Part shown: positions 1 through 64,000 of the stretch, piece after piece
Layout of the letters: every line of letters begins with the position of its first letter
How positions within the stretch are numbered: position 1 is the stretch's first letter
Origin: an uncultured Eubacteriales bacterium
GTDB taxonomy: Bacteria; Bacillota; Clostridia; Peptostreptococcales; Anaerovoracaceae
Assembly (NCBI GenBank): GCA_902775345.1
Contig: CACYLW010000008.1
Coordinates: 80,012-144,011 of the forward strand
DNA: 64,000 nucleotides
Direction: 5' to 3'
The notes under the pieces: generated by a model
Databases searched by the model: none
What the model was told of the DNA's origin: nothing
What the model saw: the letters and a program-made list of their open reading frames with translations, nothing else
Position numbers and translations under genes: made by a program

Positions 1-57
1 AAACAATTTTTTCCACATTTTCCGTGTCCCGTCCCCGAATGCCGTTTCAGGAAAACC

Positions 58-1275
58 TTACCAACACTCTTTATATATCTCCAGTATTTCTTCTTTTGTA
101 AGCGGCCTGAACGCACCCCGCGAAACGAAGCAGGATTCAGCGATCTCAGGAAGCATGCCGTATTCCTCTTTTCCGAATCCAAGCTCGCGCAGAGTCGCCG
201 GAAGGCCCATCTCCTTTATGAATGATGCAAGTTCTCCGATCCCCGCCAGGGCAAAGTCTTCATCCGTGCCATAATTTTCACGGTCCAGGCCCCATACTCT
301 CTCTGCGAACCTCATGAATTTTCCGAGGCCGTCTTTGTATATATGCCTGTAGTATGCGGGATGAAGAACGGCAAGCCCCTCACCATGGTTGCAGTCCGTG
401 AACGCCGAAAGCTGATGCTCCATGTTGTGAGCCTGAAAATCCTTGGTCTTGCCCGTCTTGATTATCCGGTTCTCTGCCAGGGATGCCGCCCACATTATAT
501 TGCTCCTTGCCTGATAGTCAGCAGGATCCTTGACGGCTGTCCTGAAATCCCTTATGAGTCCTTTCATCAGGCCCTCGGATACATCATCAGCAGGGTTGTC
601 TTCTTCCGGATAGCTGAAGTACGTTTCCATTATATGCGACAATATGTCAAAAGTGCCTGCCCTGAGCTGCCTGAGCGGCATCGTAAGCGTGTACGACGGA
701 TCCATGAGCGCAAACAGCGGGTTCATCTCCGGATAGTCCCTGTCAGTCTTGATGCGGGTATCTTCATTTGTGAGCACTGCGCATCCGTTGACTTCGCTTC
801 CCGTAGCCGGCATGGTCACTACTGCTCCGCAAGGGATAACTTTGTGAGTCATCGGCTTCCCAAGGATCCAGAAATCCTCCCAGGCATCCCCGTCATAGCC
901 GGCCTGCACGGATATCGCCTTGCAGCAGTCCATGACTGAGCCTCCGCCGATCCCGATGATGAGTCCTATATCCATCCGGGAAGCAAGAGCGGCACCTTCT
1001 TTCATCTTTCCGAGAGTAGGGTTTGACATTATTCCCGGGAATTCAATTATGAGATTCCCCGCGTCCGCACTGCCTGTCCTGCTGTATCCCAGCGACTCAA
1101 GCACACCTATCACGTCATCATAAGCGCCGTTTCTTTTTACCGAACCGCCGCCGTAGCCGATCATTATATTGCGTCCGGGCAGAGCAAACTCACTTACAAA
1201 GCCGGCCAGATATTCTCTGACGCATCCTTTCCCGAATTTCACTTTCGTCCTGCATTCCCAACTGAAATCATTCAT
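58..1275 (-). CDS. Iron-containing alcohol dehydrogenase (butanol-dehydrogenase-like)
   Basis: A 405-residue protein of the Fe-ADH family, cytoplasmic NAD(P)H-dependent reductases that turn aldehydes into alcohols at the end of fermentation. Visible are the nucleotide-binding GGGSVMD motif near residue 112, the metal-site region DILSHIMETY near residue 210, and the second His-containing segment HNMEHQLSAF followed by HGEGLAVLHP near residues 285-305. Length matches the BDH/YqhD branch, but the exact substrate cannot be read from sequence. It lies downstream of an orphan PrdA-domain gene on the same strand; a hairpin between them suggests separate transcripts. Confidence 0.88.
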   Translation of the reverse strand: MNDFSWECRTKVKFGKGCVREYLAGFVSEFALPGRNIMIGYGGGSVKRNGAYDDVIGVLESLGYSRTGSADAGNLIIEFPGIMSNPTLGKMKEGAALASRMDIGLIIGIGGGSVMDCCKAISVQAGYDGDAWEDFWILGKPMTHKVIPCGAVVTMPATGSEVNGCAVLTNEDTRIKTDRDYPEMNPLFALMDPSYTLTMPLRQLRAGTFDILSHIMETYFSYPEEDNPADDVSEGLMKGLIRDFRTAVKDPADYQARSNIMWAASLAENRIIKTGKTKDFQAHNMEHQLSAFTDCNHGEGLAVLHPAYYRHIYKDGLGKFMRFAERVWGLDRENYGTDEDFALAGIGELASFIKEMGLPATLRELGFGKEEYGMLPEIAESCFVSRGAFRPLTKEEILEIYKECW

Positions 1276-1356
1276 GTCCTGTACCCTGTTTCACGCGAAC
1301 TGTAGCCCTCTGAATCCAAGTATACGCTGTTTTCATGCTGACGGGCAATATAAATC

Positions 1357-1381
1357 GGAGGCATCCATCCGGGATGCCTCC
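1357..1381 (-). terminator. Hairpin downstream of the orphan PrdA-domain gene
   Basis: A perfect 10-bp stem, GGAGGCATCC paired with GGATGCCTCC around a 5-nt loop, 37 nt after the stop codon of the upstream minus-strand gene. The following minus-strand sequence is only moderately T-rich, so it may be a weak intrinsic terminator or a 3'-end stabiliser. Confidence 0.55.
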
Positions 1382-1417
1382 ATGATCTGTTCATCGATCT
1401 TTAATGATTTTCCCCTC

Positions 1418-1825
1418 TTATACCGGGAACTCGATCGCGATGTCCTTGCCCTCTGCGATGTAGAGCTTAACGACTCCGCCGCCGAATGTCATCTGTGTGC
1501 CTGCAGGAACTGCCATTGCAGGAGCTGCTGCCTCTGCAGGAGCTTCCTCTTCTGCTTCTTCCTCGCCGGCACCCGGATCCTGGATATTGTCTACGATCTC
1601 AGCTGTGAGCGGTGTCAGGGAGTCGGATACTTCCTTGAGAGTAGCTCCGAGGCACTGTCCGATGGTCAGGCATCCGTCAAGTTTCAGAAGTCCTGTGTCT
1701 ACCAGATCAGGGAAAATCGCAGGGTCTTCAAGGTTGTGGTGCGAGATCTCGCCCGGCTCCATTCTGCAGCAAAGTACTGCAGGATCGTTCTTATGTTCCA
1801 ATGCATATTCTAACTCGATTGACAT
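1418..1825 (-). CDS. Stand-alone PrdA N-terminal-domain protein
   Basis: A 135-residue protein that closely resembles the first ~140 residues of the D-proline reductase proprotein PrdA encoded at 12812-13282. Both share the DPAVLCCR cysteine pair, LEDPAIFPDLVD/FEDPAIFPDLVD, a GQ.L(G/N) segment, the S.DSLTP.T segment, an acidic/alanine linker and a final EGK(D/N)I.I strand. This copy stops exactly where that domain ends, and no reductase domain follows. A GGAGG ribosome site precedes the ATG. It is monocistronic, with its own promoter at 1889-1917. Function is unknown; it might bind PrdB/PrdA partners or carry thiols. The homology is clear, the role is not. Confidence 0.7.
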   Translation of the reverse strand: MSIELEYALEHKNDPAVLCCRMEPGEISHHNLEDPAIFPDLVDTGLLKLDGCLTIGQCLGATLKEVSDSLTPLTAEIVDNIQDPGAGEEEAEEEAPAEAAAPAMAVPAGTQMTFGGGVVKLYIAEGKDIAIEFPV

Positions 1826-1888
1826 ATCATTTCCTCCGTTTTCTTTCAGGGTAATGCTGGGATACAGACATATCCCGCCTACAATATC

Positions 1889-1917
1889 ATTGTAGTTTCA
1901 GGCCTCTGTCTAAACAA
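1889..1917 (-). promoter_or_regulatory. Sigma-70-type promoter for the orphan PrdA-domain gene
   Basis: On the minus strand TTGTTT (1912-1917), a 17-nt spacer and TACAAT (1889-1894), about 65 nt before the ATG. It fits the housekeeping consensus well. Confidence 0.55.
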
Positions 1918-1988
1918 ATAGACGCTTTCAATATTGTAGAATAGTTTAATAACCCTAATCAATAAACACGGAGTTAAGGTTCGTAAGC

Positions 1989-2018
1989 CGGACTTTCAGT
2001 TTGACTGAACGTCCGGAA
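1989..2018. other. Long hairpin downstream of the flavodoxin gene
   Basis: CCGGAC and GTCCGG enclose an inner TTCAG/CTGAA stem, giving a nearly continuous hairpin about 30 nt past the flavodoxin stop codon. There is no T-tract on either strand, so it is more likely an RNA 3'-end structure than a classical terminator. Confidence 0.4.
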
Positions 2019-2047
2019 GAAAGTCTTTAACAGAGCTGATCCTGCGT

Positions 2048-2599
2048 TCACCGGTCTGCCTTCTTTTTTGCGTCTTTAACGAGCGACAAGATGTTCTCAC
2101 GCTTAACAAGATCACAACCGTTGTCAATGCGGTCCTTCATCATGTTCGCCTGTGACTTCGCGTCGTTCGTGCTGCCCGAAAGCAGGACGGCTCTCATTGT
2201 CTTCATGAGGAACTTATCGAGTCCCGTTACAGCCGCAGGATCATATCTGCCGCCGAGGATGTACAAAAGCACCCTGTGCTCGTTTTTAGGGTCTATCTTT
2301 CCAAGGCTGTAGCCCCAAACCTGCGCATAATTCTCAGCAGTCTCGTCGGCAAAACCGACACCGTAAACAATAAGTCTGTTCATGAGCTCATCATCGAGCA
2401 TCTTCGCGAACTTATCGAAATCAACGATGCCTGACCCGCGTATCCATCCGCCGTATATCATGCAGTCATAATCGTAAAGGTCGATACCTTTCGCATCCGG
2501 AAGAGGAACGGCTTCACAGCCGAGGTCTCCGGCTATCCACTCAGCGTACTGCTTCGTTGAACCTCTTTTAGATGTGTAAATAACTATGCTTTTTCCCAT
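2048..2599 (-). CDS. Flavodoxin-domain protein
   Basis: A 183-residue protein beginning with the FMN phosphate-binding loop YTSKRGSTKQYAEWIA (residues 8-23), typical of flavodoxins and HemG/BilS-like flavodoxin-fold proteins. A second flavin-contacting segment MIYGGWIRGSG lies near residue 50. The C-terminal ~80 residues are lysine-rich and specific to this flavodoxin-domain family. It probably carries electrons or acts as a small oxidoreductase in the cytoplasm. Its ATG overlaps the dnaE stop (TAATG), so it is probably translated from the dnaE transcript. No specific partner is evident. Confidence 0.75.
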   Translation of the reverse strand: MGKSIVIYTSKRGSTKQYAEWIAGDLGCEAVPLPDAKGIDLYDYDCMIYGGWIRGSGIVDFDKFAKMLDDELMNRLIVYGVGFADETAENYAQVWGYSLGKIDPKNEHRVLLYILGGRYDPAAVTGLDKFLMKTMRAVLLSGSTNDAKSQANMMKDRIDNGCDLVKRENILSLVKDAKKKADR

Positions 2600-5500
2600 T
2601 ATCCTTTTACGTTCTCCGTTCCGAGCAGTCTTTCAAGCTTTGCTCTGAGATCATCCGCGAAGATCACGCGGTTTTCGGCATTGCATCTTACCGGCTTCTG
2701 CCCCGGAAGATAAACCAGCACGTCTCTTTCACCCGGGTAAAGACTGAACATGTCAGTCAGATGCATCAGTACCTTGCGCGCGCCTCCGTGTGATCTGACC
2801 ACTTCTTCAGGGATCCTCAGCTTGACGGGATCATTCAGCGGCGCCGCAGGCCTGTTTTCTGACCTGCGAGGCGGTTCCGGAGCATATCTGTCGTCAGAAG
2901 GGTATCCGTACATGTCGTTTTCCCTGCCGTTCTGCGACCTGCTCCTGCCCAGGCTCGCTATGTTTTCTATCGGTACTATGTCCTCAACAAGTATCTCTGC
3001 TTCGCTTTCATCCTTGAAGCTGACACGTCCGGATATGCCTACTATCATGTCGTTCCTGACCAGGTTCCTCTTGCGCTCATACACCTTTGGGAAGACTATG
3101 GCGTCAATGACACCATCGAAGTCCTCGAGGGTCATCCTGGCCATCTCCTGCGACTTTCTTGTGATCATCGTCCTAACGCCGCTTATCATGCCTGCCATGA
3201 TGACAGCGTCTCCGTCCTTGAATCTGGAGGTGTTGATCACCATGCTGTCAGCGTCATCTCCCTCAGCGGTAAACTCCTCGCCTCCTCCGGTGAGTTCGGC
3301 TGTTCCGACGCTCGTGTTGTCTCTGATGAGCGCGGCGTATTCATCCAGAGGATGCCCTGAAAGGTAGACTCCTAGCATCTCCTTCTCCATGGCGAGCTTG
3401 GTCTCCTTATTGAAGTCAGCCACTTTAGGAAGTTCAGGACCCGCGATGACCTCATCGGCGAAGTCTTCAAGCTGGAACAGGCTTATCTGTGCCCTGCTGC
3501 CCTGCCTGGCTTTCTTCTGGGCTCTCTGCACGGCATCATCACATACCGCCATGAGCTGAGCCCTGTTCGGATTTATATCATCGAAAGCTCCGGCCCTCAC
3601 CAGCGATTCGATTGCTTTCCTGTTGAGTTCTCCGGCGTCTATGGCCTCGATGAATTCATATATATCGTGAGTCCCCCTGACCGATTCGCGGCCTTCGATT
3701 ATTGCCTCGATTATGCCTTCGCCTACGTTCTTGACCGAAAGCATGCCGAATCTTATGCGGCCGTTTTTTGTCGAGAAGTTCTTCTCACTCCTGACCACCG
3801 AAGGAGGCTCCAGAACTATGCCCATCTCGCGGCAGTTCCTCACATAGTCCGCCGTGTGTCTGGCGTCCCCGGCCATGCTGGTCATAAGAGCAGCCATGAA
3901 TTCAGCAGGATAGTGCGCCTTGAGATAAGCAGTCTGGTATGAGATCACAGCATAGGCAGCGGCATGGGATTTGTTGAACGCGTACGAAGCAAACGTGACC
4001 ATGTCTTCGAATATGGTCTCCGCAGCTGCAGCCGGAACGCCGTTTCTGGCGCATCCTGCTATCTCGACGTTCCCCTCATCATCCTTTTTGCCGTTGATGA
4101 AGTACTGCTTCTCTTCGAGCATCACCTGCATCTTCTTCTTGCTCATCGCGCGGCGCACCAGATCAGAGCGGCCGAATGAATAGCCGCCGAGGTCACGCAC
4201 TATCTGCATTACCTGCTCCTGGTAGATCAGGCAGCCGTAAGTGACGCCGAGGATAGGCTCGAGATGCGGGTCAACGTATTTTATGTGATCCGGGTGTTTC
4301 TTGTTGTCTATGTATTTAGGGATCGAGTCCATAGGGCCCGGTCTGTAAAGAGCGATTCCCGCGACAATATCCTCGAAGCAGCTCGGTCTGAGGTTCTTCA
4401 TGAAGTCGGTCATACCGCCGCTTTCCAGCTGGAACACTCCCTTCGTATTGCCTTCCGATATGAGCCTGTACACATCCGGATCGTCGAAATCCATGGATGC
4501 AAAATCGATGTCGATGCCATGGTTCTCTTTTATCATGCGGAGCGCGTCGCGTATGACGGTAAGGTTTCTGAGCCCGAGGAAGTCCATTTTAAGGAGTCCG
4601 AGCTCCTCAATAGTCGTCATGTTGAACTGCGTGGCGACTCCCTTGTCGGATGAATAGAGCGGCACGTACTCATCGAGCGGCATCTTCGAGATGACTATGC
4701 CCGCGGCGTGAGTCGAAGCGTGACGCGGCAGGCCTTCGAGCGCCATGGAAAGATCAAGCACCTGCCTGACCAGCGGTTCATTCTCATATCTCTGCCTCAG
4801 ATCAGGATTCACTTCAAGCGCCTTGGCGATCGTGATGCCGAGCTCATTCGGGATAGCCTTCGCGATCGCGTCTCCCTCCGCGTATGTTGCGTCAAGGGCT
4901 CTCGCTATGTCTCTTACAGCCGCCTTGGCCTTGAGCGTACCGAAAGTGATGATCTGCGAGACTTTATCCTTGCCGTACTTGCGTATTACGTAATCGATGA
5001 CCTCCTGACGTCTTTCGATGCAGAAATCTATGTCTATATCCGGCATGCTCACACGCTCCGGATTGAGGAATCTCTCAAAGATGAGGCTGTACTTTATAGG
5101 GTCTATCTCGGTTATGTCAAGGCTGTAAGCCACGATGCTTCCAGCGGCGGAACCTCTGCCCGGACCTACCGCGATCCCGTGGGATTTGGCGTAGTGAATG
5201 AAGTCCCATACAATAAGGAAGTATTCGACATAGCCCATGCCCTCGATCACCTTGAGTTCTGTCTCGAGCCTCTGCCTGTAAACGCTTTCAGGATCCATGG
5301 CTCCGGCTCCATAGCGCTTCACCAGGCCCCTGTAGCAGAGATCTCGCAGGTATTCTTCCGTGCTTCTCCCATCAGGCGGGATGTATTCAGGCAGGTGATA
5401 ATTGCCGAACTCGAACTCAACATTGCATCTTTCAGCGATCTCATGCGACCTGTCTATGACTTCAGGCATATCCGGGAAGAGTTCTCTCATCTCGGCCTCG

Positions 5501-6234
5501 GACTTCACATAAAACTCGTCGTTTTCGAACCTCATGCGGTTCTCGTCAGTCACCTTTGCCTGCGTCTGGATGCACATCAGCACGTCCTGGGCTGTCGCGT
5601 CGCTGCGTCTCATGTAGTGCGCATCATTCGTTGCTACGATAGGGATGCCGGTATCCTCGCTGATCATCTTAAGCCCGGTAATTACAGTCACATCCTCTTC
5701 GAGATGGTGGTTCTGTATCTCGAGGAAAAAGTTGTCGCTCCCGAAGATGTCCCTTAACTCAAGGGCTTCTTTTTTTGCGCCGGCATAGTCTCTCGCAAGC
5801 AGCATCCGCTGTACGTTGCCTGCCAGGCAGCCCGAAAGGCAGATAAGACCTTCGCTGTACTGCCTCAGAAGCTCTTTATCGACGCGTGGCTTGTAGTAGA
5901 AACCGTCAACATAACTCTTTGATACGATCTTTACGAGGTTGCTGTATCCTTTCTGGTTCTCGGCAAGGAGTATCAGATGTCCGTAGCCGCGGTCCTTGTC
6001 CGGATCCTTGTCATAGAGAGTCCTCGCGGCTGTATAGACCTCGCATCCTATCACAGGCTTGATGCCCGCCTTTTTGCATGCTTTGTAGAAATCTACCACG
6101 CCAAACATCGCGCCGTGATCAGTTATGGCGCACGAATCCATACCGAGCTCCTTTACATATGAAGGGAGCTCGGAGATCCTGCTCATTCCGTCGAGCAGGC
6201 TGTATTCAGTATGAAGATGAAGATGTGTGAACAT
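2599..6234 (-). CDS. dnaE: DNA polymerase III subunit alpha, DnaE type
   Basis: A 1211-residue replicative polymerase subunit. The N-terminal PHP domain starts with THLHLHTEYSLLDG and contains the CAITDHG motif. The polymerase core follows, with the GPGRGSAAGS motif near residue 360 and the catalytic aspartates in PDIDIDF near residue 398. A helix-hairpin-helix region with NPNRAQL and an OB fold (MAGMISGVRTMITRK and after, from about residue 1015) complete it. There is no exonuclease domain insertion, so it is DnaE and not PolC. It overlaps the flavodoxin gene downstream and the phosphatase gene upstream by one base each, suggesting a three-gene transcript. Confidence 0.96.
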   Translation of the reverse strand: MFTHLHLHTEYSLLDGMSRISELPSYVKELGMDSCAITDHGAMFGVVDFYKACKKAGIKPVIGCEVYTAARTLYDKDPDKDRGYGHLILLAENQKGYSNLVKIVSKSYVDGFYYKPRVDKELLRQYSEGLICLSGCLAGNVQRMLLARDYAGAKKEALELRDIFGSDNFFLEIQNHHLEEDVTVITGLKMISEDTGIPIVATNDAHYMRRSDATAQDVLMCIQTQAKVTDENRMRFENDEFYVKSEAEMRELFPDMPEVIDRSHEIAERCNVEFEFGNYHLPEYIPPDGRSTEEYLRDLCYRGLVKRYGAGAMDPESVYRQRLETELKVIEGMGYVEYFLIVWDFIHYAKSHGIAVGPGRGSAAGSIVAYSLDITEIDPIKYSLIFERFLNPERVSMPDIDIDFCIERRQEVIDYVIRKYGKDKVSQIITFGTLKAKAAVRDIARALDATYAEGDAIAKAIPNELGITIAKALEVNPDLRQRYENEPLVRQVLDLSMALEGLPRHASTHAAGIVISKMPLDEYVPLYSSDKGVATQFNMTTIEELGLLKMDFLGLRNLTVIRDALRMIKENHGIDIDFASMDFDDPDVYRLISEGNTKGVFQLESGGMTDFMKNLRPSCFEDIVAGIALYRPGPMDSIPKYIDNKKHPDHIKYVDPHLEPILGVTYGCLIYQEQVMQIVRDLGGYSFGRSDLVRRAMSKKKMQVMLEEKQYFINGKKDDEGNVEIAGCARNGVPAAAAETIFEDMVTFASYAFNKSHAAAYAVISYQTAYLKAHYPAEFMAALMTSMAGDARHTADYVRNCREMGIVLEPPSVVRSEKNFSTKNGRIRFGMLSVKNVGEGIIEAIIEGRESVRGTHDIYEFIEAIDAGELNRKAIESLVRAGAFDDINPNRAQLMAVCDDAVQRAQKKARQGSRAQISLFQLEDFADEVIAGPELPKVADFNKETKLAMEKEMLGVYLSGHPLDEYAALIRDNTSVGTAELTGGGEEFTAEGDDADSMVINTSRFKDGDAVIMAGMISGVRTMITRKSQEMARMTLEDFDGVIDAIVFPKVYERKRNLVRNDMIVGISGRVSFKDESEAEILVEDIVPIENIASLGRSRSQNGRENDMYGYPSDDRYAPEPPRRSENRPAAPLNDPVKLRIPEEVVRSHGGARKVLMHLTDMFSLYPGERDVLVYLPGQKPVRCNAENRVIFADDLRAKLERLLGTENVKG

Positions 6235-7733
6235 TATTTTCCGTTATATCTGAATGCAAGCATGGTTATATCGTCGAACTGCGGAGCATCTCCAACGAAC
6301 GCATCTATCGAGTCCTTTACGTTCTTCAGCAGTTCTTCAGGCAAAGCGTCAACGCTTTTATTAAGCGCATCAACAAGTCGCTGTTCTCCGAAGAGCTGAT
6401 GATTTTTGTCGCTGGCCTCCGTAACACCGTCAGTATATACGAAGAGCGAATCTCCCGGATCGAGTCTGAACGACCGCTCCCTGAATATGATCCCGTCAAG
6501 TGCCGCAAGAGCCGGTGAATGTCTGTATCTGTCAAGTTCGAACAGGCCGCCTTTCTTTCTGATCGCAGGGTGCTCGTGTCCGGCGTTGATCTCGACACAT
6601 TCGCCCGTATCCAGATCTATAAGCACAAGCCATGTTGTGACAAAGAGATCGAGATCATTGCTTTCTATCAGTTTTTCATTAGTGGCACTCAGCGCTTCCG
6701 ATGGGCTGAGTCCCTGCTTGAGGCCGTATTTGATCAGGATCTTTGTCGCGACCATGAACAGCGATGCCGGAACACCCTTTCCGGATACATCGGCGATCAC
6801 AAGCGCTAAGTGCCTGTCATCCGCCATGAAGATATCATAGAAATCCCCGCCGACCTCTCTGGCCGGTACCATTGACGCTGCAAGATCGCATTCCCGCATA
6901 TCCTCATACTGCATGCCCTTCTTGGGAAGTATGCCCATCTGGATCTTTGCAGCTGCATCAAGTTCACCGCTGATCCTTTCCCTCTCGGCCATAGCTGCAG
7001 AAAGCTCATTTATGTATTCTCTGATGTCGATGTCCATCTTTGTGAACGCTTCTGCCAGAGTCTCTAGTTCATCGTTCGTATGTATATCTATATTTACTGC
7101 TTCATCACGCTCAAGATTGCCGACCATTGTTTCCGCGCTTTTTGTCAGAATACCTATCGGCCGTATGAAGCTTTTTTTTATGATCCTGTAAAGGATCAGC
7201 ATTATGACTGTTGAAACAAATGCGGCAGACAAGAGGATAACGAGAATGAACTGTGATATCAACGTTCCGAGCATAAGTTCCGGACGTGTGACACAGACAA
7301 CGGCAACCGGTTTGCCTTTACTGTCAGTCAGAGGTGTGAACACGCTGATGAAAGGTTCTATTCCGTTTTGTGTCCTGACCGGCTTTACTTTAACGGGTCC
7401 TCTCTCTGACGCATCTGCATTGTAATAATTGCGGTAGTCCCTGAATGCTGCCGTTCTCTCTCCGAGATCGTACGCGCCTTCGCCTCCGTCAGTGTCCCAT
7501 ACATTTATTGCTTCGTCCCCATCCGGTACGAATACGCTTATATCTGTCAGCTCTATCTCATCGCGGAATGAATCCAGGAATATCATTGTATTAAGATAGT
7601 ACGCGTCCTTCTCACCGCTCTCCAGATACCCCCGGACAGTGTCTCCGTTTATGACATGTGAAACAATACCCGCATAATCACGGGTATCATCATAGTAGTG
7701 GCGTCTCGATATCACGGAAAAGCCATAACTCAC
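6234..7733 (-). CDS. Membrane PP2C-type serine phosphatase with HAMP domain (RsbU/SpoIIE-like)
   Basis: A 499-residue reading from a GTG. Residues about 15-155 form an extracytoplasmic sensor region, followed by a transmembrane helix (about 158-182, FILVILLSAAF...), a HAMP segment (about 183-240), a coiled linker and a SpoIIE/PP2C catalytic domain from about 260. The catalytic domain includes REVGGDFYD, VIADVSGKGVPASLFM, FVYTDGVTEA and a closing FDDITMLAF. Such proteins dephosphorylate anti-anti-sigma or similar regulators in response to an external signal. A first membrane helix is encoded in frame upstream of the GTG (about 7736-7780) without a normal start codon, so the true 5' end is uncertain. 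Confidence 0.82.
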   Translation of the reverse strand: MSYGFSVISRRHYYDDTRDYAGIVSHVINGDTVRGYLESGEKDAYYLNTMIFLDSFRDEIELTDISVFVPDGDEAINVWDTDGGEGAYDLGERTAAFRDYRNYYNADASERGPVKVKPVRTQNGIEPFISVFTPLTDSKGKPVAVVCVTRPELMLGTLISQFILVILLSAAFVSTVIMLILYRIIKKSFIRPIGILTKSAETMVGNLERDEAVNIDIHTNDELETLAEAFTKMDIDIREYINELSAAMAERERISGELDAAAKIQMGILPKKGMQYEDMRECDLAASMVPAREVGGDFYDIFMADDRHLALVIADVSGKGVPASLFMVATKILIKYGLKQGLSPSEALSATNEKLIESNDLDLFVTTWLVLIDLDTGECVEINAGHEHPAIRKKGGLFELDRYRHSPALAALDGIIFRERSFRLDPGDSLFVYTDGVTEASDKNHQLFGEQRLVDALNKSVDALPEELLKNVKDSIDAFVGDAPQFDDITMLAFRYNGK

Positions 7734-7851
7734 CGGCAGACTGACTACGATGGTGAGTATCAGCGTGAAAACGACTATACCGCATGGCTAAAGTATATCA
7801 TAACTCATTCAGCGACATGGATATCAGGTGAAAATTTCTATCGCCATTTTG

Positions 7852-7881
7852 TTGCCATTATTCTGCAGTTAGATGTACAAT
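7852..7881 (+). promoter_or_regulatory. Sigma-70-type promoter for the cysteine-synthase-like gene
   Basis: TTGCCA (7852-7857), an 18-nt spacer and TACAAT (7876-7881), leaving a leader of about 36 nt before the ATG at 7925. Confidence 0.55.
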
Positions 7882-7924
7882 ACTTGAGTAATTTTAAATA
7901 ATGATAAAGGGTCCAGGACATCCA

Positions 7925-8851
7925 ATGATTTATAACAACATCCTTGAGGCAATGGGAAACACCCCTATGATCCGCCTCAATCACATCAATCCGCCTACAA
8001 ACGCAGAGGTACTGGTCAAATTCGAAGGACTCAATGTCGGCGGATCAATCAAGACAAGAACTGCATACAAGATGATACAGGCTGCCGAAGAAGCAGGAGT
8101 CGTCGGCCCGGGTTCCATAATCGTAGAGCCTACAAGCGGCAATCAGGGCATAGGCCTTGCTCTCGTCGGAGCAGTACGCGGATACCGCACGATAATCGTC
8201 ATGCCTGACTCAGTCAGTATAGAAAGGCGCAAGCTTGTGCAGCACTACGGCGCGGAAGTCGTACTCGTTCACGATGACGGAGATATAGGAAAATGCATCC
8301 ATGAGTGCCTCGCGACGGCTATGCGGATGAAAGAACAGGACAAGCGCGTATTTGTTCCTCAGCAGTTCATCAACAAGAACAACATAATAGCTCAGAAAGA
8401 AGCAACAGCACAGGAGATACTCAGGCAGGTAAACGGTCCGATCCACGGCTTCTGCTCAGGCATCGGCACCGGAGGAACAATAACAGGCATAGGCGAAGTT
8501 CTGCGTGAGCACTATCCGGACATCGAGATCTGGGCAGCTGAACCTGAAGACGCAGCCATCCTCGCAGGCGGCAGTATAGGCACCCACGTACAGATGGGTA
8601 TCGGCGACGGGCTTATCCCGGACATCCTTAACACAGAGGTCTACGACAACACCTGCATAATCCCGGATGATAACGCGCTCGACATGGCTAAGCGTCTGGC
8701 GAGCGAAGAAGGCATCATGTGCGGTATTTCATCAGGCACAAACGTAGTTGCCGCCATAATGCTCGCCGAAAAACTCGGTCCGGGCAAGACAGTAGTAACA
8801 GTACTGCCGGATACGGCAGAGCGCTACTTCTCCACACCGCTCTTCGAGTAA
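7925..8851 (+). CDS. Cysteine synthase family PLP enzyme
   Basis: A 308-residue fold-type II PLP enzyme of the O-acetylserine sulfhydrylase/cystathionine beta-synthase family. The start MIYNNILEAMGNTPMIRLN is typical, with PLP lysine in GGSIKTRTA (near residue 43), the substrate loop EPTSGNQGIGLA (near 71), the phosphate-binding GIGTGGTITG, and SSGTN near the C-terminus. I prefer ATG 7925, preceded by AGGA, over the in-frame ATG at 7901, which has no ribosome site. It likely makes cysteine from O-acetylserine and sulfide, but the family also includes diaminopropionate-type synthases. It is monocistronic and converges on the prd operon. Confidence 0.85.
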   Translation: MIYNNILEAMGNTPMIRLNHINPPTNAEVLVKFEGLNVGGSIKTRTAYKMIQAAEEAGVVGPGSIIVEPTSGNQGIGLALVGAVRGYRTIIVMPDSVSIERRKLVQHYGAEVVLVHDDGDIGKCIHECLATAMRMKEQDKRVFVPQQFINKNNIIAQKEATAQEILRQVNGPIHGFCSGIGTGGTITGIGEVLREHYPDIEIWAAEPEDAAILAGGSIGTHVQMGIGDGLIPDILNTEVYDNTCIIPDDNALDMAKRLASEEGIMCGISSGTNVVAAIMLAEKLGPGKTVVTVLPDTAERYFSTPLFE

Positions 8852-8862
8852 AAAGAAAAATA

Positions 8863-9029
8863 AAAAAGCGGCTGTAAAAGTCGTGAAGCGGAGGCTCTGC
8901 GGCAGCCGGCACTTAGCGATTGACGAGCAATATCGACAGATATTGTGAAGTCAGAGCTTAGTACCGCTGCGTTAAGCCGCAGCGAGGCGGGAGCCGTACT
9001 CCGCGGCAGGACTTTTACAGCCGCTTTTT
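8863..9029. repeat. 167-nt structured inverted repeat between cysteine-synthase-like gene and prdE
   Basis: The outer arms AAAAAGCGGCTGTAAAAGTC (8863-8882) and its exact complement (9010-9029) form a perfect 20-bp stem. Inside lie further matching arms: GCGGAG 8888-8893 with CTCCGC 8999-9004, GGCTC with GAGCC, a CAATATC/GATATTG hairpin, and GCTGCG/CGCAGC. The whole element can fold as a branched rod. With A- and T-tracts at the ends it could terminate both convergent genes, but it is far larger than an ordinary terminator. A miniature mobile repeat or small structured RNA are alternatives. Confidence 0.7.
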
Positions 9030-9037
9030 GTTTATAA

Positions 9038-9517
9038 CTATTTGATTCCGCGCTCTTTCTTGAGCATGGCGATCTTGAGTTTCTTGATGCACTCTTTTAC
9101 ATCGTCTTCTGTGTAGTTGTTTTCACCGACGATGTTGGACTCGATGCCCTCAGGGTTCTTGTTGAAATCCACTACGTTGTCGAGATACGGGCTCTCAACT
9201 ACGAAGGTTCCTGCAGTGCCGCTCCAGTTGAGTCCGGCTACAGGGATTCCCCTCTCGCCTATCTCGTTTACGCAGTTTACGTAGTCTACGTCAAGGTTTC
9301 CCCATCCGTCTGTCTCAACGATGACTCCGTCAGGTCTGCAGCACTCAGCGACGACTGCGGCTGTTCTGGAGCATCTGATCTTTTCTTCGTTGCCCTCAGG
9401 CGAACCGAATACCAGGACTCCCATCAGGTCGATACCAGGGTCCTCACCAAGCAGTCTGATCAGCGGATCTCTGAAGTGGTGAAGGCTTGTTTCTTTTGTT
9501 GAAGGACCAACTCCCAT
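9038..9517 (-). CDS. prdE: Proline reductase cluster protein PrdE
   Basis: A 159-residue protein homologous to the C-terminal (23-kDa, pyruvoyl-bearing) part of PrdA. Its opening GVGPSTKETSLHHFRDPL aligns with CIGPASKEMSRHYWREPL of PrdA at 11454-12800, and the VLVFGSPEGNEEK and DGWGNLDVDYVNCVNEIGERG segments match too. The initiator Met-Gly occupies the position of the Thr-Cys cleavage site, so it has no pyruvoyl-forming cysteine and is unlikely to be catalytic in that way. It follows prdD by 11 nt with a GGAGGTG ribosome site in the gap. The role of PrdD/PrdE in other Clostridia is accessory and not well defined. Confidence 0.88.
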   Translation of the reverse strand: MGVGPSTKETSLHHFRDPLIRLLGEDPGIDLMGVLVFGSPEGNEEKIRCSRTAAVVAECCRPDGVIVETDGWGNLDVDYVNCVNEIGERGIPVAGLNWSGTAGTFVVESPYLDNVVDFNKNPEGIESNIVGENNYTEDDVKECIKKLKIAMLKKERGIK

Positions 9518-9528
9518 ATTGCACCTCC

Positions 9529-10293
9529 TTAGTTCATCGCCTTGATAGCACCGTCTCTGAACTCGTTAGGAGTCAGCATGACAGGCATCGCGCCGTAATC
9601 GATAAGTGACTTTCCTCCCTCAACGCCGCTTGGCTGATCAGGGAAGATCCATGTGTCGAGCATCGCGCCGTGAGCGATCATCTCTTTGATAACAAGCACT
9701 TTCTTCTGGCCCTTACGGATCCTGTCATAGTACTCGTGTCTCTCAGTGCACTTGGTGCCCTCGAACTTCTTCAGCTGAGGTCTGAATTCATTCATCCACT
9801 CCTCTACCATTCTGTACGCGTCGATTATCGCGTATCTTTCCTGGCCCATGCCCTTCTTGAAGGTTATATCGAATGAAATGATGAAGTCGTCATCAGCAGG
9901 TGTGCCGGCTCTGTTGAGGTAGAGCATGTCTTTGAGGTTACCCTCTGACGAACCGAACTCGTGTGCCTGCTCTCCGTCAACGTCAACGCCTGTAGGCATT
10001 ACATATACACCTGTAATAGTGTGAGTGATGCCCTCTCCGCACTTACCGAGCACCTTCACGGAAATCGGAATGATGTCCATGATGGTGTTTGTATATCTGT
10101 CATGATCACCGGGTTTGATGATCTGAATGTCTATCTTCTCTATTACTTCGCTGTATTTTGCGGCCAGCGCGTCAAGACCATCTTTTGTTATGGTCATTTT
10201 GCCGCCTGTAGTGATCTTGTTCTCATCTCCGAACTCGACATCATCCATATGGAATGCCTTGATCACCAATCTTCTCAGTTCAATGTCTTCCAT
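9529..10293 (-). CDS. prdD: Proline reductase cluster protein PrdD
   Basis: A 254-residue protein homologous to the middle part of PrdA (the C-terminal portion of the 45-kDa chain). Shared segments are AHEFGSSEGNL, the VLVIKEMIAHGAMLDTWIFP segment, and the C-terminal DYGAMPVMLTPNEFRDGAIKAMN, which aligns with the sequence just before the PrdA cleavage threonine. PrdD plus PrdE therefore equal one PrdA-like polypeptide cut at the processing point. A GAGAGGG site precedes the ATG. It is cotranscribed with prdB upstream (gap 123 nt) and prdE downstream. An assembly or regulatory subunit role is plausible but unproven. Confidence 0.88.
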   Translation of the reverse strand: MEDIELRRLVIKAFHMDDVEFGDENKITTGGKMTITKDGLDALAAKYSEVIEKIDIQIIKPGDHDRYTNTIMDIIPISVKVLGKCGEGITHTITGVYVMPTGVDVDGEQAHEFGSSEGNLKDMLYLNRAGTPADDDFIISFDITFKKGMGQERYAIIDAYRMVEEWMNEFRPQLKKFEGTKCTERHEYYDRIRKGQKKVLVIKEMIAHGAMLDTWIFPDQPSGVEGGKSLIDYGAMPVMLTPNEFRDGAIKAMN

Positions 10294-10416
10294 CGTATAT
10301 TACCCTCTCGCGCATAATGCGATAGTATGAAATTCTCTCTTTGAAAAGATGGGGCTGATTTCTCAGCCCCATCTTCGGAATAGTCCGATGTCCTATTCTG
10401 TTTCTGTACGTCAGTA

Positions 10417-11142
10417 CTAGATAACTGCGTGATACTCGTAAGGCAGCTGAACGATCTTGCCCGGAGTCTCGATTGTCTCGAGGAGCTCGAGGGCTGCCTT
10501 TACGATAGCAGTCTGCATCTCTACATCGTGAGGTGCTCCAGCGTTAGCGCCCATAGGTACCATAGGAGCAGCAGCTCTCGGTGAACCAGCCTGTCTTACG
10601 ACCGGTGGAAGAGCAGCGATGATAACTGTAGGGATACCTACCGACTCGATTGCTCTCTGCACGATTGTTGCAGAGCGGTGGCATGTTCCTCATCCAGCGG
10701 TGAGGAGAACTGCATCAACGCCCTCCTCCTTGAGCATCTGAGCTACAGCCGGACCTGTCTCGTTGGTGAACTTCTCAATGTTTCCGCCGCCGCCCATGAA
10801 TCCTGCATGGTATGGTGCGCAAGCCTTGATGAATCCCTCAGCTGCGAGTTCCTTCAGTCTTGTGATAGGGAACATGCAGTTGATGTCCTTGTTAACGTCG
10901 GAGTTGTCGTAACCACCGTGTGTTACCATCAGATCGTCTTCCTCGGAATCATTAGGGATCTTTCTCCATGTGAAGTCTCCAGCCAGGTTGAATCTCTCCT
11001 GATCCTTTCTGTGTACGCCGGCAGCTGTTGCGAGAGCAACTGTCATCTCGCTGAGCGGCTTTGTTACAGGAGCCCAAACTGGCTTAGGAGTGATAGGTAC
11101 GAATATCTCAGACTGTAATCCTTTTACAACTGTCATACTCAT
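10417..11142 (-). CDS. prdB: D-proline reductase selenoprotein subunit PrdB (in-frame UGA = Sec)
   Basis: Reading through the UGA at 10690-10692 gives a 241-residue protein that matches the known 26-kDa PrdB subunit along its length. The first part ends in AVLLTAG, then Sec, then GTCHRSATIVQRAIES and PTVIIAALPPVVRQ. Sec attacks the D-proline ring carbon in the reductase, giving 5-aminovalerate in Stickland fermentation. A GGAGG site lies 9 nt before the ATG, and the preceding gene ends 6 nt upstream. A SECIS-like hairpin follows the UGA directly. Annotating it as two ORFs (10690-11142 and 10417-10662) would be wrong. Confidence 0.95.
10655..10675 (-). promoter_or_regulatory. Putative bacterial SECIS hairpin in prdB
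   Basis: In the mRNA, CTCTGCA (10675-10669) pairs perfectly with TGCAGAG (10661-10655) around a 7-nt loop ACAATCG. The stem begins 14 nt after the UGA, the distance expected for a SelB-binding bacterial SECIS located inside the coding region. Confidence 0.7.
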
Positions 11143-11148
11143 TTTGTA

Positions 11149-11427
11149 TTAATCCTCCTGATTGTTTTTACTGTGCATTTCGTTTTGGAGTTCTCTGGAA
11201 TGCTCGATCGTTTCGAGATATCTCTCGTTGACATCAGGGCTTTCCTGTTCTATGAAACTCATATTCCAGGCTACCTCCTGACCGACCTCAAGGTCGTAAT
11301 CGGAAATGATCATCCTTTTAGGGATCCTGAGATGTCCCAGTCTGCCCTTAAAGTCTATTGCAACACTTCCGTCGTGAACTTCGACAATAATGCCTTCCAT
11401 TCTTATTATTTTGTCACCGTATTTCAT
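11149..11427 (-). CDS. CBO2463/CBO2479-type small protein of the prd operon
   Basis: A 92-residue protein between prdA and prdB, a position where other Clostridia carry a homologous small gene (CBO2463/CBO2479 family). The first half looks like a small beta-barrel (GIIVEVHDGSVAIDFKGRLGHLRIP), and the second half is an acidic, charged helix ending in NNQED. No catalytic motif is visible. Operon position suggests help in assembly, processing or electron transfer of proline reductase. It starts 26 nt after prdA and ends 6 nt before prdB. Confidence 0.72.
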   Translation of the reverse strand: MKYGDKIIRMEGIIVEVHDGSVAIDFKGRLGHLRIPKRMIISDYDLEVGQEVAWNMSFIEQESPDVNERYLETIEHSRELQNEMHSKNNQED

Positions 11428-11453
11428 ATCTCTCTTCGAACTTACCTTTCAGA

Positions 11454-12800
11454 TTAGTCGTATTTAGCCTTTCTCTTTTCGCTCATCGGCAGTGCCTGCT
11501 CGTTATCAACGAGTTCCATCTTTGTGCCGTAAGCCTTCTCGATCAGCTCAACGTTGTTCTCCTTGACACTGTGTGTGTACTGTCTCTCAGGTGCCTTGAT
11601 GCTCTCGCCGGCCATCTTAGCCTTCAGCATAGCCAGACCTCTGATAGCGTCTTCGTGGCAGAGTGTGTTGCATGCAAGTACCTCGTTCTCGATACCGGAC
11701 ATCGACTTGTTGTTGTCGACCATAGCATCGCAGTACTTGTTACCTGTTACGAGAGCTCCCTGTACAGCGCAGAATGAGAATCCAACAACCGGAACGCCTC
11801 TCTTACCGATCTGCTCGATGTGGGAAGTGAAGTCTACGTGGTTGTTTCCGAATCCTTCTGTTGTAACGAATGCTCCGTCTACGTTCATGGACTCTACCAT
11901 CTGGCCAAGTCTTCTGGATACGTAGAACTTGTCTGTGTTAGCCTGCGGCGAACCAACAAAGATAACGCCTACCAGGTCAACGTCGTCATCGTGGATTGCT
12001 TCGTAAACCAGCGGCTCTCTCCAGTAGTGTCTGGACATTTCCTTCGAAGCAGGTCCGATGCATGTAAGAGCGTGGATGCAGCCATCCATAACCTCGAGAG
12101 GGTTAGCAGCTATAGGAACGTTACCGAGGTCTACGTTCGGCTTAGCTCCAAGTACGCCTACCGGCTCTGTTGGGAACAGGAAGTTATCGTGCATAGCGCC
12201 CTGGCCCATGATCTCCTTAACGATAACGATTTTCTTCTTACCAGGTCTTCTAACCTGCTTCAAAACCTGAGTATCTACGACCTGCTCGTCAGTGAGATCC
12301 TTCTTCATTGCGTTTCTGATCTCCTGAGTTACGTGGTCAACTGCAGTATGAATAGCGATAGGTCCCGGTCTCTCCATGTTCTTCTTATTGTCGATTACAG
12401 CGTGAGCTCTGATCATGATCTCGCCCTTGTCTACTGCGCCAGGACGTCCCCACATCATGTTCTCATCGATGTATCCTTCGGAAGAACCAAACTCACCAAC
12501 CTGTACACCTTCTTCAGTAATACCGGTTACTACCATAACTACTCCGTCGAGAACTCTTGTAACGCCCTCACCAAGCTCATAATCGTCTTCCTTTGTAGCG
12601 ATTGGCTGGATGTCCATTACTGTCTCAGAGTATACGTGGTAGTTGTCAGGTGTGATCACGTCGAGTTCGAGGCTGTGAACGAGCTTCTGAGCTTCTGCTC
12701 CCTCAGTAGCTGCTGCCTTACGAACGTACAGTGTTGTTCCTTCGATCTTGGTCTCGTCACCAAGAACTACCTTATCGATCTTGTAGTGCTTACGTGTCAT
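11454..12800 (-). CDS. prdA: D-proline reductase PrdA, main part (reductase core and pyruvoyl cleavage site)
   Basis: A 448-residue polypeptide starting MTRKHYKIDKV, corresponding to PrdA from about residue 150 onward. The self-processing site is visible as HALTCIGPASKEMSRHYW: cleavage between Thr and Cys makes the pyruvoyl group at the N-terminus of the ~23-kDa chain. Upstream are EFGSSEGYIDENMMWGRPG and IKEIMGQGAMHDNFLFP-like segments. The protein lacks the usual N-terminal ~150 residues, which are encoded by the preceding ORF in another frame. The ATG has only a poor ribosome site (AGAGAG immediately before it) and lies 11 nt after the stop of that ORF, so coupling, frameshifting or a one-base error are all possible. 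Confidence 0.93.
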   Translation of the reverse strand: MTRKHYKIDKVVLGDETKIEGTTLYVRKAAATEGAEAQKLVHSLELDVITPDNYHVYSETVMDIQPIATKEDDYELGEGVTRVLDGVVMVVTGITEEGVQVGEFGSSEGYIDENMMWGRPGAVDKGEIMIRAHAVIDNKKNMERPGPIAIHTAVDHVTQEIRNAMKKDLTDEQVVDTQVLKQVRRPGKKKIVIVKEIMGQGAMHDNFLFPTEPVGVLGAKPNVDLGNVPIAANPLEVMDGCIHALTCIGPASKEMSRHYWREPLVYEAIHDDDVDLVGVIFVGSPQANTDKFYVSRRLGQMVESMNVDGAFVTTEGFGNNHVDFTSHIEQIGKRGVPVVGFSFCAVQGALVTGNKYCDAMVDNNKSMSGIENEVLACNTLCHEDAIRGLAMLKAKMAGESIKAPERQYTHSVKENNVELIEKAYGTKMELVDNEQALPMSEKRKAKYD

Positions 12801-12811
12801 CTCTCTGACTA

Positions 12812-13282
12812 CTACAGCTTCGCCGCAGGAGCTGCAACTGCTGCTGCTGGAGCTGCGACTGCGCCGCCGCCGATTCCTGCAGGGATCTGGATGTCGATGT
12901 TCTTGCCCTCTCCGATGTGCAGGCTGATGTATCCGCCTGCTGCAGGAGCTGCAAATGCAGGAGCTGCTGCTACTGGAGCCTCTGCTGCTTCCTCAGCTGC
13001 AGGAGCTTCTTCAGCCTCATCCTCTGCTGCGTCGAACTTATCGACGATGTCCGGTGTAATAGGTGTGAGAGAATCAACAGTCTTTGTAAGCTTTGATCCA
13101 TTGAGCACCTGGCCAAGCTTCAGTGCTCCGTCGAGGTTCAGCAGTCCCGAATCTACCAGATCTGGGAAAATTGCCGGATCCTCAAAGTTTGCAGGTGTCA
13201 GTTCTGTGCCTGCCTCTGCTCTGCAGCAGAGTACTGCTGGATCGTTCGCATGCTGTTTAGCTGTTTCAGCTGTTATTGACAT
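12812..13282 (-). CDS. prdA: D-proline reductase PrdA, N-terminal domain (separate ORF)
   Basis: A 156-residue ORF with a strong AGGAGG site before ATG 13282. It has the PrdA N-terminal domain: DPAVLCCRAEAG, FEDPAIFPDLVDSGLLNLDG, DSLTPITPDIVD, an acidic Ala/Glu linker, HIGEGKNIDIQIPAG, and a terminal Ala/Pro-rich tail. Two TAG codons in a row end it, 11 nt before the ATG of the main PrdA ORF. A -1 shift near the tail's CCT GCG GCG codons would join the two parts through GEAVVVRE, giving a normal-length PrdA. Because a stand-alone copy of the same domain exists at 1418-1825, a real split gene is also credible. Confidence 0.88.
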   Translation of the reverse strand: MSITAETAKQHANDPAVLCCRAEAGTELTPANFEDPAIFPDLVDSGLLNLDGALKLGQVLNGSKLTKTVDSLTPITPDIVDKFDAAEDEAEEAPAAEEAAEAPVAAAPAFAAPAAGGYISLHIGEGKNIDIQIPAGIGGGAVAAPAAAVAAPAAKL

Positions 13283-13406
13283 ATCGATCTTCCTCCTAAA
13301 AGTTATTCTTGCCTGCCTCACAATATGTGCCGGCAGTTTATATAATTCCCTCCGCCCGGATCATGTTGGGGTTATCCGGGCGAAGATAATTAACGGTTAT
13401 AACGTA

Positions 13407-14786
13407 TTATTCTACAGTCTCGTTGTCTTCAACATTGTCTACTACGTTGAGATCCTGCGAAACCTTCTTGGACACCTTAAGTGTTCTGTAAAGTGGGTGT
13501 CCGACAGCCATCATAGCGAGGTCTGTCATATGCATTACCTTGAGTCCCATCTTAGGGCCGGAAGCCATGACTGTGTTGGAGCAGTCTGAGCAGTTTCCGA
13601 TGATGATGTACTCGCAGCCTGCTTTCTTGAACTCGAGGTTGTTCTTGACCTGTCCAGGGCAGTTGCCAGGACGCTCGCACTTACGTGTGCCGTTCGGCAT
13701 CTCCATGGCCTGCTTGCAGTAGCAGACATGACCTACTGTACCATTGTACTTAGCAACGAGGTCTTCCATTCTCTCAAGGTTTCCGCCGCATGCACATACG
13801 AGGATACCTACCTTAGCTCCGTGGAGATCTCTGAACGGACGTGTTACCAGAAGTGCTCCCGTGCACTTTGTGATAGGATCACCAAGCTCGCAAGCCTTAC
13901 CTGTGAAGGATCCGCCCATGATGACTTCGCCGTAGCCTCTTTCATCGAAGCCGCCTGCTCTGTCGATCAGAGCCTGTACGCTTGTGCCTACAGGAACATT
14001 CTCGAATACATGAGCTTCGCTTCCGCCCTTGATCATTCCTCTTACTGTAATGTTCTTGTCGATAAGAGGCTTCTGATCTTCGATAGCTGATGCGCAGCTG
14101 TAAACTGTCTCGCTGTTGATTACTACAGCATTAGCTGCAGATGGGAGCTTGTCCGGCTCGAGTTCAATACCGAGGCACTCTCTTACTACTGCACGCTCCT
14201 CGCCCATCGGATAGATATCCGGGAGAAGGTGTCTTTCGATTGCAGGATCATCCTTAAGCAGTGCATCGAGCTTCAGAATCGTTTCTCTGTGTTTTTTCTT
14301 GATGGCAATGATGCCCTTATCTGCTCCTGCGATCTCCATAACATAGTGGATACCTCTGAGCAGTTTTGCAGGATCTTCATCAATCTGCTGAATGTTGTGA
14401 GCGAGTCCAGGCTCACACTCTGAAGCGTTTACGAGGATATAGCCGTGATCGAGCACCGGCTTGTCGTCCTTACCATTGTAGATTTTGATGAATGTAGGGA
14501 AGCCCGCTCCGCCCTGGCCGATGATTCCGGCTTCTTTTATCATCTCGAGGTTTGTGCCCTTCGGGATCTTGACGTATTCGTCAGGCTGTTCTTCATCCGG
14601 CTTGATGATGATTCTGTCTTCGAGAATCTCGACTACTTCACCATATACGCTGGAATGAACGTTTGCGCCGAGTCCGGTCGGTGTCGCGATCAGCGTGCCC
14701 TTCTTTACCTTGTCGCCTACTGCTACTACAGGCGCACACGGTCTGCCTACAGCACCCTGCTTCAGTAACATCTGAATATTTTCCAT
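13407..14786 (-). CDS. prdC: PrdC, RnfC-like electron-transfer protein of proline reductase
   Basis: A 459-residue RnfC-like protein. N-terminal segment HSSVYGEVVEILEDRIIIKPD resembles the RnfC hybrid motif. The flavin/NAD-binding RnfC core follows (KEAGIIGQGGAGFPTFIK near residue 100, VVINSETV near 220), then a cysteine-rich C-terminal half with VCACGGN, CYC, CERPGNCPG and GNCSDC motifs. It is thought to pass electrons to the proline reductase selenoenzyme. All redox positions are cysteine here and there is no in-frame UGA, although some clostridial PrdC proteins are selenoproteins. It is first in the operon, with a good AAGGAGA site. Confidence 0.92.
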   Translation of the reverse strand: MENIQMLLKQGAVGRPCAPVVAVGDKVKKGTLIATPTGLGANVHSSVYGEVVEILEDRIIIKPDEEQPDEYVKIPKGTNLEMIKEAGIIGQGGAGFPTFIKIYNGKDDKPVLDHGYILVNASECEPGLAHNIQQIDEDPAKLLRGIHYVMEIAGADKGIIAIKKKHRETILKLDALLKDDPAIERHLLPDIYPMGEERAVVRECLGIELEPDKLPSAANAVVINSETVYSCASAIEDQKPLIDKNITVRGMIKGGSEAHVFENVPVGTSVQALIDRAGGFDERGYGEVIMGGSFTGKACELGDPITKCTGALLVTRPFRDLHGAKVGILVCACGGNLERMEDLVAKYNGTVGHVCYCKQAMEMPNGTRKCERPGNCPGQVKNNLEFKKAGCEYIIIGNCSDCSNTVMASGPKMGLKVMHMTDLAMMAVGHPLYRTLKVSKKVSQDLNVVDNVEDNETVE

Positions 14787-14847
14787 AATACTTGATCTCC
14801 TTTTTTCGTCTTAAGACACACAAAAAAACGCCTTTTTTGACGTCTCC

Positions 14848-14876
14848 ATAATATCACTTTTACTTATTTTGGGCAA
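14848..14876 (-). promoter_or_regulatory. Probable prdC promoter
   Basis: On the minus strand TTGCCC (14871-14876), a 17-nt spacer and TATTAT (14848-14853), placing the start site about 55 nt before the prdC ATG. A 12-bp sequence AAACGCCTTTTT occurs in the leader (14826-14837) and inverted at 14947-14958, flanking the promoter; it may be a regulator site. Confidence 0.5.
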
Positions 14877-15011
14877 CAACACTCATATAAAAAACCAATG
14901 GCTTGCTATAAATAATCAGCTTTCATTTTGCTCAGATTTTTTATCGAAAAAGGCGTTTAAAATTTTTGAACAAGGCATTAAGTAACTGCACATACACAAG
15001 GCTTTATTTCA

Positions 15012-15040
15012 TTGACGCTCACAATTGTTTGCGATATCAT
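15012..15040 (+). promoter_or_regulatory. prdF promoter
   Basis: TTGACG (15012-15017), exactly 17 nt, then TATCAT (15035-15040). Transcription would start near 15047, giving a ~70-nt leader ending in an AGGGAGG ribosome site 9 nt before the ATG at 15117. The rest of the 330-nt divergent region is AT-rich. I found no convincing sigma-54 element, although prd loci are often PrdR-dependent. Confidence 0.6.
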
Positions 15041-15116
15041 ACAATATGAAGACAGATGATCTTCAAGCACTATTTACATGTGTAATAAGTAATAATTACT
15101 AGGGAGGTAATTACCT

Positions 15117-16094
15117 ATGGCAAAGTATCTTGAAGCCAAGATCAACTATGACAACTATGACAAGCACGTTATCAGAACGGTCGAGGCTCATACAGAGGGC
15201 GAGTACTGCAGAGTCGCTCTCGATTGCCCGGAACTGCCGGGAAACACAATGATCGAAAGGAAGCACTATCTTGAGGAGCACTATGACTACCTCAGAACGA
15301 TGCTCATGTTCGAGCCACGCGGATGCGGCCACTGCTCCATCGGCGCTGCCACAGTTATCCTCGAAGCAGGTCTCATGGAGATGAAAGAGCCTGTGACACA
15401 GGTTGTCATCGAAGCACCTGCAGGCCTGATCCATCTTGACTGCACATGCAAGAACGGCAAGGTTACAGGCGTTAAGCTCACAAACGTTCCTGCATTCGTT
15501 TACAAAGAGAACCTCGAGCTCGAATATCAGGGCAAGAAGGTCGTATACGACATCTGCTTCGGCGGATCGTTCTTCGCACTCGTCGATGTAGAGAAGAACT
15601 TCGGATTCAAGGTAACTCCTGAACACACAAAGTTCCTCACAGAGTGGTCAAGCTTCGCTCTCCAGGAGATCAACAAGACAGTTCCTATCCAGCATCCTGA
15701 GCTCGATATCACAAGCGTAGACCTCATCGAGAACTACTGCACAGACGAGCTGACAGAGAGCGATAAGGAATTCTGCCCGGATGCGAAGTTCGCACTGAAG
15801 AACCAGCTGGTATTCGGCGAGCCTCATGATCCACAGATCGACAGATCACCATGCGGCACAGGTACATCTGCTAAGCTGTCCTGGCTCTACAAGCACGGTG
15901 AGCTCGGCGTTGGTGAAAGCTTCGTTTACAAATCATTCATCAACACAAGATTCATCGGTACAGTTGCTGACACAGCAAAGGTTGGCGACTTCGATGCAGT
16001 CATTCCTCAGGTTACAGGAGCTGCTTACCTCTGCGGAGAAGCTAAGTGGTTCATGGATCCGGACGATGCAATGACAAAGGGCTTCACAGTCTAG
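15117..16094 (+). CDS. prdF: Proline racemase PrdF, with an apparent internal deletion
   Basis: A 325-residue proline racemase family enzyme that would turn L-proline into the D-proline used by PrdA/PrdB. The second catalytic cysteine sits in DRSPCGTGTSA (about residue 243). The first lies in CGHCSIGAA, but it follows directly on LMFEPRG, where family members carry about 30 more residues (from the His after EPRG to the Met before CGH). The overall length stays near normal because of a longer N-terminus and an insertion near residues 205-230. Activity may be altered. It is monocistronic with its own promoter and terminator, divergent from prdC. Confidence 0.85.
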   Translation: MAKYLEAKINYDNYDKHVIRTVEAHTEGEYCRVALDCPELPGNTMIERKHYLEEHYDYLRTMLMFEPRGCGHCSIGAATVILEAGLMEMKEPVTQVVIEAPAGLIHLDCTCKNGKVTGVKLTNVPAFVYKENLELEYQGKKVVYDICFGGSFFALVDVEKNFGFKVTPEHTKFLTEWSSFALQEINKTVPIQHPELDITSVDLIENYCTDELTESDKEFCPDAKFALKNQLVFGEPHDPQIDRSPCGTGTSAKLSWLYKHGELGVGESFVYKSFINTRFIGTVADTAKVGDFDAVIPQVTGAAYLCGEAKWFMDPDDAMTKGFTV

Positions 16095-16123
16095 TTGATC
16101 GCTTTACACTTGTAAAACAACAG

Positions 16124-16150
16124 AAGGTCGGCGATATGCCGGCCTTTTGC
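16124..16150 (+). terminator. prdF terminator
   Basis: AAGGTCGGC (16124-16132) pairs with GCCGGCCTT (16138-16146), followed by TTGCTTTT, 30 nt after the stop codon. Confidence 0.75.
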
Positions 16151-16182
16151 TTTTCTGATCTATTGAAAAAAGGTTTCAGATA

Positions 16183-16211
16183 TTGACATTTGCCGGTCTT
16201 CGTTGTAACAT
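16183..16211 (+). promoter_or_regulatory. tRNA-Arg promoter
   Basis: A consensus TTGACA (16183-16188), a 17-nt spacer and TAACAT (16206-16211), 21 nt upstream of the tRNA 5' end. Confidence 0.65.
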
Positions 16212-16232
16212 TTGAAAGTCGCAAAAAGTTAT

Positions 16233-16308
16233 GCGCGCGTAGCTCAGTGGATAGAGTGGCTGACTACGAATCAGTAGGTCGCGGGTTCGAATCCCTCCGC
16301 GCGCACCA
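16233..16308 (+). tRNA. tRNA-Arg (anticodon ACG)
   Basis: A 76-nt cloverleaf. The acceptor arm is GCGCGCG paired with CGCGCGC, the D-arm includes AGCTCAGTGGATAGAG, the anticodon loop is CTACGAA, the T-arm contains GGTTCGAATCC, and the CCA end is encoded. ACG is read as ICG after A34 deamination and decodes CGU/CGC/CGA. It has its own promoter and terminator. Confidence 0.96.
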
Positions 16309-16310
16309 AA

Positions 16311-16347
16311 AGAGCCTTGGAATCATAAGATCCCAAGGCTCTTTTTT
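16311..16347 (+). terminator. tRNA-Arg terminator
   Basis: AGAGCCTTGG (16311-16320) pairs perfectly with CCAAGGCTCT (16333-16342), followed by TTTTT, starting 3 nt after the tRNA. Confidence 0.9.
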
Positions 16348-16449
16348 CAGTTACATTCCTCAATTGCCAAAAATGCATAAAAACAGTATGATTATCCTTG
16401 GCGGACAGAAGGTGTCCTCCCATAAAAAAGATCCGGAGGTTACGCATAA

Positions 16450-17661
16450 ATGAGCAGTATCGTTGACAGATTCATGAGGTATATTTCGATAGACACACAG
16501 TCTCATGCAGACAGCAACACCTCGCCAAGTACCGCCAAGCAGTTCCGTCTGGCAAGGCTTCTGGCAGAAGAAATGACAGAGATGGGCGTCTCCAACGTCA
16601 GGTTGGATGACCGGCACTGTTATGTCTATGGTGAGATCCCTTCGAACCAGGATGCCGGCATCCCTGCTCTTGGTTTCATTTCTCATATGGATACGTCTCC
16701 GAGCGCTCCGGGAGATGCAGGTAACGCAAGGATACACGAAAACTATGACGGCGGAGTGATCATGCTTAATGAAGAGGTTTCCCTCGATCCGGAAATCTAC
16801 CCTGAGCTCAGGGATTATGTGGGCTGCGACCTCATCGTCACTGACGGCGTTTCACTCCTCGGAGGAGACGACAAGGCCGGTATCGCCGAAATAATGACCA
16901 TGGCGGAAACATTCATAAACGATCCTTCGATCCCGCATGGAAAAATTGGTATCGCGTTCACATCGGATGAAGAAGTCGGCAGAGGCGCGGACTACTTCGA
17001 CATAGAAGGCTTCGGCATGGATTACGCATATACTGTTGACGGAGGCGTTCTGGGAGAGCTCGAGTACGAGAACTTCAACGCCGCTGAAGCACGTGTATAC
17101 TTCAAGGGACGTGACATCCATCCGGGAACGGCAAAAGACGTGCTTATAAACGCAGTCGGGATAGCTACAGAGCTCGAAAGAATGCTTCCTCAGGAACAGA
17201 GACCGGAATACACCGAAGGCTATGACGGATTCTTCCATTTGACGCAGCTGAACGGCACACCGGCAGAGGCAGAGTCCCGCTACATAATCAGGGACCACGA
17301 CGCCGCCCTCTTCGAAAAGAAGATAGCGCTCATGCGCAAGTGTGTCGACTACTTCAACACAAAATACGAGAACTCGGTCACGCTCGAGATACGCGAACAG
17401 TACAGAAACATGCGCGAGCTGATAGAACCGCACATGTTCCTTATAGACAACGCGAAGGCCGCATTCAGGGCATGCGGGGTCGAACCGATAATCATTCCTA
17501 TCAGAGGCGGTACTGACGGCGCCAGGCTCACATATGAAGGCCTGCCTTGCCCTAACCTATCCACCGGCGGACTGAACTTCCACTCAAATACCGAGTATAT
17601 CCCGGTACAGTCGCTTGAAAAGATGGTTGAAGTACTGGTGGAGCTCGCAAGAGCCAAATAA
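16450..17661 (+). CDS. pepT: Peptidase T (tripeptide aminopeptidase)
   Basis: A 403-residue M20B-family zinc aminopeptidase that releases the N-terminal residue from tripeptides in the cytoplasm. Zinc and catalytic residues are recognisable: FISHMDTSP (near residue 78), LLGGDDKAG (near 138), TSDEEVGRG with the catalytic Glu (near 175), YTVDGG (near 196) and the C-terminal LNFHSNTEY. Length equals the family norm. A GGAGG site lies 10 nt before the ATG. It supports peptide and proline fermentation elsewhere in the window and ends at a strong terminator. Confidence 0.95.
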   Translation: MSSIVDRFMRYISIDTQSHADSNTSPSTAKQFRLARLLAEEMTEMGVSNVRLDDRHCYVYGEIPSNQDAGIPALGFISHMDTSPSAPGDAGNARIHENYDGGVIMLNEEVSLDPEIYPELRDYVGCDLIVTDGVSLLGGDDKAGIAEIMTMAETFINDPSIPHGKIGIAFTSDEEVGRGADYFDIEGFGMDYAYTVDGGVLGELEYENFNAAEARVYFKGRDIHPGTAKDVLINAVGIATELERMLPQEQRPEYTEGYDGFFHLTQLNGTPAEAESRYIIRDHDAALFEKKIALMRKCVDYFNTKYENSVTLEIREQYRNMRELIEPHMFLIDNAKAAFRACGVEPIIIPIRGGTDGARLTYEGLPCPNLSTGGLNFHSNTEYIPVQSLEKMVEVLVELARAK

Positions 17662-17675
17662 GCACAGCAACACAA

Positions 17676-17706
17676 AACGGATCCCACCGGGGATCCGTTC
17701 TTTTTG
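17676..17706. terminator. Bidirectional terminator between pepT and the sirtuin gene
   Basis: AACGGATCCC (17676-17685) pairs with GGGATCCGTT (17690-17699), followed by TCTTTTT on plus and TTTTG on minus. It lies between two convergent genes. Confidence 0.8.
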
Positions 17707-17710
17707 TCTT

Positions 17711-18442
17711 TCATTCTGCCTCAAGTTCTCTGAAAACTTCCTCAACGTCTGCGCGTATGAGAAGTGTGGCTCTCCCGTCGGCAGGAGTCGGCTCTTTGTT
17801 TATCACAACCAGGTTTCTGCCGCTGAAGTCATTGATCAGCGACGCGGCAGGTTCCACGGCAAGAGACGTGCCCGCAACTATCAGGGTATCCGCTCCCGAG
17901 ATCTCCCTGCACGCACCTATCATGGTGTATTTGTCGGGGATCTCTCCGTAGAGCACGACCCACGGTTTTATGATACCGCCGCATTTATCGCACCTCGGCA
18001 CGCCTTCGCTCTGAAGTATCTTTTCGAGCGGATATTCCGTCTCGCAGTCCACACAGTAGTTTTCACGGATGCTCCCGTGGAGCTCATATACCCTCTTGTT
18101 GCCTGCTTCTTTGTGCAGCCCGTCTATGTTCTGCGTTACTATGCCGCGCAGCCTGTCCTGCTTTTCAAGCTTATACAGGTACCTGTGTACGGCATTCGGC
18201 CTGGCATCGGGGTAGATCATGTAATTGCGGTAGAAGTCGTAAAAATCTGCTGTGTGCAGCATGAAGAACGCCGCGCTCAGTATCTCCTCAGGCGGCCTTC
18301 CCCTGAATCTTTCCGAGTAAAGCCCGTCCTCTGAGCGGAAGTCAGGTATGCCGCTCGCTGTCGACACTCCGGCTCCGCCGAAGAACACTATCCTTCTCGA
18401 TCTTCCGATTATTTCCTTAAGTTTTCCTACGGCTTCAGTCAT
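17711..18442 (-). CDS. cobB: NAD-dependent protein deacylase, Sir2/CobB type
   Basis: A 243-residue canonical bacterial sirtuin that removes acyl groups from lysines using NAD. Motifs in order: GGAGVSTASGIPDFRSEDG (near residue 22), TQNIDGLH (near 102), the catalytic histidine in ELHGS, the zinc knuckle CVDC...CDKCGG (about 128-152), GTSLAVEP, and VVINKEPTP. I use ATG 18442 with a nearby GGA site, because the longer reading from 18490 would overlap the preceding gene by 41 nt. It is last in a probable seven-gene minus-strand run that includes MsrA. Confidence 0.92.
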   Translation of the reverse strand: MTEAVGKLKEIIGRSRRIVFFGGAGVSTASGIPDFRSEDGLYSERFRGRPPEEILSAAFFMLHTADFYDFYRNYMIYPDARPNAVHRYLYKLEKQDRLRGIVTQNIDGLHKEAGNKRVYELHGSIRENYCVDCETEYPLEKILQSEGVPRCDKCGGIIKPWVVLYGEIPDKYTMIGACREISGADTLIVAGTSLAVEPAASLINDFSGRNLVVINKEPTPADGRATLLIRADVEEVFRELEAE

Positions 18443-18449
18443 TTTCCGG

Positions 18450-19484
18450 TCAGTATTTATTATGCACTTTCTCCGCGAAACACATGACATCCTTGATATT
18501 GACCTCAGTACCGTCGTCGAGCACCGCCCTGCCGCTCATCTTTCCGAACACCTGATGCTGATCGGAAACGATGACCTTGTAATCCAGGCAGGCAGCCCTG
18601 TCGAGCACAGGTTCAAAAGTCATTTCGAAGCGCCCGTCCGAAGACGTGAACTTCCACATGTCCATATAACCGCTTTCAGGGATCACGAACTCCACGTCAT
18701 CGAGCTTGTGGGCCTTTCCGTTCCAGAACAGCATATTTTCTGAAGCCGCGCTCGTATCACCGAAGCCGTATCCTATGTTCCATCCGAAGCTGTTGCCGTC
18801 TACATCAGCATTGCCGGATCCCCAGAACCAGGTGTTGTCATAAGTCCATACGCCCCTGCCCCAGTCAAGAGTACCGAAATCTGCCGACGGGTCGAAGGTG
18901 TATTTTTTACCGTCGAAGCTGACGTATCCGGAAGCTCTCATGCAGTTGATCTTCTGGTTATAATAGAAGGCGTGCTTCTCAGGCCACGGAGTCGCGATCA
19001 CCATGGAATCCATAGGCGGCTGCTCCAGAACTATTTCTGCGTCAAAAGGCTTTCCGTCCATGAAGTTCTCAAAGTGGCATTTCAGATGCCTTGCCTGATA
19101 TCTGACTTCAAAGCTCATCTGCAGCCTTTTGTCGCTGTATTTCGTGGTACCGTAGGACGAATCCTCAGGCAGGCCCAGTTTTCCCATCGGGAACGCGTTG
19201 AGCACGGTCTCGGTATGCTCCCACGGTTCGTCACCGAACACGAGCAGCGACACCGACTGCAGGCCGATATAGCCATCATCTGAAACAGTGAACGCGGCCG
19301 CAAAATCTTTGTTCACGACCAGATAGTAATCCCATTCTTTTATGCGGAATGCCGGCGCCTTTATATCATTCCTGCGATACTTCTGCACCAGGCTCCTGGA
19401 CCAGCCGGGTTCTCTCAGTTCGCCGTTCTCATCGAGCAAAAGCTGCACGTTCGTCACTTCATGATTCCTCATCTGAGCCACCAT
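18450..19484 (-). CDS. DUF2804 family protein
   Basis: A 344-residue protein of the DUF2804 family. It is rich in aromatic beta-strand segments, for example DFGTLDWGRGVWTYDNTWFW (around residues 206-225) and WNIGYGFGDTSAASENMLF. No signal peptide or membrane helix is seen. Related proteins resemble lipocalin-like hydroxyneurosporene-synthase/CrtC folds, but no function is established and none is assigned here. It sits 7 nt after DUF4298 and 7 nt before the sirtuin start, clearly within the same operon. Confidence 0.75.
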   Translation of the reverse strand: MVAQMRNHEVTNVQLLLDENGELREPGWSRSLVQKYRRNDIKAPAFRIKEWDYYLVVNKDFAAAFTVSDDGYIGLQSVSLLVFGDEPWEHTETVLNAFPMGKLGLPEDSSYGTTKYSDKRLQMSFEVRYQARHLKCHFENFMDGKPFDAEIVLEQPPMDSMVIATPWPEKHAFYYNQKINCMRASGYVSFDGKKYTFDPSADFGTLDWGRGVWTYDNTWFWGSGNADVDGNSFGWNIGYGFGDTSAASENMLFWNGKAHKLDDVEFVIPESGYMDMWKFTSSDGRFEMTFEPVLDRAACLDYKVIVSDQHQVFGKMSGRAVLDDGTEVNIKDVMCFAEKVHNKY

Positions 19485-19491
19485 TCTCCTT

Positions 19492-19809
19492 TCAGAATTC
19501 CTTCTCTTCCATGCATCTGAGCACGGCTCTCTGCATCCTTGCCATAAGTTCCCTGTGGTCCGTTATGAGATCATATACCGCATCTTCAGACAGGACGCCT
19601 CTTTTAAGATCTTCGGGAAGCTTTCCGGCTTCATCTGCCTCGAAATCATCCATCCATTTCTGACTGCTGTAATATTCCTCGAGCTTATAGTACTTGCTCT
19701 GTATCTTTTCGTATCTGTCCAGGGCTTCGGCAAGCTCCGAAAGAGCCTCCCCCGTTTCGTCCAGATACGATTCCATCTTTTTGATTCTTTCAACCTGTGC
19801 CTTGCTCAT
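19492..19809 (-). CDS. DUF4298 family coiled-coil protein
   Basis: A 105-residue, almost entirely helical, acidic protein matching DUF4298: early heptad-like ERIKKMESYLDETGEALSEL, and a central YYKLEEYYSSQKWMDDFEAD motif with clustered tyrosines and tryptophan. The ATG at 19809 with a GAGGGGG site is preferred over the longer reading to 19833, which overlaps the upstream transporter. Function is unknown. Confidence 0.72.
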   Translation of the reverse strand: MSKAQVERIKKMESYLDETGEALSELAEALDRYEKIQSKYYKLEEYYSSQKWMDDFEADEAGKLPEDLKRGVLSEDAVYDLITDHRELMARMQRAVLRCMEEKEF

Positions 19810-19829
19810 GAAGCACCCCCTCTTTGTTT

Positions 19830-20711
19830 TCACGCCGCTTTTCTGTCACCTGTAAGTTCGCTGACCGCAGCTGCGCCGAGTATCAGGACGGCTCCCATGA
19901 CCGTATAGATATTGACCGGCTCTCTAAGGAAGAACGCTGACAGCAGAACCGCTTCCACCGGGTCTATGTAACTCAGTATGCCGACGGTCTGGGTAGGCAG
20001 TTTATTGACTGCATCAAAGTAGATAATGTATCCGATACCGGTATGCAGCACTCCCAGCGTAAGCAGGCAGATGATGCCGGCAGCCGTGATACTGACTTCG
20101 CTGAACGCTCCGGTCGCTGCTGAATACGGCAGCATTATCAGGGACACGAGCGCCAGCTGCATGATCGTGGTATTCACCGGAGAAATATCTTTCATGTACT
20201 TGTTTATCAGCACCACCATCGCATAGAAGAAGCCTCCGCAAACGCCGAATATAACTCCCTTAAGCTCGGATAGATGCAGTCCGGTCTGCAGCACGCCCGA
20301 CACGAGTATCATTCCGCAGAACGCCACGGCTACACATATGATCTTCCTTGGAGTCAGCTTCTCCTTCAGAACGACCGCTCCGGCAAGTATGTAAAACACC
20401 GGCTGCATGTAGTAGCAGAGCGTGCTGGTCGCGATGGTCGTGTATTTGTATGCTTCGAACTGGCAGATCCAGTTGCAGCACATCAGCGCAGAACTGAGCA
20501 GCAGCCACCATCTGTTTCTCCTGATCGCCTCTGCATCAGGCTTTTCCCTGCGCGCGGCAAGCAGTATAAGTATCGTGACGGCCCCGAAGAATGCGCGCCC
20601 AAGGCAAATGATACTCGACGGCATGTTTATGTATCTCGACAGAGTACCTATGGTTCCGAAGAGCAGCAGAGTGAATATAAGCTGCATTCTTGATTTGTTT
20701 ATACTGTCCAT
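19830..20711 (-). CDS. EamA/DMT-family transporter
   Basis: A 293-residue integral membrane protein with about ten predicted helices in two EamA repeats. The first spans about residues 8-135 and ends in the LKEKLTPRKIICVAVAFCGMILV motif; the second spans about 150-285 and ends in FLREPVNIYTVMGAVLILGAA. Such proteins export or import small metabolites. The substrate cannot be predicted. It lies between msrA and DUF4298, 20 nt from each, with an AAAGGG ribosome site. Confidence 0.85.
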   Translation of the reverse strand: MDSINKSRMQLIFTLLLFGTIGTLSRYINMPSSIICLGRAFFGAVTILILLAARREKPDAEAIRRNRWWLLLSSALMCCNWICQFEAYKYTTIATSTLCYYMQPVFYILAGAVVLKEKLTPRKIICVAVAFCGMILVSGVLQTGLHLSELKGVIFGVCGGFFYAMVVLINKYMKDISPVNTTIMQLALVSLIMLPYSAATGAFSEVSITAAGIICLLTLGVLHTGIGYIIYFDAVNKLPTQTVGILSYIDPVEAVLLSAFFLREPVNIYTVMGAVLILGAAAVSELTGDRKAA

Positions 20712-20731
20712 GCCCTTTATGTATACGCCTT

Positions 20732-21226
20732 TTACTTATCCTTATTTAGCGTAAAGAACTCAGCCGGTATGTGGCAGTATCCGGCCGGATTTTTGTCCAG
20801 ATACTTCTGGTGATATTCTTCCGCAGTGAAAAAGTTTGCGAGCGGTTTCAGCTCAACCGCAAGAGGCTCTCCGATGAGTTCCTCTTCCTTATCATATGCC
20901 CTGCGTATGGCATCGAGCATGTCAGGGTCGCTGTAATAAATGCCGGTGCGGTACTGGATGCCTACGTCATGCCCCTGTCTGTTGACCGAAGTAGGATCGA
21001 TCACGAGGAAGTAGTAATAAATCAGTTTCTCCGGACTTATCACGCTTTCGTCAAACTCCACGAGCACGGTCTCAGCATGTCCGCTGTTTGCGCACACATC
21101 CTGATATGACGGCGCGTCATCCGGACCGTTCGCATAGCCGACTTCCGTCCTGATGACTCCGTCAAACTGGTCGAAGTATTTCTGCGTTCCCCAGAAACAT
21201 CCTCCGGCAAAATATATGGTCTTCAT
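20732..21226 (-). CDS. msrA: Peptide-methionine (S)-S-oxide reductase MsrA
   Basis: A 164-residue MsrA that reduces the S-epimer of methionine sulfoxide. The catalytic Cys is in AGGCFWGTQKYF (residue ~10), followed by the family segments VGYANG, YQDVCANSGHAETV and the YHQKYL motif. I start at MKTIYFAGG because the AGGAG is 8 nt before that ATG and too close to the two upstream candidate starts. No fused MsrB domain is present. The free-Met-sulfoxide reductase is two genes upstream, which suggests an oxidative damage repair operon. Confidence 0.94.
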   Translation of the reverse strand: MKTIYFAGGCFWGTQKYFDQFDGVIRTEVGYANGPDDAPSYQDVCANSGHAETVLVEFDESVISPEKLIYYYFLVIDPTSVNRQGHDVGIQYRTGIYYSDPDMLDAIRRAYDKEEELIGEPLAVELKPLANFFTAEEYHQKYLDKNPAGYCHIPAEFFTLNKDK

Positions 21227-21237
21227 GTTCATCACTC

Positions 21238-21774
21238 CTAGAGCATTATGATCTCAGGTTTATGCTTCTCAGCAGGCAGGAAGTTGTTTATAAGCTGCTT
21301 TGTCTTGAATCTCAGGTGCGAGGTGTTTGCCCCCGGATTGCAGGCGAACCATTCCGCATCAGCAACGGCCTTGTCGATCACGACTTTGACCTTGCCTTCA
21401 GGGTCATTGAGGATGCCCATGACGGACGCTTCACCCGGTGTGAGCCCTATCACATTCTGCATGTCCTCAGGTGACGCGAACGAGACTCTTGCCGTATGCA
21501 TCATGGCAGCAAACAGCTTGGAGTCGAATCTCTTGTTCGCCGGCAGTATGACCAGGAAGAACTGCGTTTTCTGCCTGTTGCATACGACGATCGTCTTGCG
21601 GATCTCAGCTCCGAGCTTTTCAGAGATCTCGACGCACTCCTCCATCGCTTCAACTGTATCGTTATCTACTCTCTCGTACTTGATGTTCAGTCTCTCCAGT
21701 TCCTGATATGTCTTTGTTTCCAGTGCCCCGCGCTCATCCTGCGGTGCTGTCGTCATTACTTCACTTATGAACAT
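21238..21774 (-). CDS. Prolyl-tRNA editing protein, ProX/PrdX type
   Basis: A 178-residue protein of the YbaK/ProX family, stand-alone relatives of the prolyl-tRNA synthetase INS domain that hydrolyse mischarged tRNA-Pro. Typical segments are RKTIVVCNRQKTQFFLVILPA with the conserved lysine (near residue 60), LTPGEASVMGILND (near 112) and NPGANTSHLRF (near 146). A homologous gene, prdX, belongs to the proline reductase locus of some Clostridia; here it is about 6 kb from prdF. A GGGGG site precedes the ATG. Alanyl-tRNA-Pro is the usual substrate of the family. Confidence 0.85.
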   Translation of the reverse strand: MFISEVMTTAPQDERGALETKTYQELERLNIKYERVDNDTVEAMEECVEISEKLGAEIRKTIVVCNRQKTQFFLVILPANKRFDSKLFAAMMHTARVSFASPEDMQNVIGLTPGEASVMGILNDPEGKVKVVIDKAVADAEWFACNPGANTSHLRFKTKQLINNFLPAEKHKPEIIML

Positions 21775-21787
21775 TTCATCCCCCTTT

Positions 21788-22243
21788 TTACTTTATGACC
21801 TTCATGGATTCCAGTGTGCGTACAAAGGCTTCCAGCCCTTTTCTGTCATCTTCCGAGAACCGGCCGAGCAGAGGGCTGTCTATGTCGAGCACTCCGTATA
21901 CCGAACCGCCGGCATGAACCGGGACCACTATCTCCGAATTGCTTGCCGAATCGCACGCGATATGGCCGGGATACTCATGAACGTTTTTCACAAGTTGTGT
22001 CCTGTCTTCCGCAACAGCCGTGCCGCAGACACCCTTCCCGACTTCGATGACAGTACACGCAGGCTTTCCCTGGAACGGTCCGAGCATGAGCTTTCCTTCT
22101 TTCATAAGGTAAAAACCCGCCCAGTTGATATCGTCAAGCGAGTCCCAGACAAGGGCCGCGGCATTGGACAGCACGGTCATGTCCCATGACACTCCACCGG
22201 ACAGGCTCTCAAGCTGTCTGCACATCAGATCATAATCAGTCAT
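21788..22243 (-). CDS. msrC: Free methionine-(R)-sulfoxide reductase (GAF domain)
   Basis: A 151-residue single GAF domain matching fRMsr/MsrC, which reduces free Met-(R)-sulfoxide. WAGFYLM, LGPFQGKPACTVIEVGKGVCGTA and IACDSASNSEIVVPV carry the three conserved cysteines, followed by GVLDIDSP. ATG 22243 with a GGAAGG site is chosen; the longer open frame runs antisense-free into the lyase gene and lacks homology. First gene of the run continuing to the sirtuin at 17711. Confidence 0.92.
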   Translation of the reverse strand: MTDYDLMCRQLESLSGGVSWDMTVLSNAAALVWDSLDDINWAGFYLMKEGKLMLGPFQGKPACTVIEVGKGVCGTAVAEDRTQLVKNVHEYPGHIACDSASNSEIVVPVHAGGSVYGVLDIDSPLLGRFSEDDRKGLEAFVRTLESMKVIK

Positions 22244-22297
22244 TTCACATTTCCTTCCGTTTTTTCCAAACGAATACACAGTTATTCTAACATAAAC

Positions 22298-22330
22298 AAC
22301 GGCTGCCTTTCGACAGCCGTTTGAGCAGTA
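22298..22330 (-). terminator. Terminator of the tyrosine phenol-lyase-like gene
   Basis: AACGGCTG (22298-22305) pairs with CAGCCGTT (22314-22321); on the minus strand it is followed by the T-rich GTTTATGTT. It lies 28 nt after the lyase stop codon. Confidence 0.7.
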
Positions 22331-22349
22331 TGTACAGAGGTCTGCCCGG

Positions 22350-23798
22350 TTACTGATCTTCTCCGAAATCAGCCTTGTATGCGGCAACCAGTTTCTCAGG
22401 CCAGTCAGATGTCGCCTCAAGCTTTCCTGTAAAGAATCTGAGCGTCGCAGGCTCATGCACGAACCTGAGTCCGCCTATAAGATCCCTGTGATCAAAGACC
22501 CACTTAACTCTGTCTATCACGTATTCGACCTGTGAGAGCGTGAACACTCTTCTCGGAAGAGCCAGTCTGACAAGCTCCATGGACGCGAATCTTTCACTTC
22601 CGTCAGCGTTCCTTTCTTCAGAAAGAGTGCCTCGCTCCATTCCGCGGATACCGCCGCACAGGTAGAACGCGCACACAAGGGCTCCCGCAGGGTATTCCTG
22701 CTGAGGTATGTGTGAAACGAAAGTGCTTGCATCGACATGCGCTCCCAGACCGCCGGCAGGAGTTATCATCGGAACACCGTACTCCACAAGTTTGTCGACG
22801 CAGTACTTTATGAACTGAGGTCCGTGTGAAATGATATCCATGTCCATCGACTCATCAAAGCCCACTGTCATGGCTTCTATCTCGCGCACCGACATGCCGC
22901 CGTATGTGAGGAATCCCTCAAACATAGGGACCAGATCCTCCATCGAGTGGAACAGTTCTTCATCCCTGACCAGTATGGCGCCGCCGCGCGCGAAGCCGAA
23001 CTTCCTGGCCGAGAAGTATATCATGTCGAACTGGTCAGCGATCTCTCTTGTGATGTCGCGCACGGACATGTCCTTTCGCTCTTCATCACGTATTTTTATG
23101 AAGTACAGATTGTCCTGCAGAAGCGACGCGTCAAGCACAGACAGGATCCCGTGCTTTCTTGCTACGGCGCAGGCATCCTTGAAGCTCTGCACCGATACAG
23201 GCTGTCCGCCGATCAGGTTGGTGCCTGCCTCGAGTCTCATGAACGCAACGTTGTCAGCGCCTTCCTTTTCTATGCAGGCTTCCAGCTTATCCAGATCGAT
23301 GTCGCCCTTGAACGGGAGATCGCTCTGCGATACCAGGCCCTCATCCTTTACGAGTTCCTCAACATGGCCGCCGAGTCTGGTTATATGAGCCTTGGCCGTC
23401 GTGAAGTGATAGTTCATGATCACACAGCTTCCCGGTTTTACGAATCTGGTCGCAAGGATGTTTTCACACGCTCTGCCCTGATGCGCAGGCAGGCAGTATT
23501 TCATGCCGAATATCTCCTCAAGCTTGTCCCTCATGCGGAAGAACGATTCGCTCCCTGCATAGGCGTCATCAGGCGTCATCATGCCTGCGAGCATCTGATC
23601 GCTCATCGCGTTTACACCGGAATCGGTAAGCATGTCCATGAAGATGTCGCCGTTATGAAGCTGGAATGTGTTGAAACCGGCTTCCCTCATCTTGCTGAGT
23701 CTCTGTTCGGCAGGCAGAAGCTGAAGCTGCTGAACGATCTTTACTTTATGCATCTCCACAGGAATAGGTTCGTGATCATAGAATTTTATTGCGGGCAT
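22350..23798 (-). CDS. tpl: Tyrosine phenol-lyase / tryptophanase family enzyme, probably tyrosine phenol-lyase
   Basis: A 482-residue PLP beta-eliminating lyase that splits an aromatic amino acid to pyruvate, ammonia and phenol or indole. LTDSGVNAMSD, DDAYAGSESFF, PAHQGRACEN and FKGDIDLDKLE are family hallmarks; the PLP lysine is in SARKFGFARGG. Two positions favour tyrosine over tryptophan: NYHFTTA has Thr after the Phe, as in tyrosine phenol-lyase (Asp in tryptophanase), and GIRGMERG keeps the Arg of tyrosine phenol-lyase (Val in tryptophanase). GGAGG precedes ATG 23798. An attenuator-like leader with six Tyr codons lies just upstream. Tryptophanase remains an alternative. Confidence 0.8.
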   Translation of the reverse strand: MPAIKFYDHEPIPVEMHKVKIVQQLQLLPAEQRLSKMREAGFNTFQLHNGDIFMDMLTDSGVNAMSDQMLAGMMTPDDAYAGSESFFRMRDKLEEIFGMKYCLPAHQGRACENILATRFVKPGSCVIMNYHFTTAKAHITRLGGHVEELVKDEGLVSQSDLPFKGDIDLDKLEACIEKEGADNVAFMRLEAGTNLIGGQPVSVQSFKDACAVARKHGILSVLDASLLQDNLYFIKIRDEERKDMSVRDITREIADQFDMIYFSARKFGFARGGAILVRDEELFHSMEDLVPMFEGFLTYGGMSVREIEAMTVGFDESMDMDIISHGPQFIKYCVDKLVEYGVPMITPAGGLGAHVDASTFVSHIPQQEYPAGALVCAFYLCGGIRGMERGTLSEERNADGSERFASMELVRLALPRRVFTLSQVEYVIDRVKWVFDHRDLIGGLRFVHEPATLRFFTGKLEATSDWPEKLVAAYKADFGEDQ

Positions 23799-23830
23799 TG
23801 CTGTGTACCTCCTTGTGTCCATCTCCGTCC

Positions 23831-23865
23831 CAAAACAAAAGCTCCGCAGCTGTCTGCTGCGGAGC
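23831..23865 (-). terminator. Intrinsic terminator in the lyase leader (candidate attenuator)
   Basis: On the minus strand GCTCCGCAGC (23865-23856) pairs perfectly with GCTGCGGAGC (23850-23841), followed by TTTTGTTTT, ending about 33 nt before the lyase ATG. That gap holds the ribosome site but no room for a promoter, so lyase transcripts must cross this terminator. The CGCAGC in the leader ORF (codons 7-9) could pair with the 3' arm and act as antiterminator. Confidence 0.78.
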
Positions 23866-23903
23866 GTCATTAACCATGTGCGTCTGTCACATTATCATAC
23901 TAC

Positions 23904-23978
23904 TCACAGCAAAACAGCTACCCCATCGAGGTAGTAGTAATAATAATATTCTGCTGCGAAGTTGTTTCTCTGTTTCAT
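23904..23978 (-). CDS. Candidate Tyr-rich leader peptide upstream of the lyase gene
   Basis: A 24-codon ORF, Met-Lys-Gln-Arg-Asn-Asn-Phe-Ala-Ala-Glu, then six consecutive Tyr codons (three TAT, three TAC), then LDGVAVLL and a stop. The stop is 38 nt before the terminator hairpin. A run of codons for the very amino acid the downstream enzyme should degrade is the classic sign of a regulatory leader peptide. Against it, no good Shine-Dalgarno site precedes the ATG. The Tyr codons also overlap DNA that can form other hairpins (CTACC/GGTAG). Confidence 0.55.
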   Translation of the reverse strand: MKQRNNFAAEYYYYYYLDGVAVLL

Positions 23979-24065
23979 ACGACGTTGTTTATTGTTAACC
24001 AACTTTAAATATAGCGCTATGTTACTATGCTTCTTTGTTAATTACAACAAATATCACATTTGTTT

Positions 24066-24809
24066 TTATTTAAAATCACAAACCGTTTCGATTATATCCT
24101 GTATGCCCGGGCTGTGATCCTTCAGAGGCTCGCCTTTCAGGCCGGCCATCATTATCCCGCTCTGTGCCGGTATCTCAGCGATGACAGCTTCTCTGTCGCG
24201 TATCGCGCCTCTTACCATCGCAGCCTGCTCAGCGTCAGCCTTGTTGATAACGAAAAAGACCGGTTTCTCCAAAGCCTTGCCCATATCATATATCTTCTCA
24301 GACAGATGGATCGACTCGTAGCTTGGATCGATGACCATTAGTATCACGTCAGCGCATCTGTCCAGTCCGCGTCCGAAATGCTCCACACCGGCTTCCGTAT
24401 CGGTGATGACTATGTCATCTTCGCCGGTCTCCAGATTGTCGAGAAACATCTTACCGGTGAAGCCTATGCCGCAGGCACAACCCTCTTCAGCTTCCGCGAT
24501 CTTGCCGATCGCCATGAGATGAAGACCATCTTCTCCCGACATGAATTCTTCAGGAATATCCGAAAAGCTCCATCTGTTGTCGAAAACTCTCCCTTTTTCA
24601 TCAAAGACCCGGTACGCGCCCTTCTTGCCGCCGAAATAATGCGTGAAATCTTCAGGCAGATCAAATCCGAGCTGCCTGTGTAATCCGTAATTCGACTCAT
24701 CGGAATCGATCACCAGTACATTCTTTCCCGCTTTCTGATATGCTCTCGCGAGCAGCGTTGCGACCGTGCTCTTTCCGCAGCCGCCTTTTCCGCACAGTAT
24801 TATCTTCAC
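24066..24809 (-). CDS. CooC-like nickel-insertion ATPase (MinD/ParA family)
   Basis: A 247-residue P-loop ATPase of the CooC type, which helps load nickel into carbon monoxide dehydrogenase. It has the deviant Walker A GKGGCGKST at the N-terminus, the VLVIDSDESNYG switch region, the CAC metal-binding pair in EGCACGIGFTG (near residue 110), DIVITDTEAG and FFVINKAD. No cooS/acsA gene is in the window, so its client is elsewhere or different. It overlaps the acetyltransferase start by 4 nt. Confidence 0.85.
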   Translation of the reverse strand: MKIILCGKGGCGKSTVATLLARAYQKAGKNVLVIDSDESNYGLHRQLGFDLPEDFTHYFGGKKGAYRVFDEKGRVFDNRWSFSDIPEEFMSGEDGLHLMAIGKIAEAEEGCACGIGFTGKMFLDNLETGEDDIVITDTEAGVEHFGRGLDRCADVILMVIDPSYESIHLSEKIYDMGKALEKPVFFVINKADAEQAAMVRGAIRDREAVIAEIPAQSGIMMAGLKGEPLKDHSPGIQDIIETVCDFK

Positions 24810-25369
24810 TCCTGATCTCCTCCGGACAATTCGCGTCTCATCAGTATAAGTTCCTGCCAGCCGCTTTCGCGCGAGCGGAACCCCTTCGGGTTTCTGCCGA
24901 ACTCCACAAAACCTGCCTTCTTATACAACTCGACCGCTCTCTCATTCTCTGAAGTCACGTCCAGTTCCAGCTGGGCATAACCGGCTTTTTCGGCGCATTC
25001 AATACAGGCTTCCGTCAGAGCTCGTCCGATGCCGAGTCCCCAGTATTCCCTGTCGATGCCAATACCGAATCCGGCTCTGTGTTTCAGCTTTTCCTGTCTT
25101 CCGATGCAGCTGATCCCTGCAGTCCCGGCGACCCTGCCGTCGATTTCAGCCAGTATTTCTATTTCATCAGGACTGTCCGCTCTGTCCTGCAGGAACTTCG
25201 CTTCCTGTTCGAGAGTAAATGACATCTCATCAGGGTATGTAAGCATCCAGTCAGTCTGTCTGTGGGTCAGATCAAAGACATCCAGCACAGCCCGGCCGTC
25301 CTCCGCTGTACAGTTGCGAAGGATGCAGGTTCTGCCGTCCTTAAGTTTTATCGTTTTATAGTATTCCAT
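24806..25369 (-). CDS. GNAT-family N-acetyltransferase
   Basis: A 187-residue acetyl-CoA-dependent acetyltransferase. The core includes FGIGIDREYWGLGIGRALTEA (acetyl-CoA pyrophosphate loop, about residues 103-123), then LELDVTSENERAVELYKKAGFVEFG, typical of the RimI-like/YesJ-type group. Substrate unknown. It sits between the radical SAM gene (5 nt upstream) and the CooC-like gene, probably one transcript. No clear ribosome site precedes the ATG, suggesting translational coupling. Confidence 0.85.
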   Translation of the reverse strand: MEYYKTIKLKDGRTCILRNCTAEDGRAVLDVFDLTHRQTDWMLTYPDEMSFTLEQEAKFLQDRADSPDEIEILAEIDGRVAGTAGISCIGRQEKLKHRAGFGIGIDREYWGLGIGRALTEACIECAEKAGYAQLELDVTSENERAVELYKKAGFVEFGRNPKGFRSRESGWQELILMRRELSGGDQE

Positions 25370-25374
25370 ATGTT

Positions 25375-26466
25375 TTACAGTCCAAGCAGCGCTTCTACCT
25401 GATCTCTCTTTTCATTCAGGACACAGCCGCCCTTGTGGTCATCCGCGAGAATGTCGCTGCTTCTCAATGCAACAAACAGCTTTGACCTGAGCGCCTCTTT
25501 CAGCGAAGTGTCCCTGACGTTTATATCCGAGTACGGTGAGAACGGACAAGGTTCCGCGCCGCCATGGGAGTTTATGTGGAAGAATCCGCGCCCCGCAGCC
25601 AGGCAGCCGCCAGAGCTCTTCTCGTCGCCCGGAAATGAAATATATATCATGTCCTGCTTGTCCGTCCGCAGCTCGTCAACTCTGCCGGCCATGTACTCAC
25701 GGTCATCATCATCCGGCGCCAGGGGTTCCCCTTCGTCTGAGACCGGGGTGAACTCTATGTAGAACACAGCCTTGCAGCCGCGTGATCTGAGCGAGTCCAG
25801 AAAACTGTCTGAATAGACTTTTTCCATGTTTTCCTTCGTAACCGTAACAGACACGCCGTAAATGATCCCCATCTCATGGAGCTTATCCATTTTCTCCATG
25901 ACTGTATCGTAAACACCGGCTCCCCTTCTGTTATCTGTTTCCTCACGTTCACCCTCTATGCTTATGACAGGAACGATATTACGGCACTTTTCGAGCAGGC
26001 CCAGGTGTTTGTCGGTCATGAACGTTCCGTTGGTAAAGACCGGGAACATGATGTTTTTCATCTTTCCTGCGGATTCTATGACATCCCATCTGAGCATCGG
26101 CTCTCCGCCGGCCAGCAGTATGAAGCTGACGCCGAGATCTTCTGCCTCTCTGAATATCTTCATCCACTCCTCTTCAGTGAGCTGCATGGACGGGGCACAG
26201 TCAGTCGTAGCGTCATTGGCCCGTGAATAGCAGCCTTCACAGTGAAGATTGCAGCTCGAGGTAATGCTCGCAATAAGATAAGAAGGTACGTGAATACCTT
26301 CCTTTTCGTTTTTCTCTCTCCTTTTGTCAGCAACTTTGCATGAAGCGGCAAACTTCACCAGAAACGCGCTCTCGCGCGGATCTTTCAGTGTCGCTTTCAA
26401 CGCATCCTTTATTACCTGTTCGACCCCTTCAGTCAGGTATTTCTGCAGATCAAAGTTCTCACACAT
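25375..26466 (-). CDS. Radical SAM protein with SPASM-like C-terminus
   Basis: A 363-residue radical SAM enzyme. The [4Fe-4S] motif is CNLHCEGCYS (CxxxCxxC, near residue 72), followed by FILLAGGEPMLR (SAM-binding GGE), PVFTNGTF and a typical partial TIM barrel. The C-terminal part has cysteines in GGCLAAGRGFFHINSHGGAEPCPFSPYSD, like the extra-cluster regions of SPASM or twitch proteins. It might modify a peptide or cofactor, but no precursor peptide gene is visible nearby. AAGGGA precedes the ATG. Confidence 0.85.
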   Translation of the reverse strand: MCENFDLQKYLTEGVEQVIKDALKATLKDPRESAFLVKFAASCKVADKRREKNEKEGIHVPSYLIASITSSCNLHCEGCYSRANDATTDCAPSMQLTEEEWMKIFREAEDLGVSFILLAGGEPMLRWDVIESAGKMKNIMFPVFTNGTFMTDKHLGLLEKCRNIVPVISIEGEREETDNRRGAGVYDTVMEKMDKLHEMGIIYGVSVTVTKENMEKVYSDSFLDSLRSRGCKAVFYIEFTPVSDEGEPLAPDDDDREYMAGRVDELRTDKQDMIYISFPGDEKSSGGCLAAGRGFFHINSHGGAEPCPFSPYSDINVRDTSLKEALRSKLFVALRSSDILADDHKGGCVLNEKRDQVEALLGL

Positions 26467-26504
26467 ATCAGTCCCTTTTCATATTCGTTGAACTCTTCGT
26501 ATTT

Positions 26505-26990
26505 TTACCATATATACGGTATCAGTTTTTTCGTTTTCTTACAATAATCTCTGTATGCTTCGCCGAAATCCTGTTCAAGTCTTTTCTCTTCACGGTTTAC
26601 CTGCACCATCATTATCGCGAAATAAACAATAAACACGGCAGCAGCTTTCCATGACTGCAGGCAGATAATCAATCCAATATAGTAGATGAATACGCCAAGC
26701 AGCATCGGGTTACGACAGATCCTGTACGGACCTTCAGTCATAAGATTGACTGTCCGCGGTGCTACCTCATGATTGAAAGCATCCATGGGATTACCCTTGC
26801 CGACTTTTTTCATGTATACGATCGACCATACACTCAATCCAAGTCCGGCTGCTGCCAGCACCACAAAGCAGGCCGCCTGTATTATTCCCGGATCAACATC
26901 TCCGGACAGTTTCCACATCAGCAGCGGTATAAGTATCACGAACAGCAACAACCCTATCAGGTAACCTGCGATATCTCTGACCTTCTTCAT
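26505..26990 (-). CDS. Isoprenylcysteine-carboxyl-methyltransferase/PEMT-like membrane methyltransferase
   Basis: A 161-residue membrane protein with about four helices (about residues 8-27, 35-58, 97-118, 120-135). It has the ICMT/PEMT-like signature TEGPYRICRNPMLLGVFIYYIG, and ends RLEQDFGEAYRDYCKKTKKLIPYIW, which includes the EF..Y..Y..KT pattern of this family. Bacterial members methylate unknown small molecules or lipids. It starts one nucleotide before the end of the upstream fused acetyltransferase-methyltransferase gene, so the two are cotranscribed. Confidence 0.82.
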   Translation of the reverse strand: MKKVRDIAGYLIGLLLFVILIPLLMWKLSGDVDPGIIQAACFVVLAAAGLGLSVWSIVYMKKVGKGNPMDAFNHEVAPRTVNLMTEGPYRICRNPMLLGVFIYYIGLIICLQSWKAAAVFIVYFAIMMVQVNREEKRLEQDFGEAYRDYCKKTKKLIPYIW

Positions 26991-26991
26991 A

Positions 26992-28278
26992 TCAGCGTTT
27001 CTCCGAGCGAATGGCTAAAAACGTCGGAATGTTCATCTCGTGGAGTCTGCCCTCTCCGTTTGTGTCTTCATACAGCTCCAGAACCGTAAATCCGGCCTCA
27101 AGCTGCCCGCCTATCTGTTCTTCAAGCAAGTGCGAGAACTGCACACCTGCATCCTCGTCCTGAAGCTGCTTCATCTGCTCAGGATTCGTGAGGGGATCAA
27201 ACGGCAGCGAATTGACTATCATCTTTTCCTCGCTGTCAACTATATAGTTAATGTAGTGGTCCACTCCTGACAGCAGTGACCCGCCCGGTTTCAGCACCCG
27301 GTAACACTCTTTCCATATCGGTCGTACATCCCTGACATAACAGTTCGATACCGGATGAAAAATCAGGTCGAACGTTTCATCGTCAAACGGCAGCGGCTTT
27401 GTCATGTCTCCCTGAATGGCCTTTATCTGATAGCCTTCGCGCTCTGCGACCATTCTTTCGCTTTCTATCTGTTTCGGAGAGTAGTCAAATACAGTGCACT
27501 CCGCTCCGAGAGCCGCGAAGACCGGCATCTGCTGACCGCCTCCGCTTGCGAGTCCCAGGATCCTCTTCCCTTTCAGGTCACCGAACCATCCGTGCGGCAC
27601 CATTTTTACCGGCGTCAGCTTCACATCCCAGATGCCCTGCTCAGCTGCTGCATACTCTTCATGGCTGATCGGCTTCCCCCATTCCCAGCCTTCTTCGATC
27701 CAGCGGTCTATCGTCTCTGCATTTACGTCCTGATATTTTTCTCTGCGCATCCATTCTTCTCTGGTGAGCCTTGAAATGTGCTCTGTGCGTCTGTCCATCA
27801 TCTTGACCCATTCAGCGTCTTCGTTTGTGTGATGATAGATAAAACCGCATTTTTCCTGCACGCGCCTGGACTTGTCATTGCCCTCGAAGTAGCCGCACCA
27901 GAGAGTCTCAACATGCAGTTCTTCGAATGCATGGCGTATTATCTCACGAACGCCTTCAGGTATGAGCCCCTGTCCCCAGAACGGCACGCCTATCCAGTAA
28001 CCGATCTCCGCTTCATTGTTCGGAAGACCAATGTTGCTGTGTTCTCCAACCATCAGTCCTATGCTCCCGATCGCTTTCCCGTCTTCTTTCAGACATACGG
28101 CATAACTCTCAGGCACTGATAAAACAGTCCTGATTATTTCACGGCTGTTTTCAACGCTTGTATGCACAGGCCAGCCGGTTGCCGGTCCGATACGCTCGTC
28201 TTTTGCATATTCATAAAGATCTTCCGCGTCTGCTTCTTCCCACGGCCGCAGTATCAGTCTGTCTGTCTTCAAAATCAT
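26992..28278 (-). CDS. Fused GNAT acetyltransferase and SAM-dependent methyltransferase
   Basis: A 428-residue two-domain protein. Residues about 1-170 are a RimJ/RimL-type GNAT domain ([42 protein letters not shown]). Residues about 185-428 are a class I methyltransferase with motif [34 protein letters not shown] and YRVLKPGG. The linker [26 protein letters not shown] is the usual start of stand-alone methyltransferases, so two genes have merged. ATG 28278 with an AGG site is preferred over the longer reading. Substrates are unknown. Confidence 0.85.
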
Positions 28279-28382
28279 TTCCTGACCTCTGATTTCTGTC
28301 CCTCTTATGTTATTTCTATCTATTGTACTATAAAAAAGGAACTGCATAACTGCAGTTCCTGAAAAAGCCCTGTTATTCTGCT

Positions 28383-29981
28383 CTATCTGTTTTTTGTCAG
28401 AGCCATCACTTTAAGGTAACTCAGCCCGGCCAGCAGTGTAACTATGAGGATAAGTCCCAGAGAAAGTACCTTGTGATCCAATTTCATGCCCAGGACAACG
28501 ACCAGCACGGTCATGCCCATTACCACGAACATATTCGGCAGCATGTATATCGCGACCGCCGCGCCTTGCTTGATCACTTCGATCTCATTCTCCCAGTCGA
28601 GCCGCATGTGTTTAGTGCCGCAAACGCAGCCCCAGGCCGTGGAAAACGCGCACAGCGCCAGCCCCAGTATCAGATAAAGCAGTGTGTCGACTGCCGGCAC
28701 CTTCGCGGAGATGCACATGCACAGAGTTGCGAAAGCCATCGCCGGCACTGTCAGATACATGTTGAACAGCATCTTTCCCTGCCAGACTATCTTCTTTTCT
28801 AATGGCAGACTCTGAATGATCCAGTAATTCCTGCCTTCAAGTGACGGAGACATTGCCGTTGTTGCAACCATTCCGGTAAAGAAATAAATTATGAACGGGA
28901 TCGCCGGCTGCAGCATCGCATGATCGAAAGGAGCATCCGCTGTAACTGTCTCTACTATCCGGTCGAAACCGAAAATCAGAGTGACCAGGCCTAACAGTAT
29001 GGCAAATATCACTCCCATGGCCCCGTTGACAGTATACGTAGTAGAGCCCAGAAGTCTCCTGTACTCTTTGAACACTATGGACCTGACCACACTGTGTTTT
29101 TTCAGACCGGTCATCTTATATTTTTTAGCTGCCGCATGCGATTTAAGAGCGGAGTTGATGCTCCTGTACGAGTTTCCGACCGTCCGGAATATGACTGCAA
29201 ACAGAAGCAGACTTACACCTGCAAGCAGCAGCATCGCAGGAACACTGTGCCTTGTGACAGAATCCGCGAACCACTTTGCAGGCAAGTATATCTCTGCCGC
29301 ATTGTATGTCATCTCCGATGTCTTTTCTAGTGTTGCTTCTACTTTATCATTTCTGAAAACGTCTTCAATTATAAAGCGCAGTGAAAAGCAGAATATGACG
29401 AATGCTATCGTAAGCACAGTCTGGATGATATTTGTCTTTCTGAAACCCGCGCTGATCCTGGCGATCAGAAAGCCCAGAGAGGATGCGATCAGCATCGGTA
29501 TCACCGGCAGGAAGAACGCCAGAATGATCCATACCGGATATACATAAAACACCGGATCCGCGTAGAAGCCGTAGCCGATCAGCATCGCGAGTGCAATGCT
29601 GAGATACCATGGCAGGCTCTTGATATACATATACAGGAACTTGCAACCCGCGACTGTCCTTGCCTCGAAAGGCAGCGACATCAGCATGTCGTACTCCCTG
29701 AAATTGAACAGGTACCCATTCGTCCTGAAAATGGTGAAAAAGAACGCGAGAAAGCTGATAACGAGAGCACACATGACAGGTGCCGAGTCGATGATACCGG
29801 CAGTTCCGTACCCGACGCACATCAGGATGCAGTATGCCATGATCATCGCATAAAGGAGAAATGTACCTATAAAACCTCCGATGATCTTTCTGCGCTTTTT
29901 CCTGTCCCTGCAGTGCCTGAGTATATTCCTCTGGCTCGTGGACAGGAGCAGAGTCCTCAGCAAAATAAAGTTTCTATTCAT
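28383..29981 (-). CDS. ABC transporter permease (ABC-2-like)
   Basis: A 532-residue permease with roughly twelve hydrophobic segments arranged in two halves (about residues 35-250 and 310-525) separated by a hydrophilic [22 protein letters not shown] stretch. It carries [20 protein letters not shown] in the second half, characteristic of ABC-2 exporters of the bacitracin/antibiotic or unknown-substrate type. ATG 29981 has a GGAGG site and overlaps the ATPase gene end by 8 nt. With the ATPase it forms a complete exporter. Confidence 0.85.
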
Positions 29982-30684
29982 GATCGGCCTCCAGGAACGT
30001 TTCCTCAAGCGAGTGTCCTTCCGTGATCTCTTCCATGGTACCTGTCGCTATTATTCTTCCCTTCCTGATTATGGCTACCTTGTTGCAAAGCTTTTCAGCC
30101 ACATCAAGTACATGCGTAGAGAAAAATATCGCCGCACCATTCCGGCACATTCCGCGCATGATCTCTTTAAGCGTGAATGACGCCTTCGGATCGAGCCCCA
30201 CAAAAGGTTCATCAAGCACCATGAGCTTTGGTTCGTGGATGAGTGCGGATATGATAGCCACCTTCTGCTTCATCCCGTGCGAATATGAGCTTATCATGTC
30301 GCCGAGGGAATCCGTGATCTCGAACATGTCAGCATATTTTTTTATTCTTTCTTCGCGGTCCGCAACGCTTATGTCAAATACATCTGCTATGAAGTTCAGG
30401 TACTGAATACCTGTCAGATTCTCATACAGATCCGGATTGTCGGGGATATAGGCAGTGACCTTCTTACAGGCCACCGGCTCATCTTTCACGGAATGCCCGT
30501 CTATGAAGATCTCGCCTTCGGTGAAATCGAGTACGCCGACAACCGCGCGGATGGTCGTCGATTTGCCCGCGCCGTTATGGCCGATAAATCCGAATATATC
30601 TCCGCTTTCGACTGTGATCGATACGTTATCCGCAGCCTTTTTTCCTTCTCCGTATGTCTTTGAATAGTTTTTTATCTCAAGCAT
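29974..30684 (-). CDS. ABC transporter ATP-binding protein
   Basis: A 236-residue nucleotide-binding subunit with Walker A GHNGAGKSTT (near residue 37), Q-loop region AYIPDNPDLYENLT, the signature-equivalent SYSHGMKQKVAI (near 136), Walker B LMVLDEPFVGLDPKA and the switch His in FSTHVLD. It partners the overlapping permease and follows a regulator gene by 19 nt. An exporter is likely; the substrate is unknown. Confidence 0.93.
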   Translation of the reverse strand: MLEIKNYSKTYGEGKKAADNVSITVESGDIFGFIGHNGAGKSTTIRAVVGVLDFTEGEIFIDGHSVKDEPVACKKVTAYIPDNPDLYENLTGIQYLNFIADVFDISVADREERIKKYADMFEITDSLGDMISSYSHGMKQKVAIISALIHEPKLMVLDEPFVGLDPKASFTLKEIMRGMCRNGAAIFFSTHVLDVAEKLCNKVAIIRKGRIIATGTMEEITEGHSLEETFLEADHE

Positions 30685-30703
30685 GATACCTCTCCTTCGG
30701 CAG

Positions 30704-31129
30704 TTACCGTTTTTCTTCGTTTCTGATCATATCAGCCAGCGCAAGGAAATCATCCGTTTTGATTATCGCGATCCCCTCGCCCTCTTTTCCAAGCACCATG
30801 AGCTGGTCCCCTGCACTGATATCGAACACCTTTCTGGCTTTCGCCGGAATCACTATCTGTCCCTTGTCGCCGACCGTAACAACACCAAAAAGATATCTGC
30901 CTTTTGGCGGAACTCCAAGTCCCATGTTTTCTACCGGCTCATAGTTGGTCAGATCATCAAGAGAAACTCCTAACGCGCCCGCAAGAAGACGGGCTTTCTC
31001 AAGGTCGGGAGTCGTGTCTCCGGCCTCCCATTTGGCAACCGCCTGTCTCGATACTCCTACCTTCTCAGCAATATCTTCCTGAGTCATGTTCTGCAGCTTT
31101 CTGAGCTGGATCAGATTGTCCCTGAACAT
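30704..31129 (-). CDS. Transcriptional regulator with XRE HTH and AbrB-like domains
   Basis: A 141-residue protein. Residues about 3-60 are an XRE/Cro-type helix-turn-helix (MTQEDIAEKVGVSRQAVAKWEAGDTTPDLEKA), and about 78-125 are a SpoVT/AbrB swapped-hairpin domain (VTVGDKGQIVIPAKARKVFDISAGDQLMVLG). ATG 31129 has a GGTGGGAG site; the longer frame adds an unlikely N-terminus. Position directly before the ABC transporter genes suggests it controls that operon. Confidence 0.87.
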   Translation of the reverse strand: MFRDNLIQLRKLQNMTQEDIAEKVGVSRQAVAKWEAGDTTPDLEKARLLAGALGVSLDDLTNYEPVENMGLGVPPKGRYLFGVVTVGDKGQIVIPAKARKVFDISAGDQLMVLGKEGEGIAIIKTDDFLALADMIRNEEKR

Positions 31130-31300
31130 CTCTCCCACCTTTCCGTATTTTTGGTTTTTTCTGATCATTCCTACTTTTGCAATTATTGTTAACATAATTG
31201 TAAACCTTGTCGCATCCCCCGTCTACCAACAGAAGCTTACATTTCAGTCTGATTTTTGTTATGAACAGTTTCTTTATTTTCTATTTGCCTGCAATAAAAA

Positions 31301-31322
31301 AGATTGCAGCTCTCTGCAATCT
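31301..31322 (-). terminator. feo operon terminator
   Basis: AGATTGCAG and CTGCAATCT form a near-perfect stem with a short CTCT loop; on the minus strand TTTTTTATTGC follows. It starts a few nucleotides after the last feo gene. Confidence 0.8.
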
Positions 31323-31325
31323 TGT

Positions 31326-31520
31326 CTATCGAAGGTCCGCCTTGTGCTGTTCAATGCTTCCGCAGCAGGCAGTTTCGCTTTGCCTGTGTCTCGGACAGGA
31401 GTCCGCATATGGACAGCCTATGCAGGCTTTACCCTTTTTCTTTTCCTTGTAAATATACCTGGCGGCGAAAAACAGTATCGCCGCTGTTACTATTACCGCT
31501 ATTACCGTAGCTGCATTCAC
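31326..31520 (-). CDS. FeoB-associated Cys-rich membrane protein
   Basis: A 64-residue protein with one N-terminal membrane helix (about residues 4-23), a lysine-rich stop-transfer segment, and cysteines in CIGCPYADSC and ACCGS. This is the form of the small FeoB-associated family (a FeoC-like position in Firmicutes). It probably binds iron or interacts with FeoB at the membrane. An AAGGAGG site precedes the ATG. A GC-rich hairpin (31559-31584) separates it from feoB. Confidence 0.85.
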   Translation of the reverse strand: MNAATVIAVIVTAAILFFAARYIYKEKKKGKACIGCPYADSCPRHRQSETACCGSIEQHKADLR

Positions 31521-31558
31521 CGTGCCGCCCTCCTTTCACTCTGTTTGTTTCAGCACAA

Positions 31559-31584
31559 TGCGCGGCGAAACGCTGCGCCGCGCA
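31559..31584. other. GC-rich hairpin between feoB and the Cys-rich gene
   Basis: TGCGCGGCG and CGCCGCGCA pair perfectly around an 8-nt loop. With no T-tract it may be an intercistronic RNA-stability element lowering expression of, or protecting, one part of the feo mRNA. Confidence 0.5.
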
Positions 31585-31621
31585 CCATGCTTAGTTAAGT
31601 TATCCTCAATCAAGGAAGTTG

Positions 31622-33637
31622 CTATGCAGTTGCTTTTGCTGCCTTAGAAGCCTTGTGAAGCTGATACTGCTCATCGAAGTGTGCTCTTACCTTTCTGCCG
31701 ATAAGAACGACTGCTGCGACCATGCAGAGTACTGCTATCAGACCAGGAACGAATCCAGCTGCAAGGTGTCCTTCAGTAAACAGTGTTCCGAACTGGTTGA
31801 CCAGGAATGCGATCGTGTATCCGGTTCCGAGCTGCAGTCCTATTGCGCCCCAGAGCCAGCCCCTGCTCTTCATCTCTGAATTCATGGCTCCGATAGCTGC
31901 GAAGCACGGAGGTGTGTAAAGGTTGAAGAACAGATACGCAAGTGCTGTTACGGATGTGAGTCCCATGGTCGCCGCAACTGTGTTTGCACCGCCTGTCATA
32001 GCGAGTTCTTCTGTATCAATGAACGATGTCAGCGCGTATACTACAGCGAGTGTACCAACGACATTCTCCTTTGCGATGAAGCCTGTGATGGCTGCTGCAG
32101 CGAGCTGCCAAACTCCGAATCCCAGAGGTATGAGCAGTATTGCGAACGGCGAAGCGATCGATGCGAGGATCGAAGTGTTCTCGGCACCCTCTTCAACGAC
32201 CTGGAAGTGCCAGTCGAAGGTCTGCATGATCTGTACTACAGTATTGCAGATGAGGATGATCGTAGCCGCCTTGATGATATATGCTTTTGCTCTCTCCATC
32301 ATGGATCTGAACGCGAACTTAAGGCTTGGCGCTTTCCACTTCGGCAGCTCCATGATAAAGAACGATTTTCTGTATTTGTAGCCTGTGATTCCCTTGATAA
32401 GCAGAGCTCCGAGGAAAATCAGCAGGAGTCCCATGAAGTACGAAAGAGTGCTTACCCAGCCTGCTCCGTTGAAGAACGCGCCTGCAAAGAGTGCGATCAC
32501 CGGGATCTTTGCTCCGCACGGGATGAATGTTGTGAGCATCGAAGTTGCTCTTCTCTCTCTTTCATCACGGATAGTACGGCATGCCATGATGGCAGGGATA
32601 CCGCAGCCTGTACCGATTACCACAGGGATAACGGACTTGCCCGAAAGGCCTACTCTCTTGAAGATAGGGTCCATTACCGCACTTACACGCGCCATGTATC
32701 CGCAGTCCTCCAGAAGGGCGATCAGGAAGTACATTACCATTACGAGAGGCAGGAATCCGACTACGGCTCCTACGCCGCCCACGATACCGTCAGCAAGCAG
32801 AGCCGATAGTATGGCCGGGCTGTTTTCGAGCTGCCCTGCGACCCATCCCTGGAATGTTTCGATCCATCCTACGAGCCAGTCAGCGACGAGAGGTCCGAGC
32901 CATGCCTGGGATACCCAGAATACGCCCCACATGACAAGAGCAAACACCAGAATGCCTGCAACCGGGTTCGTCAGAACTCCGTCCAGTTTATCTGCGGAAG
33001 TAGTTTCTGCAGACAGTGTCTTCCTGGTCTCTACTTCGGAAACAATGCCGTTTACAAAGCTGTAACGCTTACGGTCTTCAGCATCTACCGCGTTTTTATC
33101 ATGCAGGTCTATGTCTGCCTGCAGGTAAGGTGCTGTCTGAGATGTTCCCGCAAGTGAGATAGCCTTGTCTATCATCTCTGCGAGGCCCTTGTTCTCAGTG
33201 GATACTGTCTCGAAAACCGGGCAGTTGAGCTTTGCAGAGAGCTTTTTTGCATCGATCTTTGTGCCTTCCTTCTCGTTGATGTCTGTCTTATTCAGTGCAA
33301 CAACGACAGGGATCCCGAGTTCGAGCAGCTGTGTCGTAAAGAACAGCGATCTGCTCAGGTTGGTAGCGTCTACGATATTGACGATGGCATCCGGATTGGC
33401 AGTACGTACATACTCACTTGTAATGCCTTCTTCCGGTGTGAACGGCGACATCGAATATGCGCCCGGCAGGTCGACTGCGATAACTTCCTTATCGCCCGCG
33501 AATTCCTTCTTCAGCTGGAATTCCTTGCTGCCGACCGTAACTCCTCCCCAGTTACCTATCTTTTCGTTTCTGCCCGTCAGGGCATTGTACATGGTTGTCT
33601 TGCCGCTGTTAGGGTTACCGGCAAAAGCGATTCTCAT
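31622..33637 (-). CDS. feoB: Ferrous iron transporter FeoB
   Basis: A 671-residue Fe(II) transporter. The N-terminal G domain has GNPNSGKTTMYNAL (P-loop), the conserved GNWGGVTV switch I, DLPGAYSMSPFTPEE (G3) and NKTD (G4). A helical domain follows, then from about residue 225 the membrane part with the two Gate motifs, including GCGIPAIMACRTIRDERERR and FIPCGAKIPVIALFAGAFF. It takes up ferrous iron into the cytoplasm in anaerobes. It follows feoA by 39 nt with a GGAGG site. Confidence 0.95.
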   Translation of the reverse strand: MRIAFAGNPNSGKTTMYNALTGRNEKIGNWGGVTVGSKEFQLKKEFAGDKEVIAVDLPGAYSMSPFTPEEGITSEYVRTANPDAIVNIVDATNLSRSLFFTTQLLELGIPVVVALNKTDINEKEGTKIDAKKLSAKLNCPVFETVSTENKGLAEMIDKAISLAGTSQTAPYLQADIDLHDKNAVDAEDRKRYSFVNGIVSEVETRKTLSAETTSADKLDGVLTNPVAGILVFALVMWGVFWVSQAWLGPLVADWLVGWIETFQGWVAGQLENSPAILSALLADGIVGGVGAVVGFLPLVMVMYFLIALLEDCGYMARVSAVMDPIFKRVGLSGKSVIPVVIGTGCGIPAIMACRTIRDERERRATSMLTTFIPCGAKIPVIALFAGAFFNGAGWVSTLSYFMGLLLIFLGALLIKGITGYKYRKSFFIMELPKWKAPSLKFAFRSMMERAKAYIIKAATIILICNTVVQIMQTFDWHFQVVEEGAENTSILASIASPFAILLIPLGFGVWQLAAAAITGFIAKENVVGTLAVVYALTSFIDTEELAMTGGANTVAATMGLTSVTALAYLFFNLYTPPCFAAIGAMNSEMKSRGWLWGAIGLQLGTGYTIAFLVNQFGTLFTEGHLAAGFVPGLIAVLCMVAAVVLIGRKVRAHFDEQYQLHKASKAAKATA

Positions 33638-33676
33638 CAGAAATACCTCCTTATATATAACATTTCCTTTTATGAC

Positions 33677-33967
33677 CTAAATGATAATGGCTTCAGAGAG
33701 CATCTTGTCGAGGTTGTATCTGCCGTCCTTAATAACGACAATACAACTCTTTTTCTTCTTGGAAATAAGAGTTATAGGTTCTCCCTGATAGCATCCAAGC
33801 CTGAACAGGAACAAGTTCATGTCATCATCATCTGTGTTGATCTCCTTGATGATATATGTCTGTCCCGGTTCAGCATCCAGCAGAGTCATATTTCCCGCTG
33901 CATCGTGCGAGTCTTCTTTGGCCACTGCGTCTGCAGCGTTTGCATTCATTGCATATGCCAGTTCCAT
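33677..33967 (-). CDS. feoA: Ferrous iron transport protein FeoA
   Basis: A 96-residue protein. The C-terminal ~75 residues form the SH3-like FeoA domain (GQTYIIKEINTDDDDMNLFLFRLGCYQGEPITLISKKKK, then CIVVIKDGRYNLDKMLSEAI). The N-terminal 25 residues are a short extra segment. It supports FeoB at the membrane. First gene of the feo operon, starting just after a promoter overlapped by operator dyads. Confidence 0.88.
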   Translation of the reverse strand: MELAYAMNANAADAVAKEDSHDAAGNMTLLDAEPGQTYIIKEINTDDDDMNLFLFRLGCYQGEPITLISKKKKSCIVVIKDGRYNLDKMLSEAIII

Positions 33968-33988
33968 AGTAACTTCCTCCTATACATG

Positions 33989-34040
33989 TTAGGCTTCCTT
34001 AACTATCGTTAGTTATATCTAACCAAGGCCGATTTGTCAA
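33989..34040 (-). promoter_or_regulatory. feo promoter with overlapping operator dyads
   Basis: On the minus strand TTGACA (34035-34040), 17 nt, and TATAAC (34012-34017). The -10 lies inside the perfect dyad GTTAG-N6-CTAAC (34008-34023), which overlaps a second perfect dyad TAACTA-N4-TAGTTA (34000-34015) and a looser TTAGG...CTTAA element (33989-34002). Stacked TTAG/CTAA dyads at an iron-uptake promoter suggest an iron-dependent repressor of DtxR or Fur type; which one cannot be told. Confidence 0.65.
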
Positions 34041-34074
34041 GGTATTTCCGAGTATGTTTGTAGGAATTTCTCAT

Positions 34075-34107
34075 AAAAAAAGGCCCCGGGATAATCATCC
34101 CGGGACC
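34075..34107 (-). terminator. Terminator after a small hypothetical gene
   Basis: On the minus strand an 11-bp stem (34097-34107 with 34082-34092, one G-T pair) around a 4-nt loop, followed by seven T residues. It is a strong intrinsic terminator. Confidence 0.88.
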
Positions 34108-34120
34108 GGCGTTTCTTATT

Positions 34121-34474
34121 CTACTCGCAGCAATATCCTAGCCTGTTGTCTATATATATTATATTTTCCAGATCTTCGCAAATGCGTTTTCCGGTCTCAG
34201 CGGCATGGTCACCGCTGCTGTCCGGAACCGAGACAGTTACTTCGATCTTTGGCTCAAAAGCGGATGACCTTATTATAAAAGAATACCCTCCGGCAAGCCG
34301 GTATTCCAGGGCTTCAGTTCCCGCAGTTCCGTCCGCCGCCTTGCTCAGTTCAGTTACGCTTTTCACTTCGGCATTTCCGATCGTCCTAAAGCCACAGCGG
34401 AACATTTTCATGATATACCGCATATCCTGCATGCCGCTGCTGCCTTCAAACTGATAAATATATTTATTATTCAT
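34121..34474 (-). CDS. Hypothetical protein (117 aa)
   Basis: I do not recognise this family. It is a soluble, mixed alpha/beta-looking protein. The N-terminus MNNKYIYQFEGSSGMQDMRYIMKMF is followed by an alternating beta pattern (ALEYRLAGGYSFIIRSSAFEPKIEVTVSVPD) and a C-terminal helix plus GYCCE end. No signal peptide or membrane helix. It is followed by a strong terminator and appears to be transcribed alone. Confidence 0.6.
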   Translation of the reverse strand: MNNKYIYQFEGSSGMQDMRYIMKMFRCGFRTIGNAEVKSVTELSKAADGTAGTEALEYRLAGGYSFIIRSSAFEPKIEVTVSVPDSSGDHAAETGKRICEDLENIIYIDNRLGYCCE

Positions 34475-34531
34475 GAGACACCCCTAAAAAACAGCGGGTC
34501 AGAGCCCGCTGTCAAAACGAAGTAATATTCT

Positions 34532-34714
34532 TTATTTTGTCATTCCCTCTGCGATCTCGATTCCCTTGGTGAAAACGTCCCAGAAGTCGTATTTTAACTT
34601 TACCGGAATGTTCATGGTCAGATTTCCGAGAATAGGAAGACCATACTTGTTGAGGTATGCGACTGTTCCTGCAACTCCGCCGACGATAGCTGTACAAACT
34701 GCAAGTTTCTTCAT
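34532..34714 (-). CDS. Small hypothetical membrane-associated protein (60 aa)
   Basis: A 60-residue protein with a good AAGGAGAT site before ATG 34714. The N-terminal hydrophobic stretch after MKKLAVC (about residues 6-28, rich in Val/Ala/Gly) is followed by a polar, aromatic tail (KYDFWDVFTKGIEIAEGM). It could be a single-pass membrane protein or secreted peptide. An alternative ORF in another frame (34512-34697) lacks a ribosome site and was not chosen. Confidence 0.55.
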   Translation of the reverse strand: MKKLAVCTAIVGGVAGTVAYLNKYGLPILGNLTMNIPVKLKYDFWDVFTKGIEIAEGMTK

Positions 34715-34801
34715 TTTTTGATCTCCTTCGTTCAGAACATTAAAGTTGTTAGTTTTTTTATACCACGCATCAGAGGATAATACAACCCGAGCTCTGCCCT
34801 G

Positions 34802-35137
34802 TTAATATTCCCTGTTTTCCTCTCCCCATATACACAACTGGTCAAGAACTGTCATCAGCGATTTTCCTCTCCCGCTTAAACTGTACTCTACCTTAGGGGG
34901 TATCTGCGGATATTCCGTTCTGATGATCAGATGGTCGGCTTCCAGCTCCTTAAGATTGGAACTCAATGTCTTATCCGAAATGTTTTTCAGATACCGTTTC
35001 AGTTCATTGAACCTTACAACACCATATTCCATAAGGCAATACAGTATTACCATCTTATGCTTTCCGGAAATCAGGGAAAGGGTATAGCTGAAACCCGTAT
35101 CCTCAAAATTTGCATTCTCAATATATTTCGTTATCAT
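34802..35137 (-). CDS. HxlR-family transcriptional regulator
   Basis: A 111-residue winged-helix regulator of the HxlR/MarR-like group: LISGKHKMVILYCLMEYGVVRFNELKRYLKNISDKTLSSNLKELEADHLI is the wing-helix core, and IPPKVEYSLSGRGKSL is the typical second half. Divergent from a flavin reductase gene, which it likely controls, as is common for HxlR proteins responding to redox or aldehyde stress. GAGG lies 7 nt before the ATG. A direct repeat CAGTAC occurs twice in the 123-nt intergenic region and may be its site. Confidence 0.88.
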   Translation of the reverse strand: MITKYIENANFEDTGFSYTLSLISGKHKMVILYCLMEYGVVRFNELKRYLKNISDKTLSSNLKELEADHLIIRTEYPQIPPKVEYSLSGRGKSLMTVLDQLCIWGEENREY

Positions 35138-35260
35138 ACGCTTTCCTCAAGGACAGTACCTTTCATAAATATCAGTACTTGAATATTCTTCCTGCATGGT
35201 TAGAATTTTATTCGGGAACTATATCCCTGTCAATCCAGTCAAAGAAAAGAGGTACTCAGA

Positions 35261-35824
35261 ATGAGAAGAAAGCTCAATATAACGGAAGGTATTTTCCCTA
35301 TGCCTGTCCTGATGATCGCAACATATAACGAAGACGGAAGCATCAATGTAATGAACGCCGCGTGGGGAACGATGCAGGAGAGAGGAAATGTAGCTCTGAA
35401 GCTGTCAGAGTCCCATAAGACGGTAAAGAATATCAAGGCCAGAGGCGCGTTTACCGTGAGCATAGCAGATGCAGACCATCTGGTCGAAGCTGATTATTTT
35501 GGCGTTGAATCCGGAAACAAAGTCTCTGACAAGTTTGCCCGAAGCGGCCTCACCGCATGCAAAGCCGAAACCGTCGATGCCCCTGTGATCAATGAATTTC
35601 CGCTTTGTCTTGAATGTGAATTCATTGAATACCAGAATAATGAGTACGGATGCGGTGTCATCGGCAAAGTCGTGAACGTCACTGCCGATGAAAGTGTGCT
35701 GGTCGATGGAAAGCTTGATATGTCTCTTGTCAATGCAATCGCATTTGATCCGTATACGCACGGATACTACAAAGTGACCGAGCGGGTCGGCGAAGCATTC
35801 AAAGACGGTCTTAAGTTGAAATAG
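35261..35824 (+). CDS. Flavin reductase-like FMN-binding protein
   Basis: A 187-residue protein with the flavin reductase-like fold. PMPVLMIATYNEDGSINVMNAAWGTMQ near the N-terminus is the FMN/FAD-binding start, and KTVKNIKARGAFTVSIADADHL follows. It probably reduces or binds FMN in the cytoplasm, with NAD(P)H as donor. Divergent HxlR regulator upstream, strong terminator downstream. An AGAGG site precedes the ATG. Confidence 0.87.
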   Translation: MRRKLNITEGIFPMPVLMIATYNEDGSINVMNAAWGTMQERGNVALKLSESHKTVKNIKARGAFTVSIADADHLVEADYFGVESGNKVSDKFARSGLTACKAETVDAPVINEFPLCLECEFIEYQNNEYGCGVIGKVVNVTADESVLVDGKLDMSLVNAIAFDPYTHGYYKVTERVGEAFKDGLKLK

Positions 35825-35865
35825 CCCCGTAATTCAACAATGGTCCTCCATATTTGATAAAAAGC

Positions 35866-35900
35866 GGCTCTGAGATGGTATTCATCTCAGAGCCCTTTTT
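35866..35900 (+). terminator. Terminator after the flavin reductase gene
   Basis: A perfect 12-bp stem (35866-35877 with 35883-35894) around GTATT, then CTTTTT. It also sits at the end of the convergent lipoprotein gene. Confidence 0.88.
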
Positions 35901-35917
35901 CAGCGGTATTTGCCTGC

Positions 35918-36403
35918 TTATTCAACTGCGAGAGTGATTTTCACGTTGTTGGAACCAAGCAGTTCCTCAAGTTCGCTCTCACTCAGGTTTTCGATTTGGC
36001 CAAGCCTGGTGTAAGACCATGAGTTACTGCCGTAAAAAACAACCATATTGCTCCCTGAGTACAGTACAATGTCACCCGGCTTTGTTGTGATATTTACATC
36101 ACTGTTCGGAAGAGTCGTTCCGATCGATCCCACCTGTTCAAATCCTCCGTACATCGAAGTGTCTATCACAAGCGGCGACTCCGAAGCCAGTTCCGCAAGA
36201 GCTTTGACGGACTCGTTATTCTCCCATGTAACCTCTACCTTTTCATCATTTATCATCATAGTAATGGATCTCATCTCTGCACTCTCCTCTGCATTTTCTG
36301 TCTTCTGCTCCGGCGAATGACCTTGCCGGACCTCATCCTTACCGGCGCACGAAGTCAGAACGCTCAGCGTTATTACCAGCATTATGATCAGCGCTTTTTT
36401 CAT
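35918..36403 (-). CDS. Lipoprotein with cyclophilin-like domain
   Basis: A 161-residue secreted lipoprotein. The signal peptide ends in the lipobox LTSC (Cys near residue 19), an acidic linker follows, and the remaining ~115 residues form a cyclophilin-like fold: ITMMINDEKVEVTWENNESVKALAELA, TTLPNSDVNITTKPGDIVLYSGSNMVVFYG and LGQIENLSESELEELL. Related family members are found next to hydrolases and flavodoxins; prolyl isomerase activity is not certain. It follows the alpha/beta hydrolase gene by 19 nt. Confidence 0.83.
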   Translation of the reverse strand: MKKALIIMLVITLSVLTSCAGKDEVRQGHSPEQKTENAEESAEMRSITMMINDEKVEVTWENNESVKALAELASESPLVIDTSMYGGFEQVGSIGTTLPNSDVNITTKPGDIVLYSGSNMVVFYGSNSWSYTRLGQIENLSESELEELLGSNNVKITLAVE

Positions 36404-36422
36404 TTCTGATCACTCCACTGAT

Positions 36423-37421
36423 TTACAGGTATTTTTCCAAGAACGCCTGCAGTCTGTCGAAAGGAATCGCACCATTCTCACCCCCATCGTAGAGGTCAGT
36501 ATGGACAGCGCCTTCGATCACGAGGAATTCTTTATTATCGGCATACTTATTACCGTTTACCATATTATCAAAAGCGTCCTTGCCAAAGTAGAAGGAGTGT
36601 GCCTTATCTCCATGCATCACCATTACCGCGCTTCTGATCTCGTTGGAGTACTTCAGGATCGGCTGATTCATGAACGACTCGCATCCGATGACATTCCATC
36701 CGCCGTTCGAATTGAGCGATCTTGCGTGATAACCCCTGTCAGTCTTGTAGTATGAGTGGTAATCCTTGACAAAGTATGGTGCGTCATCCGGCAGCGAATC
36801 GATGACACCTCCACCGAGTGCATACTCTCCGGCTCTGAGGTCCGCAAGTCTCTGTGCGCACATTGCAGCTCTATGGGCATAGCGCTGCTCTTCACTGTCT
36901 TCAGAGTCAAAATAACCATTTGCGTTTACTCTTGTCATGTCATACATGGTTGAAGCGACTGTGGCCTTGATCCTGGTGTCAAGCGCTGCTGCATTGATCG
37001 CCATTCCGCCCCATCCGCAGATCCCGATGATGCCGATGCGGTCCGGATCGACCTTTTCATTAAGAGACAGGAAGTCCACTGCAGCCATGAAGTCTTCGGT
37101 ATTGATGTCAGGTGACGCCATGAATCTCGGCTGTCCTCCGCTTTCACCTGTAAAGGACGGGTCAAAGGCAACAGTGAGAAAACCTCTCTCTGCCATTGTC
37201 TGCGCGTAGAGGCCCGAGCATTGCTCCTTGACAGCGCCGAATGGTCCGCTGACTGCGATCGCAGGGAGCTTGCCCTCAGCATCCTTCGGCACATACATGT
37301 CTGCGGCAAGCGTGATGCCATAGCGATTCACGAATGTCACCTTACAGTGATCCACCTTGTCGCTCTTAGCAAAAGTCTTGTCCCATTCCTGTACCATTTT
37401 GAGTTCTTCTTTAATGATCAT
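36423..37421 (-). CDS. Alpha/beta hydrolase (YcjY/dienelactone-hydrolase-like)
   Basis: A 332-residue alpha/beta hydrolase. The start MIIKEELKMVQEWDKTFAKS is followed by YGITLAADMYVPKDAEGKLPAIAVSGPFGAVKEQ, an expected oxyanion region; GIIGICGWGGMAINAAA contains the nucleophile elbow with Cys in place of Ser (G-I-C-G-W-G-G). The catalytic His is probably in VHTDLYD. ATG 37421 has a GGGAG site. It is probably an esterase-like enzyme cotranscribed with the lipoprotein and regulated by the divergent LysR gene. Confidence 0.82.
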   Translation of the reverse strand: MIIKEELKMVQEWDKTFAKSDKVDHCKVTFVNRYGITLAADMYVPKDAEGKLPAIAVSGPFGAVKEQCSGLYAQTMAERGFLTVAFDPSFTGESGGQPRFMASPDINTEDFMAAVDFLSLNEKVDPDRIGIIGICGWGGMAINAAALDTRIKATVASTMYDMTRVNANGYFDSEDSEEQRYAHRAAMCAQRLADLRAGEYALGGGVIDSLPDDAPYFVKDYHSYYKTDRGYHARSLNSNGGWNVIGCESFMNQPILKYSNEIRSAVMVMHGDKAHSFYFGKDAFDNMVNGNKYADNKEFLVIEGAVHTDLYDGGENGAIPFDRLQAFLEKYL

Positions 37422-37449
37422 TTCCGTTCTCCCTTTCATATCTCTGTTA

Positions 37450-37674
37450 TCATCTGTTGTTTTCTGCTGTTCTTATGAGGTGATCCATGCAGTCTACTTT
37501 TCGCTGATTTCTGTGAAGCTCTTCTATCAGATCGCATCTGCACCTGCGAAGGCATTTTACGATCTCATCATCATGTCCCGCTTCATGCAGATGGCGGACT
37601 CTCTCGATATCCGCGCGGCTGCATCCTGCATCCCCCATATTTGTTACTATTTTTTCGATTTCAATGTTCTTCAT
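37450..37674 (-). CDS. Small hypothetical helical protein (74 aa)
   Basis: A 74-residue charged, all-helical protein with a conserved-looking CRCDLIEELHRNQRKVDC core. It may bind a metal or cofactor through its four cysteines (residues ~18, 41, 47 and 63), but I cannot name the family with confidence. It lies between the divergent LysR regulator and the hydrolase gene, which starts 29 nt downstream, so it is likely part of the same regulated operon. Confidence 0.6.
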   Translation of the reverse strand: MKNIEIEKIVTNMGDAGCSRADIERVRHLHEAGHDDEIVKCLRRCRCDLIEELHRNQRKVDCMDHLIRTAENNR

Positions 37675-37691
37675 GCCTGTATACTAATTGA

Positions 37692-37736
37692 TTGCTTTGA
37701 TATTCGCTAATGGTTATAATGAATATCATGATATTC
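37692..37736 (+). promoter_or_regulatory. LysR promoter and palindromic operator
   Basis: TTGCTT (37692-37697), 17 nt, TATAAT (37715-37720), immediately followed by the perfect 16-bp palindrome GAATATCATGATATTC (37721-37736) over the transcription start. This is a good candidate for autoregulation by the LysR protein and for control of the divergent small-protein/hydrolase operon. Confidence 0.65.
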
Positions 37737-37768
37737 TATTTATGCATATCATTGAAGGGAGCATTGTC

Positions 37769-38650
37769 ATGGATATCCGCAACCTCAGATACTTCCTCGC
37801 AGTAGCAAGAGAAGAAAACATGACCAGGGCTGCTGAACTGCTGCATGTAACTCAGCCTACTCTGTCCAAGACGCTCAAAGCGCTCGAGGATGAGCTCGGG
37901 AAAAAACTGTTCACACGCAGGAGTTTCAGCATAAGGCTGACAGATGAAGGGATGCTTCTTCGCGACAGGGCCGAGGACCTTGTTTCGATGGCTGATAAGA
38001 TCGAGCAGGAATTCATGTCTCTCGACGAAGTGACCGGCGGAAATCTGTACTTCGGGCTGGCCGAATCGTATCAGATGCGTTACCTTGCACGTGAGATCCG
38101 CAGATTCAAGGCAGCATATCCGGGTCTGAATTACCATATTACAAGCGGCGATACCGAGCAGGTCACGGAAAAACTTGATAAGGGACTGCTCGACTTTGCC
38201 GTCATATGCAGCGAGCTTCCTGACAGCCGCAAATACAACTACATCACCTTTCCGGAAAAAGATATCTGGGGAGCTGTCATGCCAGCCTCGCATCCTCTTG
38301 CACTAAAAAAGGCCATCTCTGTCGATGACCTTATCGGTGAACCTTTATTCTGTTCAGAGCAGAGCTGGCAGCGTGAAATAAGTGAATGGGCTGATGGCAG
38401 GATCGCTGAACTCAGCCTTGAGGGTTCTTTCCGTCTTTCGTATAACGGCTCGATGTTTGCCCTTGAAGGATTGGGCGTACTGCTGACGTTCGAGCATCTT
38501 GTCGATTGTTCTGAAGGCAGCGGACTGGTATTCAGACCGCTCCATCCTGTCAAGGAATCGAGCTTCTATCTCATATGGAGCAAATATCAGACGTTCACAC
38601 CGATAGCCGAAAGATTCCTTTCCCAGATAACCCGGTCTTTTTCAGAATGA
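37769..38650 (+). CDS. LysR-family transcriptional regulator
   Basis: A 293-residue LysR regulator. The N-terminal winged HTH is MDIRNLRYFLAVAREENMTRAAELLHVTQPTLSKTLKALEDELGKKLFTR; the rest is a substrate-binding-like effector domain (YNYITFPEKDIWGAVMPASHPLALKK). I use ATG 37769, preceded by GAAGGGAG, since the longer open frame overlaps the operator. The divergent partner is the small-protein/hydrolase operon. Confidence 0.92.
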   Translation: MDIRNLRYFLAVAREENMTRAAELLHVTQPTLSKTLKALEDELGKKLFTRRSFSIRLTDEGMLLRDRAEDLVSMADKIEQEFMSLDEVTGGNLYFGLAESYQMRYLAREIRRFKAAYPGLNYHITSGDTEQVTEKLDKGLLDFAVICSELPDSRKYNYITFPEKDIWGAVMPASHPLALKKAISVDDLIGEPLFCSEQSWQREISEWADGRIAELSLEGSFRLSYNGSMFALEGLGVLLTFEHLVDCSEGSGLVFRPLHPVKESSFYLIWSKYQTFTPIAERFLSQITRSFSE

Positions 38651-38674
38651 CCCGTGACCGCGCATGCAGGCTTC

Positions 38675-39631
38675 TTATTGTAAGCCTCTCGACCGGAGCT
38701 CCTCAGCGATCGCTGCGTACCGGGGAGTCTTTACTCCATGCTTCTCTCCCAGCCTGACCACTTCATATATGAGTCCATCGACTTCCGACGGTCTCCCTGC
38801 TGCTACATCCTTTTGCATGGATGTAGTAATGCCCGGATCGCTCTCGTCGGTTATCCTTAAATTCTCCGGCAATATGTCCTCTCCGAACCCTATGCCCATG
38901 GCATCTGCCAGATCAGAGATCTCAACGACCAGTTCCGAAAAGCAGTCTCTTATCTCTCCGGGCTCATGTACGGCTCCGACAGTAGTATTGTAATACAGCC
39001 CTGTTGCGCCCTGCGGAGATACGAAAGAGAACTTGCGCAGCGCATCCCTTTCGATATTATCTGATACAATGCCTGTAATACCGCAAAACTCAAGGTCTGA
39101 CCTGATTTTATCCAGTTTTTCAGCCAGTTTGTCTTCAAGCTCCTTCTGGTCCCTTCTGAGCCCGAATACAACGCGGAATATGGTTCCGCTCATCCAGATG
39201 AGACCCGGTTCCCTGAGCTCCGTCCAAATGTAAATGCATCCATCAAGGACCGTGATTCCCGGCAGGTACTTCTGCATCCTTCCGCCGGTGCCGAAAACGT
39301 TGAGGATAGGTATGACTATGGTATCCGGGCCGGCAACCTTTCTGATGAACGGAATCGTTCCTTCGACGGAATAGCCCTTGACGCAGACAAATATAACATC
39401 AGGTTTCTGATCTGACGGGCAGTCATCCATGCTGCATGCCCTGACCGGATATACTGTGAATTCCTCATCCGGCCGGTGCAGCCTCAGACCGTTTGCCAGC
39501 ATTGCCTCAAGCTGCCTTCCGCGCGCTATAAATGTAACGTCATTTCCGCCATGAGCAAGGTGAGCGCCGATAGCGCCTCCCGTGCCTCCTGTACCAATGA
39601 TCATATATTTAAGGTTATTATCAATACTCAT
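38675..39631 (-). CDS. Ketopantoate reductase family protein (PanE/ApbA-like)
   Basis: A 318-residue NADPH-dependent reductase of the ketopantoate reductase family. MIIGTGGTGGAIGAHLAHGGNDVTFIARGRQ is the Rossmann motif (GxGxxG), VFVCVKGYSVEGTIPFI and a later lysine-containing helix (NIERDALRKFSFVSPQGATGLYY) match the family. The C-terminal domain ends EVDGLIYEVVRLGEKHGVKTPRYAAIAEELRSR, very typical. In the absence of other pantothenate genes it may act on another 2-keto acid. Confidence 0.87.
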   Translation of the reverse strand: MSIDNNLKYMIIGTGGTGGAIGAHLAHGGNDVTFIARGRQLEAMLANGLRLHRPDEEFTVYPVRACSMDDCPSDQKPDVIFVCVKGYSVEGTIPFIRKVAGPDTIVIPILNVFGTGGRMQKYLPGITVLDGCIYIWTELREPGLIWMSGTIFRVVFGLRRDQKELEDKLAEKLDKIRSDLEFCGITGIVSDNIERDALRKFSFVSPQGATGLYYNTTVGAVHEPGEIRDCFSELVVEISDLADAMGIGFGEDILPENLRITDESDPGITTSMQKDVAAGRPSEVDGLIYEVVRLGEKHGVKTPRYAAIAEELRSRGLQ

Positions 39632-39661
39632 GAATAGTCTCCAGTCATTGTCATGCCATGC

Positions 39662-40225
39662 TTACATTCCAAGAACAATACCCACCACAGCTGAAAAAGC
39701 TATAAAGAAGATCGGGTGGACCCTTTTGAGCGGTGTATATGAGAAGCATATAAACACGACTGCAGCCAGTATGATCGCAGGCCAGTAAAACATCTGCGTA
39801 CTGCCGTTATCCACCGCGTGATTCATTAAAGCTATCTCTGCAACCTGAAGAAGCGCCGCTGTTATAAGCGCCACTGACGCGGCTCTGAGGCCATAAAAGA
39901 CCGCGTCCACGATCCTGGACTCCCGGAATCTGTTAAGAAATCCGGCAACGATCAGGATGATTATCAGTGACGGGAACACCAGTCCCAGCGTAGATACTAT
40001 CCCTCCGGGCACCCCTGCTGCGGTATAGCCTGCATATGTAGCCATATTGACACCGACCGGTCCCGGTGTAGACTCGGAAACAGCGATCATGTCTGCGAGC
40101 TGTCCTGAAGTGAACCACCCGGTCCTGCTCCCAAGATCACTCAGAAACGGGATAGTAGCCAGTCCGCCTCCGACGGCAAACAACCCGACTTTACAGAATT
40201 CAAAGAAAAGGCGTATGTAGATCAT
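39662..40225 (-). CDS. Chromate transporter half (ChrA family, second subunit)
   Basis: A 187-residue membrane protein with about five helices, carrying the ChrA half signature FCKVGLFAVGGGLATIPFLSDL and SESTPGPVGVNMATYAGYTAAGVPGGIVSTLG. Two such half-size genes together make a split transporter, here with the 200-residue partner upstream (4-nt overlap). Such short ChrA pairs move anions; chromate itself is not proven. Its end is followed by the ketopantoate-reductase-like gene. Confidence 0.87.
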   Translation of the reverse strand: MIYIRLFFEFCKVGLFAVGGGLATIPFLSDLGSRTGWFTSGQLADMIAVSESTPGPVGVNMATYAGYTAAGVPGGIVSTLGLVFPSLIIILIVAGFLNRFRESRIVDAVFYGLRAASVALITAALLQVAEIALMNHAVDNGSTQMFYWPAIILAAVVFICFSYTPLKRVHPIFFIAFSAVVGIVLGM

Positions 40226-40824
40226 TCTTCAGCGCCTCCTTTCTTTGAACGGCGCATGCTTTTTATCAGCAGTCCTGACAAGCCGGAAATGATAACAAGG
40301 AACACAGGTGAGGTTACGATACCCCACACATGTGAGAGCCTTTCAGGGGCAGCCAGGAAATTGCCCGCGGCAGCAAGCGCAAGGACTACTATATAAATTA
40401 TCCTTGTAGGCCAGTCCTTTACGGACCCCTTGAACAGTTTGATCACACTCGCAAGGATAAGAGCCGTGACGCATGCGCGAACACCGTTGAAGGCATGAGC
40501 GACGGCCATACTGTCCATGAAGCCGCTCAGAAACGCCGCTATGATCAGGATGAGTATGGTCGGGATGGTCACCACGCCAAGTGTTGCCGCTATGCCTCCG
40601 GCGATCCCCGCCTGCTGCGAACCTATAAAAGTCGCTGTATTAACGGCTATTACACCCGGCGTACACTGCCCGACAGCATAATAATCAGTCAGCTGCTCAG
40701 TTGTTGCCCACTTTTTATTCTCAACTACCTCCCTCTGCAGTATAGGCAGCATTGCATATCCGCCGCCGAACATCATGCTCCCGATTTTTATGAAGGTAAG
40801 ATACAGATCGATCAATACATGCAT
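40222..40824 (-). CDS. Chromate transporter half (ChrA family, first subunit)
   Basis: A 200-residue membrane protein with the matching ChrA half: FIKIGSMMFGGGYAMLPILQREVVE, AVGQCTPGVIAVNTATFIGSQQAGIAGGIAATLG, then four further helices and a basic tail ending MRRSKKGGAEE. It overlaps the next ChrA half by 4 nt (ATGA-type). The pair probably acts as a heterodimer. Confidence 0.87.
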   Translation of the reverse strand: MHVLIDLYLTFIKIGSMMFGGGYAMLPILQREVVENKKWATTEQLTDYYAVGQCTPGVIAVNTATFIGSQQAGIAGGIAATLGVVTIPTILILIIAAFLSGFMDSMAVAHAFNGVRACVTALILASVIKLFKGSVKDWPTRIIYIVVLALAAAGNFLAAPERLSHVWGIVTSPVFLVIISGLSGLLIKSMRRSKKGGAEE

Positions 40825-40841
40825 GAAGTCTCTCTCCTACT

Positions 40842-41759
40842 CTATGAGTTAATATTCTGACGCCATTTCAATATGGCCATTGCGATTATGATTATATATC
40901 CGCATATACTCAGCGCATCCGGCATTTCGCTAAAAGCGATCAGTCCCCAGGCTGCAGTGAACAGGATATTTGTGTAGTCGTACACCGAGATTTCCTTTGC
41001 AGGCGCAAAAGTATATGCCGCGGTTATCGTCAGCTGCCCTCCCATCGCAGACATTCCCGCTCCCAGCAATATAAGAAGCTGAGTCAAAGTCATAGGGTGA
41101 AAGTCGAACAGCATAAAAGGAAGGCATACTATGCATGAGAAGAGCGAGAATACCATTATTATAACGGGACCCCGCTCGCCGCTTATTCCCAGTTTACGCA
41201 CGTATGTGTAGGCCGCTCCGGCTCCGAAGCCCGACAGCAGTCCCGCAAAAGCCGGAATGCTGGCGATGCCCGCCGTCGGCTTTATTACAAGCACCGCTCC
41301 GAAGAACGCGGCTGCTACGATCGCCCACTCTTTTTTTGTCGCCTTCTCCTTAAGAATGATTGCCGACATGATTATCGCAAAGAAAGGCGACATCTTATTA
41401 AGCACACTTGCGTCGGCTATCGTTATATGATCTATTGCCCAGAAATTAAGTATCACGCCCATCGTGCCGTAAAGCGAGCGGCGGATAAGGTCGGGCCAGC
41501 TTTCCTTTCTGATATAGAACTTTTCCGGCGTCCTCGAAAGTATGACGATGGCAAACAAAGCCGCTATCGCGTTTCTGAAGAAAGCCTTCTCCATCGTCGG
41601 CAGATCACCCGCCATTCTTACGAACAGCGACATCAGCGAAAAGAAAAAAGCTGACGCTATTATGCAGATTATTCCCTTTGTTTTATTATTCAATCTCTCT
41701 CCCGCGTTCAGTCGGTATTTTAAAACGTTCATGTTGCCTGATATATGATAATACCACAT
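40842..41759 (-). CDS. EamA/DMT-family transporter
   Basis: A 305-residue ten-helix transporter with two EamA repeats: IICIIASAFFFSLMSLFVRMAGDLPTMEKAFFRNAIAALFAIVIL at the N-terminus and the LKEKATKKEWAIVAAAFFGAVLVIKPTAG motif, then YDYTNILFTAAWGLIAFSEMPDALSICGYIIIIAMAI near the end. The start is uncertain: an internal TTG (41693) has a better GGAGAG site than the upstream ATGs. Likely an exporter of a small metabolite. Confidence 0.85.
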   Translation of the reverse strand: MWYYHISGNMNVLKYRLNAGERLNNKTKGIICIIASAFFFSLMSLFVRMAGDLPTMEKAFFRNAIAALFAIVILSRTPEKFYIRKESWPDLIRRSLYGTMGVILNFWAIDHITIADASVLNKMSPFFAIIMSAIILKEKATKKEWAIVAAAFFGAVLVIKPTAGIASIPAFAGLLSGFGAGAAYTYVRKLGISGERGPVIIMVFSLFSCIVCLPFMLFDFHPMTLTQLLILLGAGMSAMGGQLTITAAYTFAPAKEISVYDYTNILFTAAWGLIAFSEMPDALSICGYIIIIAMAILKWRQNINS

Positions 41760-41813
41760 AAAAAGGCTATTTCAGCCCCGTAGAACTCTGATCTTCCGGA
41801 AGAAGCAAAATAA

Positions 41814-41852
41814 GACTGAGGAAAAGCCGGTTTTCTCTCGGTTTCCTCAGTC
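41814..41852 (-). terminator. Terminator after the LPXTG remnant
   Basis: GACTGAGGAAA (41814-41824) pairs with TTTCCTCAGTC (41842-41852), then TTATTTTGC on the minus strand. It ends the transcript of the surface-protein remnant and/or insulates the transporter gene. Confidence 0.7.
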
Positions 41853-41871
41853 TCTGATTATTACTTATTAC

Positions 41872-42260
41872 CTATTTATTCCGGAAAACGTGCGGCCCGC
41901 TTATTCGTCTGCGCGCTATCATGAGTATCGCGCTGCCTGCTGTAAGTACAGAGCCACAGATATAGAACAGCAATGTGCCCGGACCTCCGGTATGCGGAAG
42001 AGACGCACCAGGCATATTCTTCACTGCAATGGTCGTGTTCTTGTCCTGCAGTTCTACGTCGGAATACGTTTTCTTTTTGCCATTCTTGTCGGTCAGAGTC
42101 ACTGCTCCGTCAGACACAGTGAAGTAAATGTCTTTCGTCAGTATGACGTATCCGGCAGGGGCTTTGGTTTCTGAAAGCTTATAGAAGCCATTCGACATAC
42201 CGGTCTCATCTGTCTTACGGACAGTGATTCCAAGAGGCGCGTTCTCAATGCTGATCTTTT
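41872..42260 (-). pseudogene. Remnant of an LPXTG-anchored SpaA/Cna-B-type surface protein
   Basis: The open frame from about 42260 encodes PLGITVRKTDETG, then a SpaA-type isopeptide (Cna-B) repeat end (GFYKLSETKAPAGYVILTKDIYFTVSDG), then a cell-wall anchor: LPHTG, a hydrophobic helix and a positively charged tail RRRISGPHVFRNK. Upstream the frame closes at a TAA (about 42263) and there is no signal peptide or ribosome site, so only the C-terminal end of a larger pilin-like or adhesin gene remains. It has a terminator behind it. Confidence 0.75.
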
Positions 42261-42387
42261 ATGACACGGTTCCCGGAACAGAAGTATACTTGTTAAGCTA
42301 GTTGCATTTTTAGTAAAACACAGCAATATATGCAGTTTATACTAAAGAAGGTCTTTTCGGGATAAGCTCCGATGCCTGCATTTTATA

Positions 42388-43272
42388 TTAGCTCACATAC
42401 TCTTTTGCTTTGCTGAAGCCTCTTCCGTGTACACTTGTCGCTCTTGTCATGATTACGAATGCGTCAGGATCGACTGAGTACACGATTTTTTCAAGACGAT
42501 ACAGTTCCTTAGGTGAAATAACACACAGCACGACATTCGTTTCATCACCGGTATATCCCTTTCTTCCGTGTAACATCGTCACACTCCGGTCAAGCCCGCT
42601 GCGTATTCTGTCCCTTATTTCATCAGGATCTGCGCTTACTATCTCGACTCTGGTTCTTGCAGCTCCGGCTGCCAGCAGTTTATCTAATGTAAGAGTGTAT
42701 ACAATCACAAGGACCACACCGTACAGGCAATTTTGCTTTTGTGTGAACAGCATCTGTCCGACAAGTATGACAAAGTCAAAAGCATACATGCTTACAGATA
42801 CAGGGATCCTGAGTGTTTTATTCAGGATCAGCGGAGGGATATCCATGCCTCCCGTGCTGGCTCCTACTCTGATCACGACAGCCAGTGCAAGCCCGATGCA
42901 CAGACCGCCGAACAATGCTGACAGCAGCAGATCATCTGTCAGCACGAAATCCCCCGCGGCCTTCTGTATGAGCGCCAGCATTGCCGGATAAGAAAATGTA
43001 CTTATAATAGTAGATATCGCGAATTTTCTTCCCAGTACGATGAGGCCGAGAGCAAACATGATGACATTGAAAACAGCAATAAATGTGGATATCTGCATTC
43101 CGGCAAAATGATTCATTATGATCGCTATACCCGTTGTGCCTCCGGTTATCAGACCTGTCGGCAAAATGAATAGTACGACTCCTGCAGCATAGATAGCGTT
43201 CCCGGCAACTATGATCGCCGCATCAATGATCGCATTACGGATTTTACTGTTGTTTCCCGTTGATTTTTCCAT
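42388..43272 (-). CDS. YitT-family membrane protein (DUF161/DUF2179)
   Basis: A 294-residue protein: five helices (about residues 15-200) with the YitT signature LPTGLITGGTTGIAIIMNHF and STGGMDIPPLI, then the C-terminal DUF2179 domain (VEIVSADPDEIRDRIRSGLDRSVTMLHGRKGYTGDETNVVLCVISPKELYRLEKIVYSVDPDAFVIM). Widespread in Firmicutes; the domain may bind a small ligand, but the transported substrate is not firmly known. AGGAG precedes the ATG. An intrinsic terminator sits in its leader, suggesting attenuation. Confidence 0.87.
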   Translation of the reverse strand: MEKSTGNNSKIRNAIIDAAIIVAGNAIYAAGVVLFILPTGLITGGTTGIAIIMNHFAGMQISTFIAVFNVIMFALGLIVLGRKFAISTIISTFSYPAMLALIQKAAGDFVLTDDLLLSALFGGLCIGLALAVVIRVGASTGGMDIPPLILNKTLRIPVSVSMYAFDFVILVGQMLFTQKQNCLYGVVLVIVYTLTLDKLLAAGAARTRVEIVSADPDEIRDRIRSGLDRSVTMLHGRKGYTGDETNVVLCVISPKELYRLEKIVYSVDPDAFVIMTRATSVHGRGFSKAKEYVS

Positions 43273-43292
43273 TGTTATCGATTCTCCTGTCG

Positions 43293-43326
43293 AAAAAAAA
43301 TCTGCCAGGGGATTTTCCCTGACAGA
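43293..43326 (-). terminator. Terminator inside the yitT leader (candidate attenuator)
   Basis: On the minus strand TCTGTCAGGG pairs with CCCTGGCAGA (one mismatch) around a 6-nt loop, followed by eight T residues, ending 20 nt before the yitT ATG. As the upstream neighbour is divergent, the only transcript reaching it is the yitT leader itself. Confidence 0.7.
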
Positions 43327-43380
43327 CGTGGATCAAAGCTTTTCGCTTAATACTTTTGCCATGTTTGGTTGACAACAGCT

Positions 43381-43409
43381 ATCGTAATATAAAGGCAGAC
43401 GTATGTCAA
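43381..43409 (-). promoter_or_regulatory. yitT promoter
   Basis: On the minus strand TTGACA (43404-43409), 17 nt, TACGAT (43381-43386). It gives a leader of about 100 nt that contains an AAGC/GCTT hairpin and the terminator. The leader matches no riboswitch family that I recognise. The remaining 150 nt up to the amylase gene show nothing else. Confidence 0.55.
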
Positions 43410-43573
43410 GACGGTAATACTGTCCGGCATAATCGTGTAATTATACAAGTGCATCCATGTATGGAAATTTGACAATGCTTCGGTTTTGTGGTAAAAAGTG
43501 CAACTGTATTTTTATTTTGAACTTTTTCTGCGATCCATTTCATCGCAGATCGACATATATAGAAGGTAAAACA

Positions 43574-45046
43574 ATGGAAACAAACAGAACCATGATGCAG
43601 TTTTTTGAATGGTATCTGCCTAATGACGGGTTCTGGTGGAAAAGATGTGCCGCAAAGGCACAGAATCTGGCAGGACTCGGTATAACAGATATCTGGCTGC
43701 CTCCTGCATACAAATGCACATCTCAGGATGATGTAGGCTACAGTATTTATGATCTTTATGATCTCGGAGAATTTGATCAGAAAGGAACAGTAAGGACAAA
43801 ATACGGAACGAAAGAAGAATATATTGAAGCGGTTCAGGCTTTGCACAACGAGGGCCTGCTTGTTTATGCCGATATCGTTCTGAATCACAGGATGGGCGGA
43901 GATAAGCTTGAAAAGGTCCGCGCAATTCCGGTATCTCCTGAAAACAGGTATCAGCCGGCAGGTGAAGAGCAGACGATCAGCGTCTGGTCAAAGTTCACTT
44001 TCCCGGGAAGGAACGGCAAATACAGCAGTTTCATGTGGGATCACACTCATTTCACAGGTACGGACTGGGATGAGGCATCGAAGGAACCCGGCAGGATTTA
44101 CCGTTTCACAGGAAAGAACTGGGAACCTGATACAGATCAGGAGTACGGCAGTTTTGACTATCTTATGGGAATGAATGTCGACATGGAGAATCCGGAAGTC
44201 ACCAGGGAGCTGAAAAGCTGGCTTGAGTGGTATCTGAAGGAGACAGACGTTGATGCACTGAGACTTGATGCAGTCAAGCATATAAGTTTTTCTTTCTACC
44301 GTGATTTTCTGAAAACGATACGAAGGGATACAGGCAGAGCGTATCCGGCTGTCGGTGAATACTGGAGCGGAGACATCGACAAGCTTCTTTATTATCTTGA
44401 CTCAGTTGAAAACACAATGAGTCTGTTTGACGTTGCCCTCCACTTCAACTTCTACCATGCAAGCAAGTCAGGAAGTGATTATGACATGAGCAGCATCCTT
44501 TCGCGCACTCTCGTATCGGAAAGGCCTGCCAATGCCGTAACTTTTGTTGACAATCATGACACTCAGTTCGGGCAAAGCCTTCAGTCATTCGTGGAGGACT
44601 GGTTCAAGCAGCTTGCATACGCCATGATCCTTCTGAGAAAGGATGGGCTGCCATGTGTCTTTTATGCGGACTACTACGGCAACCCGGCACATAACCGCCC
44701 GATGGTGCCTAATCTTGGCAAACTGATCAAGCTGAGACACTTATATGCATACGGGGACCAGACTGACTATTTTGATGACAAACACATCGCAGGCTGGGTC
44801 AGGAGCGGTGATGATCAGCATCCTGACTCAGGTTTCGCGGTCCTCTTAAGCAACGCGGAAGGCGGAAGCAAAAAAATGTACCTGGGCAAGGACCGCTCAG
44901 GTACTGCATTCTATGACGCACTGAGTAATAATCAGGAGCCTGTTGTCATTGATAATGACGGTTACGGGATATTCACAGTCGGTGATAAGAGCGTATCCGT
45001 CTGGGTGCTTGAAGGCGCACTTGAAGAACTGACAGTGAACGAGTAA
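43574..45046 (+). CDS. Cytoplasmic alpha-amylase (GH13)
   Basis: A 490-residue glycoside hydrolase family 13 alpha-amylase, subfamily 5-like (NRTMMQFFEWYLPNDGFWWK at the start). Catalytic residues: nucleophile Asp in DALRLDAVKHI, acid/base Glu in VGEYWSGD and transition-state Asp in FVDNHDTQ. No signal peptide, so it acts on intracellular alpha-glucans such as glycogen. ATG 43574 has an AGAAGG site; the longer reading from 43457 has no homology. Its 3' end overlaps the convergent acetyltransferase gene by 85 nt. Confidence 0.93.
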   Translation: METNRTMMQFFEWYLPNDGFWWKRCAAKAQNLAGLGITDIWLPPAYKCTSQDDVGYSIYDLYDLGEFDQKGTVRTKYGTKEEYIEAVQALHNEGLLVYADIVLNHRMGGDKLEKVRAIPVSPENRYQPAGEEQTISVWSKFTFPGRNGKYSSFMWDHTHFTGTDWDEASKEPGRIYRFTGKNWEPDTDQEYGSFDYLMGMNVDMENPEVTRELKSWLEWYLKETDVDALRLDAVKHISFSFYRDFLKTIRRDTGRAYPAVGEYWSGDIDKLLYYLDSVENTMSLFDVALHFNFYHASKSGSDYDMSSILSRTLVSERPANAVTFVDNHDTQFGQSLQSFVEDWFKQLAYAMILLRKDGLPCVFYADYYGNPAHNRPMVPNLGKLIKLRHLYAYGDQTDYFDDKHIAGWVRSGDDQHPDSGFAVLLSNAEGGSKKMYLGKDRSGTAFYDALSNNQEPVVIDNDGYGIFTVGDKSVSVWVLEGALEELTVNE

Positions 45047-45765
45047 TACTCATAGATCAGTTTATCGTAGGTCTTCCCGTCGACAGTGATGCAGTTCTTC
45101 TCAGTCCGGACGAGCTGCATCCCTGATTTTTCGAGCACTCTTATAGATCCAATATTGTCCGCGGCGCACCAGGCAGTCACGCATGAGATTCCTTCATTTT
45201 CCGTCAGGTATTCCAGCACTTCCGTCAAGGCCTCCGTTGCCAGACCACGCCCCTGCCAGGCTTTTACGACGCTGTAGCCTACCTCTATCTGAGCATTTTT
45301 CCCGTCGGGATCGCACTTATAGTCATAGGCTCCGATAGTTCCGACCAGCACACCGTCGATATCCATTACCCACGAATAGGAATGTTCATCGTCGTAACTG
45401 TCGATGAATTTGCGTACGGTTTCCTGCGCCATCTCCAAAGTCGCGTACGGGTTCCAGCCTGAGTATTGGTACATTTCAGGATCCGACCCCAGACGGCTGA
45501 ACAGCGGTTCCGCGTCTTCCATGGTGTATCTGCGCAGGATAAGACGTTCCGTCCACAATTCAGCCGTTCCATGCGGTTCGATCTCCTCTATGGACTCGAT
45601 CTGCGAATTGTAGATCAGCCAGTCTTCTATGAAAATACCGTCTTCCTTTCCGCCGTATTCATGCATCAGGAACTCGTAATTGCCATGACTCGCCCTTCCG
45701 GTGAAAGTCTGTCCGTATATGTCTTTCAGACGTATGTATTTTCCTTCGTACTGTGAAAGATCCAT
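44962..45765 (-). CDS. GNAT-family acetyltransferase with extra N-terminal domain
   Basis: A 267-residue protein. Residues about 1-65 form a small SH3-like domain (MDLSQYEGKYIRLKDIYGQTFTGRA). Residues about 70-240 are a RimJ-type acetyltransferase (TERLILRRYTMEDAEPLF, VGYSVVKAWQGRGLATEAL, NIGSIRVLEKSGM). The last ~27 residues, rich in Ser/Thr/Pro, are encoded entirely opposite the amylase C-terminus and look like a random extension after the usual KLIYEYY end. Substrate unknown. Confidence 0.85.
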   Translation of the reverse strand: MDLSQYEGKYIRLKDIYGQTFTGRASHGNYEFLMHEYGGKEDGIFIEDWLIYNSQIESIEEIEPHGTAELWTERLILRRYTMEDAEPLFSRLGSDPEMYQYSGWNPYATLEMAQETVRKFIDSYDDEHSYSWVMDIDGVLVGTIGAYDYKCDPDGKNAQIEVGYSVVKAWQGRGLATEALTEVLEYLTENEGISCVTAWCAADNIGSIRVLEKSGMQLVRTEKNCITVDGKTYDKLIYEYYSFTVSSSSAPSSTQTDTLLSPTVNIP

Positions 45766-45782
45766 ATCACGCCTCCGTTTTA

Positions 45783-46259
45783 TTAACCTTTTTCATGATC
45801 GCCAAAGTAATCTCTCAGCACTTCGAGAGCCTGTTCTTTAAGAATACCGGAGGTCACCTGTGGCTGCCAGAATGAATTTTCAAATACCATCCGGCTGCAG
45901 TTGCATCCTTCATTCCCAAGAATACTTTCAAGTTCTGTATTGCTTGCACCATATACCAGTCTGCCCAGCTTTACCCAGACCATTGCGCCGCTGCACATGA
46001 AGCATGGTTCGCAGCTGGAGTACAGGGTATAGTCTCTCAGATCTGTTATGCCCGTCTCAGCACAGAAGCGGCGTATCAGCCCTTCTTCACCGTGGAACGT
46101 TGGATCATGCATGGTGTATATCTGATTTTCATTTGTGAATACTATCTCTCCGTCTTTGACAAGGACTGCTCCAAATGGTTCATTTCCGTGCTCTACAGCC
46201 ATTTCGGACAACTCTATTGCCTTTTTCATGAACAGTTCGTCATTTATTTTCGTTTTCAT
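45783..46259 (-). CDS. Nucleoside/tRNA-adenosine-deaminase-like cytidine deaminase family protein
   Basis: A 158-residue zinc deaminase of the CMP/dCMP-guanine-deaminase fold. AVEHGNEPFGAVLVKDGEIV is typical; the zinc motif is HGEE (usually H-A-E), with SSCEPCFMCSGAMVWVKLGRLVYGAS as the PCxxC part. The C-terminal region resembles guanine deaminases (GuaD/YtrA-type), so purine salvage is more likely than tRNA editing. It follows the acetyltransferase gene in the same direction by 18 nt. Confidence 0.85.
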   Translation of the reverse strand: MKTKINDELFMKKAIELSEMAVEHGNEPFGAVLVKDGEIVFTNENQIYTMHDPTFHGEEGLIRRFCAETGITDLRDYTLYSSCEPCFMCSGAMVWVKLGRLVYGASNTELESILGNEGCNCSRMVFENSFWQPQVTSGILKEQALEVLRDYFGDHEKG

Positions 46260-46312
46260 AATCAGCCCCCACCCATGTTTCTGTATTCGACTTCAAAATT
46301 ATGATAATAAAA

Positions 46313-46338
46313 AGCGACTGTATATTTCAACAGTCGTT
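46313..46338. repeat. Recurring terminator hairpin, copy 1
   Basis: CGACTG...CAGTCG with the loop TATATTTCAA. On the minus strand it is followed by TTTTTATT and lies downstream of the MoxR operon. Copies 2-5 are at 51657-51680, 54335-54358, 56669-56692 and 62316-62339 with an almost identical sequence. Confidence 0.8.
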
Positions 46339-46392
46339 GCAGGTTAATGATATGTGAGATGAGGAAACGCGCTCACAAACCGGGTTTTGGCT

Positions 46393-46515
46393 TCACTGCT
46401 CGCCAAAAGAATCGATCACGCCTTCATCATCATCTTTACCGGGTTTCTTGATAGCCCGGAAGCCTTCCATTTCTTTCAGCCTTTGTCGTGTTTTGAAAAG
46501 GATGCCTAAAGAGTT
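46393..46515 (-). other. Open frame continuing past the MoxR stop codon
   Basis: After the TAA of the ATPase gene the same frame stays open for 40 codons (GILFKTRQRLKEMEGFRAIKKPGKDDDEG...) and ends in TGA at 46393. An internal ATG at 46470 could start a 25-residue peptide, but the ribosome site is weak. The lysine/acidic composition looks protein-like, so this could be a former C-terminal extension lost through a nonsense change, or a tiny gene. Confidence 0.35.
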
Positions 46516-48036
46516 TTACTCAGCGATTTCATCAAGCAAGTTTATTGTCTTAAGTATCTCCTTTTGTCTTTCATAAAACAGCATCTCTTTATTGTGTTTA
46601 AAATAATTGCTGCACCCGTATCTGCTTATAAAATGTGCAGAGTAGAAGTTCTTTGTCAGCTCTGCCAGGATTATCATTATCTCCTGTCCCTCAGCAAAGG
46701 CTTCTTCGGCAAAGGTGAACATATTATCAAGTTCTGATTCGGCTTCTTTTGCGCGGTCTATAAGGTCTGCCCGCCGCGCATTGTAATCTTTCCGTATCAG
46801 GTCAAAAGCTTCGCTTCCGGACAGATCACCGGCCTTGACAAGCGATCTAGCTTCTGATTCCAGTTGATCGATGATCCCATGCAGTATCTTCCTCCTGTCT
46901 TCGGAAAGGGAATTTGATCTTTTACCTTTTTCAAGCTCATCTTTTTTGGCTGATACTGCAGATTCAAGCATATCTGCGGCAGATCCGCTATCTGTTTCAA
47001 CTTCTGCCCTTAGATTGCTTAACACTTCGCGAACTTCAGTCAGGATCTGTTCACTGTAATACACCTGCCTCAGATCCCTGCCGGTTCTGTCCAGAAGCAG
47101 ACCGATAAGCGATAATCTTTCATCATATTCCGCTTCACGGGCACGATTTATTATCTCCTCACCGGCTCTGCCGCCCAATATGTCATCGATCTGATAGTCA
47201 GACCTGTATTTATTGAACAGATCATAATAATTTGCGAAAGACCTGGACACTCGTTTGTCCTGCAGATACTGTCCTATCATCTTCTCATCGACATCTATAT
47301 GATTCTGCTCATACAGCCTGATCATGTCAGACAGATTCAGCCATGCCCTTGCTGTCACGATAGACTTCCCCTCAACAGTCGTTTCCACTCTGTAGAAATC
47401 ACTGCTCTTGATGTCGAGATATGTCAATATCGAGGGATGAACTCCGCGGTCATTCGCATATTCCTTCCATATCTGATAATCCGGTTCGATGTCTATGCGT
47501 TTGAGACGGTCCCATGTCACTGTATCAAACACTCGCACAGAGTTATTGTATTCAGGAGGATTACCCGCAGTAACCACTATCCATCCGTCGGGAACACGGT
47601 GTCTGCCGAATATCTTGTACTGCAGAAACTGCAGCATCGATGGCGCGAGTGTTTCAGATACACAGTTGATCTCATCCAGGAAAAGTATCCCTTCACGAAG
47701 TCCGGTCTCCTCCATCAAGTCATAGACAGATGCGATGATTTCTGACATCGTGTACTCGGATACACTGTATTTCTTCTCTCCGTACGTTTTTTGGGTTATG
47801 TACGGCAGGCCTAAAGCAGACTGACGGGTGTGATGCGTCATCGAATAAGAAACCAGGCCGATGCCCAGCTCTGACGCGATCTGCTGCATTATAGCAGTCT
47901 TTCCTATGCCCGGAGGACCTATGAGAAAAACAGGCCTTTGATCCTCAATGGCTATTCTGTATTCTCCGTATTCATCTTTGGTGAAGTATGCAATAATCGC
48001 GTTCCGGATCTGTTCTTTTGCATCTTTGATATTCAC
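46516..48036 (-). CDS. MoxR-type AAA+ ATPase
   Basis: A 506-residue MoxR/RavA-like AAA+ ATPase. Walker A GPPGIGKTA (near residue 38), Walker B ILFLDEINCVSETLAP (near 117), sensor VVTAGNPPEYNNSVRVFDTVTWDRLKRID, then a long helical C-terminal half (coiled-coil-like, about residues 290-460). MoxR ATPases act with VWA proteins to remodel partner complexes. Cotranscribed with VWA (36 nt gap) and LRR genes upstream; the three are likely one system. A terminator follows. Confidence 0.9.
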   Translation of the reverse strand: MNIKDAKEQIRNAIIAYFTKDEYGEYRIAIEDQRPVFLIGPPGIGKTAIMQQIASELGIGLVSYSMTHHTRQSALGLPYITQKTYGEKKYSVSEYTMSEIIASVYDLMEETGLREGILFLDEINCVSETLAPSMLQFLQYKIFGRHRVPDGWIVVTAGNPPEYNNSVRVFDTVTWDRLKRIDIEPDYQIWKEYANDRGVHPSILTYLDIKSSDFYRVETTVEGKSIVTARAWLNLSDMIRLYEQNHIDVDEKMIGQYLQDKRVSRSFANYYDLFNKYRSDYQIDDILGGRAGEEIINRAREAEYDERLSLIGLLLDRTGRDLRQVYYSEQILTEVREVLSNLRAEVETDSGSAADMLESAVSAKKDELEKGKRSNSLSEDRRKILHGIIDQLESEARSLVKAGDLSGSEAFDLIRKDYNARRADLIDRAKEAESELDNMFTFAEEAFAEGQEIMIILAELTKNFYSAHFISRYGCSNYFKHNKEMLFYERQKEILKTINLLDEIAE

Positions 48037-48072
48037 AGCGATATCTCCTTCGATTTGTTTTGCAAATGATTC

Positions 48073-49488
48073 TTATATATCCTCGTTCTGCAGCACAAGC
48101 CTGATCGCCCATGGCGGCACGTCAGGATCGTTATATTCGTTGTCCAGGAATATAAATGCCGTCTCGTACTCCGGCTTACGGGCAGGAAAAGTGCCGCGTC
48201 CGTCAGTAAAGTATATAAGCCCCTTCAAGTCAGCTATCTCGCCTTCCTCCATGAGCCTGTCTACAAGATCGAATACAGGTCTGAAGTCGGTCCCCCCGAG
48301 ACCTTTTATGCTCATAGTGCTGATGTAGCTGTCGAACTCCTCTTCGCAGCTGATCTTTACATGCTCCTGTATGGCCGCATCGCACTGAATTATGTGAATA
48401 TTTACACGGGAAAAATAACTCTCAGTTGTTTTAAGTATGTTATAGGTTTTCTGCAGGAATCTCTGAACGAGTTCACCCGAGGTGCTGCCGGAGGTGTCAA
48501 CAGCGATCACAAATTCCTTTATTCGTTTGACTTCCTTGTATTCCAAAGGCTCGACCAGAGGCATGTTCTCATAGAGTTTCAGTCCGTATGTATAATAAAT
48601 GTAATCGAACTCTTCGTCATTTACAGTCATTGTCTCCCCGTACACTGAAAACTTTCTCAGAAACGACGTATAGTCATATCTCTCGCGATTGACTTCTTTC
48701 AGATTCTGAGTAAGCACACCTGAAGTATCACCCTGCTCTCTCGAGAATGTCTCCAGATCTTCCTGTATCTTCTCCGCTATTTTTCTCCATTCTTCCCCGG
48801 CTTCTTCCAGAGGCCTGCGCTGTAACAACTCGTTCTTTATATTTTCGCCATCAGCAGAGTCAGCCGGAAAGACTTCATTCTCTTCATCCCGGAGCAGGTT
48901 CCTGCCTTCTTCTGTTTTTTTATGATCTCTGCTGTTACAGGATTCCGGCTTATACCATCCGCTATGATCATCAGCCTCAAACAGTCTCCTGAGTCTATCG
49001 GCCTCAAAATCCGAAATCCCGTTTTCCCTGTAATAATGATAGATCTTCTCAGCGGTAATCAGCTTCACTTCAAGCCTGAGCCTTTCTGTTTCAGACCTCT
49101 GAAGATCCTGCCTCGAAGTCCATGTCGCATGGGTTCCAAGATCGTTGATCGTGCTTTCTACTGCTATGTCACATGCCAGATCCCAGAGCCTCCTGTCAGC
49201 AATGTCTCCGATGAACATATGGCTGTATATGCAATGGAGTATCACATGAAGATAGTCACGTACAGGCCTCTCCTGCTCGTTTTTATATAACCTCAGAACA
49301 TATTCCGGTCCGTACATGAGCCTTGCTCCGTCAGTCGCCAGTGTCACTCCGTCTGTCGGAACCGGATCCAGCCTGTTCAACGCTATATCCATGAATCGAA
49401 GTCTGACCATCAGAATACTGCGGGACAGAGCAAGCACATCCCGCGCAGCGTTTTTTATCAACAGATCCCTGTTAGTGTTCGTACTCAT
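48073..49488 (-). CDS. VWA-like/DUF2201 metallopeptidase-type protein, partner of the MoxR ATPase
   Basis: A 471-residue protein. The N-terminal half is the DUF2201 putative metallopeptidase-like domain (HVILHCIYSHMF, with H-x3-H motif near residue 90, and WDLACDIAVESTIN), the middle is charged and poorly conserved (~200-260), and the C-terminal ~150 residues are a VWA-like domain with MIDAS FVIAVDTSGSTSGE (near 345) and GLGGTDFRPVFDLVD. Such VWA proteins work with MoxR. It overlaps the LRR gene by 4 nt. Confidence 0.88.
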   Translation of the reverse strand: MSTNTNRDLLIKNAARDVLALSRSILMVRLRFMDIALNRLDPVPTDGVTLATDGARLMYGPEYVLRLYKNEQERPVRDYLHVILHCIYSHMFIGDIADRRLWDLACDIAVESTINDLGTHATWTSRQDLQRSETERLRLEVKLITAEKIYHYYRENGISDFEADRLRRLFEADDHSGWYKPESCNSRDHKKTEEGRNLLRDEENEVFPADSADGENIKNELLQRRPLEEAGEEWRKIAEKIQEDLETFSREQGDTSGVLTQNLKEVNRERYDYTSFLRKFSVYGETMTVNDEEFDYIYYTYGLKLYENMPLVEPLEYKEVKRIKEFVIAVDTSGSTSGELVQRFLQKTYNILKTTESYFSRVNIHIIQCDAAIQEHVKISCEEEFDSYISTMSIKGLGGTDFRPVFDLVDRLMEEGEIADLKGLIYFTDGRGTFPARKPEYETAFIFLDNEYNDPDVPPWAIRLVLQNEDI

Positions 49489-50759
49489 AGTTCGTCCGGT
49501 ATCATGACATTGTGACCGTCAAGCTCTGCCCGGCACTTCAGCAGGAAAGCAGTGCATTCGGATGCAGATAGCGAGATTGAGTAATCAAGTATCTCCAATA
49601 TATTTTCGCTGCAGATCATGCCCTTTTCGCATAGAAACGAAAGCATATCGAGATCTCTGCCCCTGACAGCATGCTGCGCAATTCGCTTCAGATGTCTGAA
49701 GAGATAGGATGTATACTCGTTTCCGGCAGACTCACTCAGTTCGAACGGATACTTTAATCTCATGACAGCAAGCCTGTCTTTTGCTCGTTGATTCCAGCTC
49801 ATCCCATCAAACAATACTGTATCGATGACTGAGTAGTCAAATGTGTTGTCCTCTTTGAACGCGCCTTTCAAGGCCCGCAGCAGTTCCGAATCGAGATCAG
49901 TATACAGCGGCATGAATCCGATCATCTCTCCCATATGATCAAGGACGGTAACATCCGCAGAACTTTCCCAAAGGTGGAAGTGCTCGTCCTCTTCATCAGG
50001 CCTGCTGCATTCATCCCGGAAGTAATTTCTGAAACTGTAAAGTGATGATTCATAAATCCTGACGCTCTTCTTGCTGTCTACAGGGCCAAAACAGTTCTTT
50101 CCGAACGCTCTGACACTCTCCGGTACAACTACACCGTCCCTGACACAGCAGAAAGCATCATCACCAATATATTGCAGCGTATCCGGCAATTCCCCCGGAA
50201 TGAACGAGCCGCATTTATAAAACGCTCTGTGACCGATCTTTTCCGCAGCACCCATTTTCACACGTGAAAGAGAACTGCATCCCGCAAACGCATCTTCGCC
50301 TATCTCACGTGCACCACTGACATCCGCATAAGAGAGTGATGTGCAGCAATCGAAGAGTGCCCGAGGGATCTTTGTCATCCAATGCAGATCGGCTTTGCGC
50401 ACGGCAGTATGTGAAAATGCAGCTGCACCGAGAGAGACCAGCGAATGCGGCATTTCAGGGATATCCAGCATTCTGCAGTGCATGAACGCCGTTTCTCCGA
50501 TTTCTGTTACACTTCCGATAGAGATGCTGCGCAGAGAACGGCAGAATTCGAAGGCTCCCGCTCCTATCGCGATAACATTATCCATCTCAACAGATTCCAG
50601 ATTTGCGCAGTCCTGAAACGCCCGGGCTCCAATATATCTGACATTCCTGAGGTCTATATGAGTCAGGTTCCTGCTGCCTGCGAAAGCGCCATCTGCGATG
50701 GCAGTCACGTCATCGGGCATCACAAAGCAGCCTTCCGTTTTGTCTTCACTCCGGATCAT
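49485..50759 (-). CDS. BspA-type leucine-rich-repeat protein in the MoxR-VWA operon
   Basis: A 424-residue protein with about nine BspA/LRR_5 repeats between residues ~10 and 235 (for example IADGAFAGSRNLTHIDLRNVRYIGARAFQDCANLESVEMDNV, FKYC-like GHRAFYKCGS). The C-terminal ~180 residues are helical and resemble an ankyrin-like or novel partner region. There is no signal peptide, so it is cytoplasmic, unlike most BspA adhesins. ATG 50759 with a GGAG site is chosen, since the longer frame overlaps the upstream gene. It overlaps the VWA gene by 4 nt. It could be a sensor or adaptor for the ATPase. Confidence 0.8.
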   Translation of the reverse strand: MIRSEDKTEGCFVMPDDVTAIADGAFAGSRNLTHIDLRNVRYIGARAFQDCANLESVEMDNVIAIGAGAFEFCRSLRSISIGSVTEIGETAFMHCRMLDIPEMPHSLVSLGAAAFSHTAVRKADLHWMTKIPRALFDCCTSLSYADVSGAREIGEDAFAGCSSLSRVKMGAAEKIGHRAFYKCGSFIPGELPDTLQYIGDDAFCCVRDGVVVPESVRAFGKNCFGPVDSKKSVRIYESSLYSFRNYFRDECSRPDEEDEHFHLWESSADVTVLDHMGEMIGFMPLYTDLDSELLRALKGAFKEDNTFDYSVIDTVLFDGMSWNQRAKDRLAVMRLKYPFELSESAGNEYTSYLFRHLKRIAQHAVRGRDLDMLSFLCEKGMICSENILEILDYSISLSASECTAFLLKCRAELDGHNVMIPDEL

Positions 50760-50775
50760 GGATTCTTTACTCCGG

Positions 50776-51507
50776 TCAATGTCCGCAATGATGATCCTTG
50801 CAGCCGTGGCTGCCACACTCATGACCATGTTGATGTTCATGTTCGTGATGGTCGCAGTTGGCCTCCTGATCGAAATCTAGCGTACCTGCTACATAAGCCG
50901 AGACTGCCGCATCAACTGACCCCTGTACGCCGCCGAACAGCTTTATTTCTGCATCCTCCAGAGCCATCTGCGCTCCTCTGCCGATTCCCCCGCAGATCAG
51001 AGCATCGACATCTGCTGACTTCAGGAATCCTGCAAGCGCACCGTGTCCGTTCCCATCCGAATCCACTATCTGTTCTGAAACGATCTTTCCATCCTCTATA
51101 TCGTAGAGTTTAAACTGCTCGGTATGTCCGAAGTGCTGAAATACCTGACCGTCTTCATATGCAACTGCTATTCTCATTTGTTTACTTCCTTTCTCTTTCA
51201 AATCCTGAGGTGCATCCATCGGCACAAATTCACACCTGCCGCCTTTAATAAGCAGCCTCTTTCCGTTGACCAGAGCATCAGCGATTTTGTGACGCGCGCT
51301 CTCATATATAGCAGTGACTGTTGTCCTGGAGATATTCATCCTCTCCGCACAAGCCTCCTGATTAAGGCCCTCATCATCAAGCAGTCTGAATGCTTCGAAT
51401 TCGTCAACAGTAAAATATACCGTATCTAAAGCTTCTGCATCTTCCGGTACGAAGCTGCGGTATACAGGTTGTTTGCCTATTCTGCGGCATCTGAGTGGTC
51501 TTGCCAT
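50776..51507 (-). CDS. DUF134 regulator fused to a NifX/NifB-associated domain
   Basis: A 243-residue fusion. Residues about 1-100 are a DUF134 helix-turn-helix domain (MARPLRCRRIGKQPVYRSFVPED, LDTVYFTVDEFEAFRLLDDEGLNQEACAERMNISRTTV). Residues about 110-215 form a dinitrogenase iron-molybdenum cofactor-type NifX domain (MRIAVAYEDGQVFQHFGHTEQFKLYDIEDGK, GGIGRGAQMAL). The C-terminus is His/Cys-rich (HHEHEHQHGHECGSHGCKDHHCGH-type, ~24 residues), a probable metal-binding tail. It may sense a metal or Fe-S state. Lies just upstream of the LRR gene (gap 16 nt). Confidence 0.85.
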   Translation of the reverse strand: MARPLRCRRIGKQPVYRSFVPEDAEALDTVYFTVDEFEAFRLLDDEGLNQEACAERMNISRTTVTAIYESARHKIADALVNGKRLLIKGGRCEFVPMDAPQDLKEKGSKQMRIAVAYEDGQVFQHFGHTEQFKLYDIEDGKIVSEQIVDSDGNGHGALAGFLKSADVDALICGGIGRGAQMALEDAEIKLFGGVQGSVDAAVSAYVAGTLDFDQEANCDHHEHEHQHGHECGSHGCKDHHCGH

Positions 51508-51656
51508 GTTTTTTCTCCTATCTTAATATAATAATAAGCACGTTATTGACATATGTCAATAACGTGCTGTTGTAGATCCGCCGATGTTGGCATTTGAAGC
51601 AGTTATGGCGTCCTCAGTAAGCCTTTCTACCCCCTCTTTTCTATTGTAATAAAAAA

Positions 51657-51680
51657 ACGACTGTGTATTTCTACAGTCGT
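51657..51680. repeat. Recurring terminator hairpin, copy 2 with partial repeat flank
   Basis: ACGACTGT/ACAGTCGT stem. It is followed on plus by TTTCCGGCTTAGGACCG and ATGTCAGTACTCCGTC (to 51712), which also occur in the full-length repeats at 54331 and 56665. On the minus strand T-rich sequence follows, so it can terminate the lipoprotein gene. Confidence 0.75.
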
Positions 51681-51712
51681 TTCCGGCTTAGGACCGATGT
51701 CAGTACTCCGTC

Positions 51713-51934
51713 TTATCTTACCAGCAGAATGAGCTGGCTGTCTGAGAAAGCAAGAGGATTGGACTGGATAAAGAATACCGTGCCGTTTTCCGGCGCATTT
51801 ATTTCAGAAATCATTTCGCCTGAACCGGTATCTATGATCCTCGCCATGCACATCCCTGTCTCAACATCCCGGTCTTCCTCTGCCTTTGACGCAGAGCATG
51901 CGGAGAGCACAAAAACGGTCATCAACAAAAGCAC
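51713..51934 (-). CDS. Small lipoprotein, uncertain start
   Basis: A 73-residue reading from a GTG: a hydrophobic signal with lipobox LSAC, then a 55-residue domain (EETGM..ARIIDTGSGEMISEINAPENGTVFFIQSNPLAF). The natural start would be a lysine-rich leader (REKKKKIF just upstream in frame, closed by TAA), but no ATG or ribosome site is present there. It may be a small stand-alone lipoprotein or a broken gene. The repeat hairpin ends its transcript. Confidence 0.45.
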   Translation of the reverse strand: MLLLMTVFVLSACSASKAEEDRDVETGMCMARIIDTGSGEMISEINAPENGTVFFIQSNPLAFSDSQLILLVR

Positions 51935-51993
51935 GAAAATCTTTTTCTTTTTTTCCCTTTAATAAGGATGTGTTCCTCTATGACTGTTGAGTT

Positions 51994-53028
51994 TTACTTC
52001 AGCAACTCATCCAGAGCCGCATCTATGTCCTTGTCTATTACGATAGACTTATCTTTGATTTCCGGCGCAGTGAACGCCTGCCCCTTATTTATCGTAGCAT
52101 AGATGGCTGACGGCCAGTCTCTTGTCCAGCTCATGAACGGTATCTTGAATATGATCGGTGTATTGCCTCCCGACCCGAGATCCAGGAACAGCACTTTCCC
52201 GCCATATTGCGTCTGCAGAAATTCATAATATCTGTCGCTTGCCGCATGCCAGCCTCCGTCCTCGACAAAAGTGCTGTCCGAGCGAAGGTTCATTGTCATA
52301 GGCGACCTGTTATCCGGGCAGTGAGGTACCAGAGCTTTTGGGATCCTGACGCTTAGCTTGCCGTAATCTGTTTTTCCATTGCTGTCTGTCGGGAGCATCA
52401 GTTCTCCCCAGTCCGCTTTATAGTCAAGCTCGTGGCAGTGCCACGCATTGCCATGTCCGTACTGCCTTATCATCTCTGAATCCTGTTCTACCGTTACACC
52501 TCTGTCCGACTTAACGTGTTCGAACCAGAATCCCTCTGCGAGCAGCATCTTCTTGACCTGTACTTCATTTTCATAGGTCTTTTTGATACTGCCGCCCTGC
52601 TGCTGCCAAAGCCCGTAATCTCCCTGTGTATAAAAAAGCCGGTTCTTGTCTATACCCGCTTTCTGAAAGCAGTGATCCACGTTGGTAGTGATCACGAAAT
52701 AATCCTTTCCTTCGAGCAGCTTAAGCAGCTTCTCATAGGTAGGTTTCGGTGTCTTATGGTATCTGTTTATGTAGATATATCTGCACCAGAAGCCCCAGAA
52801 CTGCTCTGGGCTGCGATAAGGATAAAAACCTCCGGAGTACATGTCGGTAAACCCGTATGTGCTCATAAAATCACCGAAGTATTTATCGAATCTCTTTCCG
52901 GAGTAAGTGAACCCGGCAGAAGTCGACAGGCCTGCTCCTGCGCCGACTACTACAGAGTCCGCCTCAGCGAGAGCCTTATTCAGCTGTTCGATCTCATTAC
53001 TGTTTCTGTCTATGTTCCAGCTCATCAT
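51994..53028 (-). CDS. Orphan SirTM (class M)-like sirtuin
   Basis: A 344-residue Sir2-fold protein. GAGAGLSTSAGFTYSGKRF and TTNVDHCFQKAGI are present, but the canonical catalytic HG is replaced by Gln in YTQGDYGLWQQ, and no zinc-binding CxxC pair is visible, as in class M sirtuins, some of which ADP-ribosylate lipoylated GcvH-L. No macrodomain, GcvH-L or LplA gene is adjacent. ATG 53028 follows AAGGAAGGG. It is preceded on the same strand by an HD-domain gene and a GNAT gene. Confidence 0.78.
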   Translation of the reverse strand: MMSWNIDRNSNEIEQLNKALAEADSVVVGAGAGLSTSAGFTYSGKRFDKYFGDFMSTYGFTDMYSGGFYPYRSPEQFWGFWCRYIYINRYHKTPKPTYEKLLKLLEGKDYFVITTNVDHCFQKAGIDKNRLFYTQGDYGLWQQQGGSIKKTYENEVQVKKMLLAEGFWFEHVKSDRGVTVEQDSEMIRQYGHGNAWHCHELDYKADWGELMLPTDSNGKTDYGKLSVRIPKALVPHCPDNRSPMTMNLRSDSTFVEDGGWHAASDRYYEFLQTQYGGKVLFLDLGSGGNTPIIFKIPFMSWTRDWPSAIYATINKGQAFTAPEIKDKSIVIDKDIDAALDELLK

Positions 53029-53167
53029 GAGCCCTTCCTTCCTTTTTATTCTGTCACGCACACGATCTTGCCGTAACTCCTGCTGCTGTCCTCATGACAG
53101 CTGATGAGAATATCTGTCTCTTAATTCAGCAGGTTCAAGTCCTGTGAGTTTCACCTTTGATCAGAGC

Positions 53168-53725
53168 TTACTTCTGGAAGCGCAGACACGGATCATGAAC
53201 ATCTTCAAAGATGTCGTCCTCTTCTGTACAAATGCAGAATACAGATTGAAGCAATCTTTTACCGCTCTCTGTTTTCATGATTTTCTGCATAGCATTGCGT
53301 ATGTTCTGCTCGCTGTAACCGTTCTCTGTTGCATTTGCAATATAGTCAGCTTCAACAAGTATCTGCCAGTCAGCGCTGTCGATACCTGTAAATGTATGAT
53401 GGTGCCCAACAAGAAACGCCACTCTCTCGATCCGGGCTTCGGGAACCCCGGTTCCGGAGAGAAACTTCTTAACCAAAGGGATGCCCTCTTCCTCCTGATA
53501 CTTACCGTTTGTGCTTCCGTATTTTTCGCGGCATAAAGGGCAGGCTATGTCATGAGTGATCGCTGCTGTTTCAAGAATGAATAGGGTTTCATCATCGAGA
53601 TTCTCCAGTTTCCCAATGGTTCTGGCATATGTCCAGACCCGAATAAAGTGATCGATATCATGAATATTACCGTCAGAAAAGGCTATCATCTTTTCCATGA
53701 TACGGGATATTGTCATACTGTTCAC
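53168..53725 (-). CDS. HD-domain phosphohydrolase
   Basis: A 185-residue HD-domain protein: HDIDHFIRVWTYARTIG (first His-Asp), AAITHDIACP (second His-Asp), FLVGHHHTF and DSADWQILVEADYIANA complete the metal site. Such single-domain HD proteins hydrolyse nucleotides or phosphate esters. ATG 53725 overlaps the acetyltransferase stop by 4 nt, indicating a shared transcript with that gene. Confidence 0.88.
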   Translation of the reverse strand: MNSMTISRIMEKMIAFSDGNIHDIDHFIRVWTYARTIGKLENLDDETLFILETAAITHDIACPLCREKYGSTNGKYQEEEGIPLVKKFLSGTGVPEARIERVAFLVGHHHTFTGIDSADWQILVEADYIANATENGYSEQNIRNAMQKIMKTESGKRLLQSVFCICTEEDDIFEDVHDPCLRFQK

Positions 53726-54252
53726 CTCATCCTCTTCTCAAATCTGAACATCCCATCCGTGTTATCCTGCATGCCTACGCCCGGTTCCTCATGGTCATTG
53801 GGATTTTTATGATACTTGTTATAGTATTCAACTATATGAAATCCACAGCGGTTCACGTAGAAATGAATGTTTCTGGTTTCAAAATACGGTGTAACCGTCT
53901 CCCAGACCTCCACCTCCGGATGAAGCCGTTCGATCTCACACCAGGCAGCATAGCCGATCCCCTTGCTGTGGACCTTGGGGGATGTAAACAGCAAATCAAG
54001 ATCGCCTCTAGTCCCGTCGATCCTGATCACGGCTCCGCCGACTTTTTTATCTCCATCCATAATGCGATAAGCAATGCCGCTATTGATAGACTTTTCTATC
54101 GTTTCCCGCGAGATTATTTGACCATCTTCCTCCAAGTGGTCATCGCGCATCCCAAACTCTTCAAGAGCACCATAGTTAAAAGCTTCTTGATTGTCAAGTA
54201 TGAATTGTTCTCTGTCGTCCTGATCAAGAGGAACGAGTCTGATATCAGTCAT
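53722..54252 (-). CDS. GNAT-family N-acetyltransferase
   Basis: A 176-residue acetyltransferase: MTDIRLVPLDQDDREQFI at the start, LLFTSPKVHSKGIGYAAW as the acetyl-CoA loop, and ETRNIHFYVNRCGFHIVEYY near the C-terminus. Probably transcribed with the downstream HD-domain gene (4-nt overlap). Substrate unknown. Confidence 0.85.
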   Translation of the reverse strand: MTDIRLVPLDQDDREQFILDNQEAFNYGALEEFGMRDDHLEEDGQIISRETIEKSINSGIAYRIMDGDKKVGGAVIRIDGTRGDLDLLFTSPKVHSKGIGYAAWCEIERLHPEVEVWETVTPYFETRNIHFYVNRCGFHIVEYYNKYHKNPNDHEEPGVGMQDNTDGMFRFEKRMR

Positions 54253-54330
54253 TGCCCACCTCCATAAACCGGAATTCCGTTAACGCCTTTATGATATCAC
54301 ATCTGCATGTTTACACCTGTTTCTGCAACA

Positions 54331-54503
54331 AAAAACGACTGTATATTTCAACAGTCGTCTCTGGCTGAGGACCGATGTCAGGACTCCGTCACTTCGTGAC
54401 ACCTCACATCAAGTATGGGACTCGAATTAGCCAGGAAGGCGCAAGCGTTGAAATTTCAAGGAGGAAACACGCCGTCCACGCTTGTACCCGGAGTTGTACC
54501 CAA
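54331..54503. repeat. ~172-bp cassette repeat R1 (after fic)
   Basis: Begins with recurring hairpin copy 3, then GGACCGATGTCAGGACTCCG, a GTCACTTCGTGAC hairpin, ATCAAGTATGGGACTCGAAT, GCGTTGAAATTTCAAGGAGG, a CCGTCCACGCTTGTACCC segment and TTGTACCCAA. It ends 3 nt before the fic stop codon. R2 at 56665-56837 is about 92-95 % identical by eye. Confidence 0.8.
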
Positions 54504-54505
54504 CA

Positions 54506-55552
54506 TTAGTATGTTCTGTAATAGAAAGTGCTCTTTCCTTTCCCTTCTCTTTTTATTTCGCCATTATCTACCAATTTTCTTAGTGAACCTTCGATGGAGC
54601 TAATACTAAGCGATGGACATAGTTCCCGAATATCTTGCTTGGTAAAACGCCCTATCTTATACTGTGTAGCAAGTCTTACCATGTCGAGTGCGGATCTTTT
54701 AACTTCTACTAATGCAAAACGATCTTCAAAGTCCCTGTAAGCAGCAAGTATTGTTCCAAGCAAGTATTTGATAAATGGTACAGGATCGTCGGAACCCTCA
54801 TGCCATCCGTTTTGTGATGCGGAAAGCGCATCATAATACAAGTCTTTGTGCTTTGCGATCTTTGCCTCCAATGAAATGTATTTTCCCACATAGAATCCGC
54901 TTCGGTATAGGAGAAGTGTAGTTAGAAGTCTGCTCATACGTCCGTTTCCATCGTTGAATGGATGGATGCAGAGAAAATCATGAATGAATACGGGTATTGC
55001 AATAAGCGGTTCAAGTTCTGCATTACCAATGACACGATTGTATTCTTCGCATATCCCGTCGAGAGCCTCCGGTGTTTCATAAGGTGCCAGCGGGATAAAC
55101 AAAGTCTCAGTATGTCCATCAGGAAAAGTTGCGCTTATATAATTTTGAACAGTCTTAGTTTTTCCTGCTGCCGGATTCCCCAAATGACTAAATAGTATTT
55201 TATGCAGCTGGAGGATGTAGTTTTGCGTGATCGGGATCGCGTCAAAATTTTCGTGAATGATTCCCAGTACATCCCTGTATCCGGCGATTTCCTTTTCATC
55301 GCGGTTTCTGGGTATTGTCTTTTCCTCCATAAGCTGTCGTATACGTGTGTTGGTCGTTACAATGCCTTCAATTGCATTTGAAGCCTCTGTACTCTGTATC
55401 TTTGCAATTTCAACCAATTTCTCAAGTTCCTGAGGCTTTTGTTTCAGATACATTTCCTGCTTACCGGCCTCTTTGTATATAGCTGCAATAAGACCCAGCA
55501 GTTCAGAATCCCATTTGTTTTCTTTTATCAGTGAGTAATTGAATGTTCTCAT
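54506..55552 (-). CDS. Fic-family protein (AMPylase), class II-like
   Basis: A 348-residue Fic protein. The catalytic motif HPFNDGNGRMSR (near residue 203) is intact. The N-terminal inhibitory helix reads STEASNAIEGI, the (S/T)xxxE(G/N) motif that blocks the active site. The C-terminal ~55 residues form a winged-helix DNA-binding domain (TKQDIRELCPSLSISSIEGSLRKLVDNGEI). It probably AMPylates a target protein, or is itself a regulator or toxin with built-in antitoxin. AAGGAGG precedes the ATG. It has its own promoter, and repeat R1 directly follows it. Confidence 0.9.
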   Translation of the reverse strand: MRTFNYSLIKENKWDSELLGLIAAIYKEAGKQEMYLKQKPQELEKLVEIAKIQSTEASNAIEGIVTTNTRIRQLMEEKTIPRNRDEKEIAGYRDVLGIIHENFDAIPITQNYILQLHKILFSHLGNPAAGKTKTVQNYISATFPDGHTETLFIPLAPYETPEALDGICEEYNRVIGNAELEPLIAIPVFIHDFLCIHPFNDGNGRMSRLLTTLLLYRSGFYVGKYISLEAKIAKHKDLYYDALSASQNGWHEGSDDPVPFIKYLLGTILAAYRDFEDRFALVEVKRSALDMVRLATQYKIGRFTKQDIRELCPSLSISSIEGSLRKLVDNGEIKREGKGKSTFYYRTY

Positions 55553-55580
55553 TCCCTTACCTCCTTGCTAATTCCCTTAT

Positions 55581-55662
55581 AACATAACAGTTTTTAAGGG
55601 CATAATCAAGACGTTAGGGGAATATTCCCTTAATATTTTCTGCTAATTGTGGGAATATTCTC
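55581..55662 (-). promoter_or_regulatory. fic promoter with GGGAATATTCCC palindromes
   Basis: On the minus strand TTGATT (55604-55609), 17 nt, TATGTT (55581-55586). Upstream lie a perfect palindrome GGGAATATTCCC (55618-55629) and a near copy GGGAATATTCTC (55651-55662). The same AAGGGAAT half-site recurs at the ATG. This is a possible autoregulatory operator for the C-terminal wHTH. Confidence 0.5.
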
Positions 55663-55692
55663 TTGTCCAAATTATCGCTTGCAGAACATCAT

Positions 55693-55731
55693 ATCAACAT
55701 AGTCATTACTCGCAAAAATGACTATGTTGAT
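55693..55731. other. Perfect 15-bp inverted repeat
   Basis: ATCAACATAGTCATT (55693-55707) and AATGACTATGTTGAT (55717-55731) around a 9-nt loop. It lies 25 nt after the stop of the 242-residue hypothetical gene; no T-tract follows, so its role (3'-end RNA structure or protein site) is open. Confidence 0.55.
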
Positions 55732-55755
55732 TCATAAAATGACGCAGTTGAACAA

Positions 55756-56484
55756 TTAAAGTCCTTTTGCCCACAAGTCTTTTGTTTCCTGCCGTATCAT
55801 TTTCTTCCATAATGGCATTCTGTAAGGTTCTACTATAGGTGCTTTCGCTTTCCACAATTCAATCATTTTTGATGTATTGACAGATATTAAATCAGTAACT
55901 GTCTGAGGTAGATAACTAAGTATCTCCAAAGCCTCTTCAACAGAATATCCCTGCTGGGTTATATACTTAAGATACATCTCTCTATTTCTTTCAGGAAAGC
56001 ATTCCTTCCAATCTTGTTCAACAAATTGTCCATACTGCTTGTACCAATCTGCAAGTGCAAATGCCAAGCCAGAGTTTTTTCCATCGAACACTCCATCTAC
56101 ATATGTACTCGGATCTTCCCCAATCCAAAGCCTAAAGCTATCCCTCTTTGGTGACAGGCAATAATGAATTGTTGTTTCTGGATCAGTCAGTTCATAGTTA
56201 TCACAATTATCAAATTGTTCTTTACCGGCTTCATCCACTTCAGCACCATATACTGCAACTGAATGGCATTCTGTGAATGATTCCCATTCATCTGTGTCGA
56301 TTGAATCCCCGATAGCTTTCCAGACAATAATCTCATAATAGCACCTCTCAAATTCAGTCATCTCGGCATGAATACTGTCAGCAAAACGAACCGCTTCTTT
56401 TTCTGTGTTAAAGGCACCTATCTGTTCACTCTCGAAAGCAGACTCTTCTACTTCGATTTCCCTGGTAATAATGTATTTGATCAT
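55756..56484 (-). CDS. Hypothetical protein, AT-rich accessory gene (242 aa)
   Basis: I do not recognise this family. It is an acidic, soluble protein: an N-terminal region with YIITREIEVEESAFESEQIGAFNTEKEAVRFADSIHAEM, a central part with IHYCLSPKRDSFRLWIGEDPSTYVDGVF, and a C-terminal helical half ending QETKDLWAKGL. ATG 56484 has AGGAGG 6 nt upstream. Codon use is more AT-rich than the prd genes, suggesting transfer. It sits between the fic and relE cassettes. Confidence 0.6.
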   Translation of the reverse strand: MIKYIITREIEVEESAFESEQIGAFNTEKEAVRFADSIHAEMTEFERCYYEIIVWKAIGDSIDTDEWESFTECHSVAVYGAEVDEAGKEQFDNCDNYELTDPETTIHYCLSPKRDSFRLWIGEDPSTYVDGVFDGKNSGLAFALADWYKQYGQFVEQDWKECFPERNREMYLKYITQQGYSVEEALEILSYLPQTVTDLISVNTSKMIELWKAKAPIVEPYRMPLWKKMIRQETKDLWAKGL

Positions 56485-56664
56485 CTCGAACCTCCTTAAC
56501 AAAAAAGCGATAGAACAGCGCGCCTATAATCACGCATATCCTATCGCACTTAACCCGCGACTGGGTCCAGCCGGAAAAGACCTAACCTATAAACATGTGA
56601 ATACATGATATCAAATCTAAGATTGGAAGAAATGGTGAAAATGTGAATGTTTCTGAGAGCAATG

Positions 56665-56837
56665 AAAAACGACTGTGTATTTCAACAGTCGTCTATGGCG
56701 GAGGACCGATGTCAGGACTCCGTCACTTCGTGACACCTCACATCAAGTATGGGACTCGAATTAGTCAGTAAGGCGCAAGCGTTGAAATTTCAAGGAGGAA
56801 ACACGCCGTCCACGCTTGTACCCGGGATTGTACCCAA
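56665..56837. repeat. ~172-bp cassette repeat R2 (after relE)
   Basis: Same structure and order as R1 at 54331-54503. It ends at the base immediately before the relE stop codon (56838). A shorter relative with a different stem (GCCTTGAAAT/ATTTCAAGGC), followed by TATGGCGGAGGAC and near TTGTACCC, lies at about 63094-63165 beside the integrase remnant. Confidence 0.82.
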
Positions 56838-57104
56838 TTATCTGTAAATATCTCTTCGATGCCCTATTTCTACAATAATAATTATGATTTCAGCATCATT
56901 TATCTCTGCTAAGATCCGATAATCTCCTACTCTATACCTCCAGTATTGACTTAGGCTTCCTGTCAAGCCTTTGCCATGCTGTCTGGGATTATCTGTATTT
57001 AAAAGGTTTTTCTCGATCCATGATTTGATAAGCTTTCTGGTTGCCGGATCCAGCTTCTTGATTTGCTTAACAGCTCTCGCTTCGTATTTAAGCTCATAAA
57101 TCAT
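56838..57104 (-). CDS. RelE/ParE-type toxin
   Basis: An 88-residue toxin of the RelE/YafQ/ParE superfamily: IYELKYEARAVKQIKKLDPATRKLI, GKGLTGSLSQYWRYRVGDYRILAEI, and a C-terminal IIVEIGHRRDIYR. It probably cleaves mRNA at ribosomes or, less likely, poisons gyrase. It overlaps the antitoxin stop by 4 nt and ends against repeat R2. Confidence 0.88.
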   Translation of the reverse strand: MIYELKYEARAVKQIKKLDPATRKLIKSWIEKNLLNTDNPRQHGKGLTGSLSQYWRYRVGDYRILAEINDAEIIIIIVEIGHRRDIYR

Positions 57105-57313
57105 AAGTCAATCCAAACTTCATCATGACTGTAAAGCTTTACTTCTCCGGCAGCTTTGCGTTCTTCATATTCCTTTAAGGCCTGAAGATCGTATTCATTT
57201 TCAATGCGTTCCAATGCCGCCATACGCAAAAACTCAGACACTGTCAACTGATTATATCGCGCATAGTTTCTGATAAGACGTTCATCTTCACTTGATAATC
57301 TAAGCGAAAGCAT
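57101..57313 (-). CDS. RelB-like/RHH antitoxin
   Basis: A 70-residue protein: N-terminal ribbon-helix-helix DNA-binding part (MLSLRLSSEDERLIRNYARYNQLTVSEFLRMAALERI), then a toxin-wrapping tail (YDLQALKEYEERKAAGEVKLYSHDEVW). It forms a type II toxin-antitoxin pair with the following gene and should repress its own promoter. GGGAGGTG precedes the ATG. Confidence 0.87.
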   Translation of the reverse strand: MLSLRLSSEDERLIRNYARYNQLTVSEFLRMAALERIENEYDLQALKEYEERKAAGEVKLYSHDEVWIDL

Positions 57314-57330
57314 AGTGGCTCACCTCCCTT

Positions 57331-57368
57331 TGTAATACATTGTAATACACAGGAGTGTTTCCTGTCAA
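57331..57368 (-). promoter_or_regulatory. Toxin-antitoxin promoter with tandem TGTATTACA repeats
   Basis: On the minus strand TTGACA (57363-57368), 18 nt, TACAAT (57339-57344). The -10 region is covered by two tandem copies of TGTATTACA, and a CAGGA-N5-TCCTG palindrome sits in the spacer. Both are likely autorepression sites. Confidence 0.55.
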
Positions 57369-57519
57369 TCTGTATTATCCTCGTATTTTATATATATCCT
57401 GTCCGGAGCTATCCCCAGTACTTCATTGAATGCCTTAGTAATCTCCGCTGTCAAAGCGTCATATCCATAGTGCAGCTGACTTTTGCTTTTATAAAAGGCA
57501 TTCTTTTTTTCTCCGCATA

Positions 57520-58407
57520 TTATCTGTTATTCATATTGTGTAAAGTAATGCCGGCAAGAATAAGTATCGCTCCTATAATGTCGCTCAGCCCGAACGCTTC
57601 TCTAAGCACAACTATACCGAGTATTGTTGTAGTAAGAGGGTTCAAAGCAGTCAGTATCCCGGAAGTTTCTGCGCTTATCACTTTCTATGCTACAGGCTGC
57701 ATGGCGAATCCAAAGCTTGAGCAAATGACCGCCAGCATCAGTATCATCATCCACTGGTTCGCGGTTTGAGGGAGGTGCGGAGTCTCAGTGGCAAAAGAAC
57801 ACGCCATCCCGAAAACTCCCATAAAGCCCACATACAGTATGCCGATAACAAAAGGATCGTATTTCTTTGCCTTCCTGTCTGTGATTATGATAGCTGTCGT
57901 GTATAGAAATGCCGCTGCGGTACAAAGCAGCTCGCCTATACCAAGTCCACTGCTGAATCCTTTTGCCGCAATAAACCCGATGCCGGTCAGACTAAGCCCG
58001 CAGCACATCAGAGCTTTACCGTTGATTGGCTGACTGAATACGAGCATTTCTGCAAGAGGCACAAGTACAACAGCGGAGTTCTCTATGAATGATGCTGTCG
58101 CTGCAGTTGTATATTTAAGGCCGTTGAGTTCCAGTGTCATTATGAGAAAATAAACAAAGCCCAGCAGTGCTCCGGCAGTCAGATTATGATGATCGGACCT
58201 TACAGATTCAATCGTTCTGCGGCCGAAGAACATCATTAGTACTGAAAAGGCGATCAGAGACCTGACGCCGAGAAGATTAAGCGGCTCCATGCCTCCTGCT
58301 AACAGCTGCTTGGAGAAGATGAAAGACGATCCCCTGGCGACGGCTACTGCCGACATCAGAAAGACCGCCGATTTTATTGAAAGTGATTTGTCTGTCTTGT
58401 TCATCAT
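57520..58407 (-). pseudogene. EamA/DMT transporter interrupted by an amber codon
   Basis: A ten-helix EamA transporter gene. The first 240 codons run to QPVA, followed by TAG (57685-57687). The same frame then continues KVISAETSGILTALNPLTTTILGIVVLREAFG...GITLHNMNNR to a TAA at 57520, exactly the rest of a normal ~295-residue transporter. CAG (Gln) to TAG is the simple explanation. The truncated product lacks the last two helices and is probably inactive. It overlaps the RraA gene by one base and would serve the adjacent catabolic operon. Confidence 0.85.
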
Positions 58408-59081
58408 CAGTCTTCAGGCGTCTGCAGCTTGTGATACCCTGTTTGCTGACGCGCTTCCTTAAGTGTCATGCCGGCCTCGATCTTGGCCATGATCTGCTGC
58501 TCGACTGCTTCTATCTCATGCGCGACCTTGAGGACTTCTTCAGCCCGCTTGAACGGGACGACGACCACACCGGTATTATCTGCACATATGAGGTCGCCCG
58601 GGCAAACCTGTACCCCGGATATGCTGATCGGCTCATTGATGTGATCGACATATACTCTGTCCTTGCCTGTAACCATATATGTACTCTTTGAGAAAATAGG
58701 GTATTTAAGCTCTCTGATCACATTGATATCCCTGCAAACTCCGTCGATAACCGTGCCTGCGATCCCATGTTTAACAGCATAAGTGGACATGATGTCTCCC
58801 CAGACAGTACAGTCGAGTCTTCCGTTGTTATCGATCACCGCAACCTCTCCCGGCTGGATATCATCGATGAAATCTCCAACTGTTCCTTTGACCTCCTCTC
58901 CGCACGGCGCGTAGTGAATGGTGAATGCCTGCCCGCAGATATATGTATCCGGCACTACAGGATGGATCCCCAGACAGCCGCCTGTGATGCGAAGCTTGTC
59001 CATAGCGTCTGAGATGCTCGGTGTATCGAGCTCGCTGAATGCTTCTATAACTTCCTTAGGTAATGTAAGTTCAGGTTTCAT
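58407..59081 (-). CDS. RraA-family aldolase/decarboxylase, copy 3
   Basis: A 224-residue RraA-fold protein: DTPSISDAMDKLRITGG at the start, VAVIDNNGRLDCTVWGDIM, GTVIDGVCRDINVI (catalytic Gly/Arg-Asp), VQVCPGDLICADNTGVVVVP and a helical tail. Enzymes of this fold act as 4-hydroxy-4-methyl-2-oxoglutarate aldolase or oxaloacetate decarboxylase. It is downstream of two more RraA-like genes (4-nt overlap) and one base before the transporter. Confidence 0.86.
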   Translation of the reverse strand: MKPELTLPKEVIEAFSELDTPSISDAMDKLRITGGCLGIHPVVPDTYICGQAFTIHYAPCGEEVKGTVGDFIDDIQPGEVAVIDNNGRLDCTVWGDIMSTYAVKHGIAGTVIDGVCRDINVIRELKYPIFSKSTYMVTGKDRVYVDHINEPISISGVQVCPGDLICADNTGVVVVPFKRAEEVLKVAHEIEAVEQQIMAKIEAGMTLKEARQQTGYHKLQTPED

Positions 59082-59716
59082 TTCATTTTCCTTTCTACCA
59101 GCTTGTCAAAGCCATATACTTCCATGGTACTCATACCTGAAAGCAGTTTTTCTCTTACTTCGATCTCGTAGTCATATTTCTTTAACGCCTTAGCGAACAC
59201 CTCATCTTCTCTCTCCTGCGGCACTACTACAACTCCGTCACAATCACCGAATATGATATCTCCCGGCTTAACACTGACGCTGCCGCATACAATAGGCACA
59301 TTGACACTGCCAAGGCTCTCCTTCACAGTACCTCGTGGATTGAACGCCCTTACGAATACGGGCAGTCCAAGCTCAAGAATATCCTGTGAATCTCTGCAGC
59401 TTCCGTCGATGACAACACCTGCGATCCCCTTTACTTTGCATGCTGTAGCCATCATGTCCCCAAAATGCCCGGCTTCTGTATAGCCTTTGCAGTCAAACAC
59501 CAGTACATCCCCTTCTGTTGCTGCGTCCATTCCCTGATGGAGCGCCAGATTGTCTCCCGGAAAGCAGTTTACCGTTACAGCTCTTCCAATCATCTTTGAC
59601 TTCGGGTCTATAGGCTTGATCGATGAATTCATTACGAACTGCGGTCCAACTGAATCGGCTACATTTCCTGTAGGAAGCTTGCTCAGTTCCTCAACTTTAT
59701 CCTTTGTGAGTTCCAT
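59078..59716 (-). CDS. RraA-family aldolase/decarboxylase, copy 2
   Basis: A 212-residue RraA-like protein: GNVADSVGPQFVMNSSIKPIDPKSKMIGRAVTV, VLVFDCKGYTEAGHFGDMMATACK, VVIDGSCRDSQDI and VSVKPGDIIFGDCDGVVVVP. The Gly-x-Arg-Asp catalytic set is present. It starts 21 nt after copy 1. It is divergent from the other two copies by sequence and may act on a different 2-oxo acid. Confidence 0.86.
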   Translation of the reverse strand: MELTKDKVEELSKLPTGNVADSVGPQFVMNSSIKPIDPKSKMIGRAVTVNCFPGDNLALHQGMDAATEGDVLVFDCKGYTEAGHFGDMMATACKVKGIAGVVIDGSCRDSQDILELGLPVFVRAFNPRGTVKESLGSVNVPIVCGSVSVKPGDIIFGDCDGVVVVPQEREDEVFAKALKKYDYEIEVREKLLSGMSTMEVYGFDKLVERKMK

Positions 59717-59736
59717 GTTAGTGTCTCCCTTTTGCT

Positions 59737-60405
59737 TTATTTTTTCAGCATCTTCTCATAGTTGAATTTGTCATCTGTTCCAAGAAGATCGCCGCTTGCC
59801 AGTATCTCCGCCAGCATTGCTTCTTCCTTGTCATAAAGCTCTTCCGCCTTCGCAAGAACTTCATCAACATGCTCCCAAGGCACTATGACTACACCGCTTC
59901 TGTCACACATTACAACGTCCCCCGGTCTGACCTGGACTCCCCCGAACGAAATCATTTCATTGGTGCTCTGCTCCATGATGCGGCCTCTTGCAGTAGCGAC
60001 AACGCACCCTCTTGCATAGACCGGATAGTCCGCATCGATTATGTCATCAAGGTCTCTGCAGCATCCGTCGATAACTGTACCCGTTACCTTTTTCATTTTG
60101 GCGCTGTTCGCAAGTATGCCTCCCCAGCAGGATGTGTCGAGCCGGCCGCCATTATCGATAACGATAATATCGCCCGGTTCAGCTGCTACTATTGCGTTCA
60201 TGCCGAGATGATGCTTGTTTTTAGTTTCTCCGGCAGCGCACATCTTTACCGTTACGGCTCTTCCGACCATCCTGCCCCACTTTTCAGTCATCGGGCGGAT
60301 CCCGTATGTTGCTCCGTGTATGTTGTAGAAATCACAAGCGTCAGATACATTTGTCGTTGACAGCTTCTCGAATCTTGCTCTGTATTTTTCATCAAATACG
60401 TTCAT
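59737..60405 (-). CDS. RraA-family aldolase/decarboxylase, copy 1
   Basis: A 222-residue RraA-like protein: TTNVSDACDFYNIHGATYGIRPM, IIVIDNGGRLDTSCWGGILANSAK, GTVIDGCCRDLDDI and VQVRPGDVVMCDRSGVVIVPWEHV. The gene starts with a GGAGGC site after a 69-nt gap that contains an aminotransferase-like remnant. Three tandem paralogues suggest a multistep or multisubstrate ring/keto-acid catabolism or a heteromeric enzyme. Confidence 0.86.
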   Translation of the reverse strand: MNVFDEKYRARFEKLSTTNVSDACDFYNIHGATYGIRPMTEKWGRMVGRAVTVKMCAAGETKNKHHLGMNAIVAAEPGDIIVIDNGGRLDTSCWGGILANSAKMKKVTGTVIDGCCRDLDDIIDADYPVYARGCVVATARGRIMEQSTNEMISFGGVQVRPGDVVMCDRSGVVIVPWEHVDEVLAKAEELYDKEEAMLAEILASGDLLGTDDKFNYEKMLKK

Positions 60406-60420
60406 TTCAGCCTCCGTTTT

Positions 60421-60484
60421 ACTTGAGTTCTTTAAGTGCTGCTTCTATCCTGTCCATTCCTTCATTTATAGTCTCTACTGAAAC
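60421..60484 (-). pseudogene. C-terminal remnant resembling a PLP aminotransferase
   Basis: A frame different from the nitrilase gene reads VSVETINEGMDRIEAALKEL-K-stop, a helix typical of the last ~20 residues of class I aminotransferases. No start codon or upstream homology exists; a TGA closes the frame just above. It may mark a deleted gene that once stood between the amidohydrolase and RraA genes. Evidence is only the pattern, so weak. Confidence 0.35.
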
Positions 60485-61293
60485 CGGATATCAAGTTCGA
60501 ATGCTTCCGGCCTTCTAAGTGACAAATACTGTTTTTCCTCTCTCAGCTTTCTGGCAGCATCAAAATCCAGATCTGCCGTCAGAAGGCATTCACTGTCATC
60601 TGCAATAGCTGCCACAGTCCCATCGTGAGCTGCGAATACGCTCTCCCCGCAGAAGTCCATGTTTCCTTCCACTCCGACTCTGTTGACCATGAGGCAGTTC
60701 ATGCTGTTCTGGAATGCCGGGATAAGGATCTCCCATCTGAACACTTCACAAGGCTCTATCTTTTCATTGGCAACTCCTGTAACGACGAAGTCAGCTCCTT
60801 TAAGCGCACATGTACGGAAGCTTTCAGGGAAGTGCCTGTCAAAGCATACGATCTGAGCAACTTTGCCGATGGATGTATCGAATACCGGGAACCCCTCGTC
60901 TCCCGGTGTGAAATAGTCTTTCTCATAGAAATGCGGCGCATAGACAATGTGGTTCTTCTTAGTGATGCCAAGGATCTCTCCCTTTTCGGATATAAGCATC
61001 ATCGAAGGATAGACATTGCCTTCGATCTTCAGGTTTACAGCTATGCTGGCAATGATCCCATTTTCTTTGCAGGCGTCACAGAACCCCTGAATATACGGGT
61101 GATCCGATTCGATCGCAATATCTTCTGTTTTCAGGCCTTTATACTGCGGGACATAATGTGTAAGCTGTCCTTCAGGAAAGCAGACCATCTTAGCGTCTGC
61201 TTCAGCAGCCTCTTTAATGAACTCAAGTGATTTTCTGTAATTAGTTTCCATGTCTTCGCTCTCTCTCATCTGAGCTGCTGCGATCCTTACCAT
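60475..61293 (-). CDS. Carbon-nitrogen hydrolase (nitrilase superfamily)
   Basis: A 272-residue amidohydrolase with the Glu-Lys-Cys triad: CFPEGQLTH (near residue 40), GITKKNHIVY (near 113), IVCFDRHFPES (near 148). Members release ammonia from amides, carbamoyl compounds or nitriles. First gene of the LysR-controlled operon with three RraA-type genes and a transporter. An AGGAGG-like site lies before the ATG. Confidence 0.9.
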   Translation of the reverse strand: MVRIAAAQMRESEDMETNYRKSLEFIKEAAEADAKMVCFPEGQLTHYVPQYKGLKTEDIAIESDHPYIQGFCDACKENGIIASIAVNLKIEGNVYPSMMLISEKGEILGITKKNHIVYAPHFYEKDYFTPGDEGFPVFDTSIGKVAQIVCFDRHFPESFRTCALKGADFVVTGVANEKIEPCEVFRWEILIPAFQNSMNCLMVNRVGVEGNMDFCGESVFAAHDGTVAAIADDSECLLTADLDFDAARKLREEKQYLSLRRPEAFELDIRFQ

Positions 61294-61319
61294 TAGTGCC
61301 TCCTTTTACATCGCTTTTC

Positions 61320-61346
61320 GGAGACAGAGAACCGTCCCCTGTCTCC
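61320..61346. repeat. REP-like hairpin in the nitrilase operon leader
   Basis: GGAGACAG (61320-61327) and CTGTCTCC (61339-61346) around AGAACCGTCCC. The AGAACCGTCCCC core resembles dispersed palindromes that accompany RAYT transposases in many bacteria, and this copy lies in the 5' leader between operon promoter and nitrilase start. Confidence 0.4.
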
Positions 61347-61406
61347 TCTTGACTCAAGATTATCATCCGCATATTATTGAGTAAAGCGACATAAAATCAC
61401 ATATTC

Positions 61407-61423
61407 TGTGACATATTGTCACA
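61407..61423. promoter_or_regulatory. LysR-type operator between regulator and nitrilase operon
   Basis: TGTGACA-TAT-TGTCACA (7-3-7, perfect dyad), with the classic T-N11-A core of LysR boxes, upstream of LysR ATG 61441 and of the divergent nitrilase gene. Confidence 0.6.
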
Positions 61424-61440
61424 TTGGTGCGAGGTGCATA

Positions 61441-62313
61441 ATGGATACAGAAAAATGCAGAGTCTTACTTCGTGTAATCGAACTTGGAAGTATAAGCGCT
61501 GCGGCTGATGAACTGGGATATACCCCTTCCGGTATCAGTAAAATGATGGCAGCATTTGAGGCAGAGCTGGGATTCACGCTTTTGCTGCGTTCAAGAGGCG
61601 GCGTCCAGCCGACCAGGGAATGTGAACATATGATGCCTCTGTTCCGCCGGCTGGCTGATGACTATACACTTGCACGTGAAACCGCTGACTCTCTGCTTGG
61701 GATCGAGACCGGTGAAATATATGTCGGCACCCCATATCCCGCTTACTTCCGTCCACTGTCACAGCTGATCACGGATTTCTGTACAAGGCACCCCGGGATA
61801 AAGGTAGGCATCATAGAAGGAATGAGCTCTGAACTCGCATACAAAGTGGAATCGCGTGAGGCTGATTTCTGCATCATCAGTAAACGTGAAGGGGATTTCG
61901 ACTGGTTCACGCTTACCGAAGATCCCTTTGTTGCGATCGTATCTTCTGATCATCAACTTACTAAAAAAGGATCCGTGTCCGGAGAAGATCTCTCACACGA
62001 ACCCTTTATTATGATGCACCCTGATGTCGCAAGCGATTGCTCAATCTATCTGGAAAACAACGGTATCATTCCTGACATACGCTTTTCATGCAGCGATACA
62101 CTTGCCGCTTATCACCTTGTTGAGGCCGGATTGGGCATAACACTTGATAATATGATATATACTCCGCAATTCAACGGAAAAGTAACCGCGCTTCCTCTTG
62201 ATCCTCCATATACTATTCCCCTCGGCATCGCCGTACCGAGAGCCGGTCAGCGATCTCCTGCAGTAAGACGTTTCATTGAACTATCTCAAACGTACTTCGA
62301 TTATTCCATATAA
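61441..62313 (+). CDS. LysR-family regulator of the RraA/nitrilase operon
   Basis: A 290-residue LysR protein. DTEKCRVLLRVIELGSISAAADELGYTPSGISKMMAAFEAELGFTLLLRSRGG is the winged HTH; the rest is the effector-binding domain (GEIYVGTPYPAYFRPL, LVEAGLGITLDNMI). ATG 61441 with GAGGTG is used; the ORF extends from 61408 without a ribosome site. The divergent position and LysR-type dyad indicate it controls the nitrilase/RraA genes, perhaps with an amide or keto-acid inducer. Confidence 0.9.
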   Translation: MDTEKCRVLLRVIELGSISAAADELGYTPSGISKMMAAFEAELGFTLLLRSRGGVQPTRECEHMMPLFRRLADDYTLARETADSLLGIETGEIYVGTPYPAYFRPLSQLITDFCTRHPGIKVGIIEGMSSELAYKVESREADFCIISKREGDFDWFTLTEDPFVAIVSSDHQLTKKGSVSGEDLSHEPFIMMHPDVASDCSIYLENNGIIPDIRFSCSDTLAAYHLVEAGLGITLDNMIYTPQFNGKVTALPLDPPYTIPLGIAVPRAGQRSPAVRRFIELSQTYFDYSI

Positions 62314-62315
62314 AA

Positions 62316-62339
62316 ACGACTGTATATTTCAACAGTCGT
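62316..62339. repeat. Recurring terminator hairpin, copy 5
   Basis: ACGACTGT/ACAGTCGT stem with the TATATTTCA loop. It lies right after the LysR stop on plus and 20 nt after the ParE toxin stop on minus, where TTTTTA follows. It resembles copies at 46 kb, 51.7 kb, 54.3 kb and 56.7 kb, so one sequence serves unrelated genes. Confidence 0.78.
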
Positions 62340-62358
62340 ATCCTTATTTCCTTATAGG

Positions 62359-62679
62359 TTATTTGTGTGTCAGATGCTTATCTATGTTTTGACCGCTATA
62401 AAATATCCTGATTATTGTTACTGTCATAGTATTATCTTCAGGAATATAACATACCAGATAGTTCTCAACAGGCATGACTCTAAGACCTCGGGTCTTCCAC
62501 GGTTCACCTTCGAACTCGCGGAACCTATGTGGCATCTCCTCAAGTTTTAGGATCTGTTCTTCAATTCTGTTAATCAACCCGGCGGCAGTTTCAGGTGCTT
62601 GCTTTTCAAATGCAATATACTCAAATATAGCTCTGACATCCTGGCCTGCCTGATCAGACATAACGACCCGGTATTTCAT
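62359..62679 (-). CDS. ParE/RelE-type toxin
   Basis: A 106-residue toxin: MKYRVVMSDQAGQDVRAIFEYIAFEKQAPETAAGLINRIEEQILKLEEMPHRF is characteristic of ParE-family toxins, then GLRVMPVENYLVCYIPEDNTMTVTIIRIFYSGQN. The pair is closed by a 4-nt overlap with its antitoxin. Confidence 0.9.
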   Translation of the reverse strand: MKYRVVMSDQAGQDVRAIFEYIAFEKQAPETAAGLINRIEEQILKLEEMPHRFREFEGEPWKTRGLRVMPVENYLVCYIPEDNTMTVTIIRIFYSGQNIDKHLTHK

Positions 62680-62984
62680 ATGTTATATTCCTTCCGTATG
62701 TCAGCAAACACATCATCAGCTGCTCTGGCCTTGCCACTGAGCATGTCCTGATAGCCTTTCTCTAATTCGGCATTTATCTCATCGGCTGACAGTTGTGCGA
62801 TGTTTACCGGCATGTTTGCAGGAAGCGTAACATCAAAAGGCAGACCTCTATGCAGAACTATCTGTCTGTAAAACATAGTTATGGCATTTGATGCAGGAAC
62901 CCCTAGAGCGGCAAGTATACTTTCAGCCTGTTCTTTTAAATCCGGTTCGATTCTCGCATATAGATTGGCGGTTTTCGAAGCCAT
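62676..62984 (-). CDS. RelB/DinJ-family antitoxin
   Basis: A 102-residue antitoxin with the RelB/DinJ ribbon-helix-helix domain (KTANLYARIEPDLKEQAESILAALGVPASNAITMFYRQIVLHRGLPFDV), followed by a toxin-binding tail. ATG 62984 with AAGGAGG is preferred. It represses its own promoter at 63018-63046. Confidence 0.9.
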   Translation of the reverse strand: MASKTANLYARIEPDLKEQAESILAALGVPASNAITMFYRQIVLHRGLPFDVTLPANMPVNIAQLSADEINAELEKGYQDMLSGKARAADDVFADIRKEYNI

Positions 62985-63017
62985 AAGCAACCTCCTTTTC
63001 TAACTTTACACACATTT

Positions 63018-63046
63018 ATTATACATAATTGTGCGCACATCAGCAA
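63018..63046 (-). promoter_or_regulatory. RelB/ParE promoter with TGTGCGCACA operator
   Basis: On the minus strand TTGCTG (63041-63046), 17 nt, TATAAT (63018-63023). The perfect palindrome TGTGCGCACA (63030-63039) sits in the spacer, ideal for blocking RNA polymerase. Confidence 0.65.
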
Positions 63047-63084
63047 TACATTAACAGCATGTATATCTGATCAAATTCTGTATG

Positions 63085-63165
63085 TCTCCGATTGTACCCA
63101 TATTCAAGCACAAGAAAAGCCTTGAAATCTTTGAAATTTCAAGGCTGTTTATGGCGGAGGACACA
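63085..63165. repeat. Partial cassette-type repeat R3 near the integrase remnant
   Basis: A TTGTACCCA core, then a GCCTTGAAAT/ATTTCAAGGC hairpin and TATGGCGGAGGAC, matching in order R1 and R2 (hairpin, then GGCTGAGGAC or GGCGGAGGAC), but with a different stem sequence. It may be an att-site-like end of an integrated element. Confidence 0.5.
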
Positions 63166-63243
63166 GATTGCATTTGTTCTAAACATTGATTTTTCAGGCT
63201 TTTGTACCTTTATGCCACTTGCTTTCACCATTTACGTCCCCAA

Positions 63244-63680
63244 TTATAGGTTCTTCAAATAATCATCTAACAAGTTAACAGATCCATCGTTTAGTTCTGA
63301 AAACACATCTGTATAAGTGTCTAAAGTGATATGGATGTCAGAATGTCCCAACCATTTCTTCAATACAACTGGCGGTATACCAGCTTCGATACATCTGGTC
63401 GCAAATGTGTGCCTCAGGGCATGCTGCCCTCTTGGTTCTATATGTGCCTTTTTACATATTCTACCGAAGTAATTAGACACATCTGAAGTGCGGAGAGGCT
63501 TGCCGGAATAGCGATCGCAAAACAACAGATCTAGCTTATTTGGTTTCTGCCTTTCCAGTGCCTCTCGTAGATATGGCGCAAGTGCCCTGCTTATCGGGAC
63601 ATCTCTGTTCCCGTTTTGTGTTTTGTGCCTTCCTTTATGAAGGGTTTGTTGTCTGTACCAATCGATAATAAAAAAAAGCA
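63244..63680 (-). pseudogene. Tyrosine recombinase/integrase, C-terminal remnant
   Basis: Residues from about TLHKGRHKTQNGNRDVPI onward (about 63642 to 63244) form the catalytic half of a phage-type integrase: HALRHTFATRCIEAGIPPVVLKKWLGHSDIHITLDTYTDVF contains the His, Arg, His and Tyr of the active site. The N-terminal arm- and core-binding parts and the first catalytic Arg are missing or out of frame. It is likely a decayed integrase of a former island; the repeats R1-R3 could be its sites. Confidence 0.78.
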
Positions 63681-63737
63681 GGTTCATGGGCTGAAACCTG
63701 CAGTTATGAACAGTATAGGGTCTTGTCTTTTGCACAA

Positions 63738-63900
63738 TTATCGCAAAAGCATTGCTGATATTAGCATTTGGTTTTTTTCTTGATCTGAGACATTATTAAT
63801 AGAGAATCCAAGTATATCCTCGATTTTTTCAATATGGTATGCGAGTGTATTTCTGTGAAGAAATAAAGATTTACTGCTTTTTGCAAGGTTGCACCCACTG
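63738..63900 (-). pseudogene. PucR-family (CdaR-like) regulator, C-terminal fragment
   Basis: The frame ending at 63738 reads NLAKSSKSLFLHRNTLAYHIEKIEDILGFSINNVSD, the characteristic PucR C-terminal helix-turn-helix. Continuity is lost upstream of about 63905, where the sequence turns into GC-rich direct repeats, so an insertion or rearrangement has cut the gene. The rest may lie outside the window. Confidence 0.75.
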
Positions 63901-64000
63901 ATGTTAGGGTCGGGCGATTTTAACCACTCCGGGTCGGGCGAAAAACGCCAATAGGCGTCGGATGAAAAGAACCAATCACCCAGACCTGTTAATTAGAATT
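63900..64000. mobile_element. Possible insertion-element end with GGGTCGGGCGA repeats
   Basis: GGGTCGGGCGA occurs twice, at 63907-63917 and 63931-63941, followed by a GACGCC/GGCGTC-type hairpin (around 63946-63960). Multiple short terminal direct repeats of this kind are typical of IS21-like ends and occur exactly where the PucR frame breaks. No transposase is in the window, so the assignment is tentative. Confidence 0.4.

Follow-up and report, generated by a model that had tools for sequence, protein, structure and literature searches.

A probable tyrosine-codon attenuator upstream of a tyrosine phenol-lyase relative proposed to supply tyrosine in clostridia

Tyrosine phenol-lyase (TPL) has been described as an enzyme of tyrosine breakdown; its reaction is reversible and is run backwards by industry. 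In the DNA analysed here (a stretch of 64 kb, referred to as the window), a gene for a TPL-like PLP-dependent lyase of 482 aa (22350..23798, - strand, ATG at 23798) stands behind a short tyrosine-rich reading frame and an intrinsic terminator, raising the question of what such a leader would sense and whether the gene behind it would serve the breakdown or the supply of tyrosine. The first-pass annotation had proposed a Tyr-codon attenuator for tyrosine catabolism over an enzyme with a TPL-like pocket; the attenuator and the pocket are supported by the present analysis, while the catabolic assignment is not. The locus is read here, with a probability of roughly 0.7, as a ribosome-mediated Tyr-tRNA attenuator over a TPL relative which would run in reverse and supply tyrosine.

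Anatomy and conservation of the leader

All features of the locus lie on the - strand and are given in window coordinates. The leader peptide ORF (MKQRNNFAAEYYYYYYLDGVAVLL plus stop; 23904..23978) runs from an ATG at 23978 to a TGA at 23904, and re-reading of the coordinates confirmed the six Tyr codons in a row (23931..23948, the proposed sensor) described earlier within its 24 codons. The intrinsic terminator (23832..23865) consists of a perfect 10-bp stem (23865-23841) and a T tract (23840-23832); the lyase ATG lies 42 nt past the stem and 33 nt past the T tract, so that the 33 nt given originally holds when measured from the T tract. A consensus scan found no promoter-like site on the - strand between terminator and ATG, in agreement with the view that there is no room for a promoter there. 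A probable sigma-70-type promoter, placed by consensus only, is located 40 nt 5' of the leader ATG (24019..24047; TTGTAA at 24047-24042, 17-nt spacer, TAACAT at 24024-24019). This pair is the best placement when TTG is required, and its 17-nt spacer is found in 20/22 genus leaders; the candidate (24047-24019) is absent from the list of a stricter consensus scan. The lack of a good Shine-Dalgarno sequence before the leader ATG, which had been named as the weak point, was borne out for the source genome, where none is clear, and a loose AGG-type pattern is matched at this position by 15/22 genus leaders. At the Rfam gathering score, none of the known RNA families was found at the locus, nor any T-box (RF00230) within the 64-kb window.

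Three competing helices can be drawn from the leader RNA. Segment 1 (UUCGCAGCAGAAUA, 23947..23960), which would be masked by a ribosome on the Tyr codons, is a partner of segment 2 (GUAGCUGUUUUGCUGUG, 23905..23921), which overlaps the leader stop codon and can pair with segment 1 or segment 3; segment 3 (CCGCAGCAGACAGCUGC, 23846..23862) is the antiterminator partner of segment 2 and lies within the terminator stem-loop, the terminator being helix 3:4. Consecutive sensed codons, an intrinsic terminator and an antiterminator that excludes it, three hallmarks of trp-type attenuation, are present. The folded leader is stabler than its shuffles (z -3.85, 0/200 as low). When the leader of the source genome was folded with the ribosome A site on Tyr codons 2-5, the antiterminator was obtained, while the terminator formed when no ribosome was present, when one sat at the stop codon, and when the A site was on Tyr codon 1 or 6. 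These foldings are thermodynamic and take no account of pausing; ribosome positions were modelled for this leader, and energies alone were computed for the other 21.

With plentiful Tyr-tRNA, the ribosome would pass the Tyr codons, reach the stop codon and cover segment 2, whereupon the 3:4 terminator would form and transcription would stop. With scarce Tyr-tRNA, it would stall on the Tyr codons and cover segment 1, so that segments 2 and 3 could pair and transcription could enter the lyase gene. The RNA anatomy argues strongly for trp-type attenuation of this kind, ON when Tyr-tRNA is scarce, and the leader very probably acts as such an attenuator.

A search for the lyase in 99 genomes (the source genome included) detected matches in 59 of them (E <= 0.001), many being distant TPL or tryptophanase relatives. 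Same-genus orthologs occur in 25 other genomes and are 84-99% identical within the best-matching portion; the one in G033 is represented only by 76 residues at the end of a contig. The loci fetched for the genus numbered 25 (the source locus and 24 others; L001 and L008 are one locus), and 22 of these have at least 250 nt of upstream DNA, L019, L021 and L023 having been dropped as their contigs end 177, 1 and 248 nt upstream, respectively. By eye, the upstream stretch of L023 looks like the 3'-terminal part of a group II intron. The Tyr-sensing attenuator, for which the alternative helices and the folding switch also speak, is supported by comparison of the leader across relatives: all 22 testable genus orthologs carry 5-8 consecutive Tyr codons followed by a terminator, although one leader (L030) is without ATG and would start with TTG. 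The run is written in 13 different TAT/TAC spellings among the 22 leaders, and its retention under so many synonymous spellings points to selection on the encoded Tyr residue and suggests that the leader is translated. The leaders of several relatives terminate in a different frame and yet keep a segment like GCUGUUUUGCUGU in the RNA (exact in 15/22), which argues for selection on the RNA as well.

Statistics for the helices were obtained from the 22 aligned leaders with 500 shuffles each. The 2:3 antiterminator helix has 97.4% of its cells paired and both-sided changes in 4/16 pairs, a level reached by 1/500 shuffles; of five measures applied, one, the number of further pair types, is unremarkable (82/500 shuffles). 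For the terminator stem, 97.3% of cells are paired and both-sided changes are seen in 7/10 pairs (0/500 shuffles). Helix 1:2, whose segment 1 is also coding, has 91.5% of cells paired and a covariation no higher than in shuffles across the 22 leaders. These numbers are to be taken as supportive only, since the structures were drawn from the source leader itself and related sequences can beat shuffles even when unstructured.

Leader relatives and T-boxes at other loci

A covariance model built from the 22 lyase leaders was searched against 47 genus genomes (E <= 0.1) and gave 53 matches in 32 of them, including its own 22 training leaders. Of the 31 other matches, 20 regions were read; five of the remaining 11 lie just before tyrS by coordinates. 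Among the regions read, leader relatives stand directly before tyrS in 11/20 (assigned by position; one of these products, checked against TIGR00234, scores 398 bits) and before prephenate dehydrogenase in 2/20 (G005 and G036), where PF02153 is over its cut-off and the G005 protein falls under the NCBIfam equivalog cut-offs. In one further region (1/20) the gene that follows encodes a TrpX-type substrate-binding protein (284.5 bits against a cut-off of 390; PF04392 over cut-off), another is some 1.9 kb away from tyrS, and two are at contig ends, one of them in G015, the lyase of which sits at another contig end. Several side observations accompany these matches. In G036 (L153, G036:C7), the prephenate dehydrogenase that follows the Tyr leader has a stop codon eight codons into its likely start; the same genome also has Tyr leaders with terminators ahead of genes for a deoxyribonuclease IV and for an HD-domain protein (L156, L158; 1/20 regions each), unexpected regulon members. 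In G005 (1/20), a decayed lyase copy (L155, G005:C14:2583-3338) consists of pieces with stops and still has a Tyr leader 5' of it; this genome retains chorismate synthase and prephenate dehydrogenase.

The upstream regions of two of these genes were also surveyed directly. Leaders with a YYY run precede tyrS in 12/30 loci examined, a 13th pattern match in a GTG frame (L201) being judged part of the upstream gene and not counted. The tyrS of the source genome (L194, G000:C4) has no Tyr ORF and, by eye, keeps promoter-like and terminator-like stretches, as if its leader had decayed. A partial second tyrosyl-tRNA synthetase is also found in this genome (G000:C8:9784-10197, - strand; 88% identity over residues 204-341). 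Among 12 genus prephenate dehydrogenase genes over the cut-off with upstream DNA read (G015 left out, locus L214 unused), nine have no Tyr leader directly before them and closely follow another gene, DAHP-synthase-like by eye. In G017 (L210, G017:C9), prephenate dehydrogenase is directly preceded by a distinct Tyr-rich leader, MTRHNNYGYYSYSYYGYFYSCDL, with what by eye is a terminator-like stem. At L212 (G021:C5), a short reading frame encoding seven Tyr and two Phe (MNRENNFQIVYNYSFRGYAEAYYGVRCYNVLRT) was noticed, together with a terminator-like stem, before a gene that is chorismate-mutase-like by eye.

Control by amino acids in clostridia and other Firmicutes is usually exerted by T-boxes, which in the kind concerned here are ON with uncharged tRNA. 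At least 13 distant orthologs of the lyase carry a T-box with the specifier UAC (Tyr), 9/13 above the Rfam gathering score and 4/13 below it at E <= 4.5e-9. UAC followed by A was read at the specifier in 13/13 (seven from the Rfam alignment, six by pattern and eye), and the reading discriminates, since a second T-box at one of these loci, before another gene (L102:15288-15533, - strand), reads UGG (Trp). An ortholog from another family (G083, 59% identity) has a T-box of 112.7 bits. Among the best 80 of 586 matching stretches, nine match the T-box core pattern and six pass the gathering score, the other three scoring 89.9, 53.0 and 52.2 bits, with the latter two cut at contig ends; this count is a lower bound, because a pattern filter was applied first and only its nine matches were given to Rfam. 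The class sample has 22 members outside the genus, of which 21 have upstream DNA (G166 starts at a contig end); a T-box is present in 3/21, two over the gathering score, and in 18/21 the upstream DNA shows no Tyr leader and no T-box. In G090 (56% identity), the ortholog has its own six-Tyr leader, GGAGGAGG, with a strong Shine-Dalgarno sequence and a terminator-like stem that ends 343 nt before the lyase.

Other elements were recorded around lyase loci. A SAM riboswitch (51.6 bits) lies near one of them (L020:3779-3865, - strand), and palindrome-like stretches of the type CGCTTTAA...TTAAAGCG, possibly an operator, were seen by eye upstream of the lyase in L051, L056, L087 and L120. A family that is LysR-like by its start occurs near the lyase at 13/82 loci (L056, L060, L062, L063, L065-L068, L070-L072, L074, L075). 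Recurring neighbours in these 82 loci further include an ABC-ATPase-like family (11 loci) and a 14-locus cluster exemplified by a frame antisense to the lyase, with further families mostly confined to close relatives.

The role in tyrosine catabolism assigned initially is unlikely, given the trp-type anatomy, the presence of related leaders at tyrS and prephenate dehydrogenase genes, and the 13 UAC T-boxes, since a gene for breakdown should not be switched ON when its substrate is lacking. An attenuator that would open when Tyr-tRNA is scarce points instead to the lyase as a tyrosine-supply enzyme, and the same role is suggested by the leader type held in common with tyrS and prephenate dehydrogenase, by the T-boxes and by the distribution within the genus described below.

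The enzyme and its metabolic setting

The closest solved structures are TPLs (398 bits for 9j3u; tryptophanases 326.5 bits or less), to which the lyase is about 40% identical over its whole length. It scores 441.1 bits with the TPL model TIGR02618, under the curated cut-off of 720.7, as do seven further subfamily members (396.4-445.1 bits, all under cut-off), while three clostridial proteins of a 40-42% group pass it with 823.1-856.7 bits; the tryptophanase/TPL superfamily model PRK13238 (NF009709) gives 565 bits, over its cut-off of 285. In the class sample, the two groups fall cleanly apart (>=537 bits versus <=413 bits), and on these scores the lyase is a separate subfamily of TPL relatives. 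For each of eight subfamily members scanned, the top score came from a model named tryptophanase. Of 586 confirmed stretches, some of which may fall outside this subfamily, the best 80 were retained as relatives; these 80 loci are 60-99% identical to the protein of the window and come from several phyla. The nearest named relatives among them are MAGs labelled Mogibacterium or Clostridiales, three of them titled goat or sheep small intestine, a habitat which presumably contains phenol.

Residues were surveyed in 107 subfamily rows (some being one contig fetched twice), with TPL numbering assigned by alignment offset. T124, R381, M379, Y71, Q98, R100, N185, D214, K257 and Y291 of TPL are identical in 107/107, and F448 and F449 are kept in all 105 rows with letters there. 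Changes relative to TPL comprise E69->D, R217->L, K256->R, M288->F and H343->L in 107/107 and N262->R in 106/107 rows. The Thr of HFTTA and the Arg of MERG, noted in the first-pass annotation as favouring tyrosine, are present and identical in 107/107 rows. According to PMC5805759, TPL and tryptophanase are separated by T124, M288, M379, R381 and F448, and R381 is critical for catalysis and binding. Four of these five separating positions are kept, M288 being F, and the pocket appears TPL-like rather than tryptophanase-like. In sum, the phenol-contact residues are retained and the PLP and cation-site region is altered; because residues of this region differ from TPL, the lyase chemistry itself is putative. 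The family chemistry and the kept phenol pocket make phenol the likely precursor, and the enzyme would act in the synthetic direction, forming tyrosine from phenol, pyruvate and ammonia or from phenol and serine.

In the source genome, which is 90.5% complete, neither chorismate synthase nor dehydroquinate synthase gave a match, and its match to prephenate dehydrogenase is below the cut-off. A prephenate dehydratase match (G000:C7:172194-172373; 29.2 bits against a cut-off of 25.2, 61/181 positions, in a 203-aa frame) was observed, and similar pieces recur in sister genomes. Across 47 genus genomes, the lyase and aroB (dehydroquinate synthase) occur together in 5, the lyase only in 21, aroB only in 16 and neither in 5 (Fisher p 1.3e-4); the corresponding counts for chorismate synthase are 6, 20, 16 and 5 (p 4.1e-4), a match being thus present in 6/26 genus carriers. 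In the 19 genus genomes that are at least 90% complete, aroB and chorismate synthase both give 2, 8, 7 and 2 (p 0.023), and for prephenate dehydrogenase the 47 genomes give 5, 21, 8 and 13, which is not significant (p 0.20). A match cut short by the end of a contig was scored as presence, many of the genomes are incomplete, and the p values are only a guide, overstating independence because the genomes are related. Within the genus, the lyase thus tends to occur where the shikimate pathway appears to be missing. In the class sample, chorismate synthase is found in 20/23 carriers (against 294/341 overall), so that a class-wide replacement of the shikimate pathway is not supported and the pattern is one of the genus; outside it, the enzyme would usually be an extra source of tyrosine.

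Canonical trpB, taken as a parallel marker of salvage, is below the cut-off in the source genome. A TrpB2-type gene (L250, G000:C11; 584.9 bits, cut-off 518.85) and the alpha subunit of an indolepyruvate oxidoreductase (G000:C11:1851-3611; 701 bits, cut-off 650.9) are present, and the two would fit a salvage of indole and arylacetates; the indolepyruvate oxidoreductase may also leave another route to tyrosine.

The alternative that deserves most attention accepts the attenuator and assigns a different reaction to the enzyme, such as some other beta-elimination or beta-replacement with an aromatic amino acid as substrate, or the release of tyrosine from a related compound. The subfamily-wide substitutions (R217->L, K256->R, H343->L, M288->F and, in all but one row, N262->R), the score under the TPL cut-off and the presence of chorismate synthase in most class-sample carriers speak for it; the invariance of T124, M379 and R381, the retention of F448 and F449 in 105/105 and a regulation that points to tyrosine itself speak against it, and on balance it is considered unlikely. 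Reverse operation of the lyase towards tyrosine is the preferred reading; the chorismate synthase of 20/23 class-sample carriers and the missing Tyr switch in 18/21 members outside the genus count against it. Its fuller form, for which the odds are put somewhat above even, is a natural route that bypasses the shikimate pathway, in which gut clostridia without a detectable shikimate pathway would join environmental phenol to a three-carbon unit by means of a dedicated TPL subfamily, placed under a biosynthetic-type Tyr attenuator and, in other carriers, under a Tyr T-box.

Known attenuators and implications

The TnaC peptide of E. coli is induced by free Trp, acts together with Rho, and contains a Trp and a C-terminal Pro. 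Were the present leader to work in this manner, stalling with the amino acid present, the locus would be a tyrosine-induced attenuator for tyrosine breakdown, a reading favoured by the TPL-like enzyme and by the order of leader and terminator before the lyase gene, which resembles that of tnaC before tnaA. In both cases a leader peptide precedes a PLP-dependent lyase of aromatic amino acids, but the leader here has no Trp codon and no Pro and is followed by an intrinsic terminator. Alternative helices of the trp type with the stop codon inside segment 2, the occurrence of related leaders ahead of tyrS and of prephenate dehydrogenase, and the T-boxes of orthologs further oppose it; in the 39-42% group, moreover, a T-box is found in 0/14 loci (of which three were tested against the TPL model, all over the cut-off), with a four-Tyr ORF 477 nt upstream in one. 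On the anatomy of the leader and the company it keeps, a TnaC-like mode is rejected as very improbable. A chance TAT/TAC simple repeat beside an ordinary terminator, for which the trinucleotide repeat in the source genome could be taken, can be dismissed almost entirely, as a run of at least four TAY codons occurs once in the window with both strands scanned, a five-TAY run arose in 0/5000 dinucleotide shuffles of the 267-nt intergenic region, and the run is conserved genus-wide in 13 synonymous spellings and recurs before tyrS and prephenate dehydrogenase.

The proposed attenuator over a putatively tyrosine-supplying lyase finds its closest models in the known trp-type ribosome-mediated attenuators trpL, hisL and pheL, with which it shares a short leader with a run of the sensed codon, three predicted alternative helices and an intrinsic terminator before the gene; it differs from them in that Tyr would be sensed, the host is clostridial and the target is a TPL relative. 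From TPL proper (EC 4.1.99.2), with which it has the fold family, about 40% identity and the phenol-contact residues in common, the lyase is set apart by its separate subfamily, its changed PLP and cation-site residues and the proposed synthetic direction. Leader-peptide attenuation is also described in Firmicutes. His leader peptides are reported to precede two hisS paralogs in bacilli, likewise on more than one target gene and in place of the T-boxes of relatives, with the differences that histidine is sensed and hisS paralogs are the targets (PMC2965389). A Leu-rich attenuator of ilv in Staphylococcus aureus similarly controls a supply pathway and is ON at a shortage of the amino acid, but senses leucine and serves a single biosynthetic operon (PMC5794164). 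A precedent for an unusual tyrosine-making enzyme under RNA control is provided by the Bacillus cereus group, where a T-box governs tyrosine-making genes including phenylalanine-4-hydroxylase; that element is a tRNA-reading riboswitch rather than a leader peptide, and the enzyme is a hydroxylase (PMC2494555). In a literature search for Tyr-codon leaders and for this lyase with a T-box or leader peptide, none of the papers, judged by title and the beginning of the abstract, describes such a system.

If the proposed reading is true, an enzyme family known for breakdown would be used backwards in nature, adding a route to an amino acid and explaining the tyrosine source of bacteria without detectable shikimate genes. 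An amino-acid attenuator with relatives before tyrS and prephenate dehydrogenase would have been found in a phylum where T-boxes are usual. It would also help in re-annotating a wide family, of which the eight members scanned score best against a model named tryptophanase, and would connect phenol released by certain gut bacteria with the protein synthesis of their neighbours.
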